DNA of 64,000 nucleotides from the NCBI RefSeq assembly GCF_026616195.1, contig NZ_JANHDH010000001.1, positions 124,001 through 188,000 on the forward strand. Direction: 5' to 3'. Each line of letters starts with the position of its first letter. The first letter of the stretch is position 1. A program made the position numbers and the translations under genes. The stretch comes from Haloarchaeobius amylolyticus. Lineage in GTDB: Archaea; Halobacteriota; Halobacteria; Halobacteriales; Natrialbaceae. The notes under the pieces are model-generated. The model made no database searches. It was not told the origin of the DNA and saw only the letters and a list, made by a program, of their open reading frames with translations. Of the stretch, positions 1-64,000 are shown piece after piece.

Positions 1-1
1 C

Positions 2-196
2 GGCCGGGGCAACCACCAGATCTCGCCCGCGGTCATCCGGCGCTCGACCGTGACCGTGGTCGCCTCGCGCGAGAAGCTCGACGACGTGGGCGTGCTCCGC
101 GTCGACACCGACGACGACGAGGTCGACGAATCGTTGCAGGGCTGGCAGAAGGTCCGGGTCGGTCGGTACGAGCATCGCCTGCTGAAGGTCGTCTAG
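2..196 (+). CDS. C-terminal end of an archaeal ATP-NAD kinase (partial)
   Basis: This frame is already open at the left edge and ends with TAG, giving the last 64 residues of a protein. It reads GRGNHQISPAVIRR, then VVASREKL, then LRVDTDDDEVDESL, and finishes RVGRYEHRLLKVV. That succession matches the C-terminus of the archaeal/polyphosphate-type NAD kinase family (COG3199), which phosphorylates NAD to NADP in the cytoplasm. The GRGNHQIS stretch is the family's most conserved C-terminal element. The start and the catalytic region lie outside the window, so activity cannot be judged. The identification is from remembered family sequence. Confidence 0.7.
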   Translation, partial: GRGNHQISPAVIRRSTVTVVASREKLDDVGVLRVDTDDDEVDESLQGWQKVRVGRYEHRLLKVV

Positions 197-277
197 AGCC
201 GTCTCGCCGGAGTCCCGGGTCTGTTCTGCTCGCGTGTCGGTGTGGCACCGTCACGAGAAATGATAAGACAACCAAGT

Positions 278-323
278 ATTATCTCATGGTGCGAGATATA
301 ATGACTGGGTAGTCAGATATAAG
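278..323 (+). promoter_or_regulatory. Promoter with inverted repeats upstream of the phoU-like gene
   Basis: A TATA-like box (GATATAAG, 316-323) sits about 28 bases before the ATG at 348, the spacing of a haloarchaeal leaderless promoter. Just upstream are two dyads: ATTATCTC (278-285) facing GAGATATAAT (293-302), and GACT-gggt-AGTC (303-314). They end against the TATA box, where a repressor would block TBP/TFB binding. Operator function is inferred. Confidence 0.45.
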
Positions 324-347
324 GTCATCCTCGGGTTATGGACCCTC

Positions 348-1379
348 ATGGAAACACGGAAGGTGCAACGGCTCGGGCCGTCCACGCTCGCGATGACGCT
401 GCCCGCCGAGTGGGCCAAGGAACACGGCGTCGAGAAGGGCGACGAGGTCTCCCTCCGCATGGGTGGGAAGGGGACCCTCACCGTCATGCCGGAGTCGGCG
501 AACACCGAGGAGTCGGAAGCCATCATCCACGCGGACAACCTGGACGCGGACGCGGTCGAGCGCGCCATCGTGGCGCAGTACGTGCTCGGCCGGCGCGTCA
601 TCCGCGTCGAACACGCGGACGGGACCCTGCCGTCGGACCACATCAACGCGGTCTACCGCGCCGAGACCCAGCTCATGGGCCTCGGCGTCATCGAGGAGAC
701 CCCCGAGAGCATCTCCATCCGCTGTTCGGTCGACCCCGAGGACTTCACGCTCGACAACCTGCTGGGCCGGCTGGAATCGACCGGGAGCACCATGCGCGGC
801 GAGGCCATCAAGGCGCTCGCCCACGGCAACCCAGACCTCGCCCAGCGCGCCCTCAACCGGGAGCGCCAGGCGAACAAGATCTTCGTCCTGATGCTGCGAC
901 TCATCTTCACGGCCTACCAGAACCCGAACCTCGCCCGCGCGGTCGGGCTCGACTCCGGGTTCCCCCTCATCGGGTACCGCTCCATCGCGAAGAACCTCGA
1001 ACTCACCGCCGACAACGCCGAGGACATCGCGGAGATCGTCCTCGAGGCCGAGGGCCACACCCTCGACGTGGAGTCGGGGACGATGCGGCGCATCCGCGAG
1101 TTCACCGAGCAGGTCGACGAGATAACCCAGATGGCCGTCGAGTCCGCCGTGGAGCGGGACTACCGCAAGACCATCGAGGTCCGCAAACTGTTCCACGAGA
1201 TCGGCGACCGCGAACGGGAGATCCTGAACGACCTCCCCGAGATGGACAACGACGACCTCCTGCAGGTCCGCGAGGTGCTCGTCAGCCTCCAGCAGACCGC
1301 GCAGTACGCGATGCGGAACGCGGAGATCGCGGCGAACCTCGCGCTCAACGAGGAGTCCGAACACACGACCATCAACTGA
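348..1379 (+). CDS. PhoU-family phosphate uptake regulator with N-terminal AbrB/SpoVT domain
   Basis: The 343-residue protein starts with an AbrB/SpoVT-type swapped-hairpin DNA-binding segment (METRKVQRLGPSTLAMTLP, residues 1-45, with GDEVSLR), followed by two helical PhoU repeats (about 115-205 and 220-320). Haloarchaeal proteins of this layout act in control of phosphate uptake; PhoU partners usually touch the Pst transporter or its regulators. No pst genes are in the window, so this is a stand-alone copy. The ATG at 348 is preferred to an out-of-frame ATG at 338 because it gives the conserved N-terminus and lies about 28 bases after a TATA-like box. The domain call is firm; the target promoter is unknown. 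Confidence 0.8.
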   Translation: METRKVQRLGPSTLAMTLPAEWAKEHGVEKGDEVSLRMGGKGTLTVMPESANTEESEAIIHADNLDADAVERAIVAQYVLGRRVIRVEHADGTLPSDHINAVYRAETQLMGLGVIEETPESISIRCSVDPEDFTLDNLLGRLESTGSTMRGEAIKALAHGNPDLAQRALNRERQANKIFVLMLRLIFTAYQNPNLARAVGLDSGFPLIGYRSIAKNLELTADNAEDIAEIVLEAEGHTLDVESGTMRRIREFTEQVDEITQMAVESAVERDYRKTIEVRKLFHEIGDREREILNDLPEMDNDDLLQVREVLVSLQQTAQYAMRNAEIAANLALNEESEHTTIN

Positions 1380-1456
1380 GTCGTCGGCGGCGACGACTCC
1401 CGCGGATCCTTCTTTCGCGCCGATACCTGCGCAGAGCCGGGCGTGTCGCCCGCCGG

Positions 1457-1924
1457 TCAGTCGGCGGACACCTCCTCGAACTCGCTCGTCGCTGCGGTCG
1501 GCTCCGTGTGCTCCTCCGCTTCCGGCTCGTCCCCTGCCTTCGTCGCGGTCAACGGTCGCCGACAGGTTATCTCGCAGTCGAAGGCGGGATGCTCCGCGAG
1601 GTGTCGCACGAGCAGGTGGCGGCGGGAGCCGGTGATGCCGGTCCGCCCGACCGCCTCCGCCCCGAACTCGTCTGGCAACCGCTCGTAGAGTCGTTCGAGG
1701 GCGGCGAAACTGTCGAAGACCTTCGTGTTCCCCGCCGAATCGGCCGCGCGACGCGTCACCTCGTAGGCGCCGTCGGCCCGGTGGGCGCCGGCGGTCCGGA
1801 AGTACTCGGTGCGGTCGACGATGGCGTCGCCGATGCGTTCCTGCAGGGCGATGGCCTCCTCTCGGGTCAGCTCGCGTCGCTGGTCACCCAGCTCGACGAC
1901 GACCGAACCGCGCTCGGCAGTCAC
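1457..1924 (-). CDS. Haloarchaeal hypothetical protein, paralogue A
   Basis: A 155-residue protein with no function I recognise. Its core (ELTREEAIALQERIGDAI, then a tyrosine/arginine-rich middle, then DEFGAEAVGRTGITG and HPAFDCEIT) is nearly repeated by the next gene on the same strand, so the two are recent duplicates. A polar tail of about 35 residues follows the core. The marked start is GTG at 1924, but the frame stays open to 1975 and the paralogue matches there too (VEFSDGNEI), so the true start is uncertain. It is probably cytoplasmic, as no signal or membrane segment is visible. It looks restricted to halophiles. Confidence 0.6.
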   Translation of the reverse strand: MTAERGSVVVELGDQRRELTREEAIALQERIGDAIVDRTEYFRTAGAHRADGAYEVTRRAADSAGNTKVFDSFAALERLYERLPDEFGAEAVGRTGITGSRRHLLVRHLAEHPAFDCEITCRRPLTATKAGDEPEAEEHTEPTAATSEFEEVSAD

Positions 1925-2192
1925 TGAAATCTCATTACCGTCGGAAAACTCGACCAGGAGAGTGGGTACTCCGGTTCATACGACTCCGGTCTGTGGCATC
2001 GGGAATAAAGCTACCGCCCTGACAGGTCTGTCGGGGTGCTGGGCGGGGCTGGCGGCGGTGAGGCATGGGCGGGCTGCTGCCGGCGGCTGGCTGGCGCTCG
2101 CGCTATCGCACTGGCGTCGAAGGGACCGGTCGGCCCACGCATGGCTCCCGGGACTGGTCGTACTCGACCGAAACAGGAACGGTGGTGCCCGC

Positions 2193-2558
2193 TCAGTCGG
2201 CCGAGGCAGACACCTCCGCCTCGACGTCGGCCACGGCCGTGGTCTTCTGGACCGTCAGCGGACTGCGGCTGGTTATCTCGCAGTCGAAGGCCGGGTGTTC
2301 CGCGAAGTGACGCACCATCATGTGCCGGCGCGAGCCGGTGATGCCGGTGCGTCCGACCGCCTCCGCCCCGAACTCGTCGGGCAGGCGGTCGTACAGCCGC
2401 TTGACCGCCGTGAAGCTCTCGAACACCTTCGCGTTGCCCGAGGAGTCGGCGCCACGCCGGGTCACCTCGTACGAGCCGTCCTCGCGATGGACGCACGCGG
2501 TCCTGAAGAACTCGCGGCGTTCCACCAGCGCGTCGCCGATCTGGGACTGCAGCGCCAC
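2193..2558 (-). CDS. Haloarchaeal hypothetical protein, paralogue B (start unresolved)
   Basis: Paralogue of the preceding entry; more than half of the core is identical, including DEFGAEAVGRTGITGSRRH and HPAFDCEIT. The only ordinary in-frame start is GTG at 2558, which would cut off about 32 residues present in paralogue A. The reading frame remains open to 2681 and encodes VEFSDGEEITVT there, matching A. A conserved ATG overlaps the stop of the upstream WHy gene (ATGA at 2682-2685) but is in another frame. The gene therefore has an odd start, a frameshift or an unannotated initiation codon. No known domain; cytoplasmic by appearance. Probably co-transcribed with the WHy gene. Confidence 0.55.
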   Translation of the reverse strand: MALQSQIGDALVERREFFRTACVHREDGSYEVTRRGADSSGNAKVFESFTAVKRLYDRLPDEFGAEAVGRTGITGSRRHMMVRHFAEHPAFDCEITSRSPLTVQKTTAVADVEAEVSASAD

Positions 2559-2681
2559 GGCTTCGCGTCTGGACAGCGTCTGTTCTGTACCACCGATAGA
2601 AACGACGATCGACTCACAGTCTGAGGTTACTGTGATCTCTTCACCGTCGGAGAACTCGACCAGGAGACTGGGTACTCCGGT

Positions 2682-3986
2682 TCATGTATGCATACGTGAG
2701 ACAGCATCCACATTAAGGCTGTCGTCGGTGACACCTATCGCCAGTAGTCCGCCATCGTCGGTCGTGGTCGTGGTGTCGCCACCGTCGGTGGTGGTCCCGG
2801 AATCGCCCGACGTGGTCGTCGTGGTCGTGGTTCCGTCACCCGACGTGGTGGTCTCGGGGCTGGTCGTGGTGGCGTCCCCATCGCCGTCTGTCGTCGCAGT
2901 TCCCTCCGACGTGCCAGCGTCGTCACCGTCCGAGCTGTCGTCTGCACCCGCAGCGTCCTCGGTCTCGTTCCCGGTCGTGCTCCCCGCCTTGTTCCCGAAG
3001 AGGTCCGTCTCGATGGTCTCGCGGTGCGTGAACTGGTCCATCGGGACGGAGATGTCGGAGCCACTGACCTCGAAGGTCGCGTCGAACTCGATGCGCAGGT
3101 TCGTCACCTGGTCGTTCTCGATGTGGCTCACCCACCACTCGTCGAGCCGGTCGTTCTCGATGTGGGTCACGGTCCGGACCTTCGTGACCTCGCCCGGCTG
3201 GAGGACGTACTCCTGCGTGTTCGTCCCGTTCCCGACCGTGATGTTGTTCATGTAGATGTCGTAGTCGATCTCGGAGACGGGTATCGGGTAGGACTTGGGG
3301 TTGTACACGTAGAAGTCGAGCACGATGGGCGTCGTCTCGTCGGTCACGTTGCCCCACTGCCCCGCCGTCTCGTTGACGTAGAGGACGGGGTCGGACACCA
3401 GCGGCCGGTTCGCGTCTATCTCGCGAGTCTCCGTCGAGTTGAACGACGACAGCATGTCGGTCTGGATGGATTGCTGCTGGGAGACGGGGAACGAGCGACC
3501 GACCACGCCCGACTCCAGGCTCGCGGCGATGTCGACCTGAGTCCGCTCGTCGTTCCTGATGTGGCTGGTCCACCACGACGGGATCTTCTCGTTGTCGAGG
3601 TTCGTCCGCAACTCGAGCGAGGAGTTCCCCGGCGGCGTCTCGATGTCCGCCTTGTCACCGGTCGCCATCGAGATGCCGTTCATCGATATCTCGTAGGCGG
3701 CACTCACGTCGAGGAAGCCACTCCCGACCGGGTTGGGGTTGTGCACGCCGAGGTCGGAGACGATGACGGTCGTCGACTCGTTCACGCCACCGAACTCGTT
3801 CTCGACGCCCGTCACGGAGGGCACGCCGACGCCCAAGACGGCGACGAGGAGCCCCACCAGCAGGACGAGGGAGACCACGGCGACCCCCGCGATCCGCAGT
3901 TTGCTTCCGAACAGCAGCCCTGTCACACCGGACCCACCACCGCCGTCCGAACTCGATGCCCCGCTGGCCGCATCACCATCTTCCAT
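2682..3986 (-). CDS. Membrane-anchored protein with two LEA14/WHy domains
   Basis: 434 residues: a Gly/Ser/Asp-rich N-terminus (1-28), one membrane helix (about 31-54), two WHy/LEA14-like beta domains (about 62-200 and 205-335), and a Thr/Asp/Gly-rich low-complexity tail (about 340-415). Each domain carries the family pattern of a hydrophobic strand followed by an NPNP or NPKSYPIPV turn (VHNPNPVG and VYNPKSYPIP). The domains should lie outside the cell, and several NxT/NxS sites suggest N-glycosylation. WHy proteins are linked to desiccation or stress tolerance; a direct activity is unknown. The ATG at 3986 precedes the acidic N-terminus. The stop overlaps the ATG-like start region of paralogue B. 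Confidence 0.75.
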   Translation of the reverse strand: MEDGDAASGASSSDGGGGSGVTGLLFGSKLRIAGVAVVSLVLLVGLLVAVLGVGVPSVTGVENEFGGVNESTTVIVSDLGVHNPNPVGSGFLDVSAAYEISMNGISMATGDKADIETPPGNSSLELRTNLDNEKIPSWWTSHIRNDERTQVDIAASLESGVVGRSFPVSQQQSIQTDMLSSFNSTETREIDANRPLVSDPVLYVNETAGQWGNVTDETTPIVLDFYVYNPKSYPIPVSEIDYDIYMNNITVGNGTNTQEYVLQPGEVTKVRTVTHIENDRLDEWWVSHIENDQVTNLRIEFDATFEVSGSDISVPMDQFTHRETIETDLFGNKAGSTTGNETEDAAGADDSSDGDDAGTSEGTATTDGDGDATTTSPETTTSGDGTTTTTTTSGDSGTTTDGGDTTTTTDDGGLLAIGVTDDSLNVDAVSRMHT

Positions 3987-4089
3987 GTCGATATCGAGAA
4001 TGTCCTACTGTCTTAAACCTCATCGCCATACGTGTGTAGGGCCGGCCGGGACAGTGAGAACTAAGGCCCTCCCCCCGAAAGCGACGGAC

Positions 4090-4308
4090 ATGACCGCGAC
4101 TTCGACCGACTCCTCGGACCGGGGCATCGGCTTCGGCGCCGTCTTCGGCGCCGTGACCGCACTCAGTGCCGCGGGCCTCGTCACGTTCGGCATCACCTAC
4201 CTCCAGACCGGCGAGTCCGGCGCCCAGGAACTCGGCGCCTTCGCCTTCGCCGCCGCCGTCATCGCCGCGATGCTGGCGGTCTTCCTCATGCAGTGGTACG
4301 AGGTCTGA
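4090..4308 (+). CDS. Small two-helix membrane protein
   Basis: 72 residues beginning MTATSTDSSDRG. Two hydrophobic stretches (about 12-36 and 46-67) joined by a short polar loop (QTGESGAQE) predict a hairpin in the cytoplasmic membrane. Composition and codon use match neighbouring real genes. Small proteins of this kind are common in haloarchaea and have no assigned function. The start at 4090 gives the typical short polar N-terminus; a longer frame upstream overlaps the WHy gene's leader and is less likely. Confidence 0.6.
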   Translation: MTATSTDSSDRGIGFGAVFGAVTALSAAGLVTFGITYLQTGESGAQELGAFAFAAAVIAAMLAVFLMQWYEV

Positions 4309-4369
4309 CCTCGCCTACTGTCCGAGCGATAATCGTTATGTGTGTCAATACCGTATATCTAGATAGACG

Positions 4370-4594
4370 ATGAGCGACTACTCCGAAGAGGAGCAGCGGA
4401 TTCTCGCCTACCTGCGGGACAGCGTCTCCAGGGGCGAGCAGTACTTCCGCGCCAAGAACATCGCGGACGCGATCGGCCTCTCCTCCAAACAGGTCGGCAC
4501 GCGACTCCCACGCCTCGCCGAGAAGACCGACGACGTCGAGATCGAGAAGTGGGGCCGCTCGCGCTCGACGACCTGGAAGGTAACCCTCGGATAG
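4370..4594 (+). CDS. Small winged-helix-like DNA-binding protein
   Basis: 74 residues. The order EEQRILAYLRDSVSRGEQYFRAKNIADAIGLSSKQVGTRLPRL reads as helix, then helix-turn-helix (IADAIGLSSKQVGTRL, about 32-47), and the C-terminal EKWGRSRSTTWKVTL looks like a wing strand pair. This fits a single winged helix as in haloarchaeal mini-regulators. No second domain is present, so it probably acts as a dimer. It stands alone upstream of the SRPBCC gene. The ligand and targets cannot be told from sequence. Confidence 0.65.
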   Translation: MSDYSEEEQRILAYLRDSVSRGEQYFRAKNIADAIGLSSKQVGTRLPRLAEKTDDVEIEKWGRSRSTTWKVTLG

Positions 4595-4638
4595 GCCGAT
4601 TCCACGACGTTTTTATCGGTATAGCCACCAGTCAGCAT

Positions 4639-5073
4639 ATGACAGTCCGGGTAGAGCGGACGTTCGAGTTTCCCGTACACCCCGACCGCGTCTGGGAGTT
4701 CATCGCCGACCCGGAACTCCGGGCACGGCCCATCAGCGTCGTCGACGACTTCCGACTCGACGACGCCGACGGGCAGGAGGCGACCTGGTTCGTCAAGCTC
4801 CCCATCCCCCTGCTCGACAGGACAGCGGCGGTCCACACCCGCGACGTCGAGCGACGCGAGCCGGAGTTCGTGAAGTTCGTCGGGCGCTCGAAGGTGATGC
4901 GCGTGACCGGTGAGCACGAGATTACCCCGACCGAGGACGGGTGTACCCTCTCGAACAGGTTCGTCGTGGACGGCAAGTTGCCGGGCGTCGAGCGCTACTT
5001 CAAGAAGCACCTGGACGACGAACTGGACAACCTCGAAGCGGCCATGCGGGAGTACCTCGAACTGCCAGCATGA
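4639..5073 (+). CDS. SRPBCC (START-like) lipid/ligand-binding family protein
   Basis: 144 residues with the START-like pattern: a first strand VRVERTFEFPVHPDRVWEFIADPE (short loop then helix), central strands, and a long C-terminal helix (KKHLDDELDNLEAAMREYL). Such proteins bind hydrophobic ligands in a deep cavity or act as cyclases; nothing here specifies the ligand. Its TGA overlaps the ATG of the nitrilase-family gene that follows (ATGA at 5070-5073), which implies translational coupling and a possible shared pathway. Cytoplasmic. Confidence 0.7.
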   Translation: MTVRVERTFEFPVHPDRVWEFIADPELRARPISVVDDFRLDDADGQEATWFVKLPIPLLDRTAAVHTRDVERREPEFVKFVGRSKVMRVTGEHEITPTEDGCTLSNRFVVDGKLPGVERYFKKHLDDELDNLEAAMREYLELPA

Positions 5074-5879
5074 AGCTCGCACTCGCCCAGATCCGCGTCG
5101 AGGCTGCCGACGTGGCGGGGAACGTCGACCGCGCCGAGGCCGCCATCGAGCGCGCCGCGGCCCGTGGCGTCGACCTCGTCGCGCTCCCCGAGCTCTTCAA
5201 CGTCGGCTACTTCGCGTTCGACCTCTACGCCCGGAACGCCGAGGGGCTCGACGGCGAGACGCTCTCACGGCTCTCGGACGCGGCACTGGACAACGACGTT
5301 GCGGTGCTCGCGGGCAGTATCGTCGAGGACCTCGGCGAGACGCGCGAGCAGACGGACGCCTACACGCCCGCGGAGGACGGGCTGGCGAACACGGCGGTCC
5401 TGTTCGACGCCGAGGGCGAGCGCCAGCTCGTCTACCGCAAGCACCACCTCTTCGGCTACGAGTCGGCCGAGACAGGCCTGCTGACCGCCGGCGAGCGCCT
5501 GCCGGTAACCGACCTCGGTGGGTTCACCGTCGGCGTGACCACCTGCTACGACCTCCGGTTCCCCGAGCAGTACCGTGAACTCCTGGACAGGGGTGCCGAC
5601 CTCGTGCTCGTCCCCTCTGCGTGGCCGTACCCCCGCGTCGAGCACTGGCAGACGCTCCCGCGCGCCCGGGCCATCGAGAACCTCTCCTACGTCGCCACCA
5701 TCAACGGGAGCGCGGACTTCGAGGACGCGACCCTCGTCGGCCGCTCGACGCTGTTCGACCCGTGGGGCACCCCGGTCGCGACGACCGACGACCGGCCGGA
5801 CGTGGTCTACGCCGAGGCCGACCCCGACGAGATCGCCCGCGTCCGCGACGACTTCCCGGCACTCGACGACCGCCGGTGA
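5070..5879 (+). CDS. Carbon-nitrogen hydrolase (nitrilase superfamily)
   Basis: 269 residues, the usual size of a one-domain nitrilase-superfamily amidase. All three catalytic residues are visible: Glu41 in LPELF, Lys124 in YRKHHLF and Cys159 in TTCYDLRFPE. The CYDLRFPE surroundings resemble the omega-amidase/Nit2-like and N-carbamoyl-type branches, which hydrolyse C-N bonds in small amides in the cytoplasm. The exact substrate is not determined. Start and stop-overlap with the SRPBCC gene place both in one operon. Confidence 0.85.
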   Translation: MKLALAQIRVEAADVAGNVDRAEAAIERAAARGVDLVALPELFNVGYFAFDLYARNAEGLDGETLSRLSDAALDNDVAVLAGSIVEDLGETREQTDAYTPAEDGLANTAVLFDAEGERQLVYRKHHLFGYESAETGLLTAGERLPVTDLGGFTVGVTTCYDLRFPEQYRELLDRGADLVLVPSAWPYPRVEHWQTLPRARAIENLSYVATINGSADFEDATLVGRSTLFDPWGTPVATTDDRPDVVYAEADPDEIARVRDDFPALDDRR

Positions 5880-6128
5880 GTCGTGCCGAAGCCACGGCCT
5901 TTATACGTGAGGGCGGCGAAGAGGCTGATGCCGGTCAGACGCTTTTCACGTCGATTCCGGCAAACGCCCGTCGCACCTACGCCCGCGCCCACCGTCTGTT
6001 CCGCGGGGCTACCTAGGGGCCTATCGCGGGACGGACATCTCGCCTCTCGTCCTCATCTTCCACAGTAACAGGTTCGACCCGTGGCTCTGGGCCGACGGTC
6101 GCTGCTCGATGTTCCTCCCGAGGACCGC
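5880..6128. other. Intergenic region with a promoter-like box and possible small transcript
   Basis: No convincing gene. A TATA-like TTTATACG lies at 5900-5907; about 25 bases on is an ATG (5928) opening a 46-codon frame with poor codon use. The same stretch could fold: GCCGG (5931-5935) against CCGGC, and CCGCG against CGCGG further on. A short structured RNA is as plausible as a peptide; neither is established. Confidence 0.2.
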
Positions 6129-6281
6129 TCAGTGTCGCCGCCGATAGAGCTCGCGTTCGGTCTCGATGGCACGTCGCTGGACGGAATCGAGTGCCTTCTC
6201 GCGGTCGTCCATGCTGGCGTCGACTCGTTCGGGGTCGCGGCGGAGGACCCGTGACAATCGCGACCGGACGCGTCTAAGCAT
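6129..6281 (-). CDS. 50-residue basic small protein
   Basis: A short frame beginning MLRRVRSRLSRVLRRDPE and ending ETERELYRRRH. It is rich in arginine and charged residues, with a helical, possibly coiled-coil pattern. Support comes from a TATA-like box (minus-strand GTTTATTACC, 6303-6312) placed 26-28 bases before the ATG, just as for neighbouring leaderless genes, and from GC-rich third codon positions. No family is recognised. It could bind nucleic acid through its basic N-terminus, but that is only a guess. Confidence 0.45.
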   Translation of the reverse strand: MLRRVRSRLSRVLRRDPERVDASMDDREKALDSVQRRAIETERELYRRRH

Positions 6282-6302
6282 GCCAATGTGTATCACAGAC
6301 AC

Positions 6303-6312
6303 GGTAATAAAC
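6303..6312 (-). promoter_or_regulatory. TATA-like box for the 50-residue protein
   Basis: Minus-strand GTTTATTACC centred about 27 bases before the ATG at 6281; it decides that start and implies a leaderless transcript. Confidence 0.45.
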
Positions 6313-6481
6313 CTTGGCAGACCGGCAGTTTACGCCCCGCCACCGATTCAGAGATTCGGTTGTGACTCGCAGTCGTTTCGGGCACATCACCGAAAAGAAC
6401 GGGTAATCGTCGGCGAGAACGTGGACAATCGCCCCGTTCCCGTGCTATCGCGGTTCGGACAGGCGCGTGGCGCTGTCCTGC

Positions 6482-8020
6482 TCAGTCGTCGTCGGAGGAC
6501 GTCTTGATGTCCGCGGACAGCCCCTGGGCCATCTCGATGTCCTTCGAGTTGTTGAGCGTCCAGGCGGTGCGCTCGGTGACGGCCTCGATGACCTCGCGAG
6601 CCGAGGGGTAGCCGTTACCGGACTTCTTGACGCCACCGAAGGGCAGCTGGACCTCGGCACCGATACACGGCAGGTTCCCGTAGGCGAGGCCGACCTCGGC
6701 GTTGTCGCGGTAGTAGTTGATCTGGCGGTAGTCCTCGGAGATGACGGCACCGGCGAGGCCGTACGGCGTGTCGTTGTGGATCTCGACGGCCTCCTCGATG
6801 TCACCCGAGTACTTCATCAGCGCGACGTGCGGGCCGAAGCACTCCTCGTTGATGCAGCGGAGGTCCGGGTCGTACTCGACCTCGTAGACGAACGGGCCGA
6901 CCCAGTTGCCGTCCTCGTGGCCCTCGGGGATCTCGTCGTCCTCGAGCTCGAACCGGTCGACGAGGACGTTCGCGCCCTCCTTCTCGGCCATCTCGTTGTG
7001 GCGACTGATCTTCTCGACGTGCTCGGCCTCGATGGCCGGGCCCATGAACGTGTCCTCGGAGAGCGGGTCGCCGACGGAGATGTCCTTCGCGATGTCGACG
7101 TAGCGCTCCTTGAACTCGTCGTAGACGTCCTCGTGGACGATGAGACGCTCGGAGGAGACACAGCGCTGGCCGGTCGTCTTGAAGCTCGACATCACGGCCG
7201 AGTGGACGGCGACGTCGAGGTCAGCCTCCTCGGTGATGACGATGCCGTTCTTGCCACCCATCTCACACGCGGCGAGCTTGCCGGGCTGCTCTGCGACCTT
7301 CTGGGCGACCTCGTGGCCGACCTCGGCGCTGCCCGTGAACAGGACGGTGTCGGTGCGCTCGTCCTCGACGATCTGGGCACCGGCGTCGCCGAAGCCCTGC
7401 ACCATGTTGAACACGCCGTCCGGGATGCCGGCGTCCTCGAACATCTCCGCGATGATCTGGGCACACCACGGCGTCTGCTCGGCGGGCTTGAAGACGACCG
7501 TGTTGCCCTCGACGAGCGCGACGGCCATGTGCCAGAACGGGATGGCGACCGGGAAGTTCCACGGGGTGATACAGCCGACGACGCCGCGCGGTTTGCGCCG
7601 CATGTAGGCGTCCTTGCTCGGGATCTCGGACGGGACCACGTCGCCCTTCGGGTGGCGGGCGTCGCCAGCGGCCCACTCGACCATGTGGTACGCCTCGATG
7701 ACGTCGGCACGGCCCTCGGAGATCTCCTTGCCGCACTCCTTGGTGACGACCTCCGCGAGCTCCTCGGTCCGGTCACGGAGCTCGTGGTAGATGTCCCAGA
7801 GGTACTCCGCGCGGTCGATGTGGGAGAGGGAGCGCCACTCCTCGAACGCGTCGTCCGCCGCCTGAAGCGCGGTCTGTACGTCCTCCGGTGTCCCGCGGGC
7901 GAATTCGCCGAGGGTCTCGCCCGTCGCCGGATTCCGGCTCTCGAACGTCTCGTCGCTGCTACCGTCCGTCCACTCACCGCCGATGTAGTGCTGGTAGGTT
8001 TCGGTGGCCTGCTGGCTCAT
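6482..8020 (-). CDS. NAD(P)-dependent aldehyde dehydrogenase
   Basis: 512 residues, the full length of an ALDH-superfamily enzyme that oxidises aldehydes to carboxylic acids. Visible landmarks are PWNF (Asn155), the cofactor-binding FKPAEQTP, FTGSAEVG, the general base Glu253 in CEMGGKN and the catalytic Cys287 in GQRCVSS. The glutamate and cysteine spacing is standard. The substrate cannot be fixed; the sequence resembles semialdehyde/ketoglutarate-semialdehyde type enzymes more than betaine aldehyde ones. ATG at 8020 (MSQQATE) is preferred to a TTG nine bases upstream. The acidic Asp/Ser tail is a halophile adaptation. Monocistronic by spacing. Confidence 0.9.
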   Translation of the reverse strand: MSQQATETYQHYIGGEWTDGSSDETFESRNPATGETLGEFARGTPEDVQTALQAADDAFEEWRSLSHIDRAEYLWDIYHELRDRTEELAEVVTKECGKEISEGRADVIEAYHMVEWAAGDARHPKGDVVPSEIPSKDAYMRRKPRGVVGCITPWNFPVAIPFWHMAVALVEGNTVVFKPAEQTPWCAQIIAEMFEDAGIPDGVFNMVQGFGDAGAQIVEDERTDTVLFTGSAEVGHEVAQKVAEQPGKLAACEMGGKNGIVITEEADLDVAVHSAVMSSFKTTGQRCVSSERLIVHEDVYDEFKERYVDIAKDISVGDPLSEDTFMGPAIEAEHVEKISRHNEMAEKEGANVLVDRFELEDDEIPEGHEDGNWVGPFVYEVEYDPDLRCINEECFGPHVALMKYSGDIEEAVEIHNDTPYGLAGAVISEDYRQINYYRDNAEVGLAYGNLPCIGAEVQLPFGGVKKSGNGYPSAREVIEAVTERTAWTLNNSKDIEMAQGLSADIKTSSDDD

Positions 8021-8167
8021 TTCAGGCAAATTTTTCGCTGGGGCGGGTCAAAAAGGCTGCTATGTGACCACCTGTCGTGTCGGTTCTCGGACTGTCAGAA
8101 CCGAGCCATACGGGAACGTCGGCACGGCAGTCGGGGGGTTCCGTATCCGAAACCACACCTGACAGTA

Positions 8168-8965
8168 TCAGTTCGCGATCTTCTCGATCTCACCCTTCAC
8201 GAGGGCGGCGTCGAAGTCGTGGTCGGGCCTGAGCTTGACGAAGTCGAGGAACTCCCGGGCGGCGAGCAGGTCCGCGGTCGGGTAGACCGACGCGGCGATG
8301 CGGACCGCCTCGCGCGCCTGGAGCATCGGCGCGAGGACGGCCAGCGCACAGGCGAGGTCGTATGCGCGTGCGCCCGCAAGCCCCTCGTCGCGGACGCTGG
8401 TCGCGTCGATGAAGTACACCTCCTCGTCGACGACGAGGACGTTCTCCGCGCGCAGGTCGCCGTGGGCCAGCCCGTGGGCGTGAAGTTCGTGGAGGACAGC
8501 GAAGAGCGACCGGGCGAGCGTCCCGGCCGCGGCCGGCTCCACGTCGTCGAGCGTCCGGAAGTCGGGCAGGTACTCGAGAACCAGCACGCCGAGGTCGCCC
8601 ACGCCGAAGGCCTCGACGGGTTCTGGCGCGTTCAGGCCGATGTCGCGCATCTTCCGGGTCGCCTCCAGCTCGTGTTCGGCCATCTGGAGCGGCCCGTCGA
8701 ACCGGTCGAAGAAACCCTCGGTCCCCGAGGAGAACACGCCGAGGTTGCGCCCCGTGGTGAACAGCGCGTGGACCAGCGCATTCTGGGGCGTGATGACCTT
8801 CACGAACCAGCGGTCGTCGACCACGAGCGGGGTCGACAGCCAGTTGTCGGCCTCGAGGAACTCGATGCGGACGGTCTCGTCGGGCGAGCGGCGGGCAAGC
8901 TCTCTGCCGACCTGCTCCAGGTCGTTCCACGGAACGCTCCCGCGGACCCAGTTCCGCAACGACAC
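8168..8965 (-). CDS. RIO/Bud32-like small protein kinase
   Basis: 265 residues with a compact kinase fold: Lys56 in WFVKVI for ATP, Glu99 in HELEATRKM, the catalytic loop HGDLRAENVLV (His168, Asp170, Asn175) and the metal-binding FIDATS (Asp187) in place of DFG. The HGD loop and short length place it with RIO and Bud32-like kinases, not with typical eukaryote-type kinases. An N-terminal region of about 45 residues precedes the kinase core. GTG at 8965 is accepted because a TATA-like TTTTTAC lies about 28 bases upstream. Its targets are unknown. Confidence 0.7.
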   Translation of the reverse strand: MSLRNWVRGSVPWNDLEQVGRELARRSPDETVRIEFLEADNWLSTPLVVDDRWFVKVITPQNALVHALFTTGRNLGVFSSGTEGFFDRFDGPLQMAEHELEATRKMRDIGLNAPEPVEAFGVGDLGVLVLEYLPDFRTLDDVEPAAAGTLARSLFAVLHELHAHGLAHGDLRAENVLVVDEEVYFIDATSVRDEGLAGARAYDLACALAVLAPMLQAREAVRIAASVYPTADLLAAREFLDFVKLRPDHDFDAALVKGEIEKIAN

Positions 8966-9025
8966 GTCGCTAGGAGACGTGATGTGCGGTAAAAACAGTT
9001 CGGCCGGGCCGCTGGGGGGTTCCGG

Positions 9026-11902
9026 CTAGTCGCCGCGACCGCGCTTCTTGCCCTTCCCGGCCTTGTCGCCCGTCGGCCCCTTCGGACTGTTCCCGGGCTC
9101 GTCCTCGTCCTCGCCCCACGGCTCGGGCTCGACCGGCCTGGTCACGTCGACGGCCGGGTTGAACGTCCCCGTGACCGGGATGGTCGGGTCCTCGTTCACG
9201 TTCGCCTCGGGGTCGGTGACCGCGTCGCCGGAGAGCCGGAGTTTCGACCCGAGCGCCGCGGCGACCGCGTTGAGGTTCTCGCGAGCGTCGGCCGGGGCGG
9301 CCGCGTCGCCGAGCAGGACGACCGCACCGCCGCGGGCGCGGAACCGTGCCAGCGAGTCGAGTTCCGCCTCCGAGAGGGCCGCCGTCGGCGTGGTGACCAG
9401 CAGCGCCCGGGCGTCCCCGAGCCGGTCCGCGGTCAGGTCGTTGACCTGCTCGAGGCCGATGCCGACGCCCTCAAGGAAGCGCTGGTAGTACGCCGCGTCC
9501 TCGCTCGAGAGCGCGTAGTCGGCGGCGAACTGGCCGTGGCCGCCGTCGATGAGCACGTCGCCGTCCGTCGCGGCGAGCGAGTCGAGCAGGTTCGTCAGGA
9601 AGACGAAGTTCTCGTAGGTCGCCGTCGAGACCGCGAAGTCCTCGTCGGCCTCGTAGGACTCGTCGACGAGCAGCCCGCCGACCATCGCGACGCGCTTGCC
9701 GCGGTCGACGGCCGCCAGCGGCGCACCGGGGGTCGAGGCCGAAGACCCGGCGAAGGCGGCGACGCGGCCGCGGCCGAGCGTCCCGCGGGAGACGGTCACG
9801 CGCGCCGCGTTCGGCACGAAGACCGACTCGACACGGCGGTTCCGGATGGCGGGCGAGTTCTCGGGGTCGCTCTCGGCCCAGAGGCCGCGGTCGGCGGCAC
9901 GGGCGTCGGCCTCGGCGGCCCAGAAGGACTCGTGGCGGGAGAGCCCGGAGCCGTAGACCCGGGCGTAGCCGTCCGCGATGAGTCGCCGGTTGAACAGCGC
10001 GTCGCGCGAGCCCGAGTCGTCGGCGTCGTAGCCGATGTAGCCGAGCAGGCGGCCGAAGGGGTCCCTGACGCCCTCGTTCGGGTCGAACCAGAGGTCGACC
10101 GTCTCGCCGGCGAGTTCGGCGCGGGCGAAGTCGGTCGCCTCGTCGGCCCAGTACGCGAGGTAGGGGTAGGTCGTCTCCTCGCCGAGGCCGGGGCGGTCCA
10201 CGAAGTACGGGAGCGAGTCGTCGAATCGCGTGGTGGTCGGGCGGAACGGCGCGCCGGAGTTGGACTCGTCGTCCATCACCTGCGAGTCGTCGAAGCCGAA
10301 TCCGAGGTCGAGGCCGGCCGCGAGGTCGTTCATCGCCGCCGTCGCGTCGTAGCCGCCGTAGTCGGACTGGTCGTGGAGGAAGACTGCACCGCCCTCACTG
10401 ACGAACTCGGCGAGCGCGTCGATCTCGGCCTGGTCGAAGGCGTACCCCGGCGTCGTGACGACGACGGCGTCGGCCGCGTCGAGGTCGGCGACGAGGTCGT
10501 CGGTCGCGCGCACGTCGTAGCCGTTGTCCTCGGCGTACGAGCCGAAGCCGTCGAACTGCGAGAGGCCGTAGTACTGGCCGTGGGACTCGTCCCAGAGGAC
10601 GGTCCCGCCGCCGACGAGGTCGTCCCAGACGGTGAGCAGGAACTCCTCGTTGCCGTACTCGTACGGGGTCCCGTCGCTGACGAGCATGGAGCCGAAGCCG
10701 GCGACCCGGCCGTCGACGGCCGCGAGTGGGATGGGGTCGTCGCCGTAGGGCGTGGCGTCGCCGTTCCCGTCGGCGTCGGTGACCCGTGCGGAGTCCTCGG
10801 CCCAGACCGCCACGAGGTCGTCGTCGGTCAGTCTGCTGCCGTCGGCGTCGACCAGAGCGCTGGTCGAGCCGAACTGGAGCGCGGGGAGCGGCGTGGTCTC
10901 GGAGCCGTCACCGAGCCCTTCCCACTCCTCGGGGCGCTCGAACTCCGCGTTGAACGCCTTCTCGGGCGTGTCGACCCCGAGCACGCGGATGGACTCGACG
11001 GTGCCGCCGGGGAAGCGCACGTCGACCGTGTCGCCGTCGGTGACGGTCTCGACCTGGACCTCGTAGGTCCGGCCGACCTCGAGGTCCGGCCCGCTGTCGC
11101 CGATGCCGGTGCGGTCCGCGAAGAGGTCGAAGGCGTCGTTGAACGCCGTGGTCGTCGGGACGTAGTCGACGCCCGCGTTGTTGGTCGAATCGAACACCTG
11201 GTCGTCGTTGAAGCGGAACGCGAGCCCCAGCGCGTCGGCGATGGCGTTCAGGTTGTCCGTCTGGTCGTAGTTCGAGAAGTCGGACTGGTCGTGGAGCATG
11301 AGCGTCCCGCCATCCGCGACGAAGTCGGCGAGTGCCGTCTGCTCCGCGTCGGAGAACGCGTCGGCGGGCGTGGTGACGACGAGCGCGTCGGCGCCGTCGA
11401 GGTCGGCGACGAGGTCGCCCGTCGCCTGCACGTCGTAGCCGTTCGCCTCGGCGTAGGACTCGAACGTCTGGAAGGAGCCGAGGTCGTAGAACTGGCCGTG
11501 GGACTCGTCCCAGCGGACGGTCCCGCCGCCGACGAGCGCGTCCCACACGTTGAGGACGAACTCGTCGTTCCCGGTCGTGAAGTCGGTGTCGTCGGGGACC
11601 AGCATCGTCCCGAAGCCGGCGACGGCGCCCGCGTTCGAGTCGTCGATCGCCACGAGGGGGATGCGTCCCGAGTACTCGACCGCGTCGCCGTCGTCGTCCG
11701 CGTCGTCGTTCGTCGCGGTGTCCTCGGCCCAGACCGCCACCAGCGAGTCGTCCGACAGTGGCGTCCCGTCGGCCGCGAGGATACTACTCGTGGAGTCGAA
11801 CGCGAGTGGTGGGATGGTCTGTGCTGCTCGTGTCAGGCCGGTCAGGCCGGTGGTGACCGCGGCGCTGGTCGCCAGCCCGGAGAGGAAGGTCCGTCGTTGC
11901 AC
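9026..11902 (-). CDS. Large Tat-exported protein: three GATase/DUF4350-like repeats and a split SNase domain
   Basis: 958 residues, starting QRRTFLSGLATSAAV (twin-arginine signal, cleavage near 27). Three related alpha/beta units follow at about 31-268, 338-574 and 718-925, each with a GFGTMLV or GFGSMLV-type strand, WDESHGQ or DGGHGQ, then VVTTP and a GG-x-L strand as in glutamine-amidotransferase-like or DUF4350 folds. A staphylococcal-nuclease domain is divided: the first part (275-330) has Arg306, Asp311 and Glu314 (RVLGVDTPE); the second (576-677) has Arg618 (DPFGRLLGY) and ends GLWAE. Unit 2 sits between them. The tail is Lys/Gly-rich. GTG at 11902 is chosen because a TATA box lies 27 bases upstream inside the longer frame. 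It is probably an extracellular nuclease. Confidence 0.75.
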   Translation of the reverse strand: MQRRTFLSGLATSAAVTTGLTGLTRAAQTIPPLAFDSTSSILAADGTPLSDDSLVAVWAEDTATNDDADDDGDAVEYSGRIPLVAIDDSNAGAVAGFGTMLVPDDTDFTTGNDEFVLNVWDALVGGGTVRWDESHGQFYDLGSFQTFESYAEANGYDVQATGDLVADLDGADALVVTTPADAFSDAEQTALADFVADGGTLMLHDQSDFSNYDQTDNLNAIADALGLAFRFNDDQVFDSTNNAGVDYVPTTTAFNDAFDLFADRTGIGDSGPDLEVGRTYEVQVETVTDGDTVDVRFPGGTVESIRVLGVDTPEKAFNAEFERPEEWEGLGDGSETTPLPALQFGSTSALVDADGSRLTDDDLVAVWAEDSARVTDADGNGDATPYGDDPIPLAAVDGRVAGFGSMLVSDGTPYEYGNEEFLLTVWDDLVGGGTVLWDESHGQYYGLSQFDGFGSYAEDNGYDVRATDDLVADLDAADAVVVTTPGYAFDQAEIDALAEFVSEGGAVFLHDQSDYGGYDATAAMNDLAAGLDLGFGFDDSQVMDDESNSGAPFRPTTTRFDDSLPYFVDRPGLGEETTYPYLAYWADEATDFARAELAGETVDLWFDPNEGVRDPFGRLLGYIGYDADDSGSRDALFNRRLIADGYARVYGSGLSRHESFWAAEADARAADRGLWAESDPENSPAIRNRRVESVFVPNAARVTVSRGTLGRGRVAAFAGSSASTPGAPLAAVDRGKRVAMVGGLLVDESYEADEDFAVSTATYENFVFLTNLLDSLAATDGDVLIDGGHGQFAADYALSSEDAAYYQRFLEGVGIGLEQVNDLTADRLGDARALLVTTPTAALSEAELDSLARFRARGGAVVLLGDAAAPADARENLNAVAAALGSKLRLSGDAVTDPEANVNEDPTIPVTGTFNPAVDVTRPVEPEPWGEDEDEPGNSPKGPTGDKAGKGKKRGRGD

Positions 11903-11924
11903 AGGGATGAAACCGGAGCAGCGA

Positions 11925-11934
11925 TTTATAAAAT
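11925..11934 (-). promoter_or_regulatory. TATA box that fixes the GTG start of the split-nuclease gene
   Basis: Minus-strand ATTTTATAAA centred about 27 bases before GTG 11902. It lies inside the frame that would start at 11959, arguing that the extra 19 residues are not translated. Confidence 0.55.
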
Positions 11935-11965
11935 TACTGCTTCTCCAATCTAAAATCATACGTGT

Positions 11966-11995
11966 GCTACAGAGCTATATTGTTGGGTCTGTAGC
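11966..11995. repeat. Perfect 8-bp inverted repeat between divergent genes
   Basis: GCTACAGA (11966-11973) and TCTGTAGC (11988-11995) are exact complements separated by 14 AT-rich bases. The site lies between the divergent nuclease and acyl-CoA dehydrogenase genes, so it could be an operator or an RNA hairpin. Confidence 0.4.
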
Positions 11996-12081
11996 TATCC
12001 ATCGCCGGGGCCGCGTCGACCCCGTCGCCTGCCACTCGCCGGCATGACAGTCGAGGCACCCAGCGAGCGGCGCACAGAAGG

Positions 12082-12090
12082 CTTTATTTT
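12082..12090 (+). promoter_or_regulatory. TATA-like box for acyl-CoA dehydrogenase
   Basis: CTTTATTTT is centred about 26 bases before ATG 12112, which favours that start over TTG at 12106. Confidence 0.5.
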
Positions 12091-12111
12091 CGTTCTGGGC
12101 AAGCATTGCGT

Positions 12112-13254
12112 ATGGACTTCACGCTGCCCGACGAGCACCGGATGATCCAGGAGGAGGTCCGGCGCTTCTGTGAGGAGGAGATCGAACCCATCGCACAGGA
12201 GATCGAGAACGAGCACCGGTTCCCCCAGGAGATATTCGACCAGCTGGGCCAGCTCGACGTGATGGGCGTCCCCATCTCCGAGGAGTACGGCGGTCTGGGC
12301 GGCGACACACTGATGTACGCCGTCGTCGCCGAGGAACTGGGCCGCGTCTCCGGCTCGGTCGCCCTCTCCTACGTCGCCCACACCTCCCTCGCCTCGAAGC
12401 CCCTCGAACTGTTCGGCACCGAGGAGCAGAAAGAGCGCTGGCTCACCCCGCTGGCCTCCGGCGAGTACATGGGCGCGTGGGCGCTCACCGAACCCGGCAG
12501 CGGCTCGGACGCCTCCGACATGGACACGACCGCGGTCAAGGAGGGCGACGAGTGGGTCATCAACGGGACCAAGCAGTTCATCACGAACGCCTCCGAGGCC
12601 GGCAGCGTCCTCGTGAAGGCCGTCACCGACCCCGGCGCGGGCTACGACGGCATCTCGACGTTCATCGTCGACCCCGAGGCGGACGACGGGTTCGAGGTCA
12701 CGACCATCTGGGACAAGATGGGCCTGAACGCCTCGCCCACCTGCGAGATCAAGTTCGACGACGTGCGCGTCCCCGAGGACCGCCTGCTCGGCGAGGAGGG
12801 CGAGGGCTGGAAGCAGACCATGAAGACCCTCGACGGCGGCCGCATCTCCATCGCCGCCATCTCGACCGGCCTCGCACAGGGCGCCTACGAGGCCGCCAGA
12901 GAGTACTCGAAAGAGCGCGAGCAGTTCGGCCAGCCCATCTCGAAGTTCGACGCCATCCGCGACAAGGTCGTCGAGATGGAGCGCAAGGTCGAACGCGCCC
13001 GCCTGCTCACCCACAAGTCCGCCTGGCAGTACGACCAGGGCGAACGCGTCACCAAGTCCTCCGCGCTCGCGAAGCTCGACGCCTCCGAGGCCTGCCGCGA
13101 GGTCGCCGAGGACGCCGTGCAGGTGCTCGGCGGCTACGGCTACACCGAGGACTTCGCCCCGCAGCGGTTCTACCGCGACGCCAAGCTCATGGAGATCGGC
13201 GAGGGGACCAGCGAGATCCAGCACCTCGTCATCGGGCGCGAACTCGGGCTGTAA
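12112..13254 (+). CDS. Acyl-CoA dehydrogenase
   Basis: 380 residues, typical of FAD-dependent acyl-CoA dehydrogenases, which introduce the first double bond in fatty-acid or branched-chain acyl-CoA oxidation and pass electrons to ETF. Landmarks are the FAD/substrate segment ALTEPGSGSD (about 122-131), the QFGQPI and QVLGGYGY motifs, and the C-terminal IGEGTSEIQ with Glu364 at the catalytic-base position used by short- and medium-chain enzymes. It is transcribed alone. Chain-length preference is not readable. The enzyme is cytoplasmic and all key residues are present. Confidence 0.92.
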   Translation: MDFTLPDEHRMIQEEVRRFCEEEIEPIAQEIENEHRFPQEIFDQLGQLDVMGVPISEEYGGLGGDTLMYAVVAEELGRVSGSVALSYVAHTSLASKPLELFGTEEQKERWLTPLASGEYMGAWALTEPGSGSDASDMDTTAVKEGDEWVINGTKQFITNASEAGSVLVKAVTDPGAGYDGISTFIVDPEADDGFEVTTIWDKMGLNASPTCEIKFDDVRVPEDRLLGEEGEGWKQTMKTLDGGRISIAAISTGLAQGAYEAAREYSKEREQFGQPISKFDAIRDKVVEMERKVERARLLTHKSAWQYDQGERVTKSSALAKLDASEACREVAEDAVQVLGGYGYTEDFAPQRFYRDAKLMEIGEGTSEIQHLVIGRELGL

Positions 13255-13278
13255 GCGCAGGAGAACTCGTTCTCGATA

Positions 13279-13530
13279 TCAGAAGCCGCGGCGCTCGTCG
13301 TCGTCGTCTTTCAGTTTGTCCATCGCGCGCTCGAAGTTCGCCCGGGTCGCGACGAACATCAGCGCGAGGAAGAGGATACCGATGACCGAGCCGAGGGTCC
13401 GGTAGCCGTTGACGTTCAGGTACGGGAAGACGATGAGCCCGTAGGCGAACAGTGCCACGAGGAACAGCCGGTTGTGCTCCTTGAGGAGGTCGACCAGTCG
13501 CCGGTAGAGCCCCGGGTCCGAGCCACGCAT
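13279..13530 (-). CDS. Small two-helix membrane protein
   Basis: 83 residues: an amphipathic N-terminus (LYRRLVDLLKEHNR), membrane helices at about 21-38 and 46-62, and a charged tail (KLKDDDDERRGF). It is convergent with the acyl-CoA dehydrogenase gene. No family function is recognised; codon use and composition support a real gene. Confidence 0.6.
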   Translation of the reverse strand: MRGSDPGLYRRLVDLLKEHNRLFLVALFAYGLIVFPYLNVNGYRTLGSVIGILFLALMFVATRANFERAMDKLKDDDDERRGF

Positions 13531-13628
13531 GGTTTCGTGCGGGTTGGTACCGAAGCAAGGTCAATCCTCCGGACCTACGCAGTTGGGCCGGAGACACACC
13601 TATCTCGCGTGCCACGTCTCACGTAGCT

Positions 13629-13841
13629 ATGTCGCGCGACCAGTCCAGTTCCACGCAGGAGGACAGCGACATCAGCGACCAGGCGATCGACAGGGCGGTC
13701 GAGAAGATCCGCACGAAACTCGACTCCTACGAGGGCGAGGGCGGCGCGACGCAGACCGCCGCCGAGAAGGGTCACGAACTCGTCGACGAGCTGGAGTCGA
13801 CGCTCCGTGACCTGGCGGGGTCGAACGACGGGAAGAAGTGA
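13629..13841 (+). CDS. Small acidic soluble protein of unknown function
   Basis: 70 residues, highly charged and without a hydrophobic core, with a heptad-like stretch (AIDRAVEKIRTKLDSYE) and a second helix (GHELVDELESTLRDLAG). It looks like a short helical hairpin. It lies divergent to the membrane protein upstream and convergent with glutamate dehydrogenase. No known family. Confidence 0.5.
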   Translation: MSRDQSSSTQEDSDISDQAIDRAVEKIRTKLDSYEGEGGATQTAAEKGHELVDELESTLRDLAGSNDGKK

Positions 13842-13868
13842 CGGGGTCGACGGTGCAGTGCAGCGATC

Positions 13869-15125
13869 CTATGGCCAGTTACCCGAATCCGTGTACGCGT
13901 CGACGACGCGCCGGATGGCGTTGACGTAACACGCCGTCCGGAGGTTCGGGGTGTCGAAGGACTCGTAGGCCTCGGTCATGCGGTCGAAGGCGTCGACGAT
14001 GATGGTCTCCAGTTCGTCGTTGACGCGCTCTTCGGACCACGAGAACCGCTGGCGGTTCTGGACCCACTCGAAGTACGAGACGGTGACACCGCCCGCGTTC
14101 GCGAGGATGTCCGGGACGACGTAGACGTCACGCTCGGTGAGCACGTCGTCGGCGTCGGGCGTGAGGGGGCCGTTCGCGGCCTCGACGATGATGTCGGCCT
14201 CGACCTCCTTCGCGAGGTCCTCGTCGATGGCGTTCTCGAGGGCGGCCGGGACGAGCAGGTCGACGTCCATCGTCAGCAGGTCGTCGTTCGAGAACTCCCC
14301 GGTGGCGTCCTCGTAGCCCGAGACGGAGCCGGTCTCGCGCTTGAAGTCCTTGACCGCGACGGGGTCGAAGCCGTCGGGGTTGTGGATGGCGCCGGAGGAG
14401 TCGGAGACGGCGACGATGTCCGCGCCGAGTTCGTCGATGAGCTTCGCCGCGATCCAGCCGGCGTTCCCGTAGCCCTGGACGGCGACCTTCGCCTGCCCGA
14501 TGTCGCGGTCGAGGTAGTCGAAGACCTCGCGGGCGGCGAGCATGGTGGAGCGACCGGTCGCCTCGACGCGGCCCTCGCTCCCGCCGGACTCGATGGCCTT
14601 GCCCGTGACGACGCCGGGTTCGGTCTTGTCCTCCAGCGTCTCGTAGGTGTGTTTGATCCAGTTCATCTCGCGCTGGCCCGTGTTCACGTCCGGCGCGGGG
14701 ATGTCCTTGTCCTCGCCGATGAGCGGGCGCAGCTCCGTCGCGAACGCGCGGGTGACGCGTTCGAGTTCGCCCTCGGAGTACTCCGAGGGGTCGATGACGA
14801 TGCCTCCCTTGCCGCCACCGTACGGGATGCCGACGGTGGCGCACTTGTAGACCATCCAGCCCGAGAGCGCCTTGACCTCGTCGCGGGTGACGCCCGGGTG
14901 GTAGCGGATGCCGCCCTTGTAGGGACCGCGGTCCCCGTTGAACTGCGAGCGGAAGGCCTTGAACCGGCCGATGGACCCGTCGTCCATGTCGACGGTGAGG
15001 TTCGTCTCGAGCACTCGTTCGGGATGTTTGAGGCGTTCGAGGACGTCGTCGCCGACGTCGAGGTAGGCGGCGGCGTCGTCGATCTGCTCCTGGAGACTCT
15101 CGAAGGGATTGGCCTCGTCTGTCAT
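13869..15125 (-). CDS. gdhB: Glutamate dehydrogenase (first copy)
   Basis: 418 residues, the hexameric glutamate dehydrogenase length. It interconverts glutamate and 2-oxoglutarate plus ammonia with NAD(P). The substrate region ([11 protein letters not shown], then YGGGKGGI with the active-site lysine and APDVNTG) and the Rossmann motif GYGNAGW are intact. The last Gly-x-Gly-Asn-Ala-Gly form differs from the second copy in this window (GFGSVG). A halophile-type acidic surface is evident. Expression probably starts close to the ATG. The symbol follows common haloarchaeal naming and the A/B assignment is uncertain. Confidence 0.9.
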
Positions 15126-15205
15126 CGTTCAGACCGACTCGGGGACACGGGTTAAGCGTGGCGGAATTATAATCATAGAGTACAATTAAATCCAAACTAA
15201 GGTCC

Positions 15206-16048
15206 TTATATTCTGCCGGCAGCCCGCGCCCGCGCGAGGACTCGCTCGGCCTGTGCGATGAGGGGCGCGTCGATCATCTCCCCGTCGACCTGGAAGACGC
15301 CGCGGCCCTCGGCGTCTGCCTCGTCCCGGGCGTCGAGGACGGCCTGGGCCCACTCGATGCGGTCGGCGGCGGGCGTGAAGGCGTCGTTGATGACCGGGAC
15401 CTGCGAGGGGTGGATGGCCATCTTCCCGTCGTAGCCGAGCTGGATGGCGAAGTCGGTCTCGTCGGCGAGCCCCTCGGAGTCCGAGAAGTCGGTGTAGACC
15501 GTGTCGATGGCGTCGAGCCCGTGGGCGGCCGCCGCGACGACCACCTTCTCCCGGGCGTAGAGGACCTCGGTGCCCTCGTCGGTCCGGGTCGCGCCGATGT
15601 CGGCCGAGAGGTCCTCGGCGCCGAAGACCAGCGCATCGGTCGCGTCGGCGCTCCCGATGTCGCCTGCCGCGAGCACGCCGGCCGCGGACTCCACGAGGGC
15701 GAGCACGGGTGGCGTCTCGCCCGGGAACGCCTCGTCGAGTTGGTCCACGTCTGCCGCCCCGGCGACCTTCGGGAGCATGAGGGCGTCGAGTCGGAGGTCG
15801 CCAGCGAGGGCCTCCACGTCGTCGGCCATGCCCGACGCCGGCGGGTTCACCCGGACGCAGACCTCGCAGTCGGGGTCGAACTCGGCGTCGGTGAGTAGCT
15901 CGCGGACGTGCTCGCGTGCCTCCGCCTTGCGCCCCGGGGCGACCGCGTCCTCGAGGTCGAAGACGACGGTGTCGGCGCCGGTGCCGGGTGCTTTGCGCAT
16001 CAGCTCCGGGCGGTCGCCCGGCGAGAACATGACGCTGCGTCTGACCAT
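15206..16048 (-). CDS. HpcH/HpaI-CitE family lyase
   Basis: 280 residues of the CitE-like TIM-barrel family that cleaves or forms beta-hydroxyacyl-CoA compounds (citramalyl-, malyl- or 3-methylmalyl-CoA). Magnesium-binding and acyl-CoA residues are visible in FDLEDAVAP (Asp31, Glu33, Asp34), LALVESAAGV and VFGAEDLSADIG. ATG at 16048 (MVRRSVMFSPGDRPE) is the family N-terminus, and a TATA-like ACCTTTGAAC precedes it by about 27 bases. An open frame extends upstream to 16246 but looks unrelated. A MaoC-type hydratase, the usual partner, lies 5 kb away. The exact substrate is unknown. Confidence 0.8.
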   Translation of the reverse strand: MVRRSVMFSPGDRPELMRKAPGTGADTVVFDLEDAVAPGRKAEAREHVRELLTDAEFDPDCEVCVRVNPPASGMADDVEALAGDLRLDALMLPKVAGAADVDQLDEAFPGETPPVLALVESAAGVLAAGDIGSADATDALVFGAEDLSADIGATRTDEGTEVLYAREKVVVAAAAHGLDAIDTVYTDFSDSEGLADETDFAIQLGYDGKMAIHPSQVPVINDAFTPAADRIEWAQAVLDARDEADAEGRGVFQVDGEMIDAPLIAQAERVLARARAAGRI

Positions 16049-16410
16049 ATCGGTCCTGCGCACCGACGGTAGTTCAAAGGTAGCGGTTCGGGGGTGACCG
16101 CAGTCGGGCCACCAGAGCTGGCAGTCGTGGGACCCGATCCGGTTCGCGCACCAGCACGACTCCCCCTCGTCTGGCCGGACGAACCGGGCGACGTTGCCGG
16201 TTCCGATACTGTTCGAAGCGTCGACAGGACACGCGGTGCGACGCATGCCTAACCAGCTAGGCCACCAAGCTATCCACTTCTGTATTTGGGGAGAAAGACC
16301 TTTGTAGGGGGTTGCGGAGGCCGGGACAGGAATGATGGGAGACAGCAGCAGTCTGGGTGGACCACGGAGAGACGAGAACCGGGCGGGACCGGGCAGGAGA
16401 GGGCGCTGAG
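16049..16410. other. Intergenic region between citE-like and H-NOX genes, with a tRNA D-arm-like sequence
   Basis: About 360 bases hold the citE-like promoter (about 16070-16080), a minus-strand sequence at 16247-16267 that forms a perfect tRNA D-arm (GCCT, loop AGCTGGTT, AGGC) preceded by TG, and a purine-rich leader (CAGGAGAGGG, 16394-16403) that may serve as ribosome binding site for H-NOX. No anticodon stem, T-arm or matching acceptor is found, so no tRNA is called. Confidence 0.35.
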
Positions 16411-17043
16411 ATGCACGGCGTCATCCTCAAAGCGCTCCAGGACTACGTCATCTCGGAGTACGGCCGCGAGGCGTGGGAGGAGGTCCAGGCCCGCGCCGAC
16501 GTCGAGGAGAAGGTGTACGTCCCGGTGACGGTGTATCCGGACGAGGACGTCTACGAGCTGGCGACCGCCGCCGGCGAGGTCACGGGCAAGGGCGCCCGAC
16601 AGGTGCTCTGTGACTACGGGACCTACGTCGTCCAGCCGCTCGTCTCGATGTACGACATCCACATCGACGACGACTGGGGCGCACTGGCACTCATCGCCAA
16701 CATCGAGCAGTACCACACCTCGCTGCGGACCCGCGACATGGTCGAGGTCACGACGCCCCGCGTCCGGTCGGAGTGGCTCGACGACGACGAGGAGCTGGTC
16801 CGCATCACCTACGACTCCGACCGGCACCTCTGTGACGTGGCCCGCGGCGCCATCATGGGCGTCTCCCGGTACTTCGGCGACCAGCTGGCCTTCGAGGAGC
16901 AGACCTGCATGCTGGAGGGCGACGACGCCTGCCGGTTCGTCATCAGCCGCGACGAACAGCAGGTGACGGCCCACGTCCACGACGCGAGTACCGACCCGGG
17001 CGTCACCGGCGAGGGCGACGACCGCCTCGCCCGGGGTGACTGA
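16411..17043 (+). CDS. H-NOX heme gas-sensor protein
   Basis: 210 residues of the heme NO/O2-binding (HNOB) family. The N-terminus MHGVILKALQDYVISEYG matches the family. His102 (NIEQYHTSLR) sits where the proximal heme ligand is found, and the propionate-binding YxSxR motif is complete (Tyr134, Ser136, Arg138). Five residues after that arginine, where O2-binding members have a distal tyrosine, there is a valine; this suggests an NO-selective pocket. A C-terminal polar tail of about 35 residues follows the domain. The stop is one base before the ATG of the transducer gene, so the pair forms an operon. Confidence 0.85.
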   Translation: MHGVILKALQDYVISEYGREAWEEVQARADVEEKVYVPVTVYPDEDVYELATAAGEVTGKGARQVLCDYGTYVVQPLVSMYDIHIDDDWGALALIANIEQYHTSLRTRDMVEVTTPRVRSEWLDDDEELVRITYDSDRHLCDVARGAIMGVSRYFGDQLAFEEQTCMLEGDDACRFVISRDEQQVTAHVHDASTDPGVTGEGDDRLARGD

Positions 17044-17044
17044 G

Positions 17045-18424
17045 ATGGGCGGCATCTTCGGCGGCGTGTTCGACGACGACGAGGTCCACATCGACGAGTT
17101 GACCGAGGCGCTCCGGCGCGTCCGGGCCGGCGAGATTCCCGGCGAGCCCGCGGACGAGGCCGAGTCCATGACCGAGTTCTACCGGGAACTCGACGGCCTC
17201 GCGACCGACCTCGAGCAGGCCCGGGCGGACGCCGCCGAGGCGACCCGCGAGCGCGAGGCGGTCGAACGCACGGCCAGAACGTACGGCGACACGATGGCCG
17301 CGATGAGCGACGGCGACCTCACCCGACGTCTCGACGAGACCGTCGAGAACGAGGGCCTGGGCGACCTCGCGACCGAGTTCAACGCCCTGATGGCCGAGTT
17401 CGAGACCGCCGTAATCTCGCTCAAGAAGTTCGCCGGCGAGGTGGCGACGTACAGCCGCGAGGTCAGCGCCAGCACCGACACGGTGCAGACCGGCGGCGAG
17501 CACGTCAGCGACTCCCTCTCGGACATCGCCGGCGCCACCGAGGCACAGAGCGCCAGCCTCCAGTCGGTGGCGGCGGAGATGAACAGCCTCTCGACGACCA
17601 TCGAGGAGATAACCGCGACGGCGAACGAGGTCGCCGAGACGGCCGAACGGACCGCCGAGACCGGGAACGAGGGTCGGGCCGCGGCGGCCGCCGCCACCGA
17701 GAGCATGCGTAACATCGAGGCCGAGACCGAGGAGACCGTCGCCGCGATGGCGTCGCTCGAATCGGAGGTGGCCGCGGTCGACGACCTCGTCGACACCATC
17801 GCCGAGGTGGCCCAGCGCACCAACGTCCTCGCACTCAACGCCAACATCGAGGCGTCCAGAAACGGGGACTCTGAGGGCTTCGGCGCGGTCGCGAGCGAGA
17901 TCAAGGACCTCTCCGAGACGACCCAGGAGGCCGCGGCGAACGCCGAGGAACGCCTCGACCGCATCGCCGCGGAGACCGGCCGCTCGGTCGAGCAGATCGA
18001 ACAGACACAGGCCGTCGTCTCCGAGGACGTGGCCGACGTCGAGCGCGCCATCGAGGCGCTGGACGACGTGGCCGACTACGCCCAGCGCACCAACGAGGGC
18101 GTCCAGGAGATAACCACCGCGACCGAGCAGCAGGCCGACTCCACCCAGGAGGTCGTCACGCTGGTCGAGCGCGTCACCGAGTCCGCGACCGGCGCGACCG
18201 AGGAGTCCGAGGCTGCCTCCTTCCGCGCCGCGGCCAACGCGAACGCGCTCGGGCACGTCTCCGACAGCGCCGGCCGGCTGACGACCCAGTCCCGGCAGCT
18301 GCTCGCCAGGCTCCAGCAGTTCGACACCAGCCGTGGCTACGACCTGCCCGAGGCCCGGGTGACCGAGCCGAACACGGCCGAACAGATATCGGCCGGGCAG
18401 GCCGACCCGAAGGCGTCGGACTGA
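17045..18424 (+). CDS. Soluble methyl-accepting chemotaxis transducer
   Basis: 459 residues with no membrane helix. An N-terminal helical segment (1-80) is followed by a HAMP-like region (about 81-130: AAMSDGDLTRRL) and a long coiled-coil signalling domain with the hairpin tip at about 252-285 (QRTNVLALNANIEASRNG), the CheA/CheW contact site. Glu/Gln-rich pairs flanking it are likely methylation sites. Starting one base after the H-NOX stop, it most likely receives the gas signal by direct contact with H-NOX and changes flagellar switching. ATG 17045 is preferred to GTG 17036 since it lies outside the upstream gene. Confidence 0.9.
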   Translation: MGGIFGGVFDDDEVHIDELTEALRRVRAGEIPGEPADEAESMTEFYRELDGLATDLEQARADAAEATREREAVERTARTYGDTMAAMSDGDLTRRLDETVENEGLGDLATEFNALMAEFETAVISLKKFAGEVATYSREVSASTDTVQTGGEHVSDSLSDIAGATEAQSASLQSVAAEMNSLSTTIEEITATANEVAETAERTAETGNEGRAAAAAATESMRNIEAETEETVAAMASLESEVAAVDDLVDTIAEVAQRTNVLALNANIEASRNGDSEGFGAVASEIKDLSETTQEAAANAEERLDRIAAETGRSVEQIEQTQAVVSEDVADVERAIEALDDVADYAQRTNEGVQEITTATEQQADSTQEVVTLVERVTESATGATEESEAASFRAAANANALGHVSDSAGRLTTQSRQLLARLQQFDTSRGYDLPEARVTEPNTAEQISAGQADPKASD

Positions 18425-18471
18425 GTTCGGTCGGCGGTTCGTCTTAGTGTCTCGGCGGCGTCGGATAGGGC

Positions 18472-18882
18472 ATGACCGACAGCGAGGGCGTCGTTCGAAC
18501 CGAGTTCGACCGGCTCCCGAAGCACATCCACCCGGCACCGACAGCCGACTCCGCGACCGTGGATCTCTTCGCGGGCCCCCGCCAGGTGGTCGTCCTCGGC
18601 CACGTTCGGAACGGCGACTCTCGCCACGACCTCGTCGCCGAGGACGTCCGAGTCGAACGGGCGGGAGCGGACCGACACCTCCACGTGACGCTCCGCATCG
18701 AGCGAACGGATGCCGAACTCGTCACGACGGGCCCGGCTGTGCACGCCTATCGTCTTCTGGTAGAGTTCTCCGACACCGTCCCGAACGAGTACCACATCAC
18801 CCATCTCGACCAAAACGGGGAGGTACAGTTCGAGACGATGGAGGCACTCATGGTTCCGCCACACCGGGTGTCCGACCACTGA
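18472..18882 (+). CDS. Haloarchaeal hypothetical protein
   Basis: 136 residues, mostly beta by pattern (VVVLGHVRNG, LHVTLRIER, YRLLVEFSDTVP, YHITHLDQNGEVQFE), with no signal or membrane segment. It follows the transducer gene by 47 bases on the same strand and might be transcribed with it, but nothing ties it to chemotaxis. I do not recognise the family. Confidence 0.55.
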   Translation: MTDSEGVVRTEFDRLPKHIHPAPTADSATVDLFAGPRQVVVLGHVRNGDSRHDLVAEDVRVERAGADRHLHVTLRIERTDAELVTTGPAVHAYRLLVEFSDTVPNEYHITHLDQNGEVQFETMEALMVPPHRVSDH

Positions 18883-18923
18883 GCGTCACGAACAGCTATA
18901 ACTTCTACTCACCTCTCTCGACT

Positions 18924-19118
18924 ATGACCGAGAACATCGGCGTGGCGATGGGGCTGGGAATCGCCATGGGGACTGCACTCGGCGCCGGCATCGGCGCCGC
19001 GACGGGCGACATGGGGCTGTGGCTCGGGACCGGTATCGCGCTGGGGACGGCGTTCGGGGCCGGGTTCTACAGCACGCAGAACGAGACCGAAGACGAATCG
19101 GCCGGCGAACCGAACTAG
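18924..19118 (+). CDS. Small glycine-zipper membrane protein
   Basis: 64 residues. Two adjacent hydrophobic segments (about 6-25 and 30-47) are built of GxxxG-type repeats ([19 protein letters not shown]), which favour tight helix packing in the membrane. The tail is acidic. The TAG stop overlaps the TAG stop of the convergent glutamate dehydrogenase gene within one CTAG. Function unknown. Confidence 0.55.
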
Positions 19119-20401
19119 GGCCAGAGCCCGCGGGCCTCGTGGGCCTCGGCGACCCGCGAGAGGGCGACGATGTAGGTCGCCTCACGCCAGGTCACGTCGC
19201 GGGCCTCGACCTCGGCCTTGACCGCGGTCCAGGCCTTCAGCATCTCCTGGTGGAGCTCCTCGTTGACGCGTTCGAGCGACCACTGGCGACGGTTGATGTC
19301 CTGCAGCCACTCGAAGTACGAGACGGTCACGCCACCCGCGTTCGCGAGGATGTCCGGGACGACCGGGATGCCGCGCTCGGCGAAGATCTCGTCCGCGGTC
19401 GTGGTCGTCGGCCCGTTCGCGCCCTCGACGATGAGGTCGGCCTGTACGTCGTGGGCGTTGTCGGCGGTCAGGACGTTCCCGATGGCAGCCGGGATGAGCA
19501 CGTCCACGTCGAGTTCGAGGAGTTCCTCGTTCGAGAGGGACTCGGGCGCGTCGTAGCCCGAGACCATGCCGGGGCGGGCGTCGTGGTCCTCGACGTCCTG
19601 CGTGTCCAGCCCGTCGGGGTCGAAGATGGCGCCGTCCACGTCGGAGACGGCGACGACCTTCGCGCCCTTCTCGTCGAGGTAGCGGGCGGCGTACGCACCC
19701 ACGGAACCGAAGCCCTGCACCGCGACCGTGGTGTCCGCGATGTCCCAGTCGTAGTACTCGATGGCCTGCTCGGCGATGATACCGACCGAGCGGCCGGGGG
19801 ACTCCTCGCGGCCGTAGGAGCCGCCGATGACCGGCGGCTTCCCGGTGACGACGCCGGGGATGGTCTCGCCCTCCTGCATCGAGTAGGCGTCCATGAACCA
19901 CGCCATCTCCTGCGGGCCGGTGCCCATGTCGGGTGCGGGGATGTCGTGCTTCGGGCCGATGAGGTCGCGCAGTTCCTCGGCGAACCGGCGGGTGAGCCGT
20001 TCCTTCTCGCCCTCGGAGAGCTCTTTGGGGTCGACGACGATGCCGCCCTTGCCGCCGCCGAAGGGCAGGTCCATGACGGCGCACTTCCAGGTCATCCACA
20101 TCGACAGGCCGATGCACTCCTCCTCGGTGACGCCGGGGTGGAAGCGCAGGCCGCCCTTGAACGGGCCGCGGACGCTGTCGTGCTGGGCGCGGTAGCCGGT
20201 GAAGACCTCGGTCGAACCGTCGTCGCGCTGGAGCGGGATGGAGACGCGCTGGACGCGGTCGGGGTGGTTCAGGCGCTCGATGGTACCCTCGTCGACGTCG
20301 AGGTACTCGGCCGCCCGGGCCAGCTGGCGGCGGGCGGTCTCCAGGGCGCTCTCTTCGTGCTGTGCTTCCTCGTCTTCCTCTGTGGCTGTTGCTGTTGCCA
20401 T
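19115..20401 (-). CDS. gdhA: Glutamate dehydrogenase (second copy)
   Basis: 428 residues, a divergent paralogue of the first copy. Conserved regions are [23 protein letters not shown] with the catalytic lysine, APDMGTG and the Rossmann motif [10 protein letters not shown]. The N-terminus carries an acidic low-complexity leader ([14 protein letters not shown]). The differing dinucleotide motif suggests the two copies use different cofactors or directions, as in other haloarchaea that keep NAD and NADP forms. A promoter-like AT-rich stretch lies about 155 bases upstream, so the mRNA probably has a long leader, unlike most genes here. A/B naming is uncertain. Confidence 0.9.
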
Positions 20402-20649
20402 GGTTCTAGGTTCTCGCCGTCATCTGCCACCGTGGGCGTGCGAGCCGTGGCTGTGGGTCACAGTGACACGACGACGGACGAAACGCGACCGGCAGACGCT
20501 GTTCCCACGCACTGGCGGGCTGCCGGGGCATTTGCCAGACCTTCCGTGGACGTATTGATAAATAAAACGGTTTGGGTTCGTGCAGAAGTTACGGCGGTAG
20601 CTGGCCGCGAAAAAACGGAACAGGGCGGTTCTGGCTGGCGCGTCCCCTG
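20402..20649. other. Long leader of the second glutamate dehydrogenase gene
   Basis: On the minus strand a TATA-like TTTATTTATC (about 20559-20568) is followed by roughly 130 bases before the gdh ATG. That leader contains a 41-codon frame ending four bases before the start. The remainder up to 20649 shows no gene. Confidence 0.4.
20406..20531 (-). CDS. Possible upstream ORF in the gdh leader
   Basis: A 41-residue frame beginning [14 protein letters not shown] and containing SSCHCDP. Its ATG lies 28-33 bases after a TATA-like box, and its TAG is four bases from the gdh ATG. Arg/Pro-rich composition is atypical for halophile proteins, so it may be a leader peptide or merely chance. No family known. 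Confidence 0.25.
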
Positions 20650-20910
20650 TCAGAGACTCCGGTTAAGTGTGAACAGCCCGAGGGACGCCGCCCCGGCGAT
20701 CGCCAGGGTCCCAGCCACGCCGGGACCGGTGCCCGACCCACCGCCTGAATCTCCGCTGTCGGTCGGGCTGCCGACGGACTGCGTGCCGTCTCCGCCGCCG
20801 GCCGTCGCGTCGTTGCCGTCGCTCGCGGCGACGGCGATACCCGCGGCGACCACCATTGCGAGGATTGCGAACAGGACGAGGACGTGACGTATCGTCACGG
20901 TTTCGAACAT
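20650..20910 (-). CDS. Small membrane protein with Gly/Ser-rich linker
   Basis: 86 residues: an N-terminal hydrophobic segment (about 9-29) resembling a signal anchor, a Gly/Ser/Asp-rich spacer (DGNDATAGGGDGTQSVG onward), and a second hydrophobic segment near the C-terminus (AGTLAIAGAASLGLFTL) ending NRSL. The layout resembles a small surface protein tethered at both ends. ATG 20910 (MFETVTIRH) is chosen over a longer frame that lacks a sensible N-terminus. Function unknown. Confidence 0.5.
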   Translation of the reverse strand: MFETVTIRHVLVLFAILAMVVAAGIAVAASDGNDATAGGGDGTQSVGSPTDSGDSGGGSGTGPGVAGTLAIAGAASLGLFTLNRSL

Positions 20911-21013
20911 ATTATCACTACAATGCAGCCCCCGGCGTGTGTACGGCACACCTAACAGTGTTGGGACAGGTGGAAGGGAACCGACTAAGACCACGGCCCG
21001 AGACGACTCGCGC

Positions 21014-21487
21014 ATGCCAGGGCTCTACTACGAGGAGTTCGAGGTCGGCGAGACCATCGAACACGAGCGCCGCCGGACCATCTCCGAGAGCGACAACCAG
21101 CGCTTCTGTGACATGACGATGAACCAGCAGCCGCTGCACCTGGACGAGGCGTTCGCCGCCGACACCCAGTTCGGCGAGCGACTGGTCAACGGCATCTACA
21201 CGATGGCGCTGGCGGTCGGCATCTCCATCCCCGAGACGACCGACGGCACCATCGTCGCGAACCTCTCCTACGACGAGGTCTCGCACCCGAACCCGGTGTT
21301 CCACGGCGACACCATCCGGGTGCAGTCCACCGTCACGGACAAGCGCGAGACCAGCGACGGCGACCGCGGCATCGTCACCATGCACGTCGAGGTGTTCGCG
21401 CTCCCCGAGGACCCGGACGACGACGAGACACTCGTCTGCGAGTTCGAGCGCACCGTGCTCTCGCTCAAGCGCGAGAACGCCGAATAG
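21014..21487 (+). CDS. MaoC-like (hot-dog) dehydratase/hydratase
   Basis: 157 residues of the MaoC hot-dog family acting on enoyl- or hydroxyacyl-CoA. The active-site region reads TMNQQPLHLDEAF (35-47): His42 is kept, while the aspartate of the classic hydratase motif is replaced by asparagine. This variant recalls members that accompany CitE-like lyases in C5-dicarboxyl-CoA pathways (from memory). The CitE-like gene of this window is 5 kb away. The hydrophobic VNGIYTMALAVG helix is present. Substrate not determined; cytoplasmic. Confidence 0.75.
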   Translation: MPGLYYEEFEVGETIEHERRRTISESDNQRFCDMTMNQQPLHLDEAFAADTQFGERLVNGIYTMALAVGISIPETTDGTIVANLSYDEVSHPNPVFHGDTIRVQSTVTDKRETSDGDRGIVTMHVEVFALPEDPDDDETLVCEFERTVLSLKRENAE

Positions 21488-21791
21488 CCGGCTCCACTCG
21501 CCCTCCTCCCGGTGACAGTCCACGGACATGACCGGTTCCCGTCGTGGATTTAGCCGCTCCCGAAGACCGCCACGTCTCCCGGTTGGAGGGGCTTAACCCC
21601 TCCATAAGTAATGTGCTAGCTGTCGTTCGTGACGGTAGCATGAACTGGGCCTCCGCGAATCGAACGACCGACGAGCGACGGGCGTGCGCTCCGACAGGGC
21701 GGGCGCCACGTCGTCGCCACGCCACCGACGCGACCGTCGCCCGTCCGACAGCAGCGACCGCCGGGCAGCCGCGACCGGGGAGGGGACGGCA
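21488..21791. other. Intergenic region with a perfect hairpin upstream of the sulfatase operon
   Basis: No gene seen. GGAGGGG (21585-21591) and CCCCTCC (21597-21603) form a perfect 7-bp inverted repeat with a CTTAA loop, followed at once by the AT-rich CATAAGTAATG. A Shine-Dalgarno-like GGGAGGGGA lies just before GTG 21792. The remainder is GC-rich and unremarkable. Confidence 0.4.
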
Positions 21792-23255
21792 GTGACGCGG
21801 AACGTCGTCCTCGTCGTCCTCGATACGGTCCGGAAGGACACCTTCGACGAGTACGCACCGCGGCTGCGCAACCGCGCCGGCAGCTCCTTCGAGCAGTGTC
21901 GCGCGGCGAGTTCGTGGAGCACGCCGAGCCACACGAGCATGTTCACCGGCGAGTTGCCCCACGAACACGGGGTCCACGCCGAGCACTTCGACTCCACCTT
22001 CGACTTCTCGCAGTTCGCCATCGCCGACACGTTCCTCGGGGACCTCCCCGACCACCGGACCGTCGGCCTCAGTGCGAACTCCTACATCAACCCGCACTTC
22101 GGGTTCGACGCGCTGTTCGACGAGTTCTACGACTTCTCCATCGGCTCGCACACCGCCGAGTCGCTGTTCACCGAGGGCAAGACCGTCCAGGAGTACATGA
22201 AGCGCACGGACGAACCGAGCGCCGCGAAGCGATACGTCGGCTTCCTCAAGGAGTGTCTCGAACACGACCGGCCGGCGAAGAGCCTCGCGAACGGCGTCTG
22301 GGCGCTCGCCGGGCCGAAGCTCAAGCGCATGGACGTCCCCATCCCCGAACCCGTCGACGACGGCGCGGGCGTCATCAGCGACACGATGGCGGAGACCGTC
22401 GAGGACGGCACCGAGCCGACGTTCGTCTTCGCGAACTACATGGACGCCCACACGCCGCTTCGCAACCTGCTCCAGCACGACCGGAGCCTCCACTCGGTGC
22501 CGAACTCGTGGAGTTCGACCGAGATCGACAAGTGGGAACTGAACAAGGACGGGCTCGCGACAGAGGAGTACACCGAGAACTACCGCGAGGTGTACGCCGC
22601 CGCGGTCGACTACCTCGACCGGACCGTCAGCGACCTCGTCGACCGGCTCCAGGCCGCGACCGACCGCGAGACCACGGTCGTCGTCACCGCCGACCACGGC
22701 CACAACCTCGGCTACGAGGCCGACGACGACCTGTTCCACCACACCGGGAGCATGAGCGAGGGCGTGATGCACACGCCACTCGAGATCATCAACCCGCCCG
22801 AGGGCTACCCCGCCGTCGAGGACCGTCTGTTCTCGCACCTCCACCTCGGCGACCTGCTCGTCGACCTCGCCCACGAGCGCCCCCTGGACGAGGACTACTT
22901 CCACGACCGCATTCCGGCCGAGACCGTCGGGCTGCTCGGCGGCGACAACGCCACCTGGGGCCGGGAGTTCGACGACGAGGAGTACGCCTGGTGGAACCGC
23001 ATGATGCGGGTCGTCTACGAGGACGGGACCAAGCGCCAGTGGAACTCGCTGGGCGAGTCGTTCCGGTACCGGCTCGACCCGGACCGGCCCTCCTGGCAGG
23101 GCCTCGTCGCGGAGGACGTGGACATCCCCGAGGCCGACCGCGAGTGGTTCGACGTCGAACTGGCCGAGTACAAGCGCTCGGTCTCGGAGACGACGCAGGA
23201 CACGGACTTCGACGACGAGGTCGAGGACCACCTCAAACAGCTCGGGTACCTCTGA
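21792..23255 (+). CDS. Sulfatase/alkaline-phosphatase superfamily hydrolase
   Basis: 487 residues. The N-terminal VVLVVLDTVRKD gives the metal-binding aspartate (Asp11); the nucleophile region is SWSTPSHTSMFTG with Ser43 at the formylglycine/nucleophile position, but the arginine of C/S-x-P-x-R is replaced by His47. TADHGHNLG supplies the second metal cluster. Such enzymes hydrolyse sulfate or phosphate esters, often of polysaccharides. GTG 21792 follows a Shine-Dalgarno-like GGGAGGGGA. The next gene begins four bases after the stop. No signal peptide is present, so it is probably cytoplasmic. The altered site makes a true sulfatase reaction doubtful. Confidence 0.75.
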   Translation: MTRNVVLVVLDTVRKDTFDEYAPRLRNRAGSSFEQCRAASSWSTPSHTSMFTGELPHEHGVHAEHFDSTFDFSQFAIADTFLGDLPDHRTVGLSANSYINPHFGFDALFDEFYDFSIGSHTAESLFTEGKTVQEYMKRTDEPSAAKRYVGFLKECLEHDRPAKSLANGVWALAGPKLKRMDVPIPEPVDDGAGVISDTMAETVEDGTEPTFVFANYMDAHTPLRNLLQHDRSLHSVPNSWSSTEIDKWELNKDGLATEEYTENYREVYAAAVDYLDRTVSDLVDRLQAATDRETTVVVTADHGHNLGYEADDDLFHHTGSMSEGVMHTPLEIINPPEGYPAVEDRLFSHLHLGDLLVDLAHERPLDEDYFHDRIPAETVGLLGGDNATWGREFDDEEYAWWNRMMRVVYEDGTKRQWNSLGESFRYRLDPDRPSWQGLVAEDVDIPEADREWFDVELAEYKRSVSETTQDTDFDDEVEDHLKQLGYL

Positions 23256-23259
23256 ACCG

Positions 23260-25185
23260 ATGGTCGGACTCGCTGGCGTCGTGGGCGGCGGCCGGCTGCC
23301 GGAGGCGATGGCCGCCTGGCCCGCCTACCGGGACGCAGAGGCGACCTTCCGCCACGAGGACGACCTGGTCGACCTCACGCTTCGCTCGCATCCCCTGCTG
23401 GCCGGCGACCAGCCGGCGGTCGTCGACGACGGCGGCGGTCTGCTCTGGGTCTGGGGCGAGGTGTTCGGACACGGCCCGCCCGACGACTACGAGCCGCGCC
23501 CCGGGGAGCCGGGTGACAGCGCCGCCTACTGCGCCGACCTGTACGAGCGTCACGGGCTGGACTTCGCCGCCGGGTTGAACGGTCACTTCGCCATCGTGCT
23601 CTACGACCGCGAGGCGGAGACCGTCTCGTTCGTCACCGACCGCTGGAGCACGCGCCCGGTCTACCACACGACCGTCGAGGACGGGGTCGCCGTCGCCTCG
23701 AACCCGCAGGCGCTGGTCACCCACCCCGACGTGCCCGCCGCCTTCGAGGAGGACTACCTCCACGAGTACCTCGCGCTCCGGCGGGTCTTCGGCGTCGAGA
23801 ACCCGCTCGAGGGGGTCCGGGAGTTCCCCCCGGCCGCGGTCACCACGGTCGACCTCGCCGACGGGTCGGTGTCGTCGGAGACGTACTGGCGGCCGACGTA
23901 CCGGCCCGAGGACCGACCGTTCTCGTGGTTCGTCGACCGGCTCGCCGCCCTGTTCGAGGGTATCTTCGAGGAGTGGACGACGCCAGACCGCACCTACGGG
24001 ACGCTCCTGAGCGGCGGGGGCGACTCCCGGTTCGTGCAGGCGGCCATCGACCAGCAGGTCGTCTCGTTCCACAACGCGGACTGGCTGAGCCGCGAGGCGA
24101 AGGTCGCCCGGCAGGTCGCCCACGCCGCGGGCGACGAGTTCCGCCTGCTCGAACGTCACGACGACCACGAGACGCGCACCCTCGAGAGCTTCAAGCCCCT
24201 GTCGCCGTACAGTGGCTGGTTCGACCAGGCGTACTTCACCGAGTTCGAGGCGGAGATGCGCGACGCGGTCGACGTGCTCGTGCCCGGCCTGTTCGCGGAC
24301 CTGCTGTTCGACGGCAGCCCGCTCGCCACCCGGACCCTGTCGCTCGGCGACATCGGGACGGTCGACCTGCCGGTCCAGACCCCGATGGAGACGGTCGACG
24401 ACTACCTCGACGAGCAACTCGCGGAGGCCCAGCCGGTGCCGTACTTCTCGGCCGACCGGTCGCTCCGCGAGGTCCTCCGGGACAACATCGACCGCCGGCC
24501 CGACGGGACCGTCGTCAGTCACGGCGTCGAGTACGCCTCGTTCACCGACTTCGTGATGTACAGCGACTACCACCCCTTCGGGGCCGACACCGAGGCCATC
24601 TTCCCGCGCAGCCTGCAGCAGATACGGCCCTACCGGCTGCCGTTCCTCGACAACCGCGTCGTCGACCTGCACAGCCGGATTCCCCGGCGGTACTTCCTCC
24701 GGCGGAACGTGGTCAACGCCGCGCTCGACCGTCTCTCGCCGGAACTCGCCGCGATTCCGCACGCCCGGACCGGCGTCTCGATGAAGCGGTCGTTCCCTGC
24801 GGAGTTCCTCGGCGCGAACCTCACCGGGTTCTACCGGAAGCACATCGACGAGGCGCCGACGCCCGCCGAGCACCTCGACCACAAGCCGTGGCCGAACCGG
24901 CGCGAACTCCTCCGGGTGGACCCCTTCGCCATCGACACCATCCGGGCGAACGAGGACCTGCTCGATGCGCTCCCCGGGTTCGACTACGACGCCGCGGTCG
25001 AGACCCACGAGGCCCACCGCGACGGCGCCTCGTTCCACCAGGCGCTCTACTCGCTCCTCACCGTCCTCGAGACCCCGGCGACGGCCCTGGTCGTCGACGC
25101 CGACGAGGACGTGGCGGCGGTCGCGGCGGATGACAGCGGTCGCCTCGTGCCGGACCCGGCAGGTCCCGGCGGAGGTGACCAGTGA
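23260..25185 (+). CDS. Asparagine-synthetase-like protein lacking the glutaminase cysteine (1)
   Basis: 641 residues arranged like AsnB: an N-terminal Ntn-type domain (1-205) and a C-terminal ATP-pyrophosphatase domain (from about 215). The PP-loop is recognisable (LLSGGGDSR, 250-257). The residue after the initiator is Val, not the catalytic Cys2, so the first domain cannot hydrolyse glutamine in the usual way. Relatives in glycan or natural-product clusters perform adenylation-driven amide formation. It is the second gene of a three-gene operon and overlaps nothing; the next ATG lies two bases past its stop. Substrate unknown. Confidence 0.75.
   Translation: MVGLAGVVGGGRLPEAMAAWPAYRDAEATFRHEDDLVDLTLRSHPLLAGDQPAVVDDGGGLLWVWGEVFGHGPPDDYEPRPGEPGDSAAYCADLYERHGLDFAAGLNGHFAIVLYDREAETVSFVTDRWSTRPVYHTTVEDGVAVASNPQALVTHPDVPAAFEEDYLHEYLALRRVFGVENPLEGVREFPPAAVTTVDLADGSVSSETYWRPTYRPEDRPFSWFVDRLAALFEGIFEEWTTPDRTYGTLLSGGGDSRFVQAAIDQQVVSFHNADWLSREAKVARQVAHAAGDEFRLLERHDDHETRTLESFKPLSPYSGWFDQAYFTEFEAEMRDAVDVLVPGLFADLLFDGSPLATRTLSLGDIGTVDLPVQTPMETVDDYLDEQLAEAQPVPYFSADRSLREVLRDNIDRRPDGTVVSHGVEYASFTDFVMYSDYHPFGADTEAIFPRSLQQIRPYRLPFLDNRVVDLHSRIPRRYFLRRNVVNAALDRLSPELAAIPHARTGVSMKRSFPAEFLGANLTGFYRKHIDEAPTPAEHLDHKPWPNRRELLRVDPFAIDTIRANEDLLDALPGFDYDAAVETHEAHRDGASFHQALYSLLTVLETPATALVVDADEDVAAVAADDSGRLVPDPAGPGGGDQ
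25171..25178 (+). promoter_or_regulatory. Strong ribosome binding site inside the operon
   Basis: GGAGGTGA, complementary to the 16S rRNA tail, ends nine bases before ATG 25188 and within the last codons of the preceding gene. It favours ATG 25188 over GTG 25182. Confidence 0.6.
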
Positions 25186-25187
25186 CG

Positions 25188-26903
25188 ATGACGACCGCCG
25201 ACCCGGCGACGGACGCGACCGACACCGACGCCGACGCGACGATGAACCAGGAGCTGTTCGGCGTCTTCGGCGACCGCGAGACGTTCGCCCGGTACCGCCA
25301 GCCCGGCGATTTCGACGTGCTCGTCGAGAGCGACGCCGGGACCGTCGGTATCCGGTCGCACGAGTTGACCGTCCCCGGGCGGACCACGACCTACAGCTGC
25401 GACCGCGGCGGCTGTGCGCTGTTCGGCGAGGTCGTCGGCACCCCCGACACGACCAACCCGGCGGCGTGGCTGTTCCGGCGCTACCGCGAGGAGGGCCGGG
25501 CCGCCTTCGACGCGCTGAACGGCTCCTACCTCGCGTTCGTCGCGGTCGACGGCGAGGCGGTCGTCGCGACCGACCCCCTGCGCACCTGGGAGTGCTTCCA
25601 CGCCGTGGTCGGTGGCACCCGCATCTTCGGCACCGACATCACCGGTGTCGAGGGGGTGCTGGACGACCCGGGACCGGACCGGGACGCCGTCCTCGAACTG
25701 CTCCACCTCGGCACCGTCATCGGCGAGAAGACCCTGTTCGAACCCATCCGCCGGGTGCCGGCCGACGCGACCCTGACCGCCGCCGGGACGCGGCCCCTCT
25801 CGCGGTTCGTCTACGACCCCGGTTCGTTCGACTACGCCGAGGAACTGGCGAGGCGGCTGGAGCGCGCCATCCGCCGCCGGAGCCACTACCCCGGCCGGAA
25901 GGGCATCCTGCTCTCGGCCGGCGACGACTCGCGGGTCCTGCTCTCGCAGGTGCCAGACATCGAGCGCAGCTACACCGTCGGCAGTGAGGACTCCCGCGAG
26001 GTCCGCGTCGCCCAGAAGCTCGCCGACCAGTACGGCGCCGACCACGAGGTCCTCGAACCGGGCGCCCGGTACCTCTACCCGACCGAGGAGAAGCCGCTCT
26101 ACGCCCAGAGCATCAAGGAGGGCCTGCACATCCACCAGGCCGGGTACGCCCACGAGTTCGACGTGGACGTGATGTACCACGGGCTGCTGTTCGACACGCT
26201 GTTCAAGGGGTTCTTCCTCGAGTGGGACGACACCGACGCCTTCGGCGCGACGCTCCCCTCGAACCGGCTCGTGGACGACCCCGCGCCGGTCGACTCGCTG
26301 CTGGACACGCTCGGGTTCATGCCGGAGGCGAGCGCCGGGATGGGCGAGGCCGTCGCGGGGCTGTTCGAGGACCACGACCTCCCGGTCGACCCACACGTCG
26401 ACTCGCCCCGCGAGTTCCTCGCCCAGAGCCTCTCGGCCGAACTCGACGCCTGCCGGGACCGGGTCGACTCGCTGCACAACGCGACCGACCTCCTGATGCT
26501 ACGGAACCAGCCGGTCCTCCCGTTCCGGACCCACCTCGCCGACAACTTCGTCGAGCCGTTCGTGGCGATGGACGCGGAACTGCTGGAGTGGCACCGCCGG
26601 ACCCCGCCGGCGTACCGGAACCGCAAGACCTGCAGACGCGCACTGAAACGCATCGACGGCGACCTGTTCCGCCATCGCGCGCCGAGTCGTCCCCACCGGT
26701 CGGCGTACCTCAACCTCGCCGAGCGGTTCGTCCGCCTCGTCGTGCCCTTCGTCGAGGAGTTCGAACCGGCGTGGCCCGACCGCCAGACGGTGTACGAGGA
26801 GAACGACATCGCGGCCCGGCTGTTCCCCGACCACGAGGCGGTCCGCGAGCTGCCCGAGCGCCAGCAGTTGCGGGTGAACGGGTTGCGCTGGTGGCTCGGC
26901 TGA
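25188..26903 (+). CDS. Asparagine-synthetase-like protein lacking the glutaminase cysteine (2)
   Basis: 571 residues, a distant paralogue of the upstream gene. After an Asp/Thr-rich leader (1-18) come a degenerate Ntn-like domain (about 20-205) and a synthetase-type domain with the altered PP-loop LLSAGDDSR (241-249). No Cys2 is present. Later landmarks shared with AsnB-like proteins include LPFRTHLADNFVEPF, a region where the substrate pocket normally lies. With the sulfatase-fold enzyme and the first copy, it forms a compact operon, suggesting one pathway, perhaps in making or modifying a surface glycan; this is inferred from context only. Confidence 0.7.
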   Translation: MTTADPATDATDTDADATMNQELFGVFGDRETFARYRQPGDFDVLVESDAGTVGIRSHELTVPGRTTTYSCDRGGCALFGEVVGTPDTTNPAAWLFRRYREEGRAAFDALNGSYLAFVAVDGEAVVATDPLRTWECFHAVVGGTRIFGTDITGVEGVLDDPGPDRDAVLELLHLGTVIGEKTLFEPIRRVPADATLTAAGTRPLSRFVYDPGSFDYAEELARRLERAIRRRSHYPGRKGILLSAGDDSRVLLSQVPDIERSYTVGSEDSREVRVAQKLADQYGADHEVLEPGARYLYPTEEKPLYAQSIKEGLHIHQAGYAHEFDVDVMYHGLLFDTLFKGFFLEWDDTDAFGATLPSNRLVDDPAPVDSLLDTLGFMPEASAGMGEAVAGLFEDHDLPVDPHVDSPREFLAQSLSAELDACRDRVDSLHNATDLLMLRNQPVLPFRTHLADNFVEPFVAMDAELLEWHRRTPPAYRNRKTCRRALKRIDGDLFRHRAPSRPHRSAYLNLAERFVRLVVPFVEEFEPAWPDRQTVYEENDIAARLFPDHEAVRELPERQQLRVNGLRWWLG

Positions 26904-26930
26904 CCGGCACCGGTCCCCGGCCACGCGCTC

Positions 26931-27899
26931 TCAGAGCCAGGCCTCCTGCCGGAAGTACAGTATCATGATGGCCGCGATGCCGACCATCCCGAGCATCACG
27001 GCGTGGTAGGCGTAGTCCCACGCGAGTTCGGGCATGACCGAGAAGTTCATCCCGTAGATGCCGACGACGAAGGTCAGGGGCAGGATGATGGTGGCGACGA
27101 CGGTCAGCGTCTTCATCACCTCGTTCATGTTCATCGAGATGGAGTTGAGGTAGATGTCCCGCGCCCCCGTGACCAGGTCGCGGTAGGTCTCGATGAGTTC
27201 GACCAGCTGGACGAGCTGGTCGTACACGTCCCGGAAGTACTTCTCGTGGCGCTCTTCGATGAGGTCGTCCTCGCCGCGGGCGAGCGAGGCGACGGCGTCC
27301 CGGCTCGGCCACAGGACCCGCCGGATGGAGAGGAGTTCGCGACGGAGGCTGTTGATGTCCTCCAGGGTGTCGATGCCGGTCGCGCCGACGACCTCCTCCT
27401 CGACGGCCTCGATGTCGTCTTCGACCTCGTCGACGAGACCGAAGTAGTCGTTGACGACGTTGTCGAGGATGCGGTAGGCGGTGAAGTCCGGCCCGCGCGA
27501 GAGGATGCGGGGGTCCTCGCGGGTGACCGCGTTCCACACCTTCCCGACCGCCCGCAGCGAGGTCATCGAGAGCGTCACCAGCCAGTCGGTCCCGATGAAG
27601 ACGCCGACGGTCTCGGACTTGACCTCCTCCTCGAAGGTGGTGTCGCCGGCCCGCAGGACCGCGGTCTTGACCAGCGTGAACACGTGGTCGGGGAATATCT
27701 CGGTCTTCGGGCGCACGTCGTCGCGGACGTCGTCGAGTTCGAGTTCGTGGATGCCGAAGATGCTCGCGACCTCGCGCATCTCCTCGTCGGTGGCGTCGGA
27801 GACGCGGATCCACGTCGTCCCGGTCGCCGCCTTGGCCGCGGCGGGGTCGTCGTGGTCGTTCACGCCCTCGCTCGTGAACACGTGCGACTCGACCGTCAC
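26931..27899 (-). CDS. corA: CorA-type magnesium/metal-ion channel
   Basis: 322 residues with a large acidic cytoplasmic domain (1-260) and two C-terminal membrane helices. The selectivity motif YGMNFS follows the first helix, as in CorA channels, which import Mg2+ (or Co2+/Ni2+) as pentamers. The start is GTG at 27899, overlapping the TGA of a small membrane-protein gene (GTGA), so the two are translated together. The C-terminal EAWL tail is short. All family hallmarks are present. Confidence 0.92.
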   Translation of the reverse strand: MTVESHVFTSEGVNDHDDPAAAKAATGTTWIRVSDATDEEMREVASIFGIHELELDDVRDDVRPKTEIFPDHVFTLVKTAVLRAGDTTFEEEVKSETVGVFIGTDWLVTLSMTSLRAVGKVWNAVTREDPRILSRGPDFTAYRILDNVVNDYFGLVDEVEDDIEAVEEEVVGATGIDTLEDINSLRRELLSIRRVLWPSRDAVASLARGEDDLIEERHEKYFRDVYDQLVQLVELIETYRDLVTGARDIYLNSISMNMNEVMKTLTVVATIILPLTFVVGIYGMNFSVMPELAWDYAYHAVMLGMVGIAAIMILYFRQEAWL

Positions 27900-28066
27900 T
27901 CGCCGTCACCCCGCCCGAAGTCGCTGCCGACGGCGGCGAGCGTGAGCCCGATCATGACGCCGGTCACGGAGAACGCCCGACCGGGGTACGGTTCCGCGAG
28001 GCCGATACCGTAGCCCATGAGTCCCAGCAGCGTGAGCGCCGTCCCGGCCGCGAACGTCCGGTTCAT
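27896..28066 (-). CDS. Small membrane protein coupled to corA
   Basis: 56 residues beginning MNRTFAAGTALTLLGLMGYG, with two hydrophobic segments (about 4-21 and 30-48) and a charged end (DFGRGDGE). Its TGA overlaps the GTG start of corA. The tight coupling suggests a partner or regulator of the channel, or simply shared expression. No family function recognised. Confidence 0.6.
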   Translation of the reverse strand: MNRTFAAGTALTLLGLMGYGIGLAEPYPGRAFSVTGVMIGLTLAAVGSDFGRGDGE

Positions 28067-28169
28067 GCTCGCTACTGTCGTCGCCACGACAAAAGTATTG
28101 CCTGCCCCGGCACCGCCGACGGCGCGGGAAACCGGGAGAGGGATGGTCCTCCGGCCCACAGGGTCGGCC

Positions 28170-28592
28170 ATGAGCACTGCCCAGCGTCTGTTCGGTCTGG
28201 AGGCCAGACCACTATCCGCCGTCTGGAAGCTCGCGGGGGCGGACCTCGTGGTCATCGTCGCGCTCATCACGGCCGGGGAACTCCGCCACGACGTCAACCC
28301 CATCGCCACGCCCCTGGCAGTCGCGGAGACGATGCTCCCGTTCCTCGTCGGCTGGTTCCTCGTGGCGACGCTCGTGGGCGCCTACGGCGACCGCGCCTTC
28401 GCCGGTGGGATGGCGTCGGCCCGCCTCGCCGCCGGTGCCTGGATCGGCGGCGCGAACATCGGCCTGATGCTCCGGGCGTCGCCGTACTTCTCGGGCAACT
28501 CGCCGTGGACGTTCATGCTCGTGATGACCGGCCTCGGCACCCTCGCGATGGCGGTCGCGCGCCCGGTGGTCGTCGGCAAACTGCTCGACTGA
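28170..28592 (+). CDS. DUF3054 membrane protein
   Basis: 140 residues with four hydrophobic helices (about 18-40, 50-70, 82-100, 111-130). The layout and the ADLVVIVALITAGELRH first helix fit the DUF3054 family of actinobacterial and haloarchaeal membrane proteins, whose role is unknown. ATG 28170 gives the family N-terminus (MSTAQRLFGLEARP). It is divergent from the corA unit and convergent with the MFS gene. The family assignment is from memory. Confidence 0.7.
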   Translation: MSTAQRLFGLEARPLSAVWKLAGADLVVIVALITAGELRHDVNPIATPLAVAETMLPFLVGWFLVATLVGAYGDRAFAGGMASARLAAGAWIGGANIGLMLRASPYFSGNSPWTFMLVMTGLGTLAMAVARPVVVGKLLD

Positions 28593-28596
28593 TCCT

Positions 28597-29826
28597 CTAG
28601 CTCGCGGTTCGGTCACGCCGACTCAACACGAGACTGGCGAGGCCGCCGAACAGCCCGATACCGGCCAGTGCGAGGAACAGCGTGCCGGTCGTTGCGAAGG
28701 TCAGGAGCGCCCCGGCGAGGACGCCGCCGAGCGCACCGACCCCGAACACGCCGAGGTAGGTGTAGCCGTAGGAGAGACCCCGCGTGCCCGCGGGCGTGTG
28801 CTCGGCGACGGCCGCCTGGTACAGCGGCTGGACGAGGAACAGGAAGAAGCCGAGGACGGCGCAGATGGCGAGGAAGGCGACCACACCGAGGTCGGCCACG
28901 GGGAGGAAGACCAGCGCGACGACCGCCAGCGCCGGGAAGGCGACCCGGAGCGCCTTCGCGGGCCGCATCCGGTCGGTGAGGTGGCCGCCGACGTACTGGC
29001 CAGCGATGCCGACCATCAGCAGGCCGGCGTAGACGTACCTGGCGGGCTGGAGTTCCTGCCCGGCGAACTGTATCGGGTCGAAGGAGGGGAAGCCACCCAG
29101 GATCTCCGGCAGGAACGTCAGGACGCCGCGGTAGTACAGCCCCGAGGCCATGACGATGGCGAAGATGACGAGGAAGCCGCTGGCGAACAGTGCCCGGCTG
29201 CCCGCGAGGAACTCCGAGAACGACGAGACGGTGTCGGCCTTCGAGTCGCCGCCGTCGGCGACCGCGGCACGTTCGTCGACGTCGATGCGGACCGCGACCG
29301 CGGCCGCGAGCAGGGCCGGGACCGCCAGCGCGAGCGCGACCTGGCGCCAGTCGAGGACGAGCAACAGCGTCGCCGTCAGGAGGGGCCCGAGGGCGATGCC
29401 GAGGTTCCCGGCCATGCCGTGATAGGCGAAGGCGGAGCCACGGGCTTCGGTTCCGCGGGAGATGAGCGAGAGGCCGGAGGGGTGGTAGACGCTGGCCGCC
29501 GCGCCCCAGAGCAGCAGTGCCAGTGCCACCACCAGGATGCTCGGGGCGACCGAGAGCAGGGCGAAGGCGCCGCTCATCCCCACCAGACAGGCGACGATGA
29601 GCCGTTTCGACCCGACCACGTCGGCGAGGACGCCGCCGGGGAGCGCCCCCACGCCGAACAGGCCGTACCCGACCGCGGTGACGAGGCCGAGGGTCGCCTC
29701 CGTCGCCCCGAAGCTCTCCGGTGCGAGCCAGACGCTGACGAAGATGGGGATGGAGAGTTCGTACGTGTGGACCATCCCGTGCCCGACCATCACGAGCGCG
29801 ACGATGGCGCGGTCGTTCCGATTCAC
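28597..29826 (-). CDS. MFS transporter
   Basis: About 409 residues with some twelve hydrophobic helices, the major-facilitator arrangement. The loop-2 motif GGVLADVVGSKR and the YHPSGLSLISR region in the first half, with the corresponding GGHLTDRMRPAK in the second half, support the fold. The substrate is unknown. GTG 29826 (NRNDRAIVALVMVGHG) is chosen; a longer frame to 29937 would add an odd cysteine-rich leader without family look. It is transcribed alone. Confidence 0.8.
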   Translation of the reverse strand: MNRNDRAIVALVMVGHGMVHTYELSIPIFVSVWLAPESFGATEATLGLVTAVGYGLFGVGALPGGVLADVVGSKRLIVACLVGMSGAFALLSVAPSILVVALALLLWGAAASVYHPSGLSLISRGTEARGSAFAYHGMAGNLGIALGPLLTATLLLVLDWRQVALALAVPALLAAAVAVRIDVDERAAVADGGDSKADTVSSFSEFLAGSRALFASGFLVIFAIVMASGLYYRGVLTFLPEILGGFPSFDPIQFAGQELQPARYVYAGLLMVGIAGQYVGGHLTDRMRPAKALRVAFPALAVVALVFLPVADLGVVAFLAICAVLGFFLFLVQPLYQAAVAEHTPAGTRGLSYGYTYLGVFGVGALGGVLAGALLTFATTGTLFLALAGIGLFGGLASLVLSRRDRTAS

Positions 29827-30080
29827 GGGTTTGTGGTGGTGAGTCCGGCGGTAAAACGCATCGGTTCCGGCACCGAGCGAAAGCAGAAAACATATATTGA
29901 GCTTTCTGCACCAAAGGTAAGTTCTCGAAAACCGCAAGACAGCGGCGAGTTATCTGATTCGTAGCAGGCTCATAAGTTATGGATAACCTACGCAGCATTT
30001 ACGAATCAGCCACAGATTGAGTATCTGGCTCCTATGACCGAAAGTTTTATATCATCTATCCCCATATTTTCTAATACATT

Positions 30081-30314
30081 ATGACTGGGTATTACGACAT
30101 CGTTCTGGGGCTGATTCCGCTCTCGCTCCTCGGTGGCACCGGCATGCTGACCACGCTCACCAACCTGCAGCTCGAGGCTGCGGTTCCCATCGCGGCGCTC
30201 ACCGCCGCCCTCCTGATCGGCCACGCCATGTTCGTCCGCGGCCCCGTCGACCGGGTCGCCCCGACGACCGAGACCACGAAGACGCCGTCCGCCCCTGCCC
30301 CGAACGCAGACTGA
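30081..30314 (+). CDS. Small two-helix membrane protein
   Basis: 77 residues starting MTGYYDIVLGLIPLSLLGG. Two hydrophobic segments (about 6-26 and 33-52) and a Thr/Pro-rich polar tail. A TATA-like TTTATATC (about 30045-30052) and AT-rich leader precede the ATG. Similar proteins occur widely in haloarchaea without assigned function. Confidence 0.6.
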   Translation: MTGYYDIVLGLIPLSLLGGTGMLTTLTNLQLEAAVPIAALTAALLIGHAMFVRGPVDRVAPTTETTKTPSAPAPNAD

Positions 30315-30365
30315 CCAACCTACCCAGCACAGCCCTTTTAGTCGCTGGCTCGCGATTTTCACGGT

Positions 30366-31364
30366 ATGACGAACGCGCTGTTCCTGACCAGTGACGACGT
30401 CGCCGGTCTCGCCGACCCGTCCGAGTACGTCGCTGCCGTTCGCGACGCGTACCGCCAGCGGGGTGAGGGCGCCCCCGCCAAGCCACGGACGACGCTGCGC
30501 AACGACGACCCGCCGGGGATGCTGTTCAGCTACTCCGCGGTCCTCCCCGAGACGGGCGCGATGGGCGGCTACATGTACTCTGCCGGCTTCGGCGCGGTCG
30601 ACGCGTGGTTCATGACGCCGCTGTTCGACGCCGACTCCGGCGAGCCGCTGGCGCTCATCGACGGCGCGAGTATGAACCCGTTCAAGACCGGCGCGGCGGG
30701 TGGGGTCGCCGTCGACGCCCTCGCCCGCGAGGACGCCACGAAGCTCGCGGTCATCGGCTCGGGGGCGCAGGCTCGCGGCCAGCTCCGGGCGACGATGACG
30801 GTGCGAGACTTCGAGACGGTGGACGTGTTCTCGCCGACGAAGGAGAACCGCGAGTCCTTCGCCGCCGAGATGAACGAACGCTACGACGCCTCCGTGGCGG
30901 CCGTGGCGTCCTCCGCCGCTGCGGTCGAGGCCGCCGACGTGGTCATCACGGCGACGACCGCCTCGGAGCCGGTGTTCGACGGTGACCTGCTCGAACCCGG
31001 CACCCACGTCACCGCGATGGGACAGTACCATCCCGAGAAGCGCGAACTCGACCACACGACCATCGAGCGCGCGACCTACGTCCCCGACCTGCGCGACCGC
31101 GTCCCGCAGGACGCCGGCTCGTTCATCAGCGCGATGGAGGCCGGCGTGGTCGACGAGGACCACATCCACGCCGAACTCGGCGAGGTCGTCGCCGGGAAGG
31201 CACCGGGACGCGAGAGCGAGGAGGACATCACCGTCTTCGACTCCGGTGGTACCGGCATCGAGACGACCGCGGCCGCCTACATGCTCTACGAGAAGGCGCT
31301 CGACCGCGACCTCGGCAAGGAGATCGAGATCTCGCCCGCCAGCGAGGCCCTGACCGGCGAGTGA
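30366..31364 (+). CDS. Ornithine cyclodeaminase / mu-crystallin family dehydrogenase
   Basis: 332 residues, the normal size of this NAD(P)-dependent family, which includes ornithine cyclodeaminase, alanine dehydrogenase (archaeal type) and ketimine reductases. The Rossmann motif is VIGSGAQARGQL (about 129-140). Upstream are GGYMYSAGFG and DGASMNPFKTGAAGG, where the substrate-binding arginine/lysine and the conserved acidic residue lie. The C-terminal FDSGGTGIETTAAA is family-typical. It is probably alone in its transcript, with a TATA-like CCTTTTAGTC about 30 bases upstream. Substrate not settled. Confidence 0.85.
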   Translation: MTNALFLTSDDVAGLADPSEYVAAVRDAYRQRGEGAPAKPRTTLRNDDPPGMLFSYSAVLPETGAMGGYMYSAGFGAVDAWFMTPLFDADSGEPLALIDGASMNPFKTGAAGGVAVDALAREDATKLAVIGSGAQARGQLRATMTVRDFETVDVFSPTKENRESFAAEMNERYDASVAAVASSAAAVEAADVVITATTASEPVFDGDLLEPGTHVTAMGQYHPEKRELDHTTIERATYVPDLRDRVPQDAGSFISAMEAGVVDEDHIHAELGEVVAGKAPGRESEEDITVFDSGGTGIETTAAAYMLYEKALDRDLGKEIEISPASEALTGE

Positions 31365-31429
31365 CGGCGACGCCGACCGTGGGTCGTGCCGATACTTTCA
31401 TATTCCGGACCGGTCACCTGACTAACGGC

Positions 31430-32020
31430 ATGGCCCGCGAGACCACCTGGAACGACGTGTACGCGGTCGCGGACCGGTTCCGCACGTTCGACCAGCCGTG
31501 GGCCATCGCGGGTGGCTGGGCGCTCGATTGCTTCCTCGGCGAGCAGACACGCCCCCACGGCGACGTGGAGGTCGCGGTCTTCCGCGAGGACCAGCAGAGA
31601 CTCCGCGAGCACCTGTCGGACTGGGCGTTCGAGGTGGCGATACCCGGGGAGGGCCGGACCGAACCCTGGCCCGCGGAGGAGTGGCTCGCCCTGCCGCACC
31701 ACGAACTCCACGCCCACAACGACGCCTTCGAGTTGCCCCATCTGGAGTGCCTGCTCGACGACCACGACGGCGAGGCGTGGGTGTTCCGCCGGGACGACCG
31801 CGTGACCCGCGAGCGCGAGAAGGTGATACGGGTCTCCGAGACGGGCCTCCCGTACCTCGCGCCCGAGCTCGTCCTCTGCTACAAGCTCCCCATCTTCGGC
31901 GACCACGACGAGGCCGACTTCGACCGGGTCCACCCCCAGCTGGCCCCCGAACCCCGGCGCTGGCTCCGGGACGCCATCGCGACCGTCGAACCGGACCACC
32001 ACTGGCTGGACGAACTATAG
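31430..32020 (+). CDS. Nucleotidyltransferase-fold protein (aminoglycoside adenylyltransferase-like)
   Basis: 196 residues. IAGGWALDCFLGEQTRPHGDVEVAVFREDQ spans the glycine helix start and the metal site; the usual D-x-D reads D-V-E here (Asp44 and Glu46), so the second carboxylate is conserved in type but not identity. The rest follows the AadB-like/PF10706 pattern with LPHLECLLDD and ELVLCYKLP. Members modify small molecules by AMP transfer, but in archaea the role is unknown. ATG 31430 has a TATA-like CTTTCATATT about 30 bases upstream. Confidence 0.65.
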   Translation: MARETTWNDVYAVADRFRTFDQPWAIAGGWALDCFLGEQTRPHGDVEVAVFREDQQRLREHLSDWAFEVAIPGEGRTEPWPAEEWLALPHHELHAHNDAFELPHLECLLDDHDGEAWVFRRDDRVTREREKVIRVSETGLPYLAPELVLCYKLPIFGDHDEADFDRVHPQLAPEPRRWLRDAIATVEPDHHWLDEL

Positions 32021-32215
32021 GGAGCGAGCACGCCAGCAAGGCGGTCTCGCCGGTAAGTCGAGATTGTACCGGAACCCGCAATTACCAGACGAACGTTCCC
32101 GATACCGTTAATTTCTATCGCTATTTGGGCAAGATTTGGGTACGTTTCTGGAAAATTTACTTTCGGTGGTCGGCCGTCGCTTCCGGTGTGCCCAGCGAGG
32201 CACGGTCGAACCCCA

Positions 32216-32950
32216 ATGTCCGACGAGCAACCGAGCGCAGACGACACGAGCATCGAGCGACTCACCGACTCCGTCCAGGACCAGCTCTCCTCCCGGCGAG
32301 GTTTCCTCGGCGGCGCGGCGGCAGCAGGCGCGGCAGCCATCGGCCTCTCCGGGGCGGCGGCGGCACAGCCGAGCACGCAGGCGACCGGCGCCGCACCCGG
32401 GCAGGCCGCCATGCAGGAGGACGAGCAGACCGACGTGGACATCCTCAACTACGCGCTGACCCTCGAACACCTCGAGGCGACGTTCTACGCGCAGGGGCTC
32501 GAGGAGTTCGCCGCCGACGAACTGATGACCGCCGACGCGGTCTGTGACCGCCTCTGCATGGAGACCCGCGAGCAGATTCCGGAGTACGTCGCGGTCGTCG
32601 GTGAGCACGAGGCCGCCCACGTCGACCAGCTCACGACCGTCATCGAGGACCTCGGCGGCGACCCGGTCGAGCCCGCGACCTACGACTTCGGCTACGACAC
32701 CCCGACGGGATTCCTCAAGACGGCGAAGGCACTGGAGAACACGGGCGTCGCGGCCTACGCCGGGGCAGCCCCCGCCATCGAGAACGACAAGCTCCTCTCG
32801 GCCGCGCTGTCCATCCACAGCGTCGAGGCGCGCCACGCCGGGACGTTCAACTGGGTGAACGGGACCTCACCGTTCCCGAACGGCTTCGACGAGCCGAAGT
32901 CCATGGCGGAGGTCAAGGAGATCGCGAGTCAGTTCATCGTCGAGGAGTAG
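32216..32950 (+). CDS. Tat-exported ferritin-like domain protein
   Basis: 244 residues. A twin-arginine signal (SSRRGFLGGAAAAG, Arg27-Arg28) is preceded by a long acidic N-region; cleavage is likely near residue 50 (AAAAQP). The mature part is a four-helix ferritin-like bundle: TLEHLEATFY, VVGEHEAAHVDQL and IHSVEARHAGTFN carry the Glu and His residues that would ligate a di-iron centre. Proteins of this group are found outside the cell membrane in haloarchaea; their chemistry is unproven. It is transcribed alone, with an AT-rich leader. Confidence 0.8.
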   Translation: MSDEQPSADDTSIERLTDSVQDQLSSRRGFLGGAAAAGAAAIGLSGAAAAQPSTQATGAAPGQAAMQEDEQTDVDILNYALTLEHLEATFYAQGLEEFAADELMTADAVCDRLCMETREQIPEYVAVVGEHEAAHVDQLTTVIEDLGGDPVEPATYDFGYDTPTGFLKTAKALENTGVAAYAGAAPAIENDKLLSAALSIHSVEARHAGTFNWVNGTSPFPNGFDEPKSMAEVKEIASQFIVEE

Positions 32951-32979
32951 GGGCGTCTCGACGGCGATTCAGAACCGAT

Positions 32980-34011
32980 TCAGAGCCCGAGCGCCGCCAT
33001 CAGGGGCACCCCGGCCGCGAGCGCGCCGACGAGGTAGCCGCCGATGGCACCGCCGTTGAGCAGCGGGAGGCCGGCGTGGGCCCTGCCCTTCAGCACCATC
33101 CAGAGGAGGACGAGCAGGCCGGCGATGGTGCCGATCATGGCGGTGAGCGCGGGCAGGTTCAGCAGGAACGGGTCGGTGACGAGGGGAGTTACGGTGTCCG
33201 TCGCGCCGCTGTGGAAGTACGCCGCGCTGGCGACGATGATGGTCGGCATCACGGCGTCGCCGAGGCCGATGAAGAGCGCGTCCCGGTCGAGCGCGCCCTC
33301 GGGGTCGTCCCCGTCGTCGGCCTCCGCGGCGGCCGGCTCCGCCTCGACCGTCCCGTTCCCGTCGGCCGCGACCGTCTCACCGTCGCGTGCGTCCGGCTGG
33401 TCCTCCGCATCGTCGTCGCTCGCCGCCGAGAGTTCGAGGAACGAGAACGAGAGCGTGGTCGGGATGACGAGGATGACGGGCACCTTCATGTCCATGACGC
33501 CCTCCGCGAGCGTCAGCATGTGCTCGGTCCCGTACACCGAGATGGCGTCGTAGACGGCGAGGATGGTCAGGAGGACGATGGCGGGGAACAGGCCGAAACT
33601 GATGCCGAACAGGCCGGCCGCCGCAGAGCCCATCACGACCCCCGCGGTGTCGATGACGTACCACTCGGGGTAGACGAGCAGGCCGAGGGCGACCGCGCCA
33701 CCGGCGGCCGCGGCGACCGTCGTCGGCATGAACGTCTCGAAGACGTAGAACGAGAGCATCCCGCTCGTGAGGATGATGAACCCACGGATGAGCCACTGGA
33801 GGTCGAACTTGAACGCGGCCAGCATCCCGGCGGTGGCGACGAGGATGGCGCCGATGTACACCAGGCTGTTGGTCGCGTCCTGCGGGTTCTCGACGACCTG
33901 CCGGCCACCGTCCTTGAACGGCTCGACGAGCGAGAGCGCGCCGAGTTGCACCAGCACGAAGATGGTGACGGCGAGGCCGACGGCCCCGAGAATCCGATAG
34001 CGGTCGTTCAT
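32980..34011 (-). CDS. Presenilin-type intramembrane aspartyl protease (PSH)
   Basis: 343 residues with about nine membrane helices. The two catalytic aspartates are in the family motifs AVYDAISVY (Asp155) and IGLGDAVMP (Asp252); a LPLLNGG segment near residue 315 replaces the PAL motif of presenilins. A charged cytoplasmic insert (about 197-241) separates the two halves, as in archaeal presenilin homologues. It cuts membrane-spanning substrates. All catalytic features are present; the physiological substrate is unknown. Confidence 0.85.
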   Translation of the reverse strand: MNDRYRILGAVGLAVTIFVLVQLGALSLVEPFKDGGRQVVENPQDATNSLVYIGAILVATAGMLAAFKFDLQWLIRGFIILTSGMLSFYVFETFMPTTVAAAAGGAVALGLLVYPEWYVIDTAGVVMGSAAAGLFGISFGLFPAIVLLTILAVYDAISVYGTEHMLTLAEGVMDMKVPVILVIPTTLSFSFLELSAASDDDAEDQPDARDGETVAADGNGTVEAEPAAAEADDGDDPEGALDRDALFIGLGDAVMPTIIVASAAYFHSGATDTVTPLVTDPFLLNLPALTAMIGTIAGLLVLLWMVLKGRAHAGLPLLNGGAIGGYLVGALAAGVPLMAALGL

Positions 34012-34081
34012 GCTCTGGGGTTCTAACCCGTGCTATTTCGGCCTTGCGTTCGATTCCCTCGCCCGCTCCGGGTCGCCGCGA

Positions 34082-34303
34082 CTACCGGGCGTACAGCGTC
34101 TGTCCGAGCAAGAGCGCGGGGTCGGCGTCGCCGGAGACGGCGACGTAGGGGCGCGAGACGGGGCCGAACACGTCCACGACGCGGCCGACCTCGTCCAGCG
34201 ACTCGTCGACGACCGTCTCGCCCATGCGCGGGTGGTCCTCGTCGTCGGTGCGGGCGATGGCGAGGCCCTGGGCGACCCGGACGACGGTGCCGACGCGCTT
34301 CAT
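34082..34303 (-). CDS. gar1: H/ACA RNA-protein component Gar1
   Basis: 73 residues forming the small beta-barrel of archaeal Gar1: [17 protein letters not shown], then [20 protein letters not shown]. The FGPVSRPYV stretch is the most recognised part. Gar1 binds Cbf5 in the H/ACA pseudouridylation complex. The gene overlaps srp19 by four bases (ATGA), the common haloarchaeal pairing. Length is normal. Confidence 0.88.
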
Positions 34304-34581
34304 TCGCGGAGGGCGTTCACGTAGGCCGCCACTGCCTGGACGATGTCGTTCTTCGAGTCGTCTGTCGGGTTCTTCACGAGGACGCGCCCGCGCTCTTTGT
34401 ATCCCTCTCGCGGGTACGCCACGTCGCGTTCGATGCGGGCGTCGTACCCGACCTGCTGGACGGCCTTCGCGATCTCTTCGACGGTCGGTTCGGCGACGGC
34501 GAGGTCCGCGGGGACCCGCCGGCCACCGGACCGGGAGAGTTCCGCGTCGAAATACGCGGGCCAGATGACGTTCTCGACCAT
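34300..34581 (-). CDS. srp19: Signal recognition particle protein Srp19
   Basis: 93 residues with the SRP19 fold: [20 protein letters not shown] followed by a helix ([13 protein letters not shown]), RVLVKNP and a C-terminal helix. IWPAYFD and the GRRVP loop that grips 7S RNA helices 6 and 8 are diagnostic. It helps load Srp54 for membrane targeting. It is translationally coupled to gar1 downstream. Complete. Confidence 0.9.
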
Positions 34582-34650
34582 GTGCGGTCGGACGAGGTCA
34601 CCCGGTATCGGCCTTTCGGACTATCCGCGGGGAGAGGAAGAAGGAGCGAG

Positions 34651-35799
34651 TCAGTCGCGCCGGGCGAGCGCGCCCAGTGCGGTCAGGGCGGCGACGGCAC
34701 CGACGGCGGTGAAGCCGGGCGAGCCGTCAGCAGCCGGCTCGTCGGTGGTCGCGGTCGTGGCGGGGTCGGCCGTCGTGGCCGCCGTTCCAGTCGTCGTGGT
34801 GCCACCGGCCGATGCCGTGGTGCCCGTGCCGGCCTCACCGCGGACGCTGGCGTTCGCCGCTGCGTAGGCGTCCGGGTACCAGGTCTTCGCGAGCTGGCGC
34901 ATCACGAGGAAGCTCCGCGGGGCCGGCTGGCTCACGCGGTTCTCGTCCATGACGATGGTCTGGTTCTGCTGGACGGCCATGGTGTTCTGGTAGGCCGCCG
35001 AGTCGGGGATTCGCGGCTCGGGCTGGCCGCTGTTGAGCAGCAGCCACTCGACGCTCATGTTGGCGACGACCTCGGGGTTGATGCGGGCGTACCCCGCCTG
35101 GGAGTACTCGAGGTCGGCCTCGGCGGCGAGGTTCGTCGCGCCGGCCGTCGTCATGAGGTCGGAGATGTAGGTGTTCGGACCGGGCGTCGAGCCGTAGAAG
35201 ACGTACAGCGCCTTCTTGGGCTCCGTGCCCTCGGTCGCCTGCTGGACGACCTCGCGCTCGGTCTGCATCCAGTCGACCGTCTCGCTGGCGCCGTCACACG
35301 AGCCGACTAGCTTCCCGGTCAGCTCCGTCTTCGCGATGACGTCGTCGAGCGAGCTGGCGGACTCGAACTTGTAGACCGTGATGCCGGCCTCGCGTAGCTT
35401 CCCGACCTTCTCGTCGGGGACGATGTTCGACGCGAGCACGAGGTCTGGCTGCTGGGCGATGACCTTCTCGACCGAGATGAAGGCGTAGCCGCTGCCGGAG
35501 ATGTTCGCGGTCGCGTCGGCACCCTCGAGGTACTTCGCGTACTGGGTCGTCCCGACGACCTTCGACTGGGCGCCGATCTCCCACATCGTCTGTGCCGAGG
35601 CGGGGCCGGCCGTGACGACGCGCTCGGGCGCCTCCTCGACCGTGACTTCGGTTCCCGTCGCGTCGGTCGCGGTGAACGGGAACGAACAACCTGCCGTGGT
35701 GGACTCGTTCGCCTGGGTCGCGGCCCCCGGCGTCGCGACGACGCCGAGTGACGCGACGACCAGGAGCGCTGCGACGAGCAGCGTTCGGGTTCGTGTCAT
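34651..35799 (-). CDS. btuF: PGF-CTERM-anchored cobalamin-type substrate-binding protein
   Basis: 382 residues: a Sec signal peptide ([21 protein letters not shown]), a periplasmic-binding domain with the helical-backbone layout of B12/siderophore binders ([29 protein letters not shown]), a Thr-rich linker, and a C-terminal PGF-CTERM sorting region (PGFTAVGAV, helix, ARR). The last is processed by archaeosortase and lipid-attached. ATG 35799 is chosen over TTG 35808. It is divergent from btuCD, sharing a 72-base control region. Cobalamin is the likely ligand by gene order; a siderophore is not excluded. Confidence 0.82.
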
Positions 35800-35825
35800 C
35801 ACACCCAACTGGCCACGTATGCAAT

Positions 35826-35854
35826 AAGTATTTACCTAAAGCAAGTGCATTTGC
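35826..35854. promoter_or_regulatory. Divergent btuF/btuC control region with near-palindrome
   Basis: A minus-strand TATA-like TAAATACTTA (35826-35835) serves btuF at about 30 bases. GCAAGTGCATTTGC (35841-35854) is a palindrome with one mismatched pair and covers the position where the btuC TATA box would sit (ATG 35872). A repressor bound there would shut both directions. TTTAGG on the minus strand also resembles half of a DtxR-type box. Confidence 0.4.
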
Positions 35855-35871
35855 GAAACGGACACGACACC

Positions 35872-36933
35872 ATGGAGACGCGAACGAAGACGGTCGCCTG
35901 GTCCGCCGGGCTCACGGTGCTGTTAGCCCTGACGACGGTGGTCTGTGCCGCCGTCGGGCCCGTCTCCATCGACTACCTCACCGTCGCGAAGGTCCTCCTC
36001 AACCAGCTCGCCCTGCCGACCGGCGTCACCCTCGCGGGCGGGCTCTCCCTCCAGACGACGCCGGTCTTCCACTTCCAGACGCCGAAGACCGCGAGCGTCA
36101 TCGTCGCGAGCGTCCGGCTCCCGCGCATCGCGCTGGCCGCCACCGTCGGCTTCTCGCTCGCGGCCGCGGGGACGGTCATGCAGGGCTTCTTCCGCAATCC
36201 GATGGCCGACCCCTCCATCGTCGGCGTCTCCTCGGGCGCGGCGGTCGGCGCGGTCAGCGCCATCGTCCTCCCGCTCTCGATCCCCTTCGGCATCGAGGGC
36301 GCGGCCTTCACGGGGGCCATCCTCACCGCGTTCCTCGTCTACGCGCTCGCCACCGAGCGCGGCCGGACCCCGGTCGCGACGCTCCTGCTCGCCGGCGTCG
36401 CCATCCAGACGTTCCTCGGCGCGGTCGTCTCGTTCCTGCTGGTCACCAGCGGCGAGAGCCTGCGCGAGGCCCTGTACTGGCTGATGGGCGACCTCAGTGC
36501 CGCGAACTGGGGCGACGTGACCTTCGCCGCGGGCATCGGCCTCGCCGGCTTCCTCCTGTTGCTCCCCTACACGAACGACATGAACGTCCTCCTGCTCGGC
36601 GAGGAGGACGCCCACCACCTCGGCATCGCGGTCGAGCGAACCAAACTGCTCTTGCTCACGCTCGCGAGCATCATCACCGCCGCCGGGGTCGCGGTCGCCG
36701 GCGTCATCGGCTTCGTCGGCCTCGTGGTCCCGCACATGCTCCGACTCGTCGTCGGTCCGGACCACCGGGTCCTGCTCCCGACGAGCGCGCTGGCCGGCGC
36801 GTCGTTCCTCGTCGCGACCGACACGGTCGCGCGCTCGACCGCCGAGGTGCTGCCCGTGGGTATCGTCACGGCCGCACTGGGCGCACCCTTCTTCCTGTTC
36901 CTGCTCAAGCGCCGGGAGGTGCACGCGCTATGA
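35872..36933 (+). CDS. btuC: FecCD/BtuC-family ABC permease
   Basis: 353 residues with about ten membrane helices. [42 protein letters not shown] is the family signature region (split here by function only); [12 protein letters not shown] is the coupling-helix region that meets the ATPase. It imports cobalamin or a siderophore. Its TGA overlaps the ATG of btuD (ATGA). Divergent from btuF. The length and motifs are complete. Confidence 0.88.
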
Positions 36934-38180
36934 TCTCGGTCGCGGACGTGACGGTGGCCTACGGGGACGCGACCGTCCTCGATTCGGTCTCGCTCTCGGT
37001 CGACGCGGGCACCTTCGTCGGGCTGGTCGGCCCGAACGGGGCCGGCAAGACCACGCTCCTCCGGACGATGAGCGCGGCGCTGGCCCCCGAGACCGGCTCC
37101 ATCACGGTCTGTGGCGAGGACGTCCAGGCCCTCTCGGCGAAGGCCGCGAGCCGGCAGGTCGCGGTCGTCCCGCAGGACACCACCGTCTCGTTCTCGTTCC
37201 CGGTGCGCGACCTCGTCGCCATGGGCCGCACCCCGCATCGCTCGCGGTTCACGACCGCCAGACCCGAGGACCACCGGGCCATCGACGACGCCATCGAGCG
37301 CGTCGGCATCGCCGACCTCGCGGACCGGCCCGTGGACGAACTCAGTGGGGGTGAGCGCCAGAAGGTCGCCATCGCCCGGGCGCTGGCCCAGGAGACGCCC
37401 GTCCTCCTGCTGGACGAACCGACGGCCAGCCTCGACGTGAACCACCAGATAGAGACGCTGGAACTCGTCCGGGAGCTCGTCGCCGACGGGAAGACCGCGG
37501 TCGCGGCCATCCACGACCTCTCGCTGGCGGCCCGGTACTGCGACGAACTCGCCCTGCTGGCCGGCGGCGATATCGTCGCCTCGGGCGAACCCGATTCCGT
37601 CCTCACCCGCCCGCGTCTGCGCGAGAGCTTCGACGCCGAGACCGTCCTCACCCGGAATCCGGTCACCGAGAGCGTCACCGTGACGCCCCTCGCCCAGTCG
37701 GTCGACGCCCTCGACCGCAGGGTCCACGTGCTCGGGAACGGGTCGGTCGCCGCGCGCACCCTCGAACGACTCGCCAGCGCCGACGCGGCCGTCACCGTCG
37801 GCCCGGCCCCGCCGGGCGACGCGGTGGTCGAGACCGCCCGCCTGCTCGGGGTCGACCCGTTGCTCTCCGACCCGTACACCGCACTCGACGAGGCCAGCGT
37901 CGACTCGCTGCGGGCGCACGTCGCCGAATCCGACGTGGTGGTGCTCGCCGAACCACACCTCTCGGCGGGGAACAGCGCGGTCCTCGACGTGGTCGCCGAG
38001 GCGGATTCCCTCGTCGTGGTCGAGGACGGGCCGTGGCGTGCCTCCGTCGCGGGCGACCTGCACTCACGGTATGCTCAGGTGCGCGAGCGAGCGACCGTGA
38101 CCGACCCCGAGACCGTCGCCCGGGCCGTGCAGGCCGCGGGGCAGACGCCCGAGCGCCCACCGAACTCCTATCAAGATTGA
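36930..38180 (+). CDS. btuD: BtuD-type ABC ATPase with C-terminal extension
   Basis: 416 residues. The first 250 form a FecE/BtuD-like ATPase: Walker [10 protein letters not shown] (34-42), signature LSGGERQ, Walker [12 protein letters not shown]-loop AIHDLS. After that comes about 160 residues (from about 255) with [17 protein letters not shown], a Rossmann-like segment, and [12 protein letters not shown], ending [10 protein letters not shown]. Such an extra domain is known in haloarchaeal btuD proteins and has no assigned role; it may sense a ligand. Overlap with btuC implies coupled translation. Confidence 0.88.
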
Positions 38181-38207
38181 AAAGCGTCGGGCGAGAACGC
38201 CCCACCG

Positions 38208-39128
38208 ATGCGCGCCCTCCCCGCCATCACGCTCGTTCTCGCACTCGTCCTCGCCGGTTGTGGCAGCCTTGGCCCCGTCACGGAGACCCGCCAGCCGTTC
38301 TCCGTCGAGCAGACAACACAACCGACCGAAGTGGACGACGGTACGACGAACCACGGCCCGCAGTTCGCCATCGACCCGGCGGACGACGAGGTACGGGGCG
38401 TGCGGGCCATGCTCGGTGCGCACCGGAAGACCCTGGTCGACACGAGCTACCGTGTCGGCTACGCGTACCGGGCGACGAGCGAGAACGGCACCGTCCTCTT
38501 GGCCCGGACGATCCGCGGGGCCTACGCCGAGAACCGGTCGCACTACCTCGTCCACCGGAGCGAGAACGGGGCGGCCCTGCCGGAGTCGGGCGAGTGGGAC
38601 GTCTTCGCGGACGGGGACAGGGCGTTCGTGCGTCGGACCACCGAGAACGGGACCTCGGTCTCGGTTCCCGGGCTCGACACCACGGGCGAACCGCGCCGTC
38701 CGACCGACCTCGGGGTCTTCCGTGGCCGAGGCGCGGTCTCGGGCGACCTGTTCCAGGCCTTCGCGGGGATGAACGTGACCAGCGTCACCGAACTCGACCG
38801 GGAACCGGCCGGCGTCGAGGGGCCGCTCTACCGGGTCGAGTCCACCACGGTCGGGGACCCACAGCTCCTCTCGGACGGGGCGAACGCGACGGCGAGGAAC
38901 GCGAGTTTCGAGGCGCTCGTGACGGCGCAGGGCTTCGTCGTCGAGTACCGGTTGACCTTCGAGATGCGGAGGGCCGACGGGATGTGGATCACGGTCGAAC
39001 GACGGCTGGTCTACCGGGACGTCGGGGATGCCATCGTCCCGCGGCCCGAGTGGGTGGACGAGTACACTGCCGGCACCAACTCGACCACGAACGCCCCCGG
39101 CAGCACAACCTTGATGCGCGGACCCTGA
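38208..39128 (+). CDS. Lipoprotein paralogue 1 of 3
   Basis: 306 residues. A lipobox signal (LVLALVLAGCGSLG, Cys18) predicts export and lipid anchoring. The mature protein begins with a variable Thr/Glu-rich spacer, then repeated patterns common to all three copies: a Tyr-rich strand (SYRVGYAYRAT), RTTENGTSVSVP, PTDLGVFRGRG and a closing RRLVYRDVG. These resemble the LolA-like beta sheet seen in other archaeal lipoproteins, but I cannot prove it. Neighbours are the near-copies 2 and 3, indicating tandem duplication. Function unknown. Confidence 0.7.
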   Translation: MRALPAITLVLALVLAGCGSLGPVTETRQPFSVEQTTQPTEVDDGTTNHGPQFAIDPADDEVRGVRAMLGAHRKTLVDTSYRVGYAYRATSENGTVLLARTIRGAYAENRSHYLVHRSENGAALPESGEWDVFADGDRAFVRRTTENGTSVSVPGLDTTGEPRRPTDLGVFRGRGAVSGDLFQAFAGMNVTSVTELDREPAGVEGPLYRVESTTVGDPQLLSDGANATARNASFEALVTAQGFVVEYRLTFEMRRADGMWITVERRLVYRDVGDAIVPRPEWVDEYTAGTNSTTNAPGSTTLMRGP

Positions 39129-39140
39129 CAACTTCGAGCG

Positions 39141-40049
39141 ATGCGCGCCCGCCACGTCCTCGTCCTCGCAATCGCCCTCGTCCTCGCCGGCTGTGGCAGC
39201 CTTGGTCCCGTCACGGAGACCCGTGAACCGTTCGCCGTCGACGGGACGGACCGCCCGACAGTCACCGACGGACCGACCACCACGCGGCCCCCGCAGTTCG
39301 ACCCCGACCCGACCGAGAACGACCTCGGCGACGTCCGTGACATGCTCTCCGCGCAGGGGCGAGTCCTCCAGAACACGAGCTACCGGGCCGACTACCTGGT
39401 GAGGGCCACACACGAGAACGGGACGGTCCTCCTCTATCGTCACGTGGACGGGGCGTACGCGGCGAACGATTCGCGGTACCTCGTCGCCGCCGAAACGTCG
39501 GGCACGACGGTCCCTCGCCGGACCGACTTCGTCCTCTTCGGCGACGGCACCCGGGCGTTCGTCCGCCAGACGACAGAGAACGGCACCTCGGTCAGCGTGC
39601 CGCGACAGGCAGACGGCGGCGACCCGATTCCCCCGACCGACCTGGGTGTCTTCCGGGGACGTGATGCGATGTCCAGTTTCCTCTACCAGGGCTTCGCCGG
39701 GATGAACGTGACCAGCGTCACCGAACTCGACCGCGTCCCGCCCGGGCTCGACGAGCCACTCTACCGGGTCCAGTCCGGGAGCGTCGAGAGCCCGCAACTC
39801 CTCGCCCAGGGCCCGAACGGGACCGTCGAGAACGCGAGCTTCGAGGCTATCGTGGACCACCGTGGGTTCGTCTACGAGTACCGCCTCACGTTCGAGACCG
39901 AGACGGACGCGGGCGACCCGGTCCGCATCGAGCGCCGACTGGTCTACCGGGACCTCGGGAACACGACGGTCCCGCGTCCAGACTGGGTCGAGGACTACGA
40001 GGCCGAGAACGGGACGACGACCACGGCCAGGGTACTCGCCCAGGCCTGA
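39141..40049 (+). CDS. Lipoprotein paralogue 2 of 3
   Basis: 302 residues, closest to copy 1: the signal and lipobox (IALVLAGCGSLGPVTETRE, Cys18) and the blocks MNVTSVTELDR and RRLVYRDLG are almost identical, also at DNA level around the lipobox. It differs in the middle loops. The gene starts twelve bases after copy 1 ends, so they form one transcription unit. Several NxT/NxS sites suggest surface glycosylation. Function unknown. Confidence 0.7.
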   Translation: MRARHVLVLAIALVLAGCGSLGPVTETREPFAVDGTDRPTVTDGPTTTRPPQFDPDPTENDLGDVRDMLSAQGRVLQNTSYRADYLVRATHENGTVLLYRHVDGAYAANDSRYLVAAETSGTTVPRRTDFVLFGDGTRAFVRQTTENGTSVSVPRQADGGDPIPPTDLGVFRGRDAMSSFLYQGFAGMNVTSVTELDRVPPGLDEPLYRVQSGSVESPQLLAQGPNGTVENASFEAIVDHRGFVYEYRLTFETETDAGDPVRIERRLVYRDLGNTTVPRPDWVEDYEAENGTTTTARVLAQA

Positions 40050-40122
40050 CACGACCGTCGGTCTGGTGGCCTTCGCACCCGCTGGGCCAACGTTCATTGC
40101 CCGGTAGTGGGTAGAGGTGACA

Positions 40123-40974
40123 ATGCGCGTGGGACGGGTGTTCGCTCTCGCCCTGCTGGTCGGCCTGGCCGGGTGCGGCGGCCTCGCCGATACCGGCACG
40201 ACGCGCGACCCGTTCTCCGTCGAGCAGCCGACGACCGGTTCCACCGATGCGACAGGGCCCGGGACCCACGCCGTCTTCGACCCCGACCCCGCCCGCGACC
40301 GCGTCCAGAACCTCGACGCCCTGCTGGACTCACACGAGCGCGTGCTCGACGGGACGGGCTACCGGGTCACCGCGGTCTACCGGGAGACCACGGCGAACGG
40401 AACACTGCTCCGAGAACTGATCCGCGAAGGGGCCTACCCGCCGAACCGTTCGCGCTACCTGTACCACGAGCGGGCTGCAGGTACCCGGGTCGGCCCGACG
40501 CAGGAGACCCAGCTGTTCGCCGACGGGCACACCGTCTACAGCCGCCGGTCTATCGGCGACCGGACCGAGGTGACGGTACTGCGGGACTCTGACGGCACGC
40601 CCTTCTCCCCGACCGACCTCGGCATCTTCCGCGGGCAACAGACCGACCTGCTCGCGATGGCCTTCGAATCGGTCGCCATCGACGAGGTCGAGCGCCTCGG
40701 GCATTCGCCACGACAGGTCGAGGACCCGCTCTACCGCCTCCGCGGGGATTCGGTCCGGGACCGGTCGCAGCTCAGCATCGACGCCGACGCGTCGGTCCGG
40801 AACGCGAGCCTTGAGGTCATCGTCGACAGCGACGGGCTGGTCCGGGAGTTCCGGTTCAGCTACGTCACATCGCGTGACGGCCGGCCGGTCAGGGTGACGA
40901 GACGACTGGTCTACCGCGACGTCGGACAGACGTCCATCGAGCGACCGGGGTGGGCTGCCAACGTGACCCTGTAG
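40123..40974 (+). CDS. Lipoprotein paralogue 3 of 3
   Basis: 283 residues, the most divergent copy. Lipobox VGLAGCGGL (Cys18), then the same block order with FSPTDLGIFRGQQ and RRLVYRDVGQTS. ATG 40123 follows a Shine-Dalgarno-like GAGGTGA by two bases. It lies 73 bases after copy 2 and could be made from the same mRNA or separately. The graded divergence (1-2 near, 3 far) dates it as the older duplicate. Function unknown. Confidence 0.7.
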   Translation: MRVGRVFALALLVGLAGCGGLADTGTTRDPFSVEQPTTGSTDATGPGTHAVFDPDPARDRVQNLDALLDSHERVLDGTGYRVTAVYRETTANGTLLRELIREGAYPPNRSRYLYHERAAGTRVGPTQETQLFADGHTVYSRRSIGDRTEVTVLRDSDGTPFSPTDLGIFRGQQTDLLAMAFESVAIDEVERLGHSPRQVEDPLYRLRGDSVRDRSQLSIDADASVRNASLEVIVDSDGLVREFRFSYVTSRDGRPVRVTRRLVYRDVGQTSIERPGWAANVTL

Positions 40975-41075
40975 AATCTCCCGTCCCTGTCGGAACCCAT
41001 AGAACCGGTCGTCGCACGAGCTGACGGTTCTCCGTCCGAAATTCGACAGTGTCCGCTCCCGACCGAACCACGCGT

Positions 41076-41104
41076 ATTCTGTATAGCGATATTTGATTTA
41101 TGGG
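41076..41104 (+). repeat. Left 29-bp inverted repeat (IR-L) of the recombinase region
   Basis: Reads ATTCTGTATAGCGA then TATTTGATTTATGGG on the plus strand. It matches the reverse complement of 43571-43599 at 27 of 29 positions. It lies in the upstream region past the recombinase gene's 3' end. Confidence 0.6.
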
Positions 41105-41172
41105 TTCGGTATCCACCACCGTCTCACCGCGAGAATCCGTATCGCAGAATCGGGTGAATCCCAGACCCGGTC

Positions 41173-42201
41173 TCAGAGCAGGGAGTAGACGTTCGCCTCG
41201 TACACCTCGCGGACGCGGTCGCCCCAGTTGTGGGTGTAGGTGTCGATGATGTCGCTCGCCACGTCCCCGCGGAGGTACTTCACGATGCCACGGTCCCCGG
41301 TGCGGTCCCGGAGATGGGTCGTGAAGAAGTGCCGGAAGTAGTGCGGGGTGACGTTCTCGGCGGCCCCACCACCGGTCCGGTACCAGCCGTGGTCTCTGGC
41401 GTGGGTCTCCACGATGTGGCGGACGCCCTGTGGGGTGACTCGTTCGCCCCAGTCACCCGACGTCGAGACGAACAGCGGCTCTGCGGGCGAGACGGCGTCG
41501 GGGCGGATCGCGAGCCAGCCCACGAGCACCCGTTTCAGCTCCTCGTCGACGGGCACCACGGTCGAGCGCTTGCGCTTGTTCGCCGCGGTGCGTTCCTCCC
41601 CGTGGTACTCGACGCCGTGGGCCGGTTCTGCGGGCACGAATATCGAATCGGGCCGGCCGTCGAGCTGGACGCGACCGCCGAGGTCGTACTCGTCCTCGAG
41701 CGCCGGAACCGACAGCGAGATGTCCCGCAGGTCCAGGTTACAGAGTTCGCCGACACGCATCCCCGTCTTGAGCAGGGCCACGACCAGCGCTCGCTCCAGT
41801 GGATGCCCGATGTCGGCGACGAACTCGCGCATCTGGTCGACCGTGAGCTCCCGTCTCGTCGGGTCCTTGTCGATGGATTCGTTCATCTCCTCGACGACCA
41901 GCGCCATCGGGTTGGCGTCGAACTCGCCGACCTGGGTCATGTAGGCGTAGAACCGGTGGACGTATGAGGCGTAGGAGGCCACCGTGCTGGGGGCGTGCTC
42001 CCCCCGGAGCGAGTGCACCCACGCCATGCACTGCCGGCGGTCGGCCTCCGCCGGGGTGACGGAGCCGCCGCCCGGGCCGGCGTCCGGGTCCGCGAGGAAC
42101 GCCTCGAACCGCCGCAGGACGCGCTCGTAGGCCTCCTGCGTCCGTTTCGCCTTCCCGTGGTAGGTCTGGTCCTCGAGGAAGTACGCGACCGAATCGGACA
42201 T
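41173..42201 (-). CDS. XerC/D-like tyrosine recombinase/integrase
   Basis: 342 residues. An N-terminal core-binding (SAM-like) domain (about 1-105) is followed by the catalytic domain with Arg149 (TGMRVGELCNL), a lysine in KRKRSTVV (209-212), HYFRH (His287, Arg290), His324 (TYTHNW) and the nucleophile, most likely Tyr334 (REVYEANVY). All active-site residues are there, so the enzyme should be functional. The regulator gene ends two bases upstream, making a two-gene operon. The pair sits inside 29-bp inverted repeats. It could be a resident Xer-type enzyme or belong to an integrated element. Confidence 0.88.
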   Translation of the reverse strand: MSDSVAYFLEDQTYHGKAKRTQEAYERVLRRFEAFLADPDAGPGGGSVTPAEADRRQCMAWVHSLRGEHAPSTVASYASYVHRFYAYMTQVGEFDANPMALVVEEMNESIDKDPTRRELTVDQMREFVADIGHPLERALVVALLKTGMRVGELCNLDLRDISLSVPALEDEYDLGGRVQLDGRPDSIFVPAEPAHGVEYHGEERTAANKRKRSTVVPVDEELKRVLVGWLAIRPDAVSPAEPLFVSTSGDWGERVTPQGVRHIVETHARDHGWYRTGGGAAENVTPHYFRHFFTTHLRDRTGDRGIVKYLRGDVASDIIDTYTHNWGDRVREVYEANVYSLL

Positions 42202-42202
42202 C

Positions 42203-42613
42203 TCAGGTGCCCTCTGCGGTGACGTAGCCGCTCTCGCGACCGCTGTACCGGACGCGTCCGTCGGCCTGGAGGTCCTGCAGGGCGCTGTCGAGGCGGTCCT
42301 CGATGTCGTCGCTCACCGCGGCCAGCAGGTCGTCCCAGGTACACGGTCCGTCCTCGCGCTCGAGGATGTCGACGACCCGCGCCGTGAGGTCGCCGGAGTC
42401 CGAGTCACCCGATACGGTCTCCTGGTCGCCCCGGTTCGCCCTGCTATCGGGTGAGTCAGGCAGGTCGAACTTCCGGCGGCCGGCCTGGACCATCGTCCGG
42501 ACGAACTCGCTCTGGCTCATGTCGAGTTCGTCCGCGTGGTCGGCCCACTCGTCTTTCTGGTACTCGGGGACGTAGGTCTTGACCACCGACCGGCTGGTGT
42601 CCTGTTGGCTCAC
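42203..42613 (-). CDS. Ribbon-helix-helix-like regulator with winged-helix tail (DUF5805-like)
   Basis: 136 residues from GTG 42613. The N-terminus (VVKTYVPEYQKDEWADHADELDMSQSEFVRTMVQAG split: strand YVPEYQ, helix, then MSQSEFVRTMVQAG) resembles a CopG-type ribbon-helix-helix. After a polar linker, EREDGPCTWDDLLAAVSD and DRLDSALQDLQADGRVRYSG look like a small winged helix. GTG is preferred to ATG 42634 because a TATA box is centred about 26 bases before the GTG and overlaps that ATG. Proteins of this sort often precede haloarchaeal integrases. It probably represses its own promoter. Confidence 0.65.
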   Translation of the reverse strand: MSQQDTSRSVVKTYVPEYQKDEWADHADELDMSQSEFVRTMVQAGRRKFDLPDSPDSRANRGDQETVSGDSDSGDLTARVVDILEREDGPCTWDDLLAAVSDDIEDRLDSALQDLQADGRVRYSGRESGYVTAEGT

Positions 42614-42630
42614 AGACACCACCCCGGAAA

Positions 42631-42646
42631 GCATGATATATCATGC
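42631..42646 (-). promoter_or_regulatory. Perfect 16-bp palindrome covering the TATA box
   Basis: GCATGATATATCATGC reads the same on both strands. Its core GATATATC is the likely TATA box for the regulator-recombinase operon (start at 42613, 26 bases away). A dimer of a ribbon-helix-helix protein would fit, giving autoregulation. Confidence 0.55.
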
Positions 42647-43570
42647 CTGCGCCCGGGCGTCTGGAAGGGCGTTCTGGTGGGTCGAACCCCAGGGGTCGCG
42701 TGCTCAGGACGGGGTCGTAGACACACCCAATCACCCAGCAATTCTTGCCGGTTGCGCTCTCGGTGGCGTTCCGTCGACCCGCGACTCCAGCGACCCTGGT
42801 GAGTGGCCGTGGCCCAGTCACAGGTAGTATATAGATTCTGGTAGCTTCTCGGCATGTCGCTCTGTCCGCAGCGACTCGTCCCCGATACTTCAATCTGTCC
42901 CACAGTTCGGGATAAGAGTCCTTATCTTCCTCTGAAGGCCCGCTTTACCACCGCCAGATTCATCTTATACGTTATTTCGGGACTGTAAATCACGTGTTGC
43001 AGTACTAGTGACCGAGATACAAATCTCAGGCTCTGTCGCTCCGATAAGGACAGGTTTCGACAGCAGGTCGGGAACAGGTCCGTCACGAGAAGAGTTAGCG
43101 ACCAGAGAAGACATATAGATTCTGCCAATTCTGCATCTCGCCCTGCCCGGCGTGGCGCTCGAGTGTGGGCACTCTCGGTAGGAAACCTGCGCAGATCCAG
43201 TTGGGGGTCGGGGCGATTCGAGCACAGTCCAAGCCCAGCTCGGTCGACGGTGACCTGGGGCAGGTCTGATCGTCGACCGGACTCGATGGGCTCCTGGAAA
43301 GTCAGACAGAACGACTCCTCCTTCGAGAGTCCACAGCGACTGGGAGTGGGCTGGATTTCTCCGGTGAGGGAACCACGAAAGAGGCCGGGAGACGGGGTCG
43401 GCACACCGAGCGAGAAAGCTCTTCGCCGAACCGAGAGCCCCGAGAGCACGGTGAATCCGCATCTCTGACCCATCCACTGCCCAGAGAGGCAAACCCGACA
43501 GCGCCCGTCTCAGCGGTTCTGAGTGAAACACATGGGTTTCGCAGTGCTCTCGACCCTGATGGAGACACAT
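42647..43570. other. About 0.9 kb apparently non-coding region inside the inverted repeats
   Basis: No frame shows halophile codon use or a credible protein. The composition is lower in GC than its surroundings. It contains a T-arm-like sequence (minus-strand 42675-42691), a 12-bp direct repeat ATATAGATTCTG (42829-42840 and 43113-43124), and AT-rich patches near 42900-43010. It may be decayed DNA, an RNA gene or recombination substrate. Confidence 0.45.
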
Positions 43571-43599
43571 CCCATAAATCACATGTCGCTATACAGAAT
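43571..43599 (-). repeat. Right 29-bp inverted repeat (IR-R) of the recombinase region
   Basis: Plus strand begins CCCATAAATCACATG and ends TCGCTATACAGAAT. It is inverted relative to 41076-41104 with only two mismatches. Confidence 0.6.
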
Positions 43600-43636
43600 G
43601 GCGGCCCCGAAGCACGAGGACCCGGGCGCCCGGCGG

Positions 43637-44542
43637 TCAGTTCACGGCGAGCGCGGTCTCGAGGTCCGCACCGTCGAACAGGGCCTTCACCGCCTCGGAT
43701 TCCGGCGTCGCTTCGGCCTCGTTCTCCATGAGGACGGTCTCGCTGGGGAACAGTCGGGTCCCGAGTTCGAGACCGTGGTCGCGGGCCGTCGAGCCAGTCA
43801 TCGTGAGGTAGACGCCCGCACCCACGTCGGCGATGGCGGCCTCCTCCTCGCGCCCCTCCGCGGGGTAGCAGAACTCCACGTCCTCGATGGCCTCGGTGCC
43901 GAGGACTGCCTCGACGAGTCGCTCGTACCGGGGGGAGATGCAGAGCTGGCCCTCGTACTGGCGGATGAACTCTCGCGTGGCGTCCCCGCCGCCGTAGGCG
44001 TCGAGCACGTCGGGCGTGGCCATCAGCGTGTGGTAGACGGTGTCGCCGAGGCCGGTGACCACCCGGACGTCCGTGTCGTGGGGGTCGATACGGGCGTTGA
44101 TGTCCTCGAGGGAACCGAGGGGTTCCGGCCGGAGCCCGACGACCTCCTCGAGCACGAGGTCGGCGCTGTCGAAGCCCAGCGCGAACGAATGGGTGCGCAG
44201 CGCGCGGAACGGCTCCTCGCGGCCGACGAGCTGGACGTCGTAGCCGTCGACCTCGACGGTGACGCTGTCGAAGACGACGCGGCGGGGCATGCCCTCGCGG
44301 TCGTCCCGGAGGAGGGTGAACTCCGGCTGGCGATGGTCCGACAGGTCGCTGTACTCCGCGAGGCGTTCGTAGACGTCGCGGGCGTCGGCTTTCTTGCCCT
44401 TCGTGATCGCCTTCTCGTAGCGCAGGATGGAGATGATGTCGTCGGCCATCTCCGTCGCGCCCACGCGGTTCGCGATGCGTTCGAGGACGGCCTCGAGGGG
44501 CCGCCCCTTCCGTGGCACCGCGACAGCTATCGTGTCGGCCAT
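43637..44542 (-). CDS. Divergent HisG-like (periplasmic-binding fold) protein
   Basis: 301 residues. The start IAVAVPRKGRPLEAVLERI resembles the nucleotide-binding beginning of ATP phosphoribosyltransferase (AVPNKGRL). Further on, LGFDSADLVLEEVVG and the C-terminal AAIADVGAGVYLTMTGSTARDHGLE with SETVLMEN match the HisG pattern of a PBP-type domain closing with an S-x-x-x-L-x-x-N element. About 70 residues between N-terminus and PBP part are unlike HisG. No other his gene but hisC occurs here. I infer a HisG-derived protein with changed substrate; true HisG activity is doubtful. Confidence 0.5.
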   Translation of the reverse strand: MADTIAVAVPRKGRPLEAVLERIANRVGATEMADDIISILRYEKAITKGKKADARDVYERLAEYSDLSDHRQPEFTLLRDDREGMPRRVVFDSVTVEVDGYDVQLVGREEPFRALRTHSFALGFDSADLVLEEVVGLRPEPLGSLEDINARIDPHDTDVRVVTGLGDTVYHTLMATPDVLDAYGGGDATREFIRQYEGQLCISPRYERLVEAVLGTEAIEDVEFCYPAEGREEEAAIADVGAGVYLTMTGSTARDHGLELGTRLFPSETVLMENEAEATPESEAVKALFDGADLETALAVN

Positions 44543-44582
44543 TTAGCGGAGGAACGACCTGCCGGCTAAAAACAGATTCGTT

Positions 44583-46421
44583 TCAGGAGAACATCTCGCC
44601 GAGCTGGTCACGCCAGTCCTGGATGGCGGTGACCTCCTCTTCGAGGCTCTCGACGTCGTTCTCGAGTGCGTCGACGTCCTCCTGGAGCATGTCGATGTCC
44701 TCGCGGGCCGACTCGACGGCCTCGCTGTTGTCCTCGGTCGCCTCGCGGACCGACGACACGTCGTCGTCGATGCGCTCGGTCGTGGTCTCGAGGTTCTCGC
44801 GGATGTCGTCGACCTCGTCGTCGAGTGCGAGCACGTCCTCGTCGACGGTGTCGACGCGCTCGTCCAGCGCGTTCAGGTCGGATTCGACGGCGCCGATGGA
44901 CTCCTCGGCGGCGGCGAGGTCGCCGCTGACCGTCTCGAGCTGGTCGTCGTGGGACTCGACGCTCTGGCGGACGTCGGTGACCTCCTCGCGGAGTTCCGAG
45001 ACCTCCTCCCTGTAGTCGTCGAGCAGCTGCTGTGCGGTCCCCTCGTCGTCGAGGAACTCCTCGAGTGCGCCGGTGTAGGCCGCCAGCTCTTCGACGCGAG
45101 ACTGGAGGTGCTCGACCTTCGCGACGTCCGTGCCACTGGGTTCGAGGTCGAGTTCGGCACGGAGCGCCTCGCGGTCCTCGGTGGAGACCGACTCCTCACG
45201 GAGTTCGGCCAGCAGGGCGTCGACGACGCTCTCGGCGGCGACCTGCGGGGCCGCCTCGACTGCCGGTTCATCGGGCTCTGCCCCGGATTCTGCGTCCTCT
45301 TCGGCCTCCGTGACGTCCTCGGCCTCGTCCTCTACCGCTGCCGACTCGTCGTCGAGGTCGGGTTCCTCGTCGATGTCGTCCTCGTCGTCCACGTCCGCTT
45401 CGACCGCTTCCGCCTCGTCCTCGACGTCGACGGCATCGGCGGCTGCCTCGGCGTCGGCCTCCGCCTCGACCTCGAGGTCTGCCTCGTCGTCTTCGAGGGC
45501 TTCGTCCTCGTCCGCGAAGTCCACGTCGAGGTCGTCGTCCGTCTCGTCGACGTCGAAGTCGTCCGCGTCGGCGAAGTCGCCGTCCTCGGCCTCCGGCTGG
45601 GATTCGGCGTCGACCACGAGGTCCTCGTCTTCGTCGTCGGCCTCGTCCTCGTCGACGTCGAGTTCGATCTCCGGGCCGTCGCTCTCGGCCTCGGCGGCGT
45701 CTTCGTCGTCGGCCTCCTCGCCGTAGACCTCCTCTTCGGCGGCTTCGAGGTCGAGTTCGATGCCGAGGTCCTCCTCCTCGGCGCCGGCGGCGTCGGCGGC
45801 GTCCTCGCCCTCGTCTTCCTCCTCGTCGAAGCCGAGGTCGATATCGACGGCGCCCCCGTCGCCGCTGGCCGTCTCGGCCTCGGCGTCTGCCTCGGCCTCG
45901 GCGGATTCTTCCTCGTCGTCGAGGCCGGGGATGTCGGACTCGCCAGAGAGCATGTCCTTGACGACCTGGTTGGAGTCGTCGGAGACGATCTCGTCGATGG
46001 TCTCGTCGCTCTCGTCGTCCTCCTCTTCACCCTCGGCGTCGTCTACGGCGCGCTCGCCGTCGACGTCCCACACGCTGGGTTCGGTCAGGAACTTCGGGAC
46101 CTCGGACCGGTCGTCGATGCGGATGCCGTAGACGGTCACGATCTCCTCGCCGGGGTCGAGCGTTCGCTCGAACTCGACGTGGTGGTCCTGGAAGGCGGTC
46201 CAGTTGTCGGACTCGTAGTCCGGATGGAAGCCCACCCCATCCATGGGGAACTCCTCGGGGATGTCCTCGTGGAGTCGGATTGTCACCGTCTCGTCGCGGT
46301 TCGAGGTGATGCTGAACCGTATCGCGGGGACGGGAAACTCGTCGGCGGCGAACGACTTCTCGACGGAGATACCGTCCGCAGCGACTTCGATTGTGGCGCT
46401 CGGGTCGACCTCGCTACTCAT
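44583..46421 (-). CDS. Very acidic coiled-coil protein with N-terminal beta domain
   Basis: 612 residues. The first 115 form a beta-sandwich-like domain (ISVEKSFAADEFPVPAIRF; VTIRLHEDIPEEF; VTVYGIRID). Residues about 120-400 are an Asp/Glu/Ala-rich disordered stretch of extreme negative charge. From about 405 to 600 heptad repeats (SELREEVTDVRQSVESH; LDERVDTVDEDVLALDDEVDDI) make a long coiled coil, ending GEMFS. It has no membrane segment. ATG 46421 is fixed by a TATA box 27 bases upstream. The protein may be an archaeal scaffold or surface-tracking factor; function unknown. Confidence 0.65.
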   Translation of the reverse strand: MSSEVDPSATIEVAADGISVEKSFAADEFPVPAIRFSITSNRDETVTIRLHEDIPEEFPMDGVGFHPDYESDNWTAFQDHHVEFERTLDPGEEIVTVYGIRIDDRSEVPKFLTEPSVWDVDGERAVDDAEGEEEDDESDETIDEIVSDDSNQVVKDMLSGESDIPGLDDEEESAEAEADAEAETASGDGGAVDIDLGFDEEEDEGEDAADAAGAEEEDLGIELDLEAAEEEVYGEEADDEDAAEAESDGPEIELDVDEDEADDEDEDLVVDAESQPEAEDGDFADADDFDVDETDDDLDVDFADEDEALEDDEADLEVEAEADAEAAADAVDVEDEAEAVEADVDDEDDIDEEPDLDDESAAVEDEAEDVTEAEEDAESGAEPDEPAVEAAPQVAAESVVDALLAELREESVSTEDREALRAELDLEPSGTDVAKVEHLQSRVEELAAYTGALEEFLDDEGTAQQLLDDYREEVSELREEVTDVRQSVESHDDQLETVSGDLAAAEESIGAVESDLNALDERVDTVDEDVLALDDEVDDIRENLETTTERIDDDVSSVREATEDNSEAVESAREDIDMLQEDVDALENDVESLEEEVTAIQDWRDQLGEMFS

Positions 46422-46444
46422 AGGGCCACGTACCCCCACCACGC

Positions 46445-46488
46445 CTATAAAGGAAACGGGCGAGGCACCAGTGGACTGGTCTGTCCAC
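46445..46488 (-). promoter_or_regulatory. TATA box and upstream dyad for the acidic coiled-coil gene
   Basis: Minus-strand CCTTTATAGG (46444-46453) lies 27 bases before ATG 46421. Upstream of it GTGGAC (46471-46476) and GTCCAC (46483-46488) form a perfect dyad; GTGGACT recurs at 46491. The dyad sits where an activator or repressor would act. Confidence 0.5.
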
Positions 46489-46700
46489 CGGTGGACTCCT
46501 GTTGGCCAATTAACTTATATCCGACTCGGGCGTCCTCTCGAATGCAGCCAACTGGCTGCCAGTCGTTGCCCACACGGCGGACTGCCAGTTCCGCCATCCT
46601 TTCCCTACTCGCACCCGAGCCATCGCCAGCGACCGCGCGGTGCGTCGAAGATTCGACCGGCAAGACAACGCTTACGGCGCGGCCGCTCGCATCCTCGCGC

Positions 46701-47534
46701 ATGACACGAAGCGACTGGGGCGACTGGCTCCCCCGCGCCGTAGAATCCGCCGACCCGGACGGCATCGCCATCTGGTACCTCGGCTGTAACGGCTTCGTCC
46801 TGAAGGCGAGCGACGGCACGACGGTCTACGTCGACCCCTACGTCGGGCTGGGCGACCCGCCGCGGACCGTCCGCATGATCCCGGTCCCGTTCGACCCGAC
46901 CGACGTGGCGGAGGCCGACGCGGTCTTCGCCACCCACGAGCACACCGACCACGTCCACGGGCCGAGCCAGGCACCCATCCTCGAGGGGACGGGCGCCGAC
47001 TTCTACGCCCCCGACGACAGCCTCGCCGTCGCCTTCGACGACGAGGACTGGCAGGCCGACTACGACATCGCGGACGGGCAGTTCCACGAGGTCACGGAGG
47101 GCGACACCGTCGAGGTCGGCGGCTTCACCGTCCACGTCGAACCCGCCCACGACCCCGACGCCACCCACCCCGTGAGCTACGTCTTCGAGCACGAGGGGCG
47201 CACGGTCTTCCACGGCGGCGACACCAAACCGAGCGACGAGTTCGCCCGCCTCGGCAGCGAGTACGACATCGACCTCGGCATCCTCGCGTTCGGGACCGTC
47301 GGGAACATCCCCGACAAGGAGACGCGTGAGCCGGTCCGAACGCGCTGGTACAACGACGAGAACCAGGTCGTCGAGGCCGCGAGCGACCTCCAGCTCGACC
47401 GGCTCCTCCCGAGCCACTGGGACATGTGGAAGGGCCTGACCAGCGACCCGAAGGTCCTGCACCACCACGCGAGGAGCTTCGCGTACCCGGCGAACCTCGA
47501 CATCGTGGAGATCGGCGACCGGGTGGACGTCTAG
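46701..47534 (+). CDS. MBL-fold metal-dependent hydrolase (UlaG-like)
   Basis: 277 residues. The metallo-beta-lactamase motif HEHTDH is present (His79, His81, Asp83, His84), followed by VEPAHDPDATHP, HGGDTKPSDEF (third metal ligand Asp) and PSHWDMWKG (last His). The early GIAIWYLGCNGFVLKASDG and the long central loop resemble L-ascorbate-6-phosphate lactonase and related UlaG proteins. The substrate is unknown. All zinc ligands are kept. Transcribed alone; cytoplasmic. Confidence 0.82.
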   Translation: MTRSDWGDWLPRAVESADPDGIAIWYLGCNGFVLKASDGTTVYVDPYVGLGDPPRTVRMIPVPFDPTDVAEADAVFATHEHTDHVHGPSQAPILEGTGADFYAPDDSLAVAFDDEDWQADYDIADGQFHEVTEGDTVEVGGFTVHVEPAHDPDATHPVSYVFEHEGRTVFHGGDTKPSDEFARLGSEYDIDLGILAFGTVGNIPDKETREPVRTRWYNDENQVVEAASDLQLDRLLPSHWDMWKGLTSDPKVLHHHARSFAYPANLDIVEIGDRVDV

Positions 47535-47664
47535 CACCGCGGGTCCGTCTCCGTTCGAACTCTTCTCCTCGCGCACCCGCGCGCGACTGAATCATTCCGC
47601 AACCCGCCGCCACCCCACCACAGCAGCACGAAACCATTTGTACGCCGCGGCCTTCCCGCCGCAC

Positions 47665-49323
47665 ATGGACCTGCTGTCGCTCGGTATCGCCGTCTTCGTC
47701 GTGGTGACGCTCTCCGTCTCCCTCGCCGTCGTCGCCCTGCTGGACCGCCCGGGTGGGACCTGGGGCCAGCACCTCCGCGGCCGGCTCGTGATGGGCGTCC
47801 CCTGGGGGACGCTGGTGTCGGTCGTCTTCGTCGTCGCCGTCTACCTGTTCGTCCAGGACGGCTGGAACCACTGGTACGACCCCGTGACCCTGCCCTTCCG
47901 CGCGTGGTCGTACCTCTACCCGACCGGGATGGTACTGGCACCGTTCTCCCACGCCGACGCCGGCCACCTCACCGGGAACATGATCGGGACGCTCGTCCTC
48001 GCCCCTATCGCGGAGTACGCCTACGGGCACTTCCCCGAGGAGCGCGGCTCGCACTCCTTCGCCGACTGGACCGCCAACCCGTGGGTCCGGGCGCTGGTCG
48101 TCTTCCCCGGCGTCGTCCTGCTGGTCGGCCTCGGCACCTCCCTGTTCGCGCTCGGCCCGGTCATCGGGTTCTCCGGCGTCGTCTTCGCCTTCGCGGGGTT
48201 CGCGCTGGTCCGCTACCCGATGACGACCGTGGTGGCCGTCCTCGGCGGCCAGCGCGTCCTCTCGCTGCTCTACAGCTCGCTCCAGAATCCCATCATCACC
48301 ACGACGGCCCAGCCCTCGCCGCCCTCGCCGCCGTGGTGGGCCGGCATCGCCATCCAGGGCCACGCCCTCGGCCTGTTCCTCGGCATCATGCTCGGCGTGT
48401 TCGTCTTCTACCGGCGCGATACCCGCCCCAGCGCACTCCGCATCTGGCTCGCGGTGCTGTTCTTCGCGGTCGCGAAGAACCTCTGGGCGATCTACTGGTT
48501 CCTCGGGAACGAGACCTACCGGCTGTTCCGCGGCCCCGGGCTGGCGATGGTCGTCGCGCTGGCTATCGTCGTGGCGACCGCGCTCCACCTCCGCGAGCGC
48601 GACCTCGAATCGTTCGGCCCGCGGACCGCGGCGCTGGTCGTCCTGGTCATCGTGACGGCCGGGCTCGTCGGCTCGGGCGTCCCGGTGAACCTCATGACGG
48701 TCGACGATACCGCGGCCCCGGGTGACCCCATCGAGGTCCGGGGGTACGAGGTCGTCTACGCCGAGGACGTGCAGAACCAGATGGTCTCCGTGGTCGACGT
48801 GGAGGCGTTCGGCCAGAGCACGAACATCACCTCCTCCGGCGTCATCGTGGTGAACGAGGAGCGCAACATCTGGTACCAGGCCGTCTCGAAGGGCCAACTC
48901 GCGTTCAGCGGCCAGCGACAGGTCAAGGTCGGCGGCCTGGGCTGGCGCGAGACGGTCACGGCGAGCCGTGACGGCTGGAACGCCGTCGGCGGCGGGACCG
49001 CCTACCGGGTGTTCATGAAGCCGCCCGAGGGCGACTGGCGCGTCGCCTTCACCTCCGGCAACGCGACCGCGGAGCCACGCCTCGCCGGCAAGAACGTCTC
49101 CATCGCGGCCACCGAGGACGGCTACGAGCTGTTCGTCTGGGAGAACGACACCGAACTCGGCCGGGCCGCCATCCCCATCACGAACGAGTCGGTCCAGAAC
49201 GCCTCCGTGACGGTCTCGGGCATCGAGTTCGTCAGGGAGGAACAGCAGAACGGGCCGGACAGGATCTACGCCGTCGTCGGCGAGACGAAGGTCCGGGTCT
49301 TCGTCAAGGAGACGTACCGCTAG
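47665..49323 (+). CDS. Rhomboid-family intramembrane serine protease with extracytoplasmic C-domain
   Basis: 552 residues. The first 345 hold about eight membrane helices with the rhomboid elements HADAGHLTGNM (97-107), GFSG with Ser170 and the catalytic His233 in QGHALGLFLG. The C-terminal 200 residues (from about 350) are soluble, beta-rich and carry NxS/NxT sites, so they likely face outside. This extra domain is unusual for a rhomboid and could present or bind substrates. Both catalytic residues are present. The stop overlaps that of the convergent methyltransferase gene. Confidence 0.8.
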   Translation: MDLLSLGIAVFVVVTLSVSLAVVALLDRPGGTWGQHLRGRLVMGVPWGTLVSVVFVVAVYLFVQDGWNHWYDPVTLPFRAWSYLYPTGMVLAPFSHADAGHLTGNMIGTLVLAPIAEYAYGHFPEERGSHSFADWTANPWVRALVVFPGVVLLVGLGTSLFALGPVIGFSGVVFAFAGFALVRYPMTTVVAVLGGQRVLSLLYSSLQNPIITTTAQPSPPSPPWWAGIAIQGHALGLFLGIMLGVFVFYRRDTRPSALRIWLAVLFFAVAKNLWAIYWFLGNETYRLFRGPGLAMVVALAIVVATALHLRERDLESFGPRTAALVVLVIVTAGLVGSGVPVNLMTVDDTAAPGDPIEVRGYEVVYAEDVQNQMVSVVDVEAFGQSTNITSSGVIVVNEERNIWYQAVSKGQLAFSGQRQVKVGGLGWRETVTASRDGWNAVGGGTAYRVFMKPPEGDWRVAFTSGNATAEPRLAGKNVSIAATEDGYELFVWENDTELGRAAIPITNESVQNASVTVSGIEFVREEQQNGPDRIYAVVGETKVRVFVKETYR

Positions 49324-49970
49324 TCGTCGCTGGCCCCGTCACCGGTCCAGTCGATGCGGTAGGCCTCGGCGTCGATGGGCTTCGACTCCTCCTCGTGGAA
49401 CGGGAACTGCCTGTCGAGGTCCAGCTCCACCGCGAAGGCGTGGGTGACCGCGCCGCCGTGGTCCGCGGCGAAGGACTCGACGAACTCCTGGCTGCCGGCG
49501 TTGTGGATGGAGTAAGAGACGTCTGCGACCCCGCTGGCGGCCGCGAGGAAGGCGCGGTCGGCGTGTTCGTTGCCGCGCTGGGCGCCGAAGGGCGGGTTCA
49601 TGACCACGGTGACCGGGTCGTCCTCGGCCGGACACAGCGGCGGGCGGGTCGCGTCACCGGCGACCCAGTGGATGTCGGTGCGCGCGCCGACGCGACGCTC
49701 GTTCTCGCGGGCGGTATCGAGGGCCTCGCGGTCGAGGTCGACGCCGACGACGCGGGTCGCGCCCCGCAGGGCGGCCCCGAGCGCCAGCATCCCGGTCCCG
49801 GTCCCGAGGTCGACGACCGTCCGGTCGGCCACGTCGTCCTCCATGTCCGCGACGTGGACGAGGGAGGCCGCGACCTCCGGGGGTGTCGGGTACTGTTCGA
49901 GTTCGACGCTGGGCGAATCGAAGCCAGCGACGACGCCGAGTTGCTGGGCCAGGGCGCGCCGTGTACTCAT
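49320..49970 (-). CDS. Archaeal METTL5-like RNA adenine methyltransferase
   Basis: 216 residues with class I methyltransferase motifs: SAM-binding VVDLGTGTGML (52-62), acidic VVGVDLD (motif II), and NPPF (125-128), which marks N6-adenine methylation. The N-terminal LEQYPTPPEVA is shared with METTL5/PrmA-like enzymes that modify 18S/16S rRNA. The gene follows an unknown gene by nine bases and is likely co-transcribed. Complete; target inferred from homology. Confidence 0.78.
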   Translation of the reverse strand: MSTRRALAQQLGVVAGFDSPSVELEQYPTPPEVAASLVHVADMEDDVADRTVVDLGTGTGMLALGAALRGATRVVGVDLDREALDTARENERRVGARTDIHWVAGDATRPPLCPAEDDPVTVVMNPPFGAQRGNEHADRAFLAAASGVADVSYSIHNAGSQEFVESFAADHGGAVTHAFAVELDLDRQFPFHEEESKPIDAEAYRIDWTGDGASDD

Positions 49971-49979
49971 CGCTGGTAC

Positions 49980-50381
49980 TCAGTCGTCGAGGCTGATGGG
50001 TCCGTCGACTTCGAAGGCGACGCCCTCGCGGCGGGCGCGCTCGGCACACGCCGAGAGGGCCGGCTCGACCTTCTCCGGGTTCGCGACGGACGAGCACCGC
50101 ACCGAGACGGTCCCGGCGCCGATGAAGGAGGCGGCGCGGACGTAGTTCCGGAGGCGGTCGGCCTCGCGCTGGGTGGCCAGCGAGCAGTCCTCGTCGAACC
50201 GGGCGCGCACGTCGATGGCCGACGGGACGTAGCCCTCCCGGGTCAGCTCGTGCTTGAGGTCGCGCAGGTACTCGGGGGCGGTCGAATCGAGGCCCTCGGC
50301 GTCGAGGCGGACGGGCTGGACGTCCTCGTGTCGACAGTGTTCGATGGTCCGTTCGACGTTGGGTGACGGGGTCGCGCTCAT
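49980..50381 (-). CDS. Conserved haloarchaeal protein co-transcribed with METTL5-like enzyme
   Basis: 133 residues. It has an N-terminal helix and a central conserved part (DVRARFDEDCSLATQREADRLRNYVR split over a loop; ASFIGAGTVSVRCSSV) with a cysteine pair possibly close in space. No signal or membrane segment. Its ATG 50381 and the nine-base gap to the methyltransferase gene suggest a shared mRNA and perhaps an RNA-related role. Family function unknown. Confidence 0.6.
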   Translation of the reverse strand: MSATPSPNVERTIEHCRHEDVQPVRLDAEGLDSTAPEYLRDLKHELTREGYVPSAIDVRARFDEDCSLATQREADRLRNYVRAASFIGAGTVSVRCSSVANPEKVEPALSACAERARREGVAFEVDGPISLDD

Positions 50382-50533
50382 GCTACCAACGCATACATGG
50401 TAGGAATACAAAAAGGTTCGTGTATGTGCTGTAGTTATGCAGTTGGGGTTTCGATACGTATTGGGTAGGATACACCAGCAACGACCGTGAGAGAATGGGC
50501 CACGCTTATTATTCCGTATAGAGAGAAGCCTGT

Positions 50534-51094
50534 ATGAAAGAGTGCCCGCGCTGTGGGTCGTCGCTGAGTCGCTACGCGTTGAGCGAGGTCGAGGCGTACG
50601 GCTGTGATAGCTGTGGGTGGGTCGGCATCGACGTCGAACATCGGTCGGAGCCGGTCCGCATCGAGTCCTGGCAGGACGCCATCCGGCGCTTCCACCAGCA
50701 GTTCTCCGACAGCGAACTCGACGAGCACGCAGAGAACCTGAGCCGGGTCGAGGCGGAGCGCCAGGCGGTCATGGCAGAAGACGAGCCTGCGTACGAGCAC
50801 GCGGAGTCGGCCGACAGCGACGCGGTCGGAGACGGCGACGAGAGTGGTGAAGACGAGGAGACGACCACGGCCGAGGAGGCTGCCGACGAGGGGACTGCGG
50901 ACGATACGGAGTCGCCGACGGCCGAGGAAGACGGTGCGACCGCGACGACCGAGTCGGACGACGGTACCGAGGATGGCACAGAGAGCGAGGACGCTGCTGA
51001 CGGTACCGACGCCGACGGCGCGGACACCGAGGCCGACCCCGGCGCCGAGGCGGCCCCCGAGACCGCCGCACCGACGAACTCCCAGGCCGAGTAG
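50534..51094 (+). CDS. Zinc-ribbon protein with long acidic tail
   Basis: 186 residues. The N-terminus has a TFIIB-type zinc ribbon (Cys4, Cys7, Cys24, Cys27; CPRCG and CDSCGW), then a helical piece (SWQDAIRRFHQQFSD, LSRVEAERQAV) and a tail of about 105 residues made of Glu, Asp, Ala, Thr and Gly. TATA-like CTTATTA is about 27 bases before the ATG. Zinc ribbons of this sort bind nucleic acid or protein; the tail is probably disordered. It is convergent with the salactin gene. Confidence 0.7.
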   Translation: MKECPRCGSSLSRYALSEVEAYGCDSCGWVGIDVEHRSEPVRIESWQDAIRRFHQQFSDSELDEHAENLSRVEAERQAVMAEDEPAYEHAESADSDAVGDGDESGEDEETTTAEEAADEGTADDTESPTAEEDGATATTESDDGTEDGTESEDAADGTDADGADTEADPGAEAAPETAAPTNSQAE

Positions 51095-51232
51095 CGACCA
51101 CGACACCCGGCAGTTCCGGCACACTTCTCTCCAGGTTTCCGACGCCCAGCTCTCGAGGGTCGAAACCGACCAGCGACGCTGGCGCTCTGCTGCTGGCGGC
51201 GCGAAAAAACGGTGACCGTGTCGCGGGACTGC

Positions 51233-52258
51233 TTACTCGTCTGCGGCCGGCGCTTCGGCTTCCTGCTCGCGCTCGTCGACGTCCTCGTCGGACCGTGCGG
51301 CGACGAGGGAACCACGTGCGACACTGTACAGCGGCTCGCTCGCGTGCTGGACGCCGCTGATGGAGAACGGGATGTTGGCGTCCTCGAGGTGGTCGCGGAA
51401 GAGCTCCTCGAACCCGTCGGGGCTGGAGGTGCCACCCGTGACGACGACCGGCACGTCCAGACCTTCCTCGACGTCCTCCTCGTCGACCTCGCGGACGACG
51501 TTCTCGATGACGTAGTCCAGCAGGTTCTCGTAGTAGATGCTGAGTGCACCCTCGACGCCACCGACGTCGGTGGTGAAGTCGAGTTCGAAGTCGTTCTCCT
51601 TGATGGAGGTGACCTTGTCGACCGGGGTGCCCGTCGCCTGGGCCGCCTGCTCGTCGATCCAGTCGCCACCGCGGGCGACGGAGAACTTCATGACCGGCAC
51701 CGCGTAGTACGCGAGACAGACGTTCGTCATGCCCGCGCCGAAGGAGATGCCCAGCCCCGTGAAGTTGTTGTCCGCGAGTTCGGAGTAGATGACCGCCATC
51801 CCCTCGTTGATGGGCTCGGCGTCGTAGCCCATGTTGGACAGGAACGACTCGATGGTCTTCTGGTGGTACAGTGTGCTCAGACTGGAGTCGCTCGGGTCGG
51901 CCGGGACGGAGAAGTAGAGCTTCTCGTCCGGGTAGTTCGGCTCGCCGACGACCTGTTCGATGATGAGCTTCATCATCGGGATGGCGGACTTCTCCTGGCT
52001 GGAGAGGATGCCGTGTTTCATCGGCCGCCGGGTGTTCTTGTTGAAGATGTTCGCGAAGTTCAGGGCGTCGTCACCGACGACGTACACCTTGTCGTCCTTC
52101 CGGATGTGGAGGACCTCCGAGCGAGAGAGCATCTGCTCGGCCATGTCCGAGTACTCGATCTCCACGAAGGAGTTTCGCTGCTGTACGAATACCGTGTCGT
52201 TCCCATCCTGTTGCGCCGACAGGATATTCATCGTGCCAACGTCAAGGCCTTTAGCCAT
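51233..52258 (-). CDS. Salactin-like actin homologue
   Basis: 341 residues of the actin/ParM/MreB superfamily. N-terminal [16 protein letters not shown] gives the phosphate-1 loop, [12 protein letters not shown] and [13 protein letters not shown] the second phosphate loop, [13 protein letters not shown] the adenosine region. The sequence corresponds to salactin, a haloarchaeal filament-forming actin reported in Halobacterium salinarum. ATG 52258 has a TATA box 29 bases upstream, so it is leaderless. The upstream membrane-protein gene is on the same strand and may cooperate. Function: dynamic filaments, probably in DNA or cell positioning. Confidence 0.82.
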
Positions 52259-52282
52259 ATTTGCCAATTCCAACCCACCGGA

Positions 52283-52290
52283 GTATAAAA
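52283..52290 (-). promoter_or_regulatory. TATA box of the salactin gene
   Basis: Minus-strand TTTTATAC, about 28 bases before ATG 52258; gives the salactin gene its own promoter downstream of the membrane-protein gene. Confidence 0.55.
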
Positions 52291-52360
52291 CTATGTGAAA
52301 TTATTTCATCAGTTAGAAGATGCGAAGAAACAGCTCAGAGAAGAAATGTGTTGCGGCCGG

Positions 52361-53326
52361 TTAGCCGAGGCCTAACGTCCGCTTGAGCTTGCTCCAGAAG
52401 CCGGGCGAGGAGTCGACGCCACCCAGCGATGCGTCCTCTTCCTTGCGTTCTGCTTCGCGCTGGCGACGCTCGCGGAGTTCCTTCAATTTCTGGGTCTGGT
52501 CGTCGACCGTCGAGTTCGAGGTCGCGGTCTTCTTCTCGCCACCTCTCATCGCTTTGAGATTGGAGAGCTGGGAGTCGATACCACTCGAGCGAGTCACCTT
52601 CGCGGTCTTCTGACTGAAACCCGAGGTGTCCATGTCTCCGTCGTCGATATTGAAGTCGAGGTTACGGTTGTCGCTCTTCTCGACGCCACCCCACGAGAGG
52701 TCGACGCCGGACATCGCGTCCTCGATGTCGGCCGCGATCTCCTCGTCGCTGTAGTGTTCGCCCTCCTCGTCGTCCTCCTCCTCGACGGGCTGGATGTCCG
52801 CCGGACCGGGCTTCTTGTAGCGTTCGAGCTGGTCGGCGACCAGTGCCGCGCCGGTCGAGCCGACGACGAGGACGAGCCCCAGCGCGTAGAGGCTGATGAC
52901 GCCGAGGGTGGTGCCGGCACCGTAGTCGTTCCACTGCGAGGGGTAGACGGAGACGAACCAGACGACCGCTCCGAGGTCGAGGACCGACCCGATCACGGAG
53001 GCGTAGACCGCCCGGCGTTCGACCGGGAGCAACACCACGATACCCGTGATGGTGGCCGGGAGCGCGAGCATCCCGAGGGCGTAGGAGATGCGCGTCCAGT
53101 TCCAGAACGCGTCACTCTGCGGTTCGAGCGTGCTGAAGCTCACCATCGCCAGCACCAGCGCGACCACGCCCACCACGATACCACTGAAGAACAGGCCGAA
53201 GCCGAGGTAGACGTCGGTCTCTTCCTCGGGTTCCCCGATGTACCGCTCGTACAGTCTGTAGAGGGGATTGTCCGGGGTCGAGTCGCCCCCGGCACCACCC
53301 GCCTCGGTAGTTACCTCGTCTGACAT
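52361..53326 (-). CDS. Conserved haloarchaeal membrane protein beside salactin
   Basis: 321 residues. After a polar N-terminus (RLYERYIGEPEEETDVYLGFG) come four membrane helices (about 41-62, 80-100, 107-125, 140-163). The remaining 160 residues are a charged cytoplasmic tail with a predicted coil (DQTQKLKELRERRQREAERK) and an ending FWSKLKRTLGLG amphipathic helix. The tail could bind filaments or membranes. Its constant neighbourhood with salactin is plausible but remembered only vaguely. Function unknown. Confidence 0.65.
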   Translation of the reverse strand: MSDEVTTEAGGAGGDSTPDNPLYRLYERYIGEPEEETDVYLGFGLFFSGIVVGVVALVLAMVSFSTLEPQSDAFWNWTRISYALGMLALPATITGIVVLLPVERRAVYASVIGSVLDLGAVVWFVSVYPSQWNDYGAGTTLGVISLYALGLVLVVGSTGAALVADQLERYKKPGPADIQPVEEEDDEEGEHYSDEEIAADIEDAMSGVDLSWGGVEKSDNRNLDFNIDDGDMDTSGFSQKTAKVTRSSGIDSQLSNLKAMRGGEKKTATSNSTVDDQTQKLKELRERRQREAERKEEDASLGGVDSSPGFWSKLKRTLGLG

Positions 53327-53428
53327 TGTGCCTGATTACAGGGGCATCTCTCATGACTGTTTGGTTAACCGTATACTTCTTGAAAAAAGTCGCCGTGTGA
53401 CCAACGTCAGACGGCCGTCAGACCGACT

Positions 53429-53965
53429 TCAGTCCTTGCGCTTGACCACGTCGCCGAGGGTCTGGGTCGTCCCCGCGGAGTCGCTCTTCCACTCCTTCTC
53501 GTCGTCGCTGGAGCCGCCCGCCTTGAGGCTGATGCCGAGGAACTTCTCTAACTTGGACTGCATCCGGTCGGACGGAAGGGTGTCGCCGCGTTCGAGTTTG
53601 CGGACGAGACTCGCCTTCTCGTTGAGTTCGTCGGCCAGCTCGGACTGGCTCAGGCCCTTCTGCTCTCGCGCGCGGCGGATGCGGTCGTCGTAATCCTGTG
53701 CGATCTCGTCCATGTCGTCGAACATGTCGCTGCGACGACGGGAGCTCCCACCGCCCCCGCCCGACCCACTGGCCTTCGAGGAGGACGACGACGAAGAGGA
53801 CCCGGAGGACCCGGTCGAGTACTTCGTGGACGTGCTGGATGACTGCTGGGTCTTCACTTCGGTTCCGAAGTCGGCGCAGTCGTCACAGACGTCCAGCTCT
53901 GCGCCCTCGACCTTCACCGTCTTCGGCTGCGACGTCTCGGCGCCACACATCTCACACTGAACCAT
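53429..53965 (-). CDS. Multiprotein bridging factor aMBF1
   Basis: 178 residues: an N-terminal zinc ribbon (Cys4, Cys7, Cys27, Cys30; CEMCGAE and CDDC), a Ser/Gly-rich linker (about 42-75), and a Cro/C1-type helix-turn-helix (about 85-145) containing REQKGLSQSELADELNEKAS and RKLERGDTLPS. This is the archaeal form of MBF1, a co-regulator linked to the small ribosomal subunit. A TATA box lies 28 bases before ATG 53965. Length and motifs are complete. Confidence 0.88.
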   Translation of the reverse strand: MVQCEMCGAETSQPKTVKVEGAELDVCDDCADFGTEVKTQQSSSTSTKYSTGSSGSSSSSSSSKASGSGGGGGSSRRRSDMFDDMDEIAQDYDDRIRRAREQKGLSQSELADELNEKASLVRKLERGDTLPSDRMQSKLEKFLGISLKAGGSSDDEKEWKSDSAGTTQTLGDVVKRKD

Positions 53966-53990
53966 GCACGTGTGTTGACCGCCAGCAGTC

Positions 53991-53998
53991 ATAAAAGG
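53991..53998 (-). promoter_or_regulatory. TATA box of the aMBF1 gene
   Basis: Minus-strand CCTTTTAT is centred about 28 bases before ATG 53965; leaderless start. Confidence 0.5.
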
Positions 53999-54033
53999 TA
54001 CGCCGTGGTGGTGCTGGCTGTCAGTTCGACGCC

Positions 54034-54654
54034 TCAACTCAGCGCCTTCCAGGCGCCCGAGAACCGCTGGAGCGCCGTGAGGTGGCCGACGACCGCGAAG
54101 ACGACGAGCAGCCAGCCCACGACGGTCAGGCCGTAGATGGCGCCGGGGAAGACCGCGGCGACGTAGCCGACGACGCCCGAGAGCGCGAGGCGGTCGGCCC
54201 GGCCGAGGTAGCCCGCGTACACGCGGTCGAGGCCGACGGCCTGCGCCTGCGTCCCGAGGTAGGAAGTCATCAGGACGCCCGTGACGGCCGCGAGGCCGAT
54301 GTCGTACCGGCCGATACCGGCCGCGAACCCGGCGATGATGACGAGGTCGGCGTACCGGTCGAGCACGTGGTCGAGCATGTCGCCGGCCTCGCTGGCGACG
54401 TCCTGGGCCCGGGCGAGTTCGCCGTCGACCACGTCGAGCCAGCCGTTCAACGCGACGCAGGTCGCCCCGACCGCGTAGAACAGCGGGGCGTCCGCGAACG
54501 CCGGGCCGGCGTAGGCGAAGGCACCGCCGGCGGCGACCGCCAGCAGGAACGCGATGGTGCTCACCCCGTTCGGGGAGAGGCCGAGGGCGTCGGCGGCGCG
54601 GACCCACGGGTCGAGCAGCGACTTCACCCGGGGGCGGAGCTGGTCGAGCGTCAT
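54034..54654 (-). CDS. CDP-alcohol phosphatidyltransferase family protein
   Basis: 206 residues with about six membrane helices. The catalytic motif D-x2-D-G-x2-A-R-x8-G-x3-D-x3-D is complete (Asp74, Asp77, Asp95, Asp99; DVVDGELAR). The family makes archaeal phospholipid headgroups, such as archaetidylinositol or archaetidylglycerol phosphate. Overlap with the AK6-type gene (ATGA) puts it last in an operon after hisC. The acceptor alcohol is not determined from sequence, though the aMBF1-side context suggests an inositol-type enzyme. Confidence 0.82.
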   Translation of the reverse strand: MTLDQLRPRVKSLLDPWVRAADALGLSPNGVSTIAFLLAVAAGGAFAYAGPAFADAPLFYAVGATCVALNGWLDVVDGELARAQDVASEAGDMLDHVLDRYADLVIIAGFAAGIGRYDIGLAAVTGVLMTSYLGTQAQAVGLDRVYAGYLGRADRLALSGVVGYVAAVFPGAIYGLTVVGWLLVVFAVVGHLTALQRFSGAWKALS

Positions 54655-55181
54655 AGGTAGTCGATGAAGTCGACCTCGCCGGCGCTCGGTTCGCGCTCGC
54701 CGTGGACGACCGCCGCGACGTCGGCGGCCACGTCGGCGGGGTCGCGCCCGGTGGTGTCTATCTCGTAGACGGTCTCCAGGCCGTGCAGTTCGACGGCCTC
54801 CGAGAGGATGACGTCGAGCGCCTCGCTCTCGGCGTTCTCGCCCGCCTTGGGTTCGCTCTCGCCGCGGTCGAGCAGGCGCTGCTCCAGTTCTTCGGGGTCA
54901 CAGCGCAACACGACGACGCGGTCGGCGTCGAGGTAGTGCGCGAGGTGTGAGTCCAGCAGCACGTCGTCACGGTCGCCGACCCACTCCTCGAGCGCGTCGA
55001 GGTCGACGACCACGCTGTCGCGCTCCTCGTCGACCGCCTCGTACAGTTCCTCGCGCTCGACGACCTCGTTCAGGTGGACCACGTCGAGGTCGACGCCGAA
55101 GTCCCCGGCCGAATCGTCGGCGAGCAGCTCCGTCGCAGTGGTCTTGCCCGTCCCGGGCGTCCCCGTGACGACCACCCTCAC
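54651..55181 (-). CDS. AK6/Fap7-type adenylate kinase
   Basis: 176 residues. GTPGTGKTT (7-15) is the P-loop, DSHLAHYL a substrate element and VVVLRCDPEELEQRLLDRG the lid entrance, as in Fap7/AK6, a dual ATPase/AMP kinase needed for 30S maturation. It starts with GTG at 55181, overlapping the hisC stop, and its own stop overlaps the next gene. Complete. Confidence 0.85.
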   Translation of the reverse strand: MRVVVTGTPGTGKTTATELLADDSAGDFGVDLDVVHLNEVVEREELYEAVDEERDSVVVDLDALEEWVGDRDDVLLDSHLAHYLDADRVVVLRCDPEELEQRLLDRGESEPKAGENAESEALDVILSEAVELHGLETVYEIDTTGRDPADVAADVAAVVHGEREPSAGEVDFIDYL

Positions 55182-56266
55182 CGCGACAGCACCTCGTTGA
55201 GCGTCTCGACGGCCTCGCGGGTCTCGGCCTCGGTCCCGCAGGTGATGCGGACGCAGCCCGGCAGCCCGAAGCTCGTGCAGTCGCGGACGATGACGCCCTC
55301 GCGCTGCATCTCGTCGGCGACGACCGCCGCGGCCGCCTCGCCGCGGGCCTCGCTCACGTCCACGAGGACGAAGTTGCCCTCGCTCTCCCAGACCGGTGCC
55401 TCGATCTCGTCGCGCATGTACGAGCGCGCCCAGCGGGCCGTCTCGACCGACTTCTCGACGTGCTCGTCGTCGTCGAGTGCGGCGAGGCCGGCCCGGCAGG
55501 CCAGCTCGCTCGCGGCGAAAGGCGTGTTCACCCGCGCGTACGCGTCGGCCCAGTCCTCGGGCACCAGCGCGTAACCGAGGCGGACGCCGGCCAGCCCGTA
55601 GGCCTTCGAGAAGGTCCGCAGGATGGCGACGTCGTCACGTTCGTCCAGCATGCCGCGGGCGCTCTCGGTCTCGGCGTACTCGCCGTAGGCCTCGTCGACG
55701 ACGACGAGGGTGTCCTCGCCGGTCTCGTCGGCGACGGTCTCGATGGCGTCGAGCGTGAACGTCCCGCCCGTGGGGTTGTGCGGGCTCGTCAGGTAGACGA
55801 TGCGCTCGCCGTCGTAGTCGGCGAGGACGGTCTCGGCGGTGAGCGCGAGGTCCGGCGTCTCGAGCGCGTACTCGTTCACCTCGCCGTGGTGGTAACGCGC
55901 GCTCATACCGTAGTAGGCGAAGCCGGGGTCCGGGACGAGGACCGCGTCGCCCGGGTCGAGCATCGCGCGGGCGAGGTAGTCGAGTGCGCCGTCGCCACCG
56001 TTGGCCAGCCAGACCTGCGCCGGGTCGCAGGCCCAGCGGTCGGCGATGGCCGCGGTGAGGTCGGCGTGGGCCGCCTTCGGGTAGGCGGAGACCCCGGGTG
56101 CCGTCTCCTGGAGGGCCGCGATGGCGTCCGGAGAGGGCCCGTGGGGGTTCTCGTTGGACGCGAGCTTCGTGAGGGCCGCCGGGTCCATGCCGAGGTCCCT
56201 GGCGACCTCCTCGATGCCGCGCCCGGCCTCGTAGGCGACGTGGGCCGAGAGGTCGCGTGGTTGCAT
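55178..56266 (-). CDS. hisC: Histidinol-phosphate aminotransferase
   Basis: 362 residues of fold-type I PLP aminotransferases. Substrate/cofactor motifs: SNENPHGPSP, NGGDGALDYLAR, SPHNPTGG, DEAYGEY and the PLP-lysine in FSKAYGLAGVRLGY. It converts imidazole acetol phosphate to histidinol phosphate in histidine synthesis. ATG 56266 (MQPRDLSAHVAYEAG) is the family-length start. First gene of the overlapped three-gene operon; the mixture of histidine, adenylate kinase and lipid synthesis genes is a common haloarchaeal order. Confidence 0.9.
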   Translation of the reverse strand: MQPRDLSAHVAYEAGRGIEEVARDLGMDPAALTKLASNENPHGPSPDAIAALQETAPGVSAYPKAAHADLTAAIADRWACDPAQVWLANGGDGALDYLARAMLDPGDAVLVPDPGFAYYGMSARYHHGEVNEYALETPDLALTAETVLADYDGERIVYLTSPHNPTGGTFTLDAIETVADETGEDTLVVVDEAYGEYAETESARGMLDERDDVAILRTFSKAYGLAGVRLGYALVPEDWADAYARVNTPFAASELACRAGLAALDDDEHVEKSVETARWARSYMRDEIEAPVWESEGNFVLVDVSEARGEAAAAVVADEMQREGVIVRDCTSFGLPGCVRITCGTEAETREAVETLNEVLSR

Positions 56267-56314
56267 GTGCGACAGACCGGCCCGCGGGGCCTTAAGCGTA
56301 GTCAACCCGGCTGG

Positions 56315-57592
56315 TCATTCGATGGCCTGGGCCCGGGCCCTGGCACGCTCGAGAATCGCGGGACGGCCCCGAACCGACAGCGAGACGGACTCGCCGTAGT
56401 CGACCGCGTCCACGGCCGCGTGCTCGTGGCACCACGAGACGAACTGCTGGGTCGCCGGACCGTGGGAGAGGTCGAATTCGGCGGACTCGGTCGGCAGAGC
56501 CTCGACGATGCGAGCTCGAAGCTCCTCCAGACCGACGTCCTCGGTCGCGCTCGCGACGACCGGGTCGGGCGCGACGTCGGATAGTTCCGTCTTCCGGCGC
56601 GCCAGTTCGGCCTCGGTGAGCTGGTCGGCCTTGTTGAACACGGTGACGACCCGTCCGTCCGTCTCGGCTATCTCGTCGCGACAGGTCTCGATGCGGTCTC
56701 TGAGCGCCGAAACCGGCTTGCTCGCGTCGACCACGAGGACGACCACGTCGGCGTCGTGGACCGCCGTCAGGGTCGACCGGAACGCCTCGACCAGGTCGTG
56801 CGGGAGGTCCCGGATGAACCCGACTGTGTCCGAGAGCAGCACCATCCGGCCGGCCATGGTGGCCCGGCGGGTCGTCGTCTCCAGCGTCTTGAACAGGCGG
56901 TCCTCGACGCCGGCAGTCTCCCCGAGGTCGTCGTGTGCCGGGTCGGCCTCGTCGAGGGCGAGGTCGTCCGCGAGCCGGTGCAGGAGCGTCGACTTCCCGG
57001 CGTTCGTGTACCCCGCGAGGGCGACGAAGTCGAAGCCGGCCTCCCGCCTCCGGTCGCGGCCCGGGTCCGGCTCGTCCGGGAGCGCGTTCAGTTTGTTCTG
57101 GACCCGGTCGATGCGCAGTTTCACCTCGCGGATCCACTCGCCCTCGGGGTCGTGGGTGGGGATCCCATTGTACTCGAGGTCCTCGCTCTGGACCTCCCGG
57201 CGGCGGTGGAGTTCGTGCCGCAGGCGGGCGAGTTCGACCTGCAACTGGGCGCGCTTCGTGGTCGCGCCGGCCTCGAAGATGTCGAGGATGAGCCGGTAGC
57301 GGTCCCGGACCTCGGTCCCGTCGGGGAGCCGGTCGGTGAGGTTGAACAATTGGGCGGGCGAGAGCCGGTTGTCGACGATGACGGTGTCGGCGTCGTGCTC
57401 CCGGACCGCCGCGGCCACCTCGTCGACCTTCCCGGCACCGAGGTCGTACGTCGGGTCCTCCGGCCGGGTCTGGGTGTAGATCGCCTCGGTCTCGAAGCCG
57501 GCAGCCTCGGTGAGGGCCTCGATTTCTGCTGTGTTCGGTGTTTCCGTGTCTGTTCGTGCGGCGACGATGGCGTGTGATGACTGTCGTGACAT
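56315..57592 (-). CDS. hflX: GTPase HflX
   Basis: 425 residues. The N-terminal domain (about 1-185) has the HflX-type RLSPAQLFNLTDRL and ILDIFEAGATTKRAQLQVEL, with a coiled helix bundle, then the G domain: G1 GYTNAGKST (194-202), G2 threonines in LETTTRR, G3 DTVGFIRDLP, LVEAFRSTL and G4 FNKADQL. HflX binds the large ribosomal subunit and rescues stalled ribosomes. It is transcribed alone with no clear TATA at the expected place. Confidence 0.92.
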   Translation of the reverse strand: MSRQSSHAIVAARTDTETPNTAEIEALTEAAGFETEAIYTQTRPEDPTYDLGAGKVDEVAAAVREHDADTVIVDNRLSPAQLFNLTDRLPDGTEVRDRYRLILDIFEAGATTKRAQLQVELARLRHELHRRREVQSEDLEYNGIPTHDPEGEWIREVKLRIDRVQNKLNALPDEPDPGRDRRREAGFDFVALAGYTNAGKSTLLHRLADDLALDEADPAHDDLGETAGVEDRLFKTLETTTRRATMAGRMVLLSDTVGFIRDLPHDLVEAFRSTLTAVHDADVVVLVVDASKPVSALRDRIETCRDEIAETDGRVVTVFNKADQLTEAELARRKTELSDVAPDPVVASATEDVGLEELRARIVEALPTESAEFDLSHGPATQQFVSWCHEHAAVDAVDYGESVSLSVRGRPAILERARARAQAIE

Positions 57593-58185
57593 CGTGTATC
57601 GGTCAGTGTCGTGGTCTGCGGACGATTCGGGGGACGCGAGGGTGAGCTAGCAGCTCGTCGACTGGTATCGAGAGCCGGGGCTCGACGCGTCGGGTTCTAT
57701 CCCAGCGACGCGGTCGCAGCGTCGCTCCGGGAGTTCGAGAGGGTGAGGAGACGCGCGGTCGACGCTAGCCGTGTCGGCTGTGAACGTCGGTGACGCGGGC
57801 GACCCCTCGTCAGAAAGTGGATAGGGTTTCCATGGACGACCTAGCAGCAAGATCGAGTCATTCCCGGATAAGCGTACCCCGCCAATGCGACTTTTTGTCA
57901 TACTCGGTCCGAGCGACAGCTGCCGGTCCCGGTTTCGCGAGAGAACGTGTCTGTGAACCGACCGCATTCGCGGGCCGACCGCGCCCGAGAGGCGACTCAT
58001 ACACTATATTTCGCTATATCAAATCGGTGGTTCTGGGGGAACCACTGTTCCGGAGAACAGGACCGTGTTGTCCCTGTCCGAAGCAGTCAGAACGCTTTGA
58101 ACCTGCTAGCGAACGGATGGGCTGGTTCGTTTTGGCGCGCCTAAAATCCAGAACGCTTTTCAATAATTAGGCAAGCCTAAATCCT
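57593..58185. other. Long control region between hflX and the iron-binding lipoprotein gene
   Basis: About 590 bases without a credible gene. Near 58001-58020 is an AT-rich ATATTTCGCTATATC resembling part of the 29-bp repeats. 58130-58146 and 58167-58180 are palindromic boxes of the DtxR sort, placed around the start of the downstream gene. The remainder is ordinary GC-rich sequence. Confidence 0.4.
58130..58180 (+). promoter_or_regulatory. Iron-type operator and promoter
   Basis: TTAGGCAAGCCTAA (58167-58180) has perfect arms TTAGGC/GCCTAA about a 2-bp centre, like half of the DtxR/IdeR/SirR box (TTAGG..CCTAA). An imperfect dyad TTTTGGCGCGCCTAAAA (58130-58146) lies upstream. The TATA-like CTTTTCAATA (58155-58164) sits between them, 26 bases before ATG 58186. 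Bound repressor would block the promoter in iron-replete cells. Confidence 0.55.
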
Positions 58186-59469
58186 ATGCCGAAGGAAAAT
58201 CGAGACGAGAGCGCACCGACACGGCGTGACTACATGAAGTACGGCGGGGCAGTCATCGGCGGCGGACTGCTCGCCGGGTGTACGGGCCAGTCCGATTCCG
58301 CATCGACCCCGGAGTCCACGACCACCGAGACTGCAACTTCGGGGGTGACGGACACGGAGGCAGGGGAAGAGACAGAGACCGCGACCGACGACGGCTCCTT
58401 CACCGTCGAGATGTTCCCCGTCGGCGAGGTCGAGTTCGACTCCGTTCCGGAGTCGGTGACGACGTACTCCATGGCGTGGGCCGACATGGTGATCTCGCTC
58501 GGGCAGGCAGACAAGCTCCAGACCGATAGATTGAGCGGCCCCACGCTGTTCTACGACCGGTTCGACATCGACTACGACAGGGACTGGCCGCCGCTCTGGC
58601 AGGACGGCGGGATGCCGAAGGAGGTCTTCTACGAGCACGACCCCGACGCGTTCCTCATCGACCCGAACCTGATCCAGGCGTGGGACGACAACTGGGACGA
58701 CTCGGACGTCGAGGAGATCGAGTCGAACGTCGCCCCGTTCTTCGGGTGCATGAACCGTCGCTTCCGGAACAAGTGGCAGCAGAAGCTGGGCTACGCCAAG
58801 AATGCTCCGTCGATGCTGGAAGCGTTCGACAAGGTCGGGACGGTGCTCGACGAACGGGACAGGGTCGATGCGTGGCTGGACCTGCACGAGGACCTGCAGG
58901 CCGAGGTGCAGTCGCGACTCCCCTCCGGCGACGACACGCCGTCCATCGGGCTGATCAACAGCGGATCGTCGCCGGATACGGGCGAGTTCTACGTCCTGTA
59001 CCTCGAGGACGACGGCTACGAGATGAAGCCCTACCGCGACCTCGGCCTCGTCGACGACGACGCCTTCGCTGGCGTCGAGACCGGCCAGTACGGCAAGACC
59101 GACTACGAGACGCTGCTGGAGGTCGACCCGGACGTCCTCGTCGTCCACTGGGGCATCACGACGGGGTCGGTGACGTGGGGCGGGGACGGCGCGTTCGACG
59201 CCGAGCAGTTCCGCGAGCAGTTCGTCACGCCGATGGAGGAACACGAGGTCGGCAGTCAGCTCACCGCCGTCGAGAACGGACGCGTGATCCCCGGCCCGAC
59301 CGCAGAACAGGGCCCGCTCATCAACGCCTTCCAGACAGAACTGACCGCCCGCCTGTTCTACCCCGAGGAGTTCGGCGAGATCGACTTCGAGGCACCGCTC
59401 GACGTCCCCGAGGAGGACCAGCTGTTCGACCGCCAGCGGGTCGCGGACATCATCGACGGCGAGATCTGA
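58186..59469 (+). CDS. Tat-exported siderophore/iron-binding lipoprotein
   Basis: 427 residues. Twin-arginine signal with lipobox (TRRDYMKYGG..., Cys32 in LAGCTGQ), a Thr/Ser/Glu linker (33-62), then a two-lobe binding domain with a long connecting helix: ESVTTYSMAWADMVISLG, DPDVLVVHWG and EQGPLINAFQTELTARLFYPEEFG near the C-terminus, typical of FecB/FepB-type proteins. A DtxR-like box in front points to iron repression. No permease or ATPase is adjacent. The next gene, a broken flavoprotein, overlaps its stop. Confidence 0.8.
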   Translation: MPKENRDESAPTRRDYMKYGGAVIGGGLLAGCTGQSDSASTPESTTTETATSGVTDTEAGEETETATDDGSFTVEMFPVGEVEFDSVPESVTTYSMAWADMVISLGQADKLQTDRLSGPTLFYDRFDIDYDRDWPPLWQDGGMPKEVFYEHDPDAFLIDPNLIQAWDDNWDDSDVEEIESNVAPFFGCMNRRFRNKWQQKLGYAKNAPSMLEAFDKVGTVLDERDRVDAWLDLHEDLQAEVQSRLPSGDDTPSIGLINSGSSPDTGEFYVLYLEDDGYEMKPYRDLGLVDDDAFAGVETGQYGKTDYETLLEVDPDVLVVHWGITTGSVTWGGDGAFDAEQFREQFVTPMEEHEVGSQLTAVENGRVIPGPTAEQGPLINAFQTELTARLFYPEEFGEIDFEAPLDVPEEDQLFDRQRVADIIDGEI

Positions 59470-59627
59470 TGGCGACCACGACCACCGAAGCCGAGTTCGA
59501 CGACGATGTCGCCGTGATAGGGGGCGGCCCGGCCGGGTGTTCAGCGGCCGTCTTCACGGGTCGATAGGGACTGGAAACGGTGGTCCTCGACCGCGCTCGC
59601 GAGACTATCGAACGGCTTCGAGTGGAG
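59469..59627 (+). pseudogene. Broken FAD/NAD(P) oxidoreductase gene next to the iron-binding gene
   Basis: The frame starts at ATG 59469 (overlapping the upstream TGA) and encodes DVAVIGGGPAGCSAAVFTGR, the FAD-binding start of a thioredoxin-reductase-like flavoprotein. A TAG at 59565-59567 stands where tyrosine would be expected. The same frame continues GLETVVLDRARETIERL, still resembling the family, then loses similarity by about 59620; the halocyanin gene ends at 59664 on the other strand. So the gene is both interrupted and truncated, a remnant of a likely siderophore reductase. Confidence 0.6.
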
Positions 59628-59663
59628 CAAGTCGACCGAGAGAGAAGGCGGGAGGCTGAGGTG

Positions 59664-60623
59664 CTACTCGTTCGGCTGGGTCGTGTCCTTGTAGTGGACG
59701 TACAGGCCGAGGCCGAGGGGCGCCGCGATGGCCGTCGCGCCGAGGCCGGCCGTCGCGTAGGCTCGCGCGGTCGGCACGGTCTGGACGCCGTCGCCGACGA
59801 GGACGACGCCGCGCATGCCCTGCTCGCCGTAGTCCTCGCAGTAGTACTTGCTCACGCCGTCGCCGCCGAACTCAAGGGCGTACTCCGTGCCCGAGCTGGC
59901 GACGCGCTCGCTCTGGAAGCCGAGGTCGTCGTCGACGACGCTGTACGCGCCGGCCGAGCCGACCCACTCCCAGACGACTGTCGTCCCGGGGTCGACGTGG
60001 ATGGCCGCGGGCTCGAAGGCGAACTCGCCGCCGTTCCCGTCGGCGCCGACCTTCACGCGGACCTCCTCCTTGCCGCGCATGTCGACGACGTCGGTGTAGT
60101 TATCCACACCCGCCAGCCAGCCGTCGAAGGTCGGGCCGGTGGGTTCGGTGGGTTCCGGTTCGGGGGCGGCCAGCGACACCTCGGCGTCGCCAACGACGAG
60201 TGCGCCCTTCATGCCCATCGGCTCGTGGGGCGCACAGACGTAGCGGTAGACACCGGCCTCCTCGGCCGCGTACTCGAACGTCGCGCCCTCCTCGGAGAGC
60301 ATCTCGGACTCGAAGGAGCCGTCCTTCGCGACGACGTTGTGCATGCCGCCCTTGCCGGACCACTTCCAGACGACCGTCGTCCCGGGGTCGACCCGGACGG
60401 CTGCAGGGCTGAAGCCGAAGGCGCCACCGTTGCCCTCGCCGCCGACCGTGATGGTCACCTCGTCCTGTCCGGTCGCGTCGGTCAGGCCGGAGACGTTGTC
60501 CGTGTTAGCGAACCAGTCGGCGAGGGATTCGGCCCCTTCCTCCTGTGCGCCGACGGGGGAGGCGAGCGCGAGGCCCGCGACGCCGGCCCCGGCCGTCGCC
60601 CGCAGGAAGTCACGTCGGTCCAT
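59664..60623 (-). CDS. Halocyanin with two blue-copper domains, one without copper ligands
   Basis: 319 residues. A Tat signal (RRDFLRATAGAGVAGLALA) leads to domain 1 with the complete type-1 copper set His95, Cys130, His133, Met138. Domain 2 (about 165-280) keeps the fold (FAFEPAAIHVDPGTTVVWEW), Cys262 and Met270, but both histidines are Tyr (227 and 265). A C-terminal membrane helix (about 288-308) anchors it. Halocyanins carry electrons outside the cell membrane. The multicopper oxidase gene ends three bases upstream, so they are co-transcribed. Confidence 0.85.
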   Translation of the reverse strand: MDRRDFLRATAGAGVAGLALASPVGAQEEGAESLADWFANTDNVSGLTDATGQDEVTITVGGEGNGGAFGFSPAAVRVDPGTTVVWKWSGKGGMHNVVAKDGSFESEMLSEEGATFEYAAEEAGVYRYVCAPHEPMGMKGALVVGDAEVSLAAPEPEPTEPTGPTFDGWLAGVDNYTDVVDMRGKEEVRVKVGADGNGGEFAFEPAAIHVDPGTTVVWEWVGSAGAYSVVDDDLGFQSERVASSGTEYALEFGGDGVSKYYCEDYGEQGMRGVVLVGDGVQTVPTARAYATAGLGATAIAAPLGLGLYVHYKDTTQPNE

Positions 60624-60626
60624 GGC

Positions 60627-61775
60627 TCAGGCCTCGTACCCCGCGTACTCCATGAGCTTCGCGAAGATGTCGCTCTGCATGGCGTCGGTGTAGACGATGC
60701 CGCCGAGCATGCCGCCGGGGTAGGAGTCCCCGTTCCGGATGTGGTTCACCTTGTGGCAGTGCATCAGGTAGATGCCCGGGTCGGCGTCGGCCTCGAACTC
60801 GATGGTGTAGCGCTCTGCGGGCGCGATGTTGATGACGTCCTGGAGGAGCTGCATCTCCTCGGGATACGGGCTACCGTCCTTCTCGACCACCTTGAAGCGG
60901 TGGTTGTGGATGTGCATCGGGTGGCTCATGAAGCCGGCGTTGACCCAGTGGATGCGCACCGTGTCGCCCGATTCGACGATGATGGGCGAGCCGTCCTCGG
61001 GGTGCAGGGTCCGGGGCGCGGACTTCCCGTTGATCGTGAAGGCGTCGCCCATCCGGTCGGAGAGGTTGTACTGGACGTCCTCGCCGGCGTACTGGCGCGA
61101 GAGCCGGGTGTCCCACTCCTTGACCGTCATGAAGTACTCCTTGTCGGCCTCCTCGTACCCCTCGGGGTCGACGCGGAGGACGCCGAACATGCCCATGTCC
61201 ATGTGCATCGGCGTCTGGTAGTGGCAGTGGTAGAGGTGCGTGCCCGCGACGTTCGCGGGGATCGTGTAGGTGTGCTTCTCGCCGGGCATCACCGTGATGC
61301 CGGTCGTCGTCGGGACGCCGTCGTTCTCCCAGGACTTGCGGACGCCGTGGAAGTGCAGCGTGTGCGGGTGCGGGGCGTCGGTGTTGTCGAGGGTGATCTT
61401 CAGTTCGGCACCCTCGGTACACCGGAGGATGGGGCCGGGGACGCTCGGTTCCCCGTCGTCGGCCGCGAACGCCCAGGTCACGGGCAGCGAGATGGGCCCG
61501 TTCATGCTCTCCAGCGGGTGCATGTGGTGGGTCGCCTTCACGGGCTTGAGCGTGACCTCGTGGTCGCGCTCGTCGAGGTCGACGACCTCGGGCTTGCTCG
61601 TCGTCGGGAGGTCGGGGAGCAACTTCGCCGTGTTCCCACCCATGTCCACCTGGTTCACAGTCGGCTCCGTCGTCGTCGTGCACCCGGCCATCGCGAAGAG
61701 GCCGGTGCCGCCCGTCGCGGCCAGGAACTTTCGTCGGGAGATGCCCTTGCCGGGTGCGCCGATTGCGTCGTTCAT
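60627..61775 (-). CDS. Tat-exported multicopper oxidase
   Basis: 382 residues. Twin-arginine lipoprotein signal (ISRRKFLAATGG, lipobox FAMAGCT, Cys32), then two cupredoxin domains. The copper motifs are HTLHFHG, YHCHYQTPMHMDMGM, HPMHIHNHRF and LMHCHKVNHI, the His set of a trinuclear plus type-1 site; the short two-domain form recalls nitrite reductase-like and small laccase-like oxidases, which couple substrate oxidation to O2 or nitrite. ATG 61775 is supported by a TATA box 28 bases upstream. Probable electron partner: the halocyanin that follows. Confidence 0.85.
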   Translation of the reverse strand: MNDAIGAPGKGISRRKFLAATGGTGLFAMAGCTTTTEPTVNQVDMGGNTAKLLPDLPTTSKPEVVDLDERDHEVTLKPVKATHHMHPLESMNGPISLPVTWAFAADDGEPSVPGPILRCTEGAELKITLDNTDAPHPHTLHFHGVRKSWENDGVPTTTGITVMPGEKHTYTIPANVAGTHLYHCHYQTPMHMDMGMFGVLRVDPEGYEEADKEYFMTVKEWDTRLSRQYAGEDVQYNLSDRMGDAFTINGKSAPRTLHPEDGSPIIVESGDTVRIHWVNAGFMSHPMHIHNHRFKVVEKDGSPYPEEMQLLQDVINIAPAERYTIEFEADADPGIYLMHCHKVNHIRNGDSYPGGMLGGIVYTDAMQSDIFAKLMEYAGYEA

Positions 61776-61798
61776 CGACTGCAACTTGGAACATCGAC

Positions 61799-61864
61799 AC
61801 GATATAAACGGGACCCGATTCCCGAAGGACGAGAATATAGTACTAATAATTACATGTCAATTAT
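61799..61864 (-). promoter_or_regulatory. Promoter and AT-rich dyad of the multicopper oxidase operon
   Basis: Minus-strand GTTTATATC (61800-61808) is the TATA box for ATG 61775. Further upstream ATAATT (61846-61851) and AATTAT (61859-61864) make a perfect inverted repeat with a 7-base spacer, a candidate operator for redox or copper control. Confidence 0.5.
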
Positions 61865-61929
61865 ACACATGGGGTTGCGAGAGAGTCACTACCGTCACAG
61901 GGTTCGACGACGAGGACGAGGGGCCGGAC

Positions 61930-63552
61930 CTACAGTTCCGCGTCGAGCCGGTCCGCGACCCGCAAGGAGAGCGCCGCGATGGTCAGCGTCGGGTTCAGCG
62001 CCCCGCCGGTGACGAAGACGGAGGACGAGGCCACCCAGCAGTTGTCGAGGTCGTGGGTGCGACACTCGGGGTCGACGACGCTCTCGGCGGGGTCCTCGCC
62101 CATCCGCGTCGTGCCCATGTGGTGGAACGCCGGGCCGGTGCTGTCGGGTCCGACGACCCAGTGCACGTCGGCGCCAAGTTCGTCCATGATGGCGCGCTGG
62201 CGCTCGTTGGCGGCCTCGATGGTCCGTCTGGTCCGGTCGTCGATGGACCAGTGGATCTCCGGGACGGGGTTCCCGTGGTCGTCGGTCACGTCCGGGTTCA
62301 ACTCGACCCGGTTGGCCTTCTGCGGCGTCTGCTCGCACAGTCCCGTGACCTCCAGGTAGTTGCCGTAGGACTCGCGGATGTGGTCGAGGAGGCCGTCGCC
62401 CCAGGGTGCCTCCGGGCCCGAGGTCAGGGCCTCGCCCACCGGCGAGGGCCCCGCGTAGTTCAGGAACTCGAGCTTGAAGGGGCCGCGCGCTTCGCCCCCA
62501 TCGTCGTAGAACTGGTGGCTCTCGGTCGTGATGAAGCCGACGTGGTTCTGGCGCGTCTCCTGGTCGACGGTCCCGCCGACCCGGGCCGCGAGGTGGTCCA
62601 TGAAGTAGTTCCCGACGAGCCCGGACGAGTTCGCGAGGCCGTCGGGGTACTGCTCCGACCGCGAGAGCAAGAGCAGGCGCGGGATCTCGATGCCACCCGC
62701 GGCGAGCACGAACTGGCGAGCCTCCTGGCGGTGTTCCTCGCCGTCGGGCGTCGCGTAGACGGCGGCCTCGATGGTGTCGCCAGCGTCGTCGTGTTCGAGG
62801 CGCTGGACCGGGGCACGGTCGATGACTCTGGCCCCGGCCTCCTCGGCTCGCGCGACGTGGACCGTCGCGTCGTACTTCGCCCCCGAGGGGCAGACGGGCT
62901 TGCAGGTCCCGTAGCCTTGGCACGGCACCCGGCCGTCGTAGGCCTCCGAGTTCCGGGCGTTGGGGGCCGAGTGCGTCGTTATCTCCAGTGCCTCGCACGC
63001 CTCCGCGAAGATGGAGTCCGAGTACGAGGGTGGGAAGGCCGGCATCGGGTATGGTTCCGCGCGCGGGGGCGCGAAGGGGTTGTCGTCGGCGCCGGCCACG
63101 CCGAGTTCGGTCTCGGCGGCGGCGTAGTACGACTGCAGGTCGTCGTAGCCGATGGGCCAGTCCGCGGTCACGCCGTCGCGGCTCCGGCGCTCGAAGTCGG
63201 CCTCGTGCAGCCGGTACACCATCCCCTGCCAGTGCAGGGTCGTCCCGCCGATACCCTTCACCCGCGCCGCGTTGAGGGGGTAGTACATGTCGCCCTCGCT
63301 GGTGAAGGCGTCGCGCTCGCCGCCCATGTCCCAGACCGACTCGGGGCCGTGGGCGGGGCGGATGCGCCGCTCCATGCGCTCCGTGCGCTCTGCGGGGTCG
63401 AACCGCGGCCCGGCGTCGAGGACGACCACGTCGTGCCCCGACGTGGCGAGTTCGGCCGCCACGAGGGCGCCTGCCGGCCCGGCACCCACGATGCACACGT
63501 CGGCCCGTGGTGCGGGGCTCCGGTCCGTGCCCTGGCCGTCCTGCCGGCTCAT
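61930..63552 (-). CDS. GMC-family FAD oxidoreductase, large subunit of a gluconate/sorbitol-type dehydrogenase
   Basis: 540 residues. FAD-binding VCIVGAGPAGALVAAEL (about 19-35) opens it; GIGGTTLHWQG is the GMC flavin element; CQGYGTCKPVCPSGAKYD is a cysteine cluster typical of this branch; the C-terminal HHMGTTRMGEDPAESVVDP and GALNPTLTIAALSLRVAD hold the active-site histidine and a closing helix. It oxidises a sugar or polyol and passes electrons on. It overlaps the small-subunit gene (ATGA). Exact substrate unknown. Confidence 0.85.
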   Translation of the reverse strand: MSRQDGQGTDRSPAPRADVCIVGAGPAGALVAAELATSGHDVVVLDAGPRFDPAERTERMERRIRPAHGPESVWDMGGERDAFTSEGDMYYPLNAARVKGIGGTTLHWQGMVYRLHEADFERRSRDGVTADWPIGYDDLQSYYAAAETELGVAGADDNPFAPPRAEPYPMPAFPPSYSDSIFAEACEALEITTHSAPNARNSEAYDGRVPCQGYGTCKPVCPSGAKYDATVHVARAEEAGARVIDRAPVQRLEHDDAGDTIEAAVYATPDGEEHRQEARQFVLAAGGIEIPRLLLLSRSEQYPDGLANSSGLVGNYFMDHLAARVGGTVDQETRQNHVGFITTESHQFYDDGGEARGPFKLEFLNYAGPSPVGEALTSGPEAPWGDGLLDHIRESYGNYLEVTGLCEQTPQKANRVELNPDVTDDHGNPVPEIHWSIDDRTRRTIEAANERQRAIMDELGADVHWVVGPDSTGPAFHHMGTTRMGEDPAESVVDPECRTHDLDNCWVASSSVFVTGGALNPTLTIAALSLRVADRLDAEL

Positions 63553-64000
63553 TCTGGCCCCCGCTGGTAGCTCTCGGTCCCGCCGGGGTGGCCGATGGGG
63601 TTCTCCGTCCCGGCCAGTTCGCCACCCGTCGGCGACGTGTAGAAGGCGTAGAGCAGTTCGTTCACGACGTAGTAGCGGATCCGCGCCGCGGTCGAACCGG
63701 CCGGGTCGGGGTCGATGGCGTCGACGCCCATCTCCCGGAGCAGGCTGTCTCGCTGGTCGCGGTCGAGGTCGGCGTAGGCGTCGTCGTACCAGTCCCTCGC
63801 CGTGTCGTCGATGGCTTGGAGCCCCTCGGCGACGCCAGCCCGGTAGTCCGGTCGGTCCTGCGTCCGGCCGGCGACGTAGGTCCGGACGAACGACTCGACG
63901 TTCGCGACCTCGCTCGGGTACACCACCTCGGCGACCGCGACCAGCGTCTCGACGTCCACCGTTGCCTCGACCGTCTCCTCGGCCTCGCGCAGGTCCGCCC
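63549..64000 (-). CDS. Gluconate 2-dehydrogenase subunit 3-like protein (partial)
   Basis: The frame is open past the right edge: upstream of the possible GTG 63959 it still encodes LREAEETVEATVDVETL. The visible part (about 150 residues) has YPSEVANVESFVRTYV and YYVVNELLYAFYTSPTGG, as in the small, often Tat-exported subunit that forms a complex with the GMC large subunit downstream. The N-terminal signal lies outside the window. Stop/start overlap with the large subunit implies coupled translation. Confidence 0.75.
   Translation of the reverse strand, partial: ADLREAEETVEATVDVETLVAVAEVVYPSEVANVESFVRTYVAGRTQDRPDYRAGVAEGLQAIDDTARDWYDDAYADLDRDQRDSLLREMGVDAIDPDPAGSTAARIRYYVVNELLYAFYTSPTGGELAGTENPIGHPGGTESYQRGPE

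Follow-up and report, generated by a model that had tools for sequence, protein, structure and literature searches.

Several described systems of tyrosine recombinases and their sites bear on the locus analyzed here. Inversion of DNA by a tyrosine recombinase underlies the fimS switch, which is driven by FimB, and a tyrosine recombinase also runs inversion in the haloarchaeal virus phiCh1. Tyrosine recombinases usually originate from viruses and plasmids, the attachment sites of integrated elements are direct repeats, and two symmetric arms around a 7-bp spacer are the look of a tyrosine-recombinase core site. Haloferax volcanii is a genetically tractable and polyploid haloarchaeon whose many chromosome copies must stay unlinked. 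Among Xer systems, xerS is encoded immediately beside its own resolution site, and the archaeal dif site is not always located in the replication terminus region (PMC5357621). H. volcanii encodes 12 XerC/D-like genes, the role of which in replication termination was left as a question by a review (PMC7776575). A literature text search found no description of a haloarchaeal dif site.

The locus lies in the window, which is the whole 64,000-nucleotide stretch of Haloarchaeobius amylolyticus DNA that was analyzed. The sequence-only reading had proposed that 29-bp inverted repeats enclose a tyrosine recombinase, and these repeats were borne out: IR-L (ATTCTGTATAGCGATATTTGATTTATGGG; 41076-41104) and IR-R when reversed (ATTCTGTATAGCGACATGTGATTTATGGG; 43571-43599) match in inverted orientation at 27 of 29 positions, and the composition-based expectation for such a repeat pair in a 5-kb region was 2.2e-6. 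The unit between the repeats contains only a complete tyrosine recombinase gene, here called INT, a gene for a DNA-binding partner (a DUF5805 protein), and a non-coding portion of about 0.93 kb. The genes on either side are both directed toward the unit. The observation that no clear target duplication accompanies the repeats also held, as there was no obvious duplication in the bases outside them (...CCACGCGT / GGCGGCCC...). The features are as follows.

41075..41107, + strand: left site (IR-L), with a 13-bp arm, a 7-bp center, and a 13-bp arm; motif score 39 bits
41173..42201, - strand: INT, a XerA-like tyrosine recombinase of 342 aa; Pfam PF00589, E 5.6e-15
42203..42634, - strand: DUF5805 protein of 143 aa; Pfam PF19121, E 3.9e-22
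42635..43567, about 0.93 kb: non-coding, AT-richer stretch from the DUF5805 gene to the right site, with no convincing gene
43568..43600, - strand: right site (IR-R), with arms as in the left site and the center GACATGT; motif score 38 bits
43637..44542, - strand: weakly HisG-like 301-aa gene outside the unit, a conserved neighbor used as the orientation reference
57997..58026, - strand: additional (third) site-motif copy without a partner in the window; motif scan, 36.5 bits

The left-site center, GATATTT, occupies positions 41088-41094. The arms of the two window sites are identical to each other, and both of the two mismatches fall inside the 7-bp center. The 2.7-kb segment is present as one copy in its own genome. 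The third site copy lies upstream of an HflX-like gene, and other species of the genus have sites at a similar distance from INT. Directly to the left of the unit, at 38208-40974 on the + strand, are three tandem related lipoprotein genes, the third of which matches DUF7537.

Between the DUF5805 gene and IR-R (42635-43570), the GC content is 0.589, versus 0.680 for the window, and the homologous stretches of 100 loci have 0.55 versus 0.62. Coding content was rejected, as an open reading frame with haloarchaeal coding bias was absent in nearly all of the 100 homologous loci. Known RNAs were rejected as well, as an Rfam search of 12 loci returned only two tRNAs, both of which were outside the units. 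A tRNA attachment site was rejected because the window contains no tRNA.

Alignment of 104 INTs indicated that R149, K209, H287, R290, and Y322 are near-invariant. D313 occupies the position of the second His of Xer (the [H/W] of R-K-H-R-[H/W]-Y), and the other signature residues are present. The best NCBIfam family for INT was XerA_Arch (NF040815), with a score of 104 bits that falls below the cut-off of 220, and XerA above that cut-off was found in 0 of 39 genomes of the order. The nearest solved relatives of INT by sequence were mostly Xer recombinases (PDB XerD/XerA), and the best fold match of a moderately confident structure model (mean pLDDT, 71) was an archaeal Xer (4a8e; E 6.8e-9). 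For the DUF5805 protein, an alignment of 21 homologues and a structure model pointed to a ribbon-helix-helix-like N terminus and a winged-helix C terminus; the winged helix is present in the model, the N terminus of which was of low confidence, and a fold search with it gave no significant match. We conclude that the DUF5805 protein resembles a DNA-binding protein with ribbon-helix-helix and winged-helix parts and that it is likely an accessory or regulatory DNA-binding protein of INT.

INT relatives were found in 123 of 125 Natrialbaceae genomes and, across the order searched, in 145 of 145 genomes representing 51 of 51 genera. The 301-aa gene adjoins INT at the majority of Natrialbaceae loci, and the same neighborhood is found in Halorubrum and Haloferax. 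We conclude from its presence in all 145 genomes and its synteny with the 301-aa gene that INT, which is single copy in its own genome, is universal, chromosomal, and vertically inherited. In Halorubrum (L298 and L303), an extra site lies upstream of the neighboring block of metallo-hydrolase, coiled-coil, and 301-aa genes and is in direct orientation relative to the unit's own upstream site. A form of the unit with two recombinases was found in several genera. At loci L052 to L057, a pair of divergent INT paralogues occurs with two DUF5805 genes and, in many cases, with part of a third recombinase; the deepest split of the INT tree separates the two INT classes of units of this type.

One reading of the locus is that of a mobile element or cassette, which INT would move and which would be delimited by 29-bp terminal inverted repeats. 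Compact plasmid recombinase genes that are tightly bracketed by sites (L138 and L168) have an IS-like outline consistent with such an element. The INT unit, however, occurs in all genomes searched across the order and is syntenic with the same neighbor, and in its own genome it is single copy with no target duplication seen. Moreover, no viral contig encoded an INT relative, and the only matches in a phage collection were distant bacterial phage integrases of approximately 21 to 25% identity, on the basis of which a viral origin was also rejected. We conclude that the small mobile element suggested by the sequence-only reading is very unlikely and, for this locus, already largely refuted.

A site motif was built from approximately 100 Natrialbaceae loci and had the consensus ATTngRTATAGC-RatATRn-RRTTTAYnaG. 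Strict head-to-head pairs of the motif were present at 100 of the 101 INT loci of the family, and at single-INT loci one site follows the INT 3' end and the other lies approximately 0.6 to 3 kb upstream of DUF5805. When the unchanged family motif was applied to other families (Haloferax, Halorubrum, Halorussus, Haladaptatus, and others), both sites were found at 52 of 62 loci. Of the sites found over all 73 loci that were scanned, 2 had the wrong orientation, and a scan of shuffled loci gave 0 matches. We conclude that the repeats are ancient: as a pair resembling recombinase sites, they flank the same Xer-like recombinase gene in almost all halophilic archaea examined. The sequence-only reading had held that conservation as unrelated promoters in other genomes would speak against it; the repeats are indeed conserved in other genomes, but as paired site-like elements and not as promoters.

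The information content of the motif was mirror-symmetric around a single center (r = 0.69; next best, 0.44), and the site layout consists of 13-bp arms and a 7-bp center (13-7-13). This layout agrees with the Xer/dif pattern, in which a site of about 28 bp has two inverted arms around a 6- to 8-bp center. In the extended motif, position 30 is a conserved G and two-fold symmetry becomes apparent; within the center, the bases A17 and T18 are conserved. The left arms of the left and right sites were more alike within than between family loci (0 of 1,000 permutations), and an independent set from outside the family also had left arms that were more alike within a locus (P 0.035). The centers of the left and right sites, by contrast, were identical in 1 of 100 family loci (0.9 expected) and in 1 of 53 loci outside the family, where mean identity was slightly above that of permuted pairs (P 0.04). 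An RNA-processing stem was rejected, as the left and right sites covary nowhere beyond the left arm.

Another way to account for the unit is as the relic of an ancient integrated element, the recombinase of which was domesticated for a chromosomal task and the attachment sites of which persist as fossils. The viral and plasmid source of most tyrosine recombinases and the two-recombinase form of the unit in several genera are each consistent with such an origin. Attachment sites, however, are direct and the sites here are inverted, and fossil sites would lose the conservation of sequence and symmetry that is kept order-wide. We consider a fossil element improbable.

Inverted sites around a site-specific recombinase could also indicate a phase switch, as the sequence-only reading had suggested, with INT flipping the 2.5-kb segment and thereby altering its own expression or that of a neighbor. 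The window's two sites differ at just 2 positions, which favors such a switch, as do the flips of the unit relative to its neighbors in deep time. When unit orientation was compared with flanking orthologues, 0 of 269 pairs with an INT identity of at least 80% were inverted and 34 disjoint pairs among close INT relatives were all colinear, whereas a switching population should yield mixed orientations; these data represent one genome per species, such that low-level switching within a population would stay hidden. Whole-unit flips relative to the neighbors were found at deep divergence only, and as few as 2 changes of orientation, on deep branches, were enough to account for the tree of 104 INTs. 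Among the deep pairs scored as "inverted" with both flanks, many come from loci that carry two INT paralogues, and the true count of unit inversions is therefore small and uncertain. Because two divergent INT paralogues are present at some loci, part of the orientation change may be due to paralogue loss rather than inversion. Moreover, the centers of the exchange region differ in the window (GATATTT versus GACATGT) and elsewhere are identical about as often as expected by chance. Neither a switched gene nor a switched promoter was seen; the neighbors are convergent, and the non-coding stretch could yet carry an outward promoter. We conclude that a self-inverting switch is unlikely. What stands of the earlier interpretation is the pair of inverted recombinase-type sites around a complete tyrosine recombinase and its partner, and what lacks support is the switch or mobile element built upon them.

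The reading that we prefer, to which we give a probability of roughly one-half, is that the unit is a haloarchaeal Xer/dif-like module in which two sites with shared arms and different centers each recombine with their own copy on the sister chromosome. In such a module, the INT gene would be enclosed by a pair of inverted dif-like core sites, and INT would recognize the two inverted arms of each site, bind and cut there, and exchange strands at the short central region. Recombination of the left with the right site, and hence inversion, would be disfavored because their centers differ; in left-with-left or right-with-right recombination, either between chromosome copies or within a dimer, the centers would match. 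Like-with-like recombination is thus the putative physiological reaction, in the form of dimer resolution or sister-molecule exchange, and dimer resolution is its probable benefit.

The Xer/dif-like reading is favored by the occurrence of INT in every genome and genus searched when XerA above the cut-off is found in none of the 39 genomes, and by near-invariant catalytic residues together with an archaeal Xer as the best fold match. Likewise in its favor are the head-to-head pairs both within and outside the family, the mirror-symmetric arms, of which the left ones are more alike within a locus when family centers are not, and the central position of both window mismatches. Moreover, sites of the same kind bracket Int-III, a recombinase of plasmids, and modules with the gene beside the site are precedented by XerS/difSL and some XerA/dif systems (PMC5357621). 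As the site pair is near-universal around the same Xer-like gene, the sites are candidates for haloarchaeal chromosome-resolution sites. Against the same reading, INT falls short of the XerA family cut-off, a chromosome normally has one dif and here there are pairs at several loci per genome, and the conserved A17 and T18 are unusual for a free overlap. The slight excess of center identity within loci outside the family also argues against it, as does the retained viability of H. volcanii after deletion of four XerC/D-like genes, among which INT may or may not be included (PMC7776575).

The sites are present not only as two per INT locus but also as further pairs at several loci per genome, and a count over 20 genomes, with INT loci among those counted, gave 34 close pairs, 32 of which were head-to-head. 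Recombinase genes of three kinds, INT and two others, are repeatedly bracketed. Int-III, a divergent tyrosine recombinase of 410 to 470 aa that is common on haloarchaeal megaplasmids and often annotated as a hypothetical protein, has a site approximately 200 bp upstream and often a second at the stop codon (L138, in the own genome at C3:8209-9685; L168; L208 to L235), and it is a candidate plasmid multimer resolvase. In most haloarchaeal families sampled, a site pair brackets rio2 (L178 to L207; in the own genome L161, C2:407469-408548). The core promoter of rio2, a GCTTTTA box approximately 30 bp before the start, falls inside the bracket; thus, the site is not a TATA element, and a promoter role was rejected. 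In the own genome, head-to-head sites also enclose a hemC ... hemD segment (L159, C1:1940438-1943331), a bracket that is also kept in another species of the same genus (L165), and another pair brackets a DsbA-like gene; in a GC-poor relative, a NifU gene is bracketed. At L143, L145, L151, and L174, head-to-head pairs 0.34 to 0.65 kb apart surround mostly non-coding DNA, for which there was no Rfam match.

Brackets that lack a recombinase, such as those of rio2 and hemC-hemD, are unexplained by dimer resolution, and because dimer resolution fails to predict pairs elsewhere, a role in binding alone is kept as a serious rival. The sites, placed head-to-head around transcription units and no longer recombining today, could serve INT, DUF5805, or some other conserved protein as operators, insulators, or loop anchors. 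Such a role would account for the bracketing of complete recombinase-free transcription units with the core promoter inside, as for rio2 order-wide, for the bracketing of hemC-hemD and of non-coding stretches, and for the predominance of the head-to-head arrangement among close pairs, and it agrees with the lack of inversion at rio2 (83 comparable pairs colinear and 0 inverted). However, INT retains its main catalytic residues, three kinds of recombinase gene are repeatedly bracketed, arm symmetry with a 7-bp spacer fits a tyrosine-recombinase core, and whole units have flipped at depth. We regard binding alone as possible though doubtful, and as the main rival to the Xer/dif-like module.

We tentatively suggest that haloarchaea carry genome-wide head-to-head pairs of Xer-type sites that bracket transcription units (rio2, hemC-hemD, the recombinase itself, and plasmid recombinases) and are serviced by conserved XerA-like recombinases, which would make them either a new kind of element that marks chromosome boundaries or, unparalleled in bacteria, a resolution system with multiple sites. 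A universal recombinase with an order-wide, specific site pair would make the question of XerC/D-like termination directly testable in tractable haloarchaea. Moreover, neither the pairing nor the placement of these sites around rio2 and further housekeeping genes would have a precedent in Xer biology.

Comparison with known systems sets the unit apart from each of them. Like the fimS/FimB and phiCh1 inversion systems, the unit has inverted sites around or beside a tyrosine recombinase, but unlike in those systems its centers differ, its orientation is fixed among close relatives, and no switched gene was seen. The dif1 and dif2 sites of Vibrio cholerae (PMC5357621) resemble the unit in that two sites served by the same recombinases differ mainly in the center, but they are on different chromosomes, and the unit's sites are a few kilobases apart around a gene. 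XerS/difSL and XerH/difH (PMC5357621) share with the unit a single recombinase that acts alone but have one site instead of an inverted pair, and the difSL center is 11 bp. Archaeal XerA/dif, as described in Pyrococcus and Thermoplasma (PMC2958812, PMC5357621), also has a XerA-like tyrosine recombinase and a site with two inverted arms and a short center, and in some archaea the gene and site form one module, with no FtsK. It differs from the unit, in which INT scores below the XerA cut-off and has a DUF5805 partner. Moreover, XerA/dif has one site with 11-bp arms and a 6-bp center, whereas the unit has two inverted sites per locus with 13-bp arms and 7-bp centers, and the haloarchaeal genome has further site pairs elsewhere.
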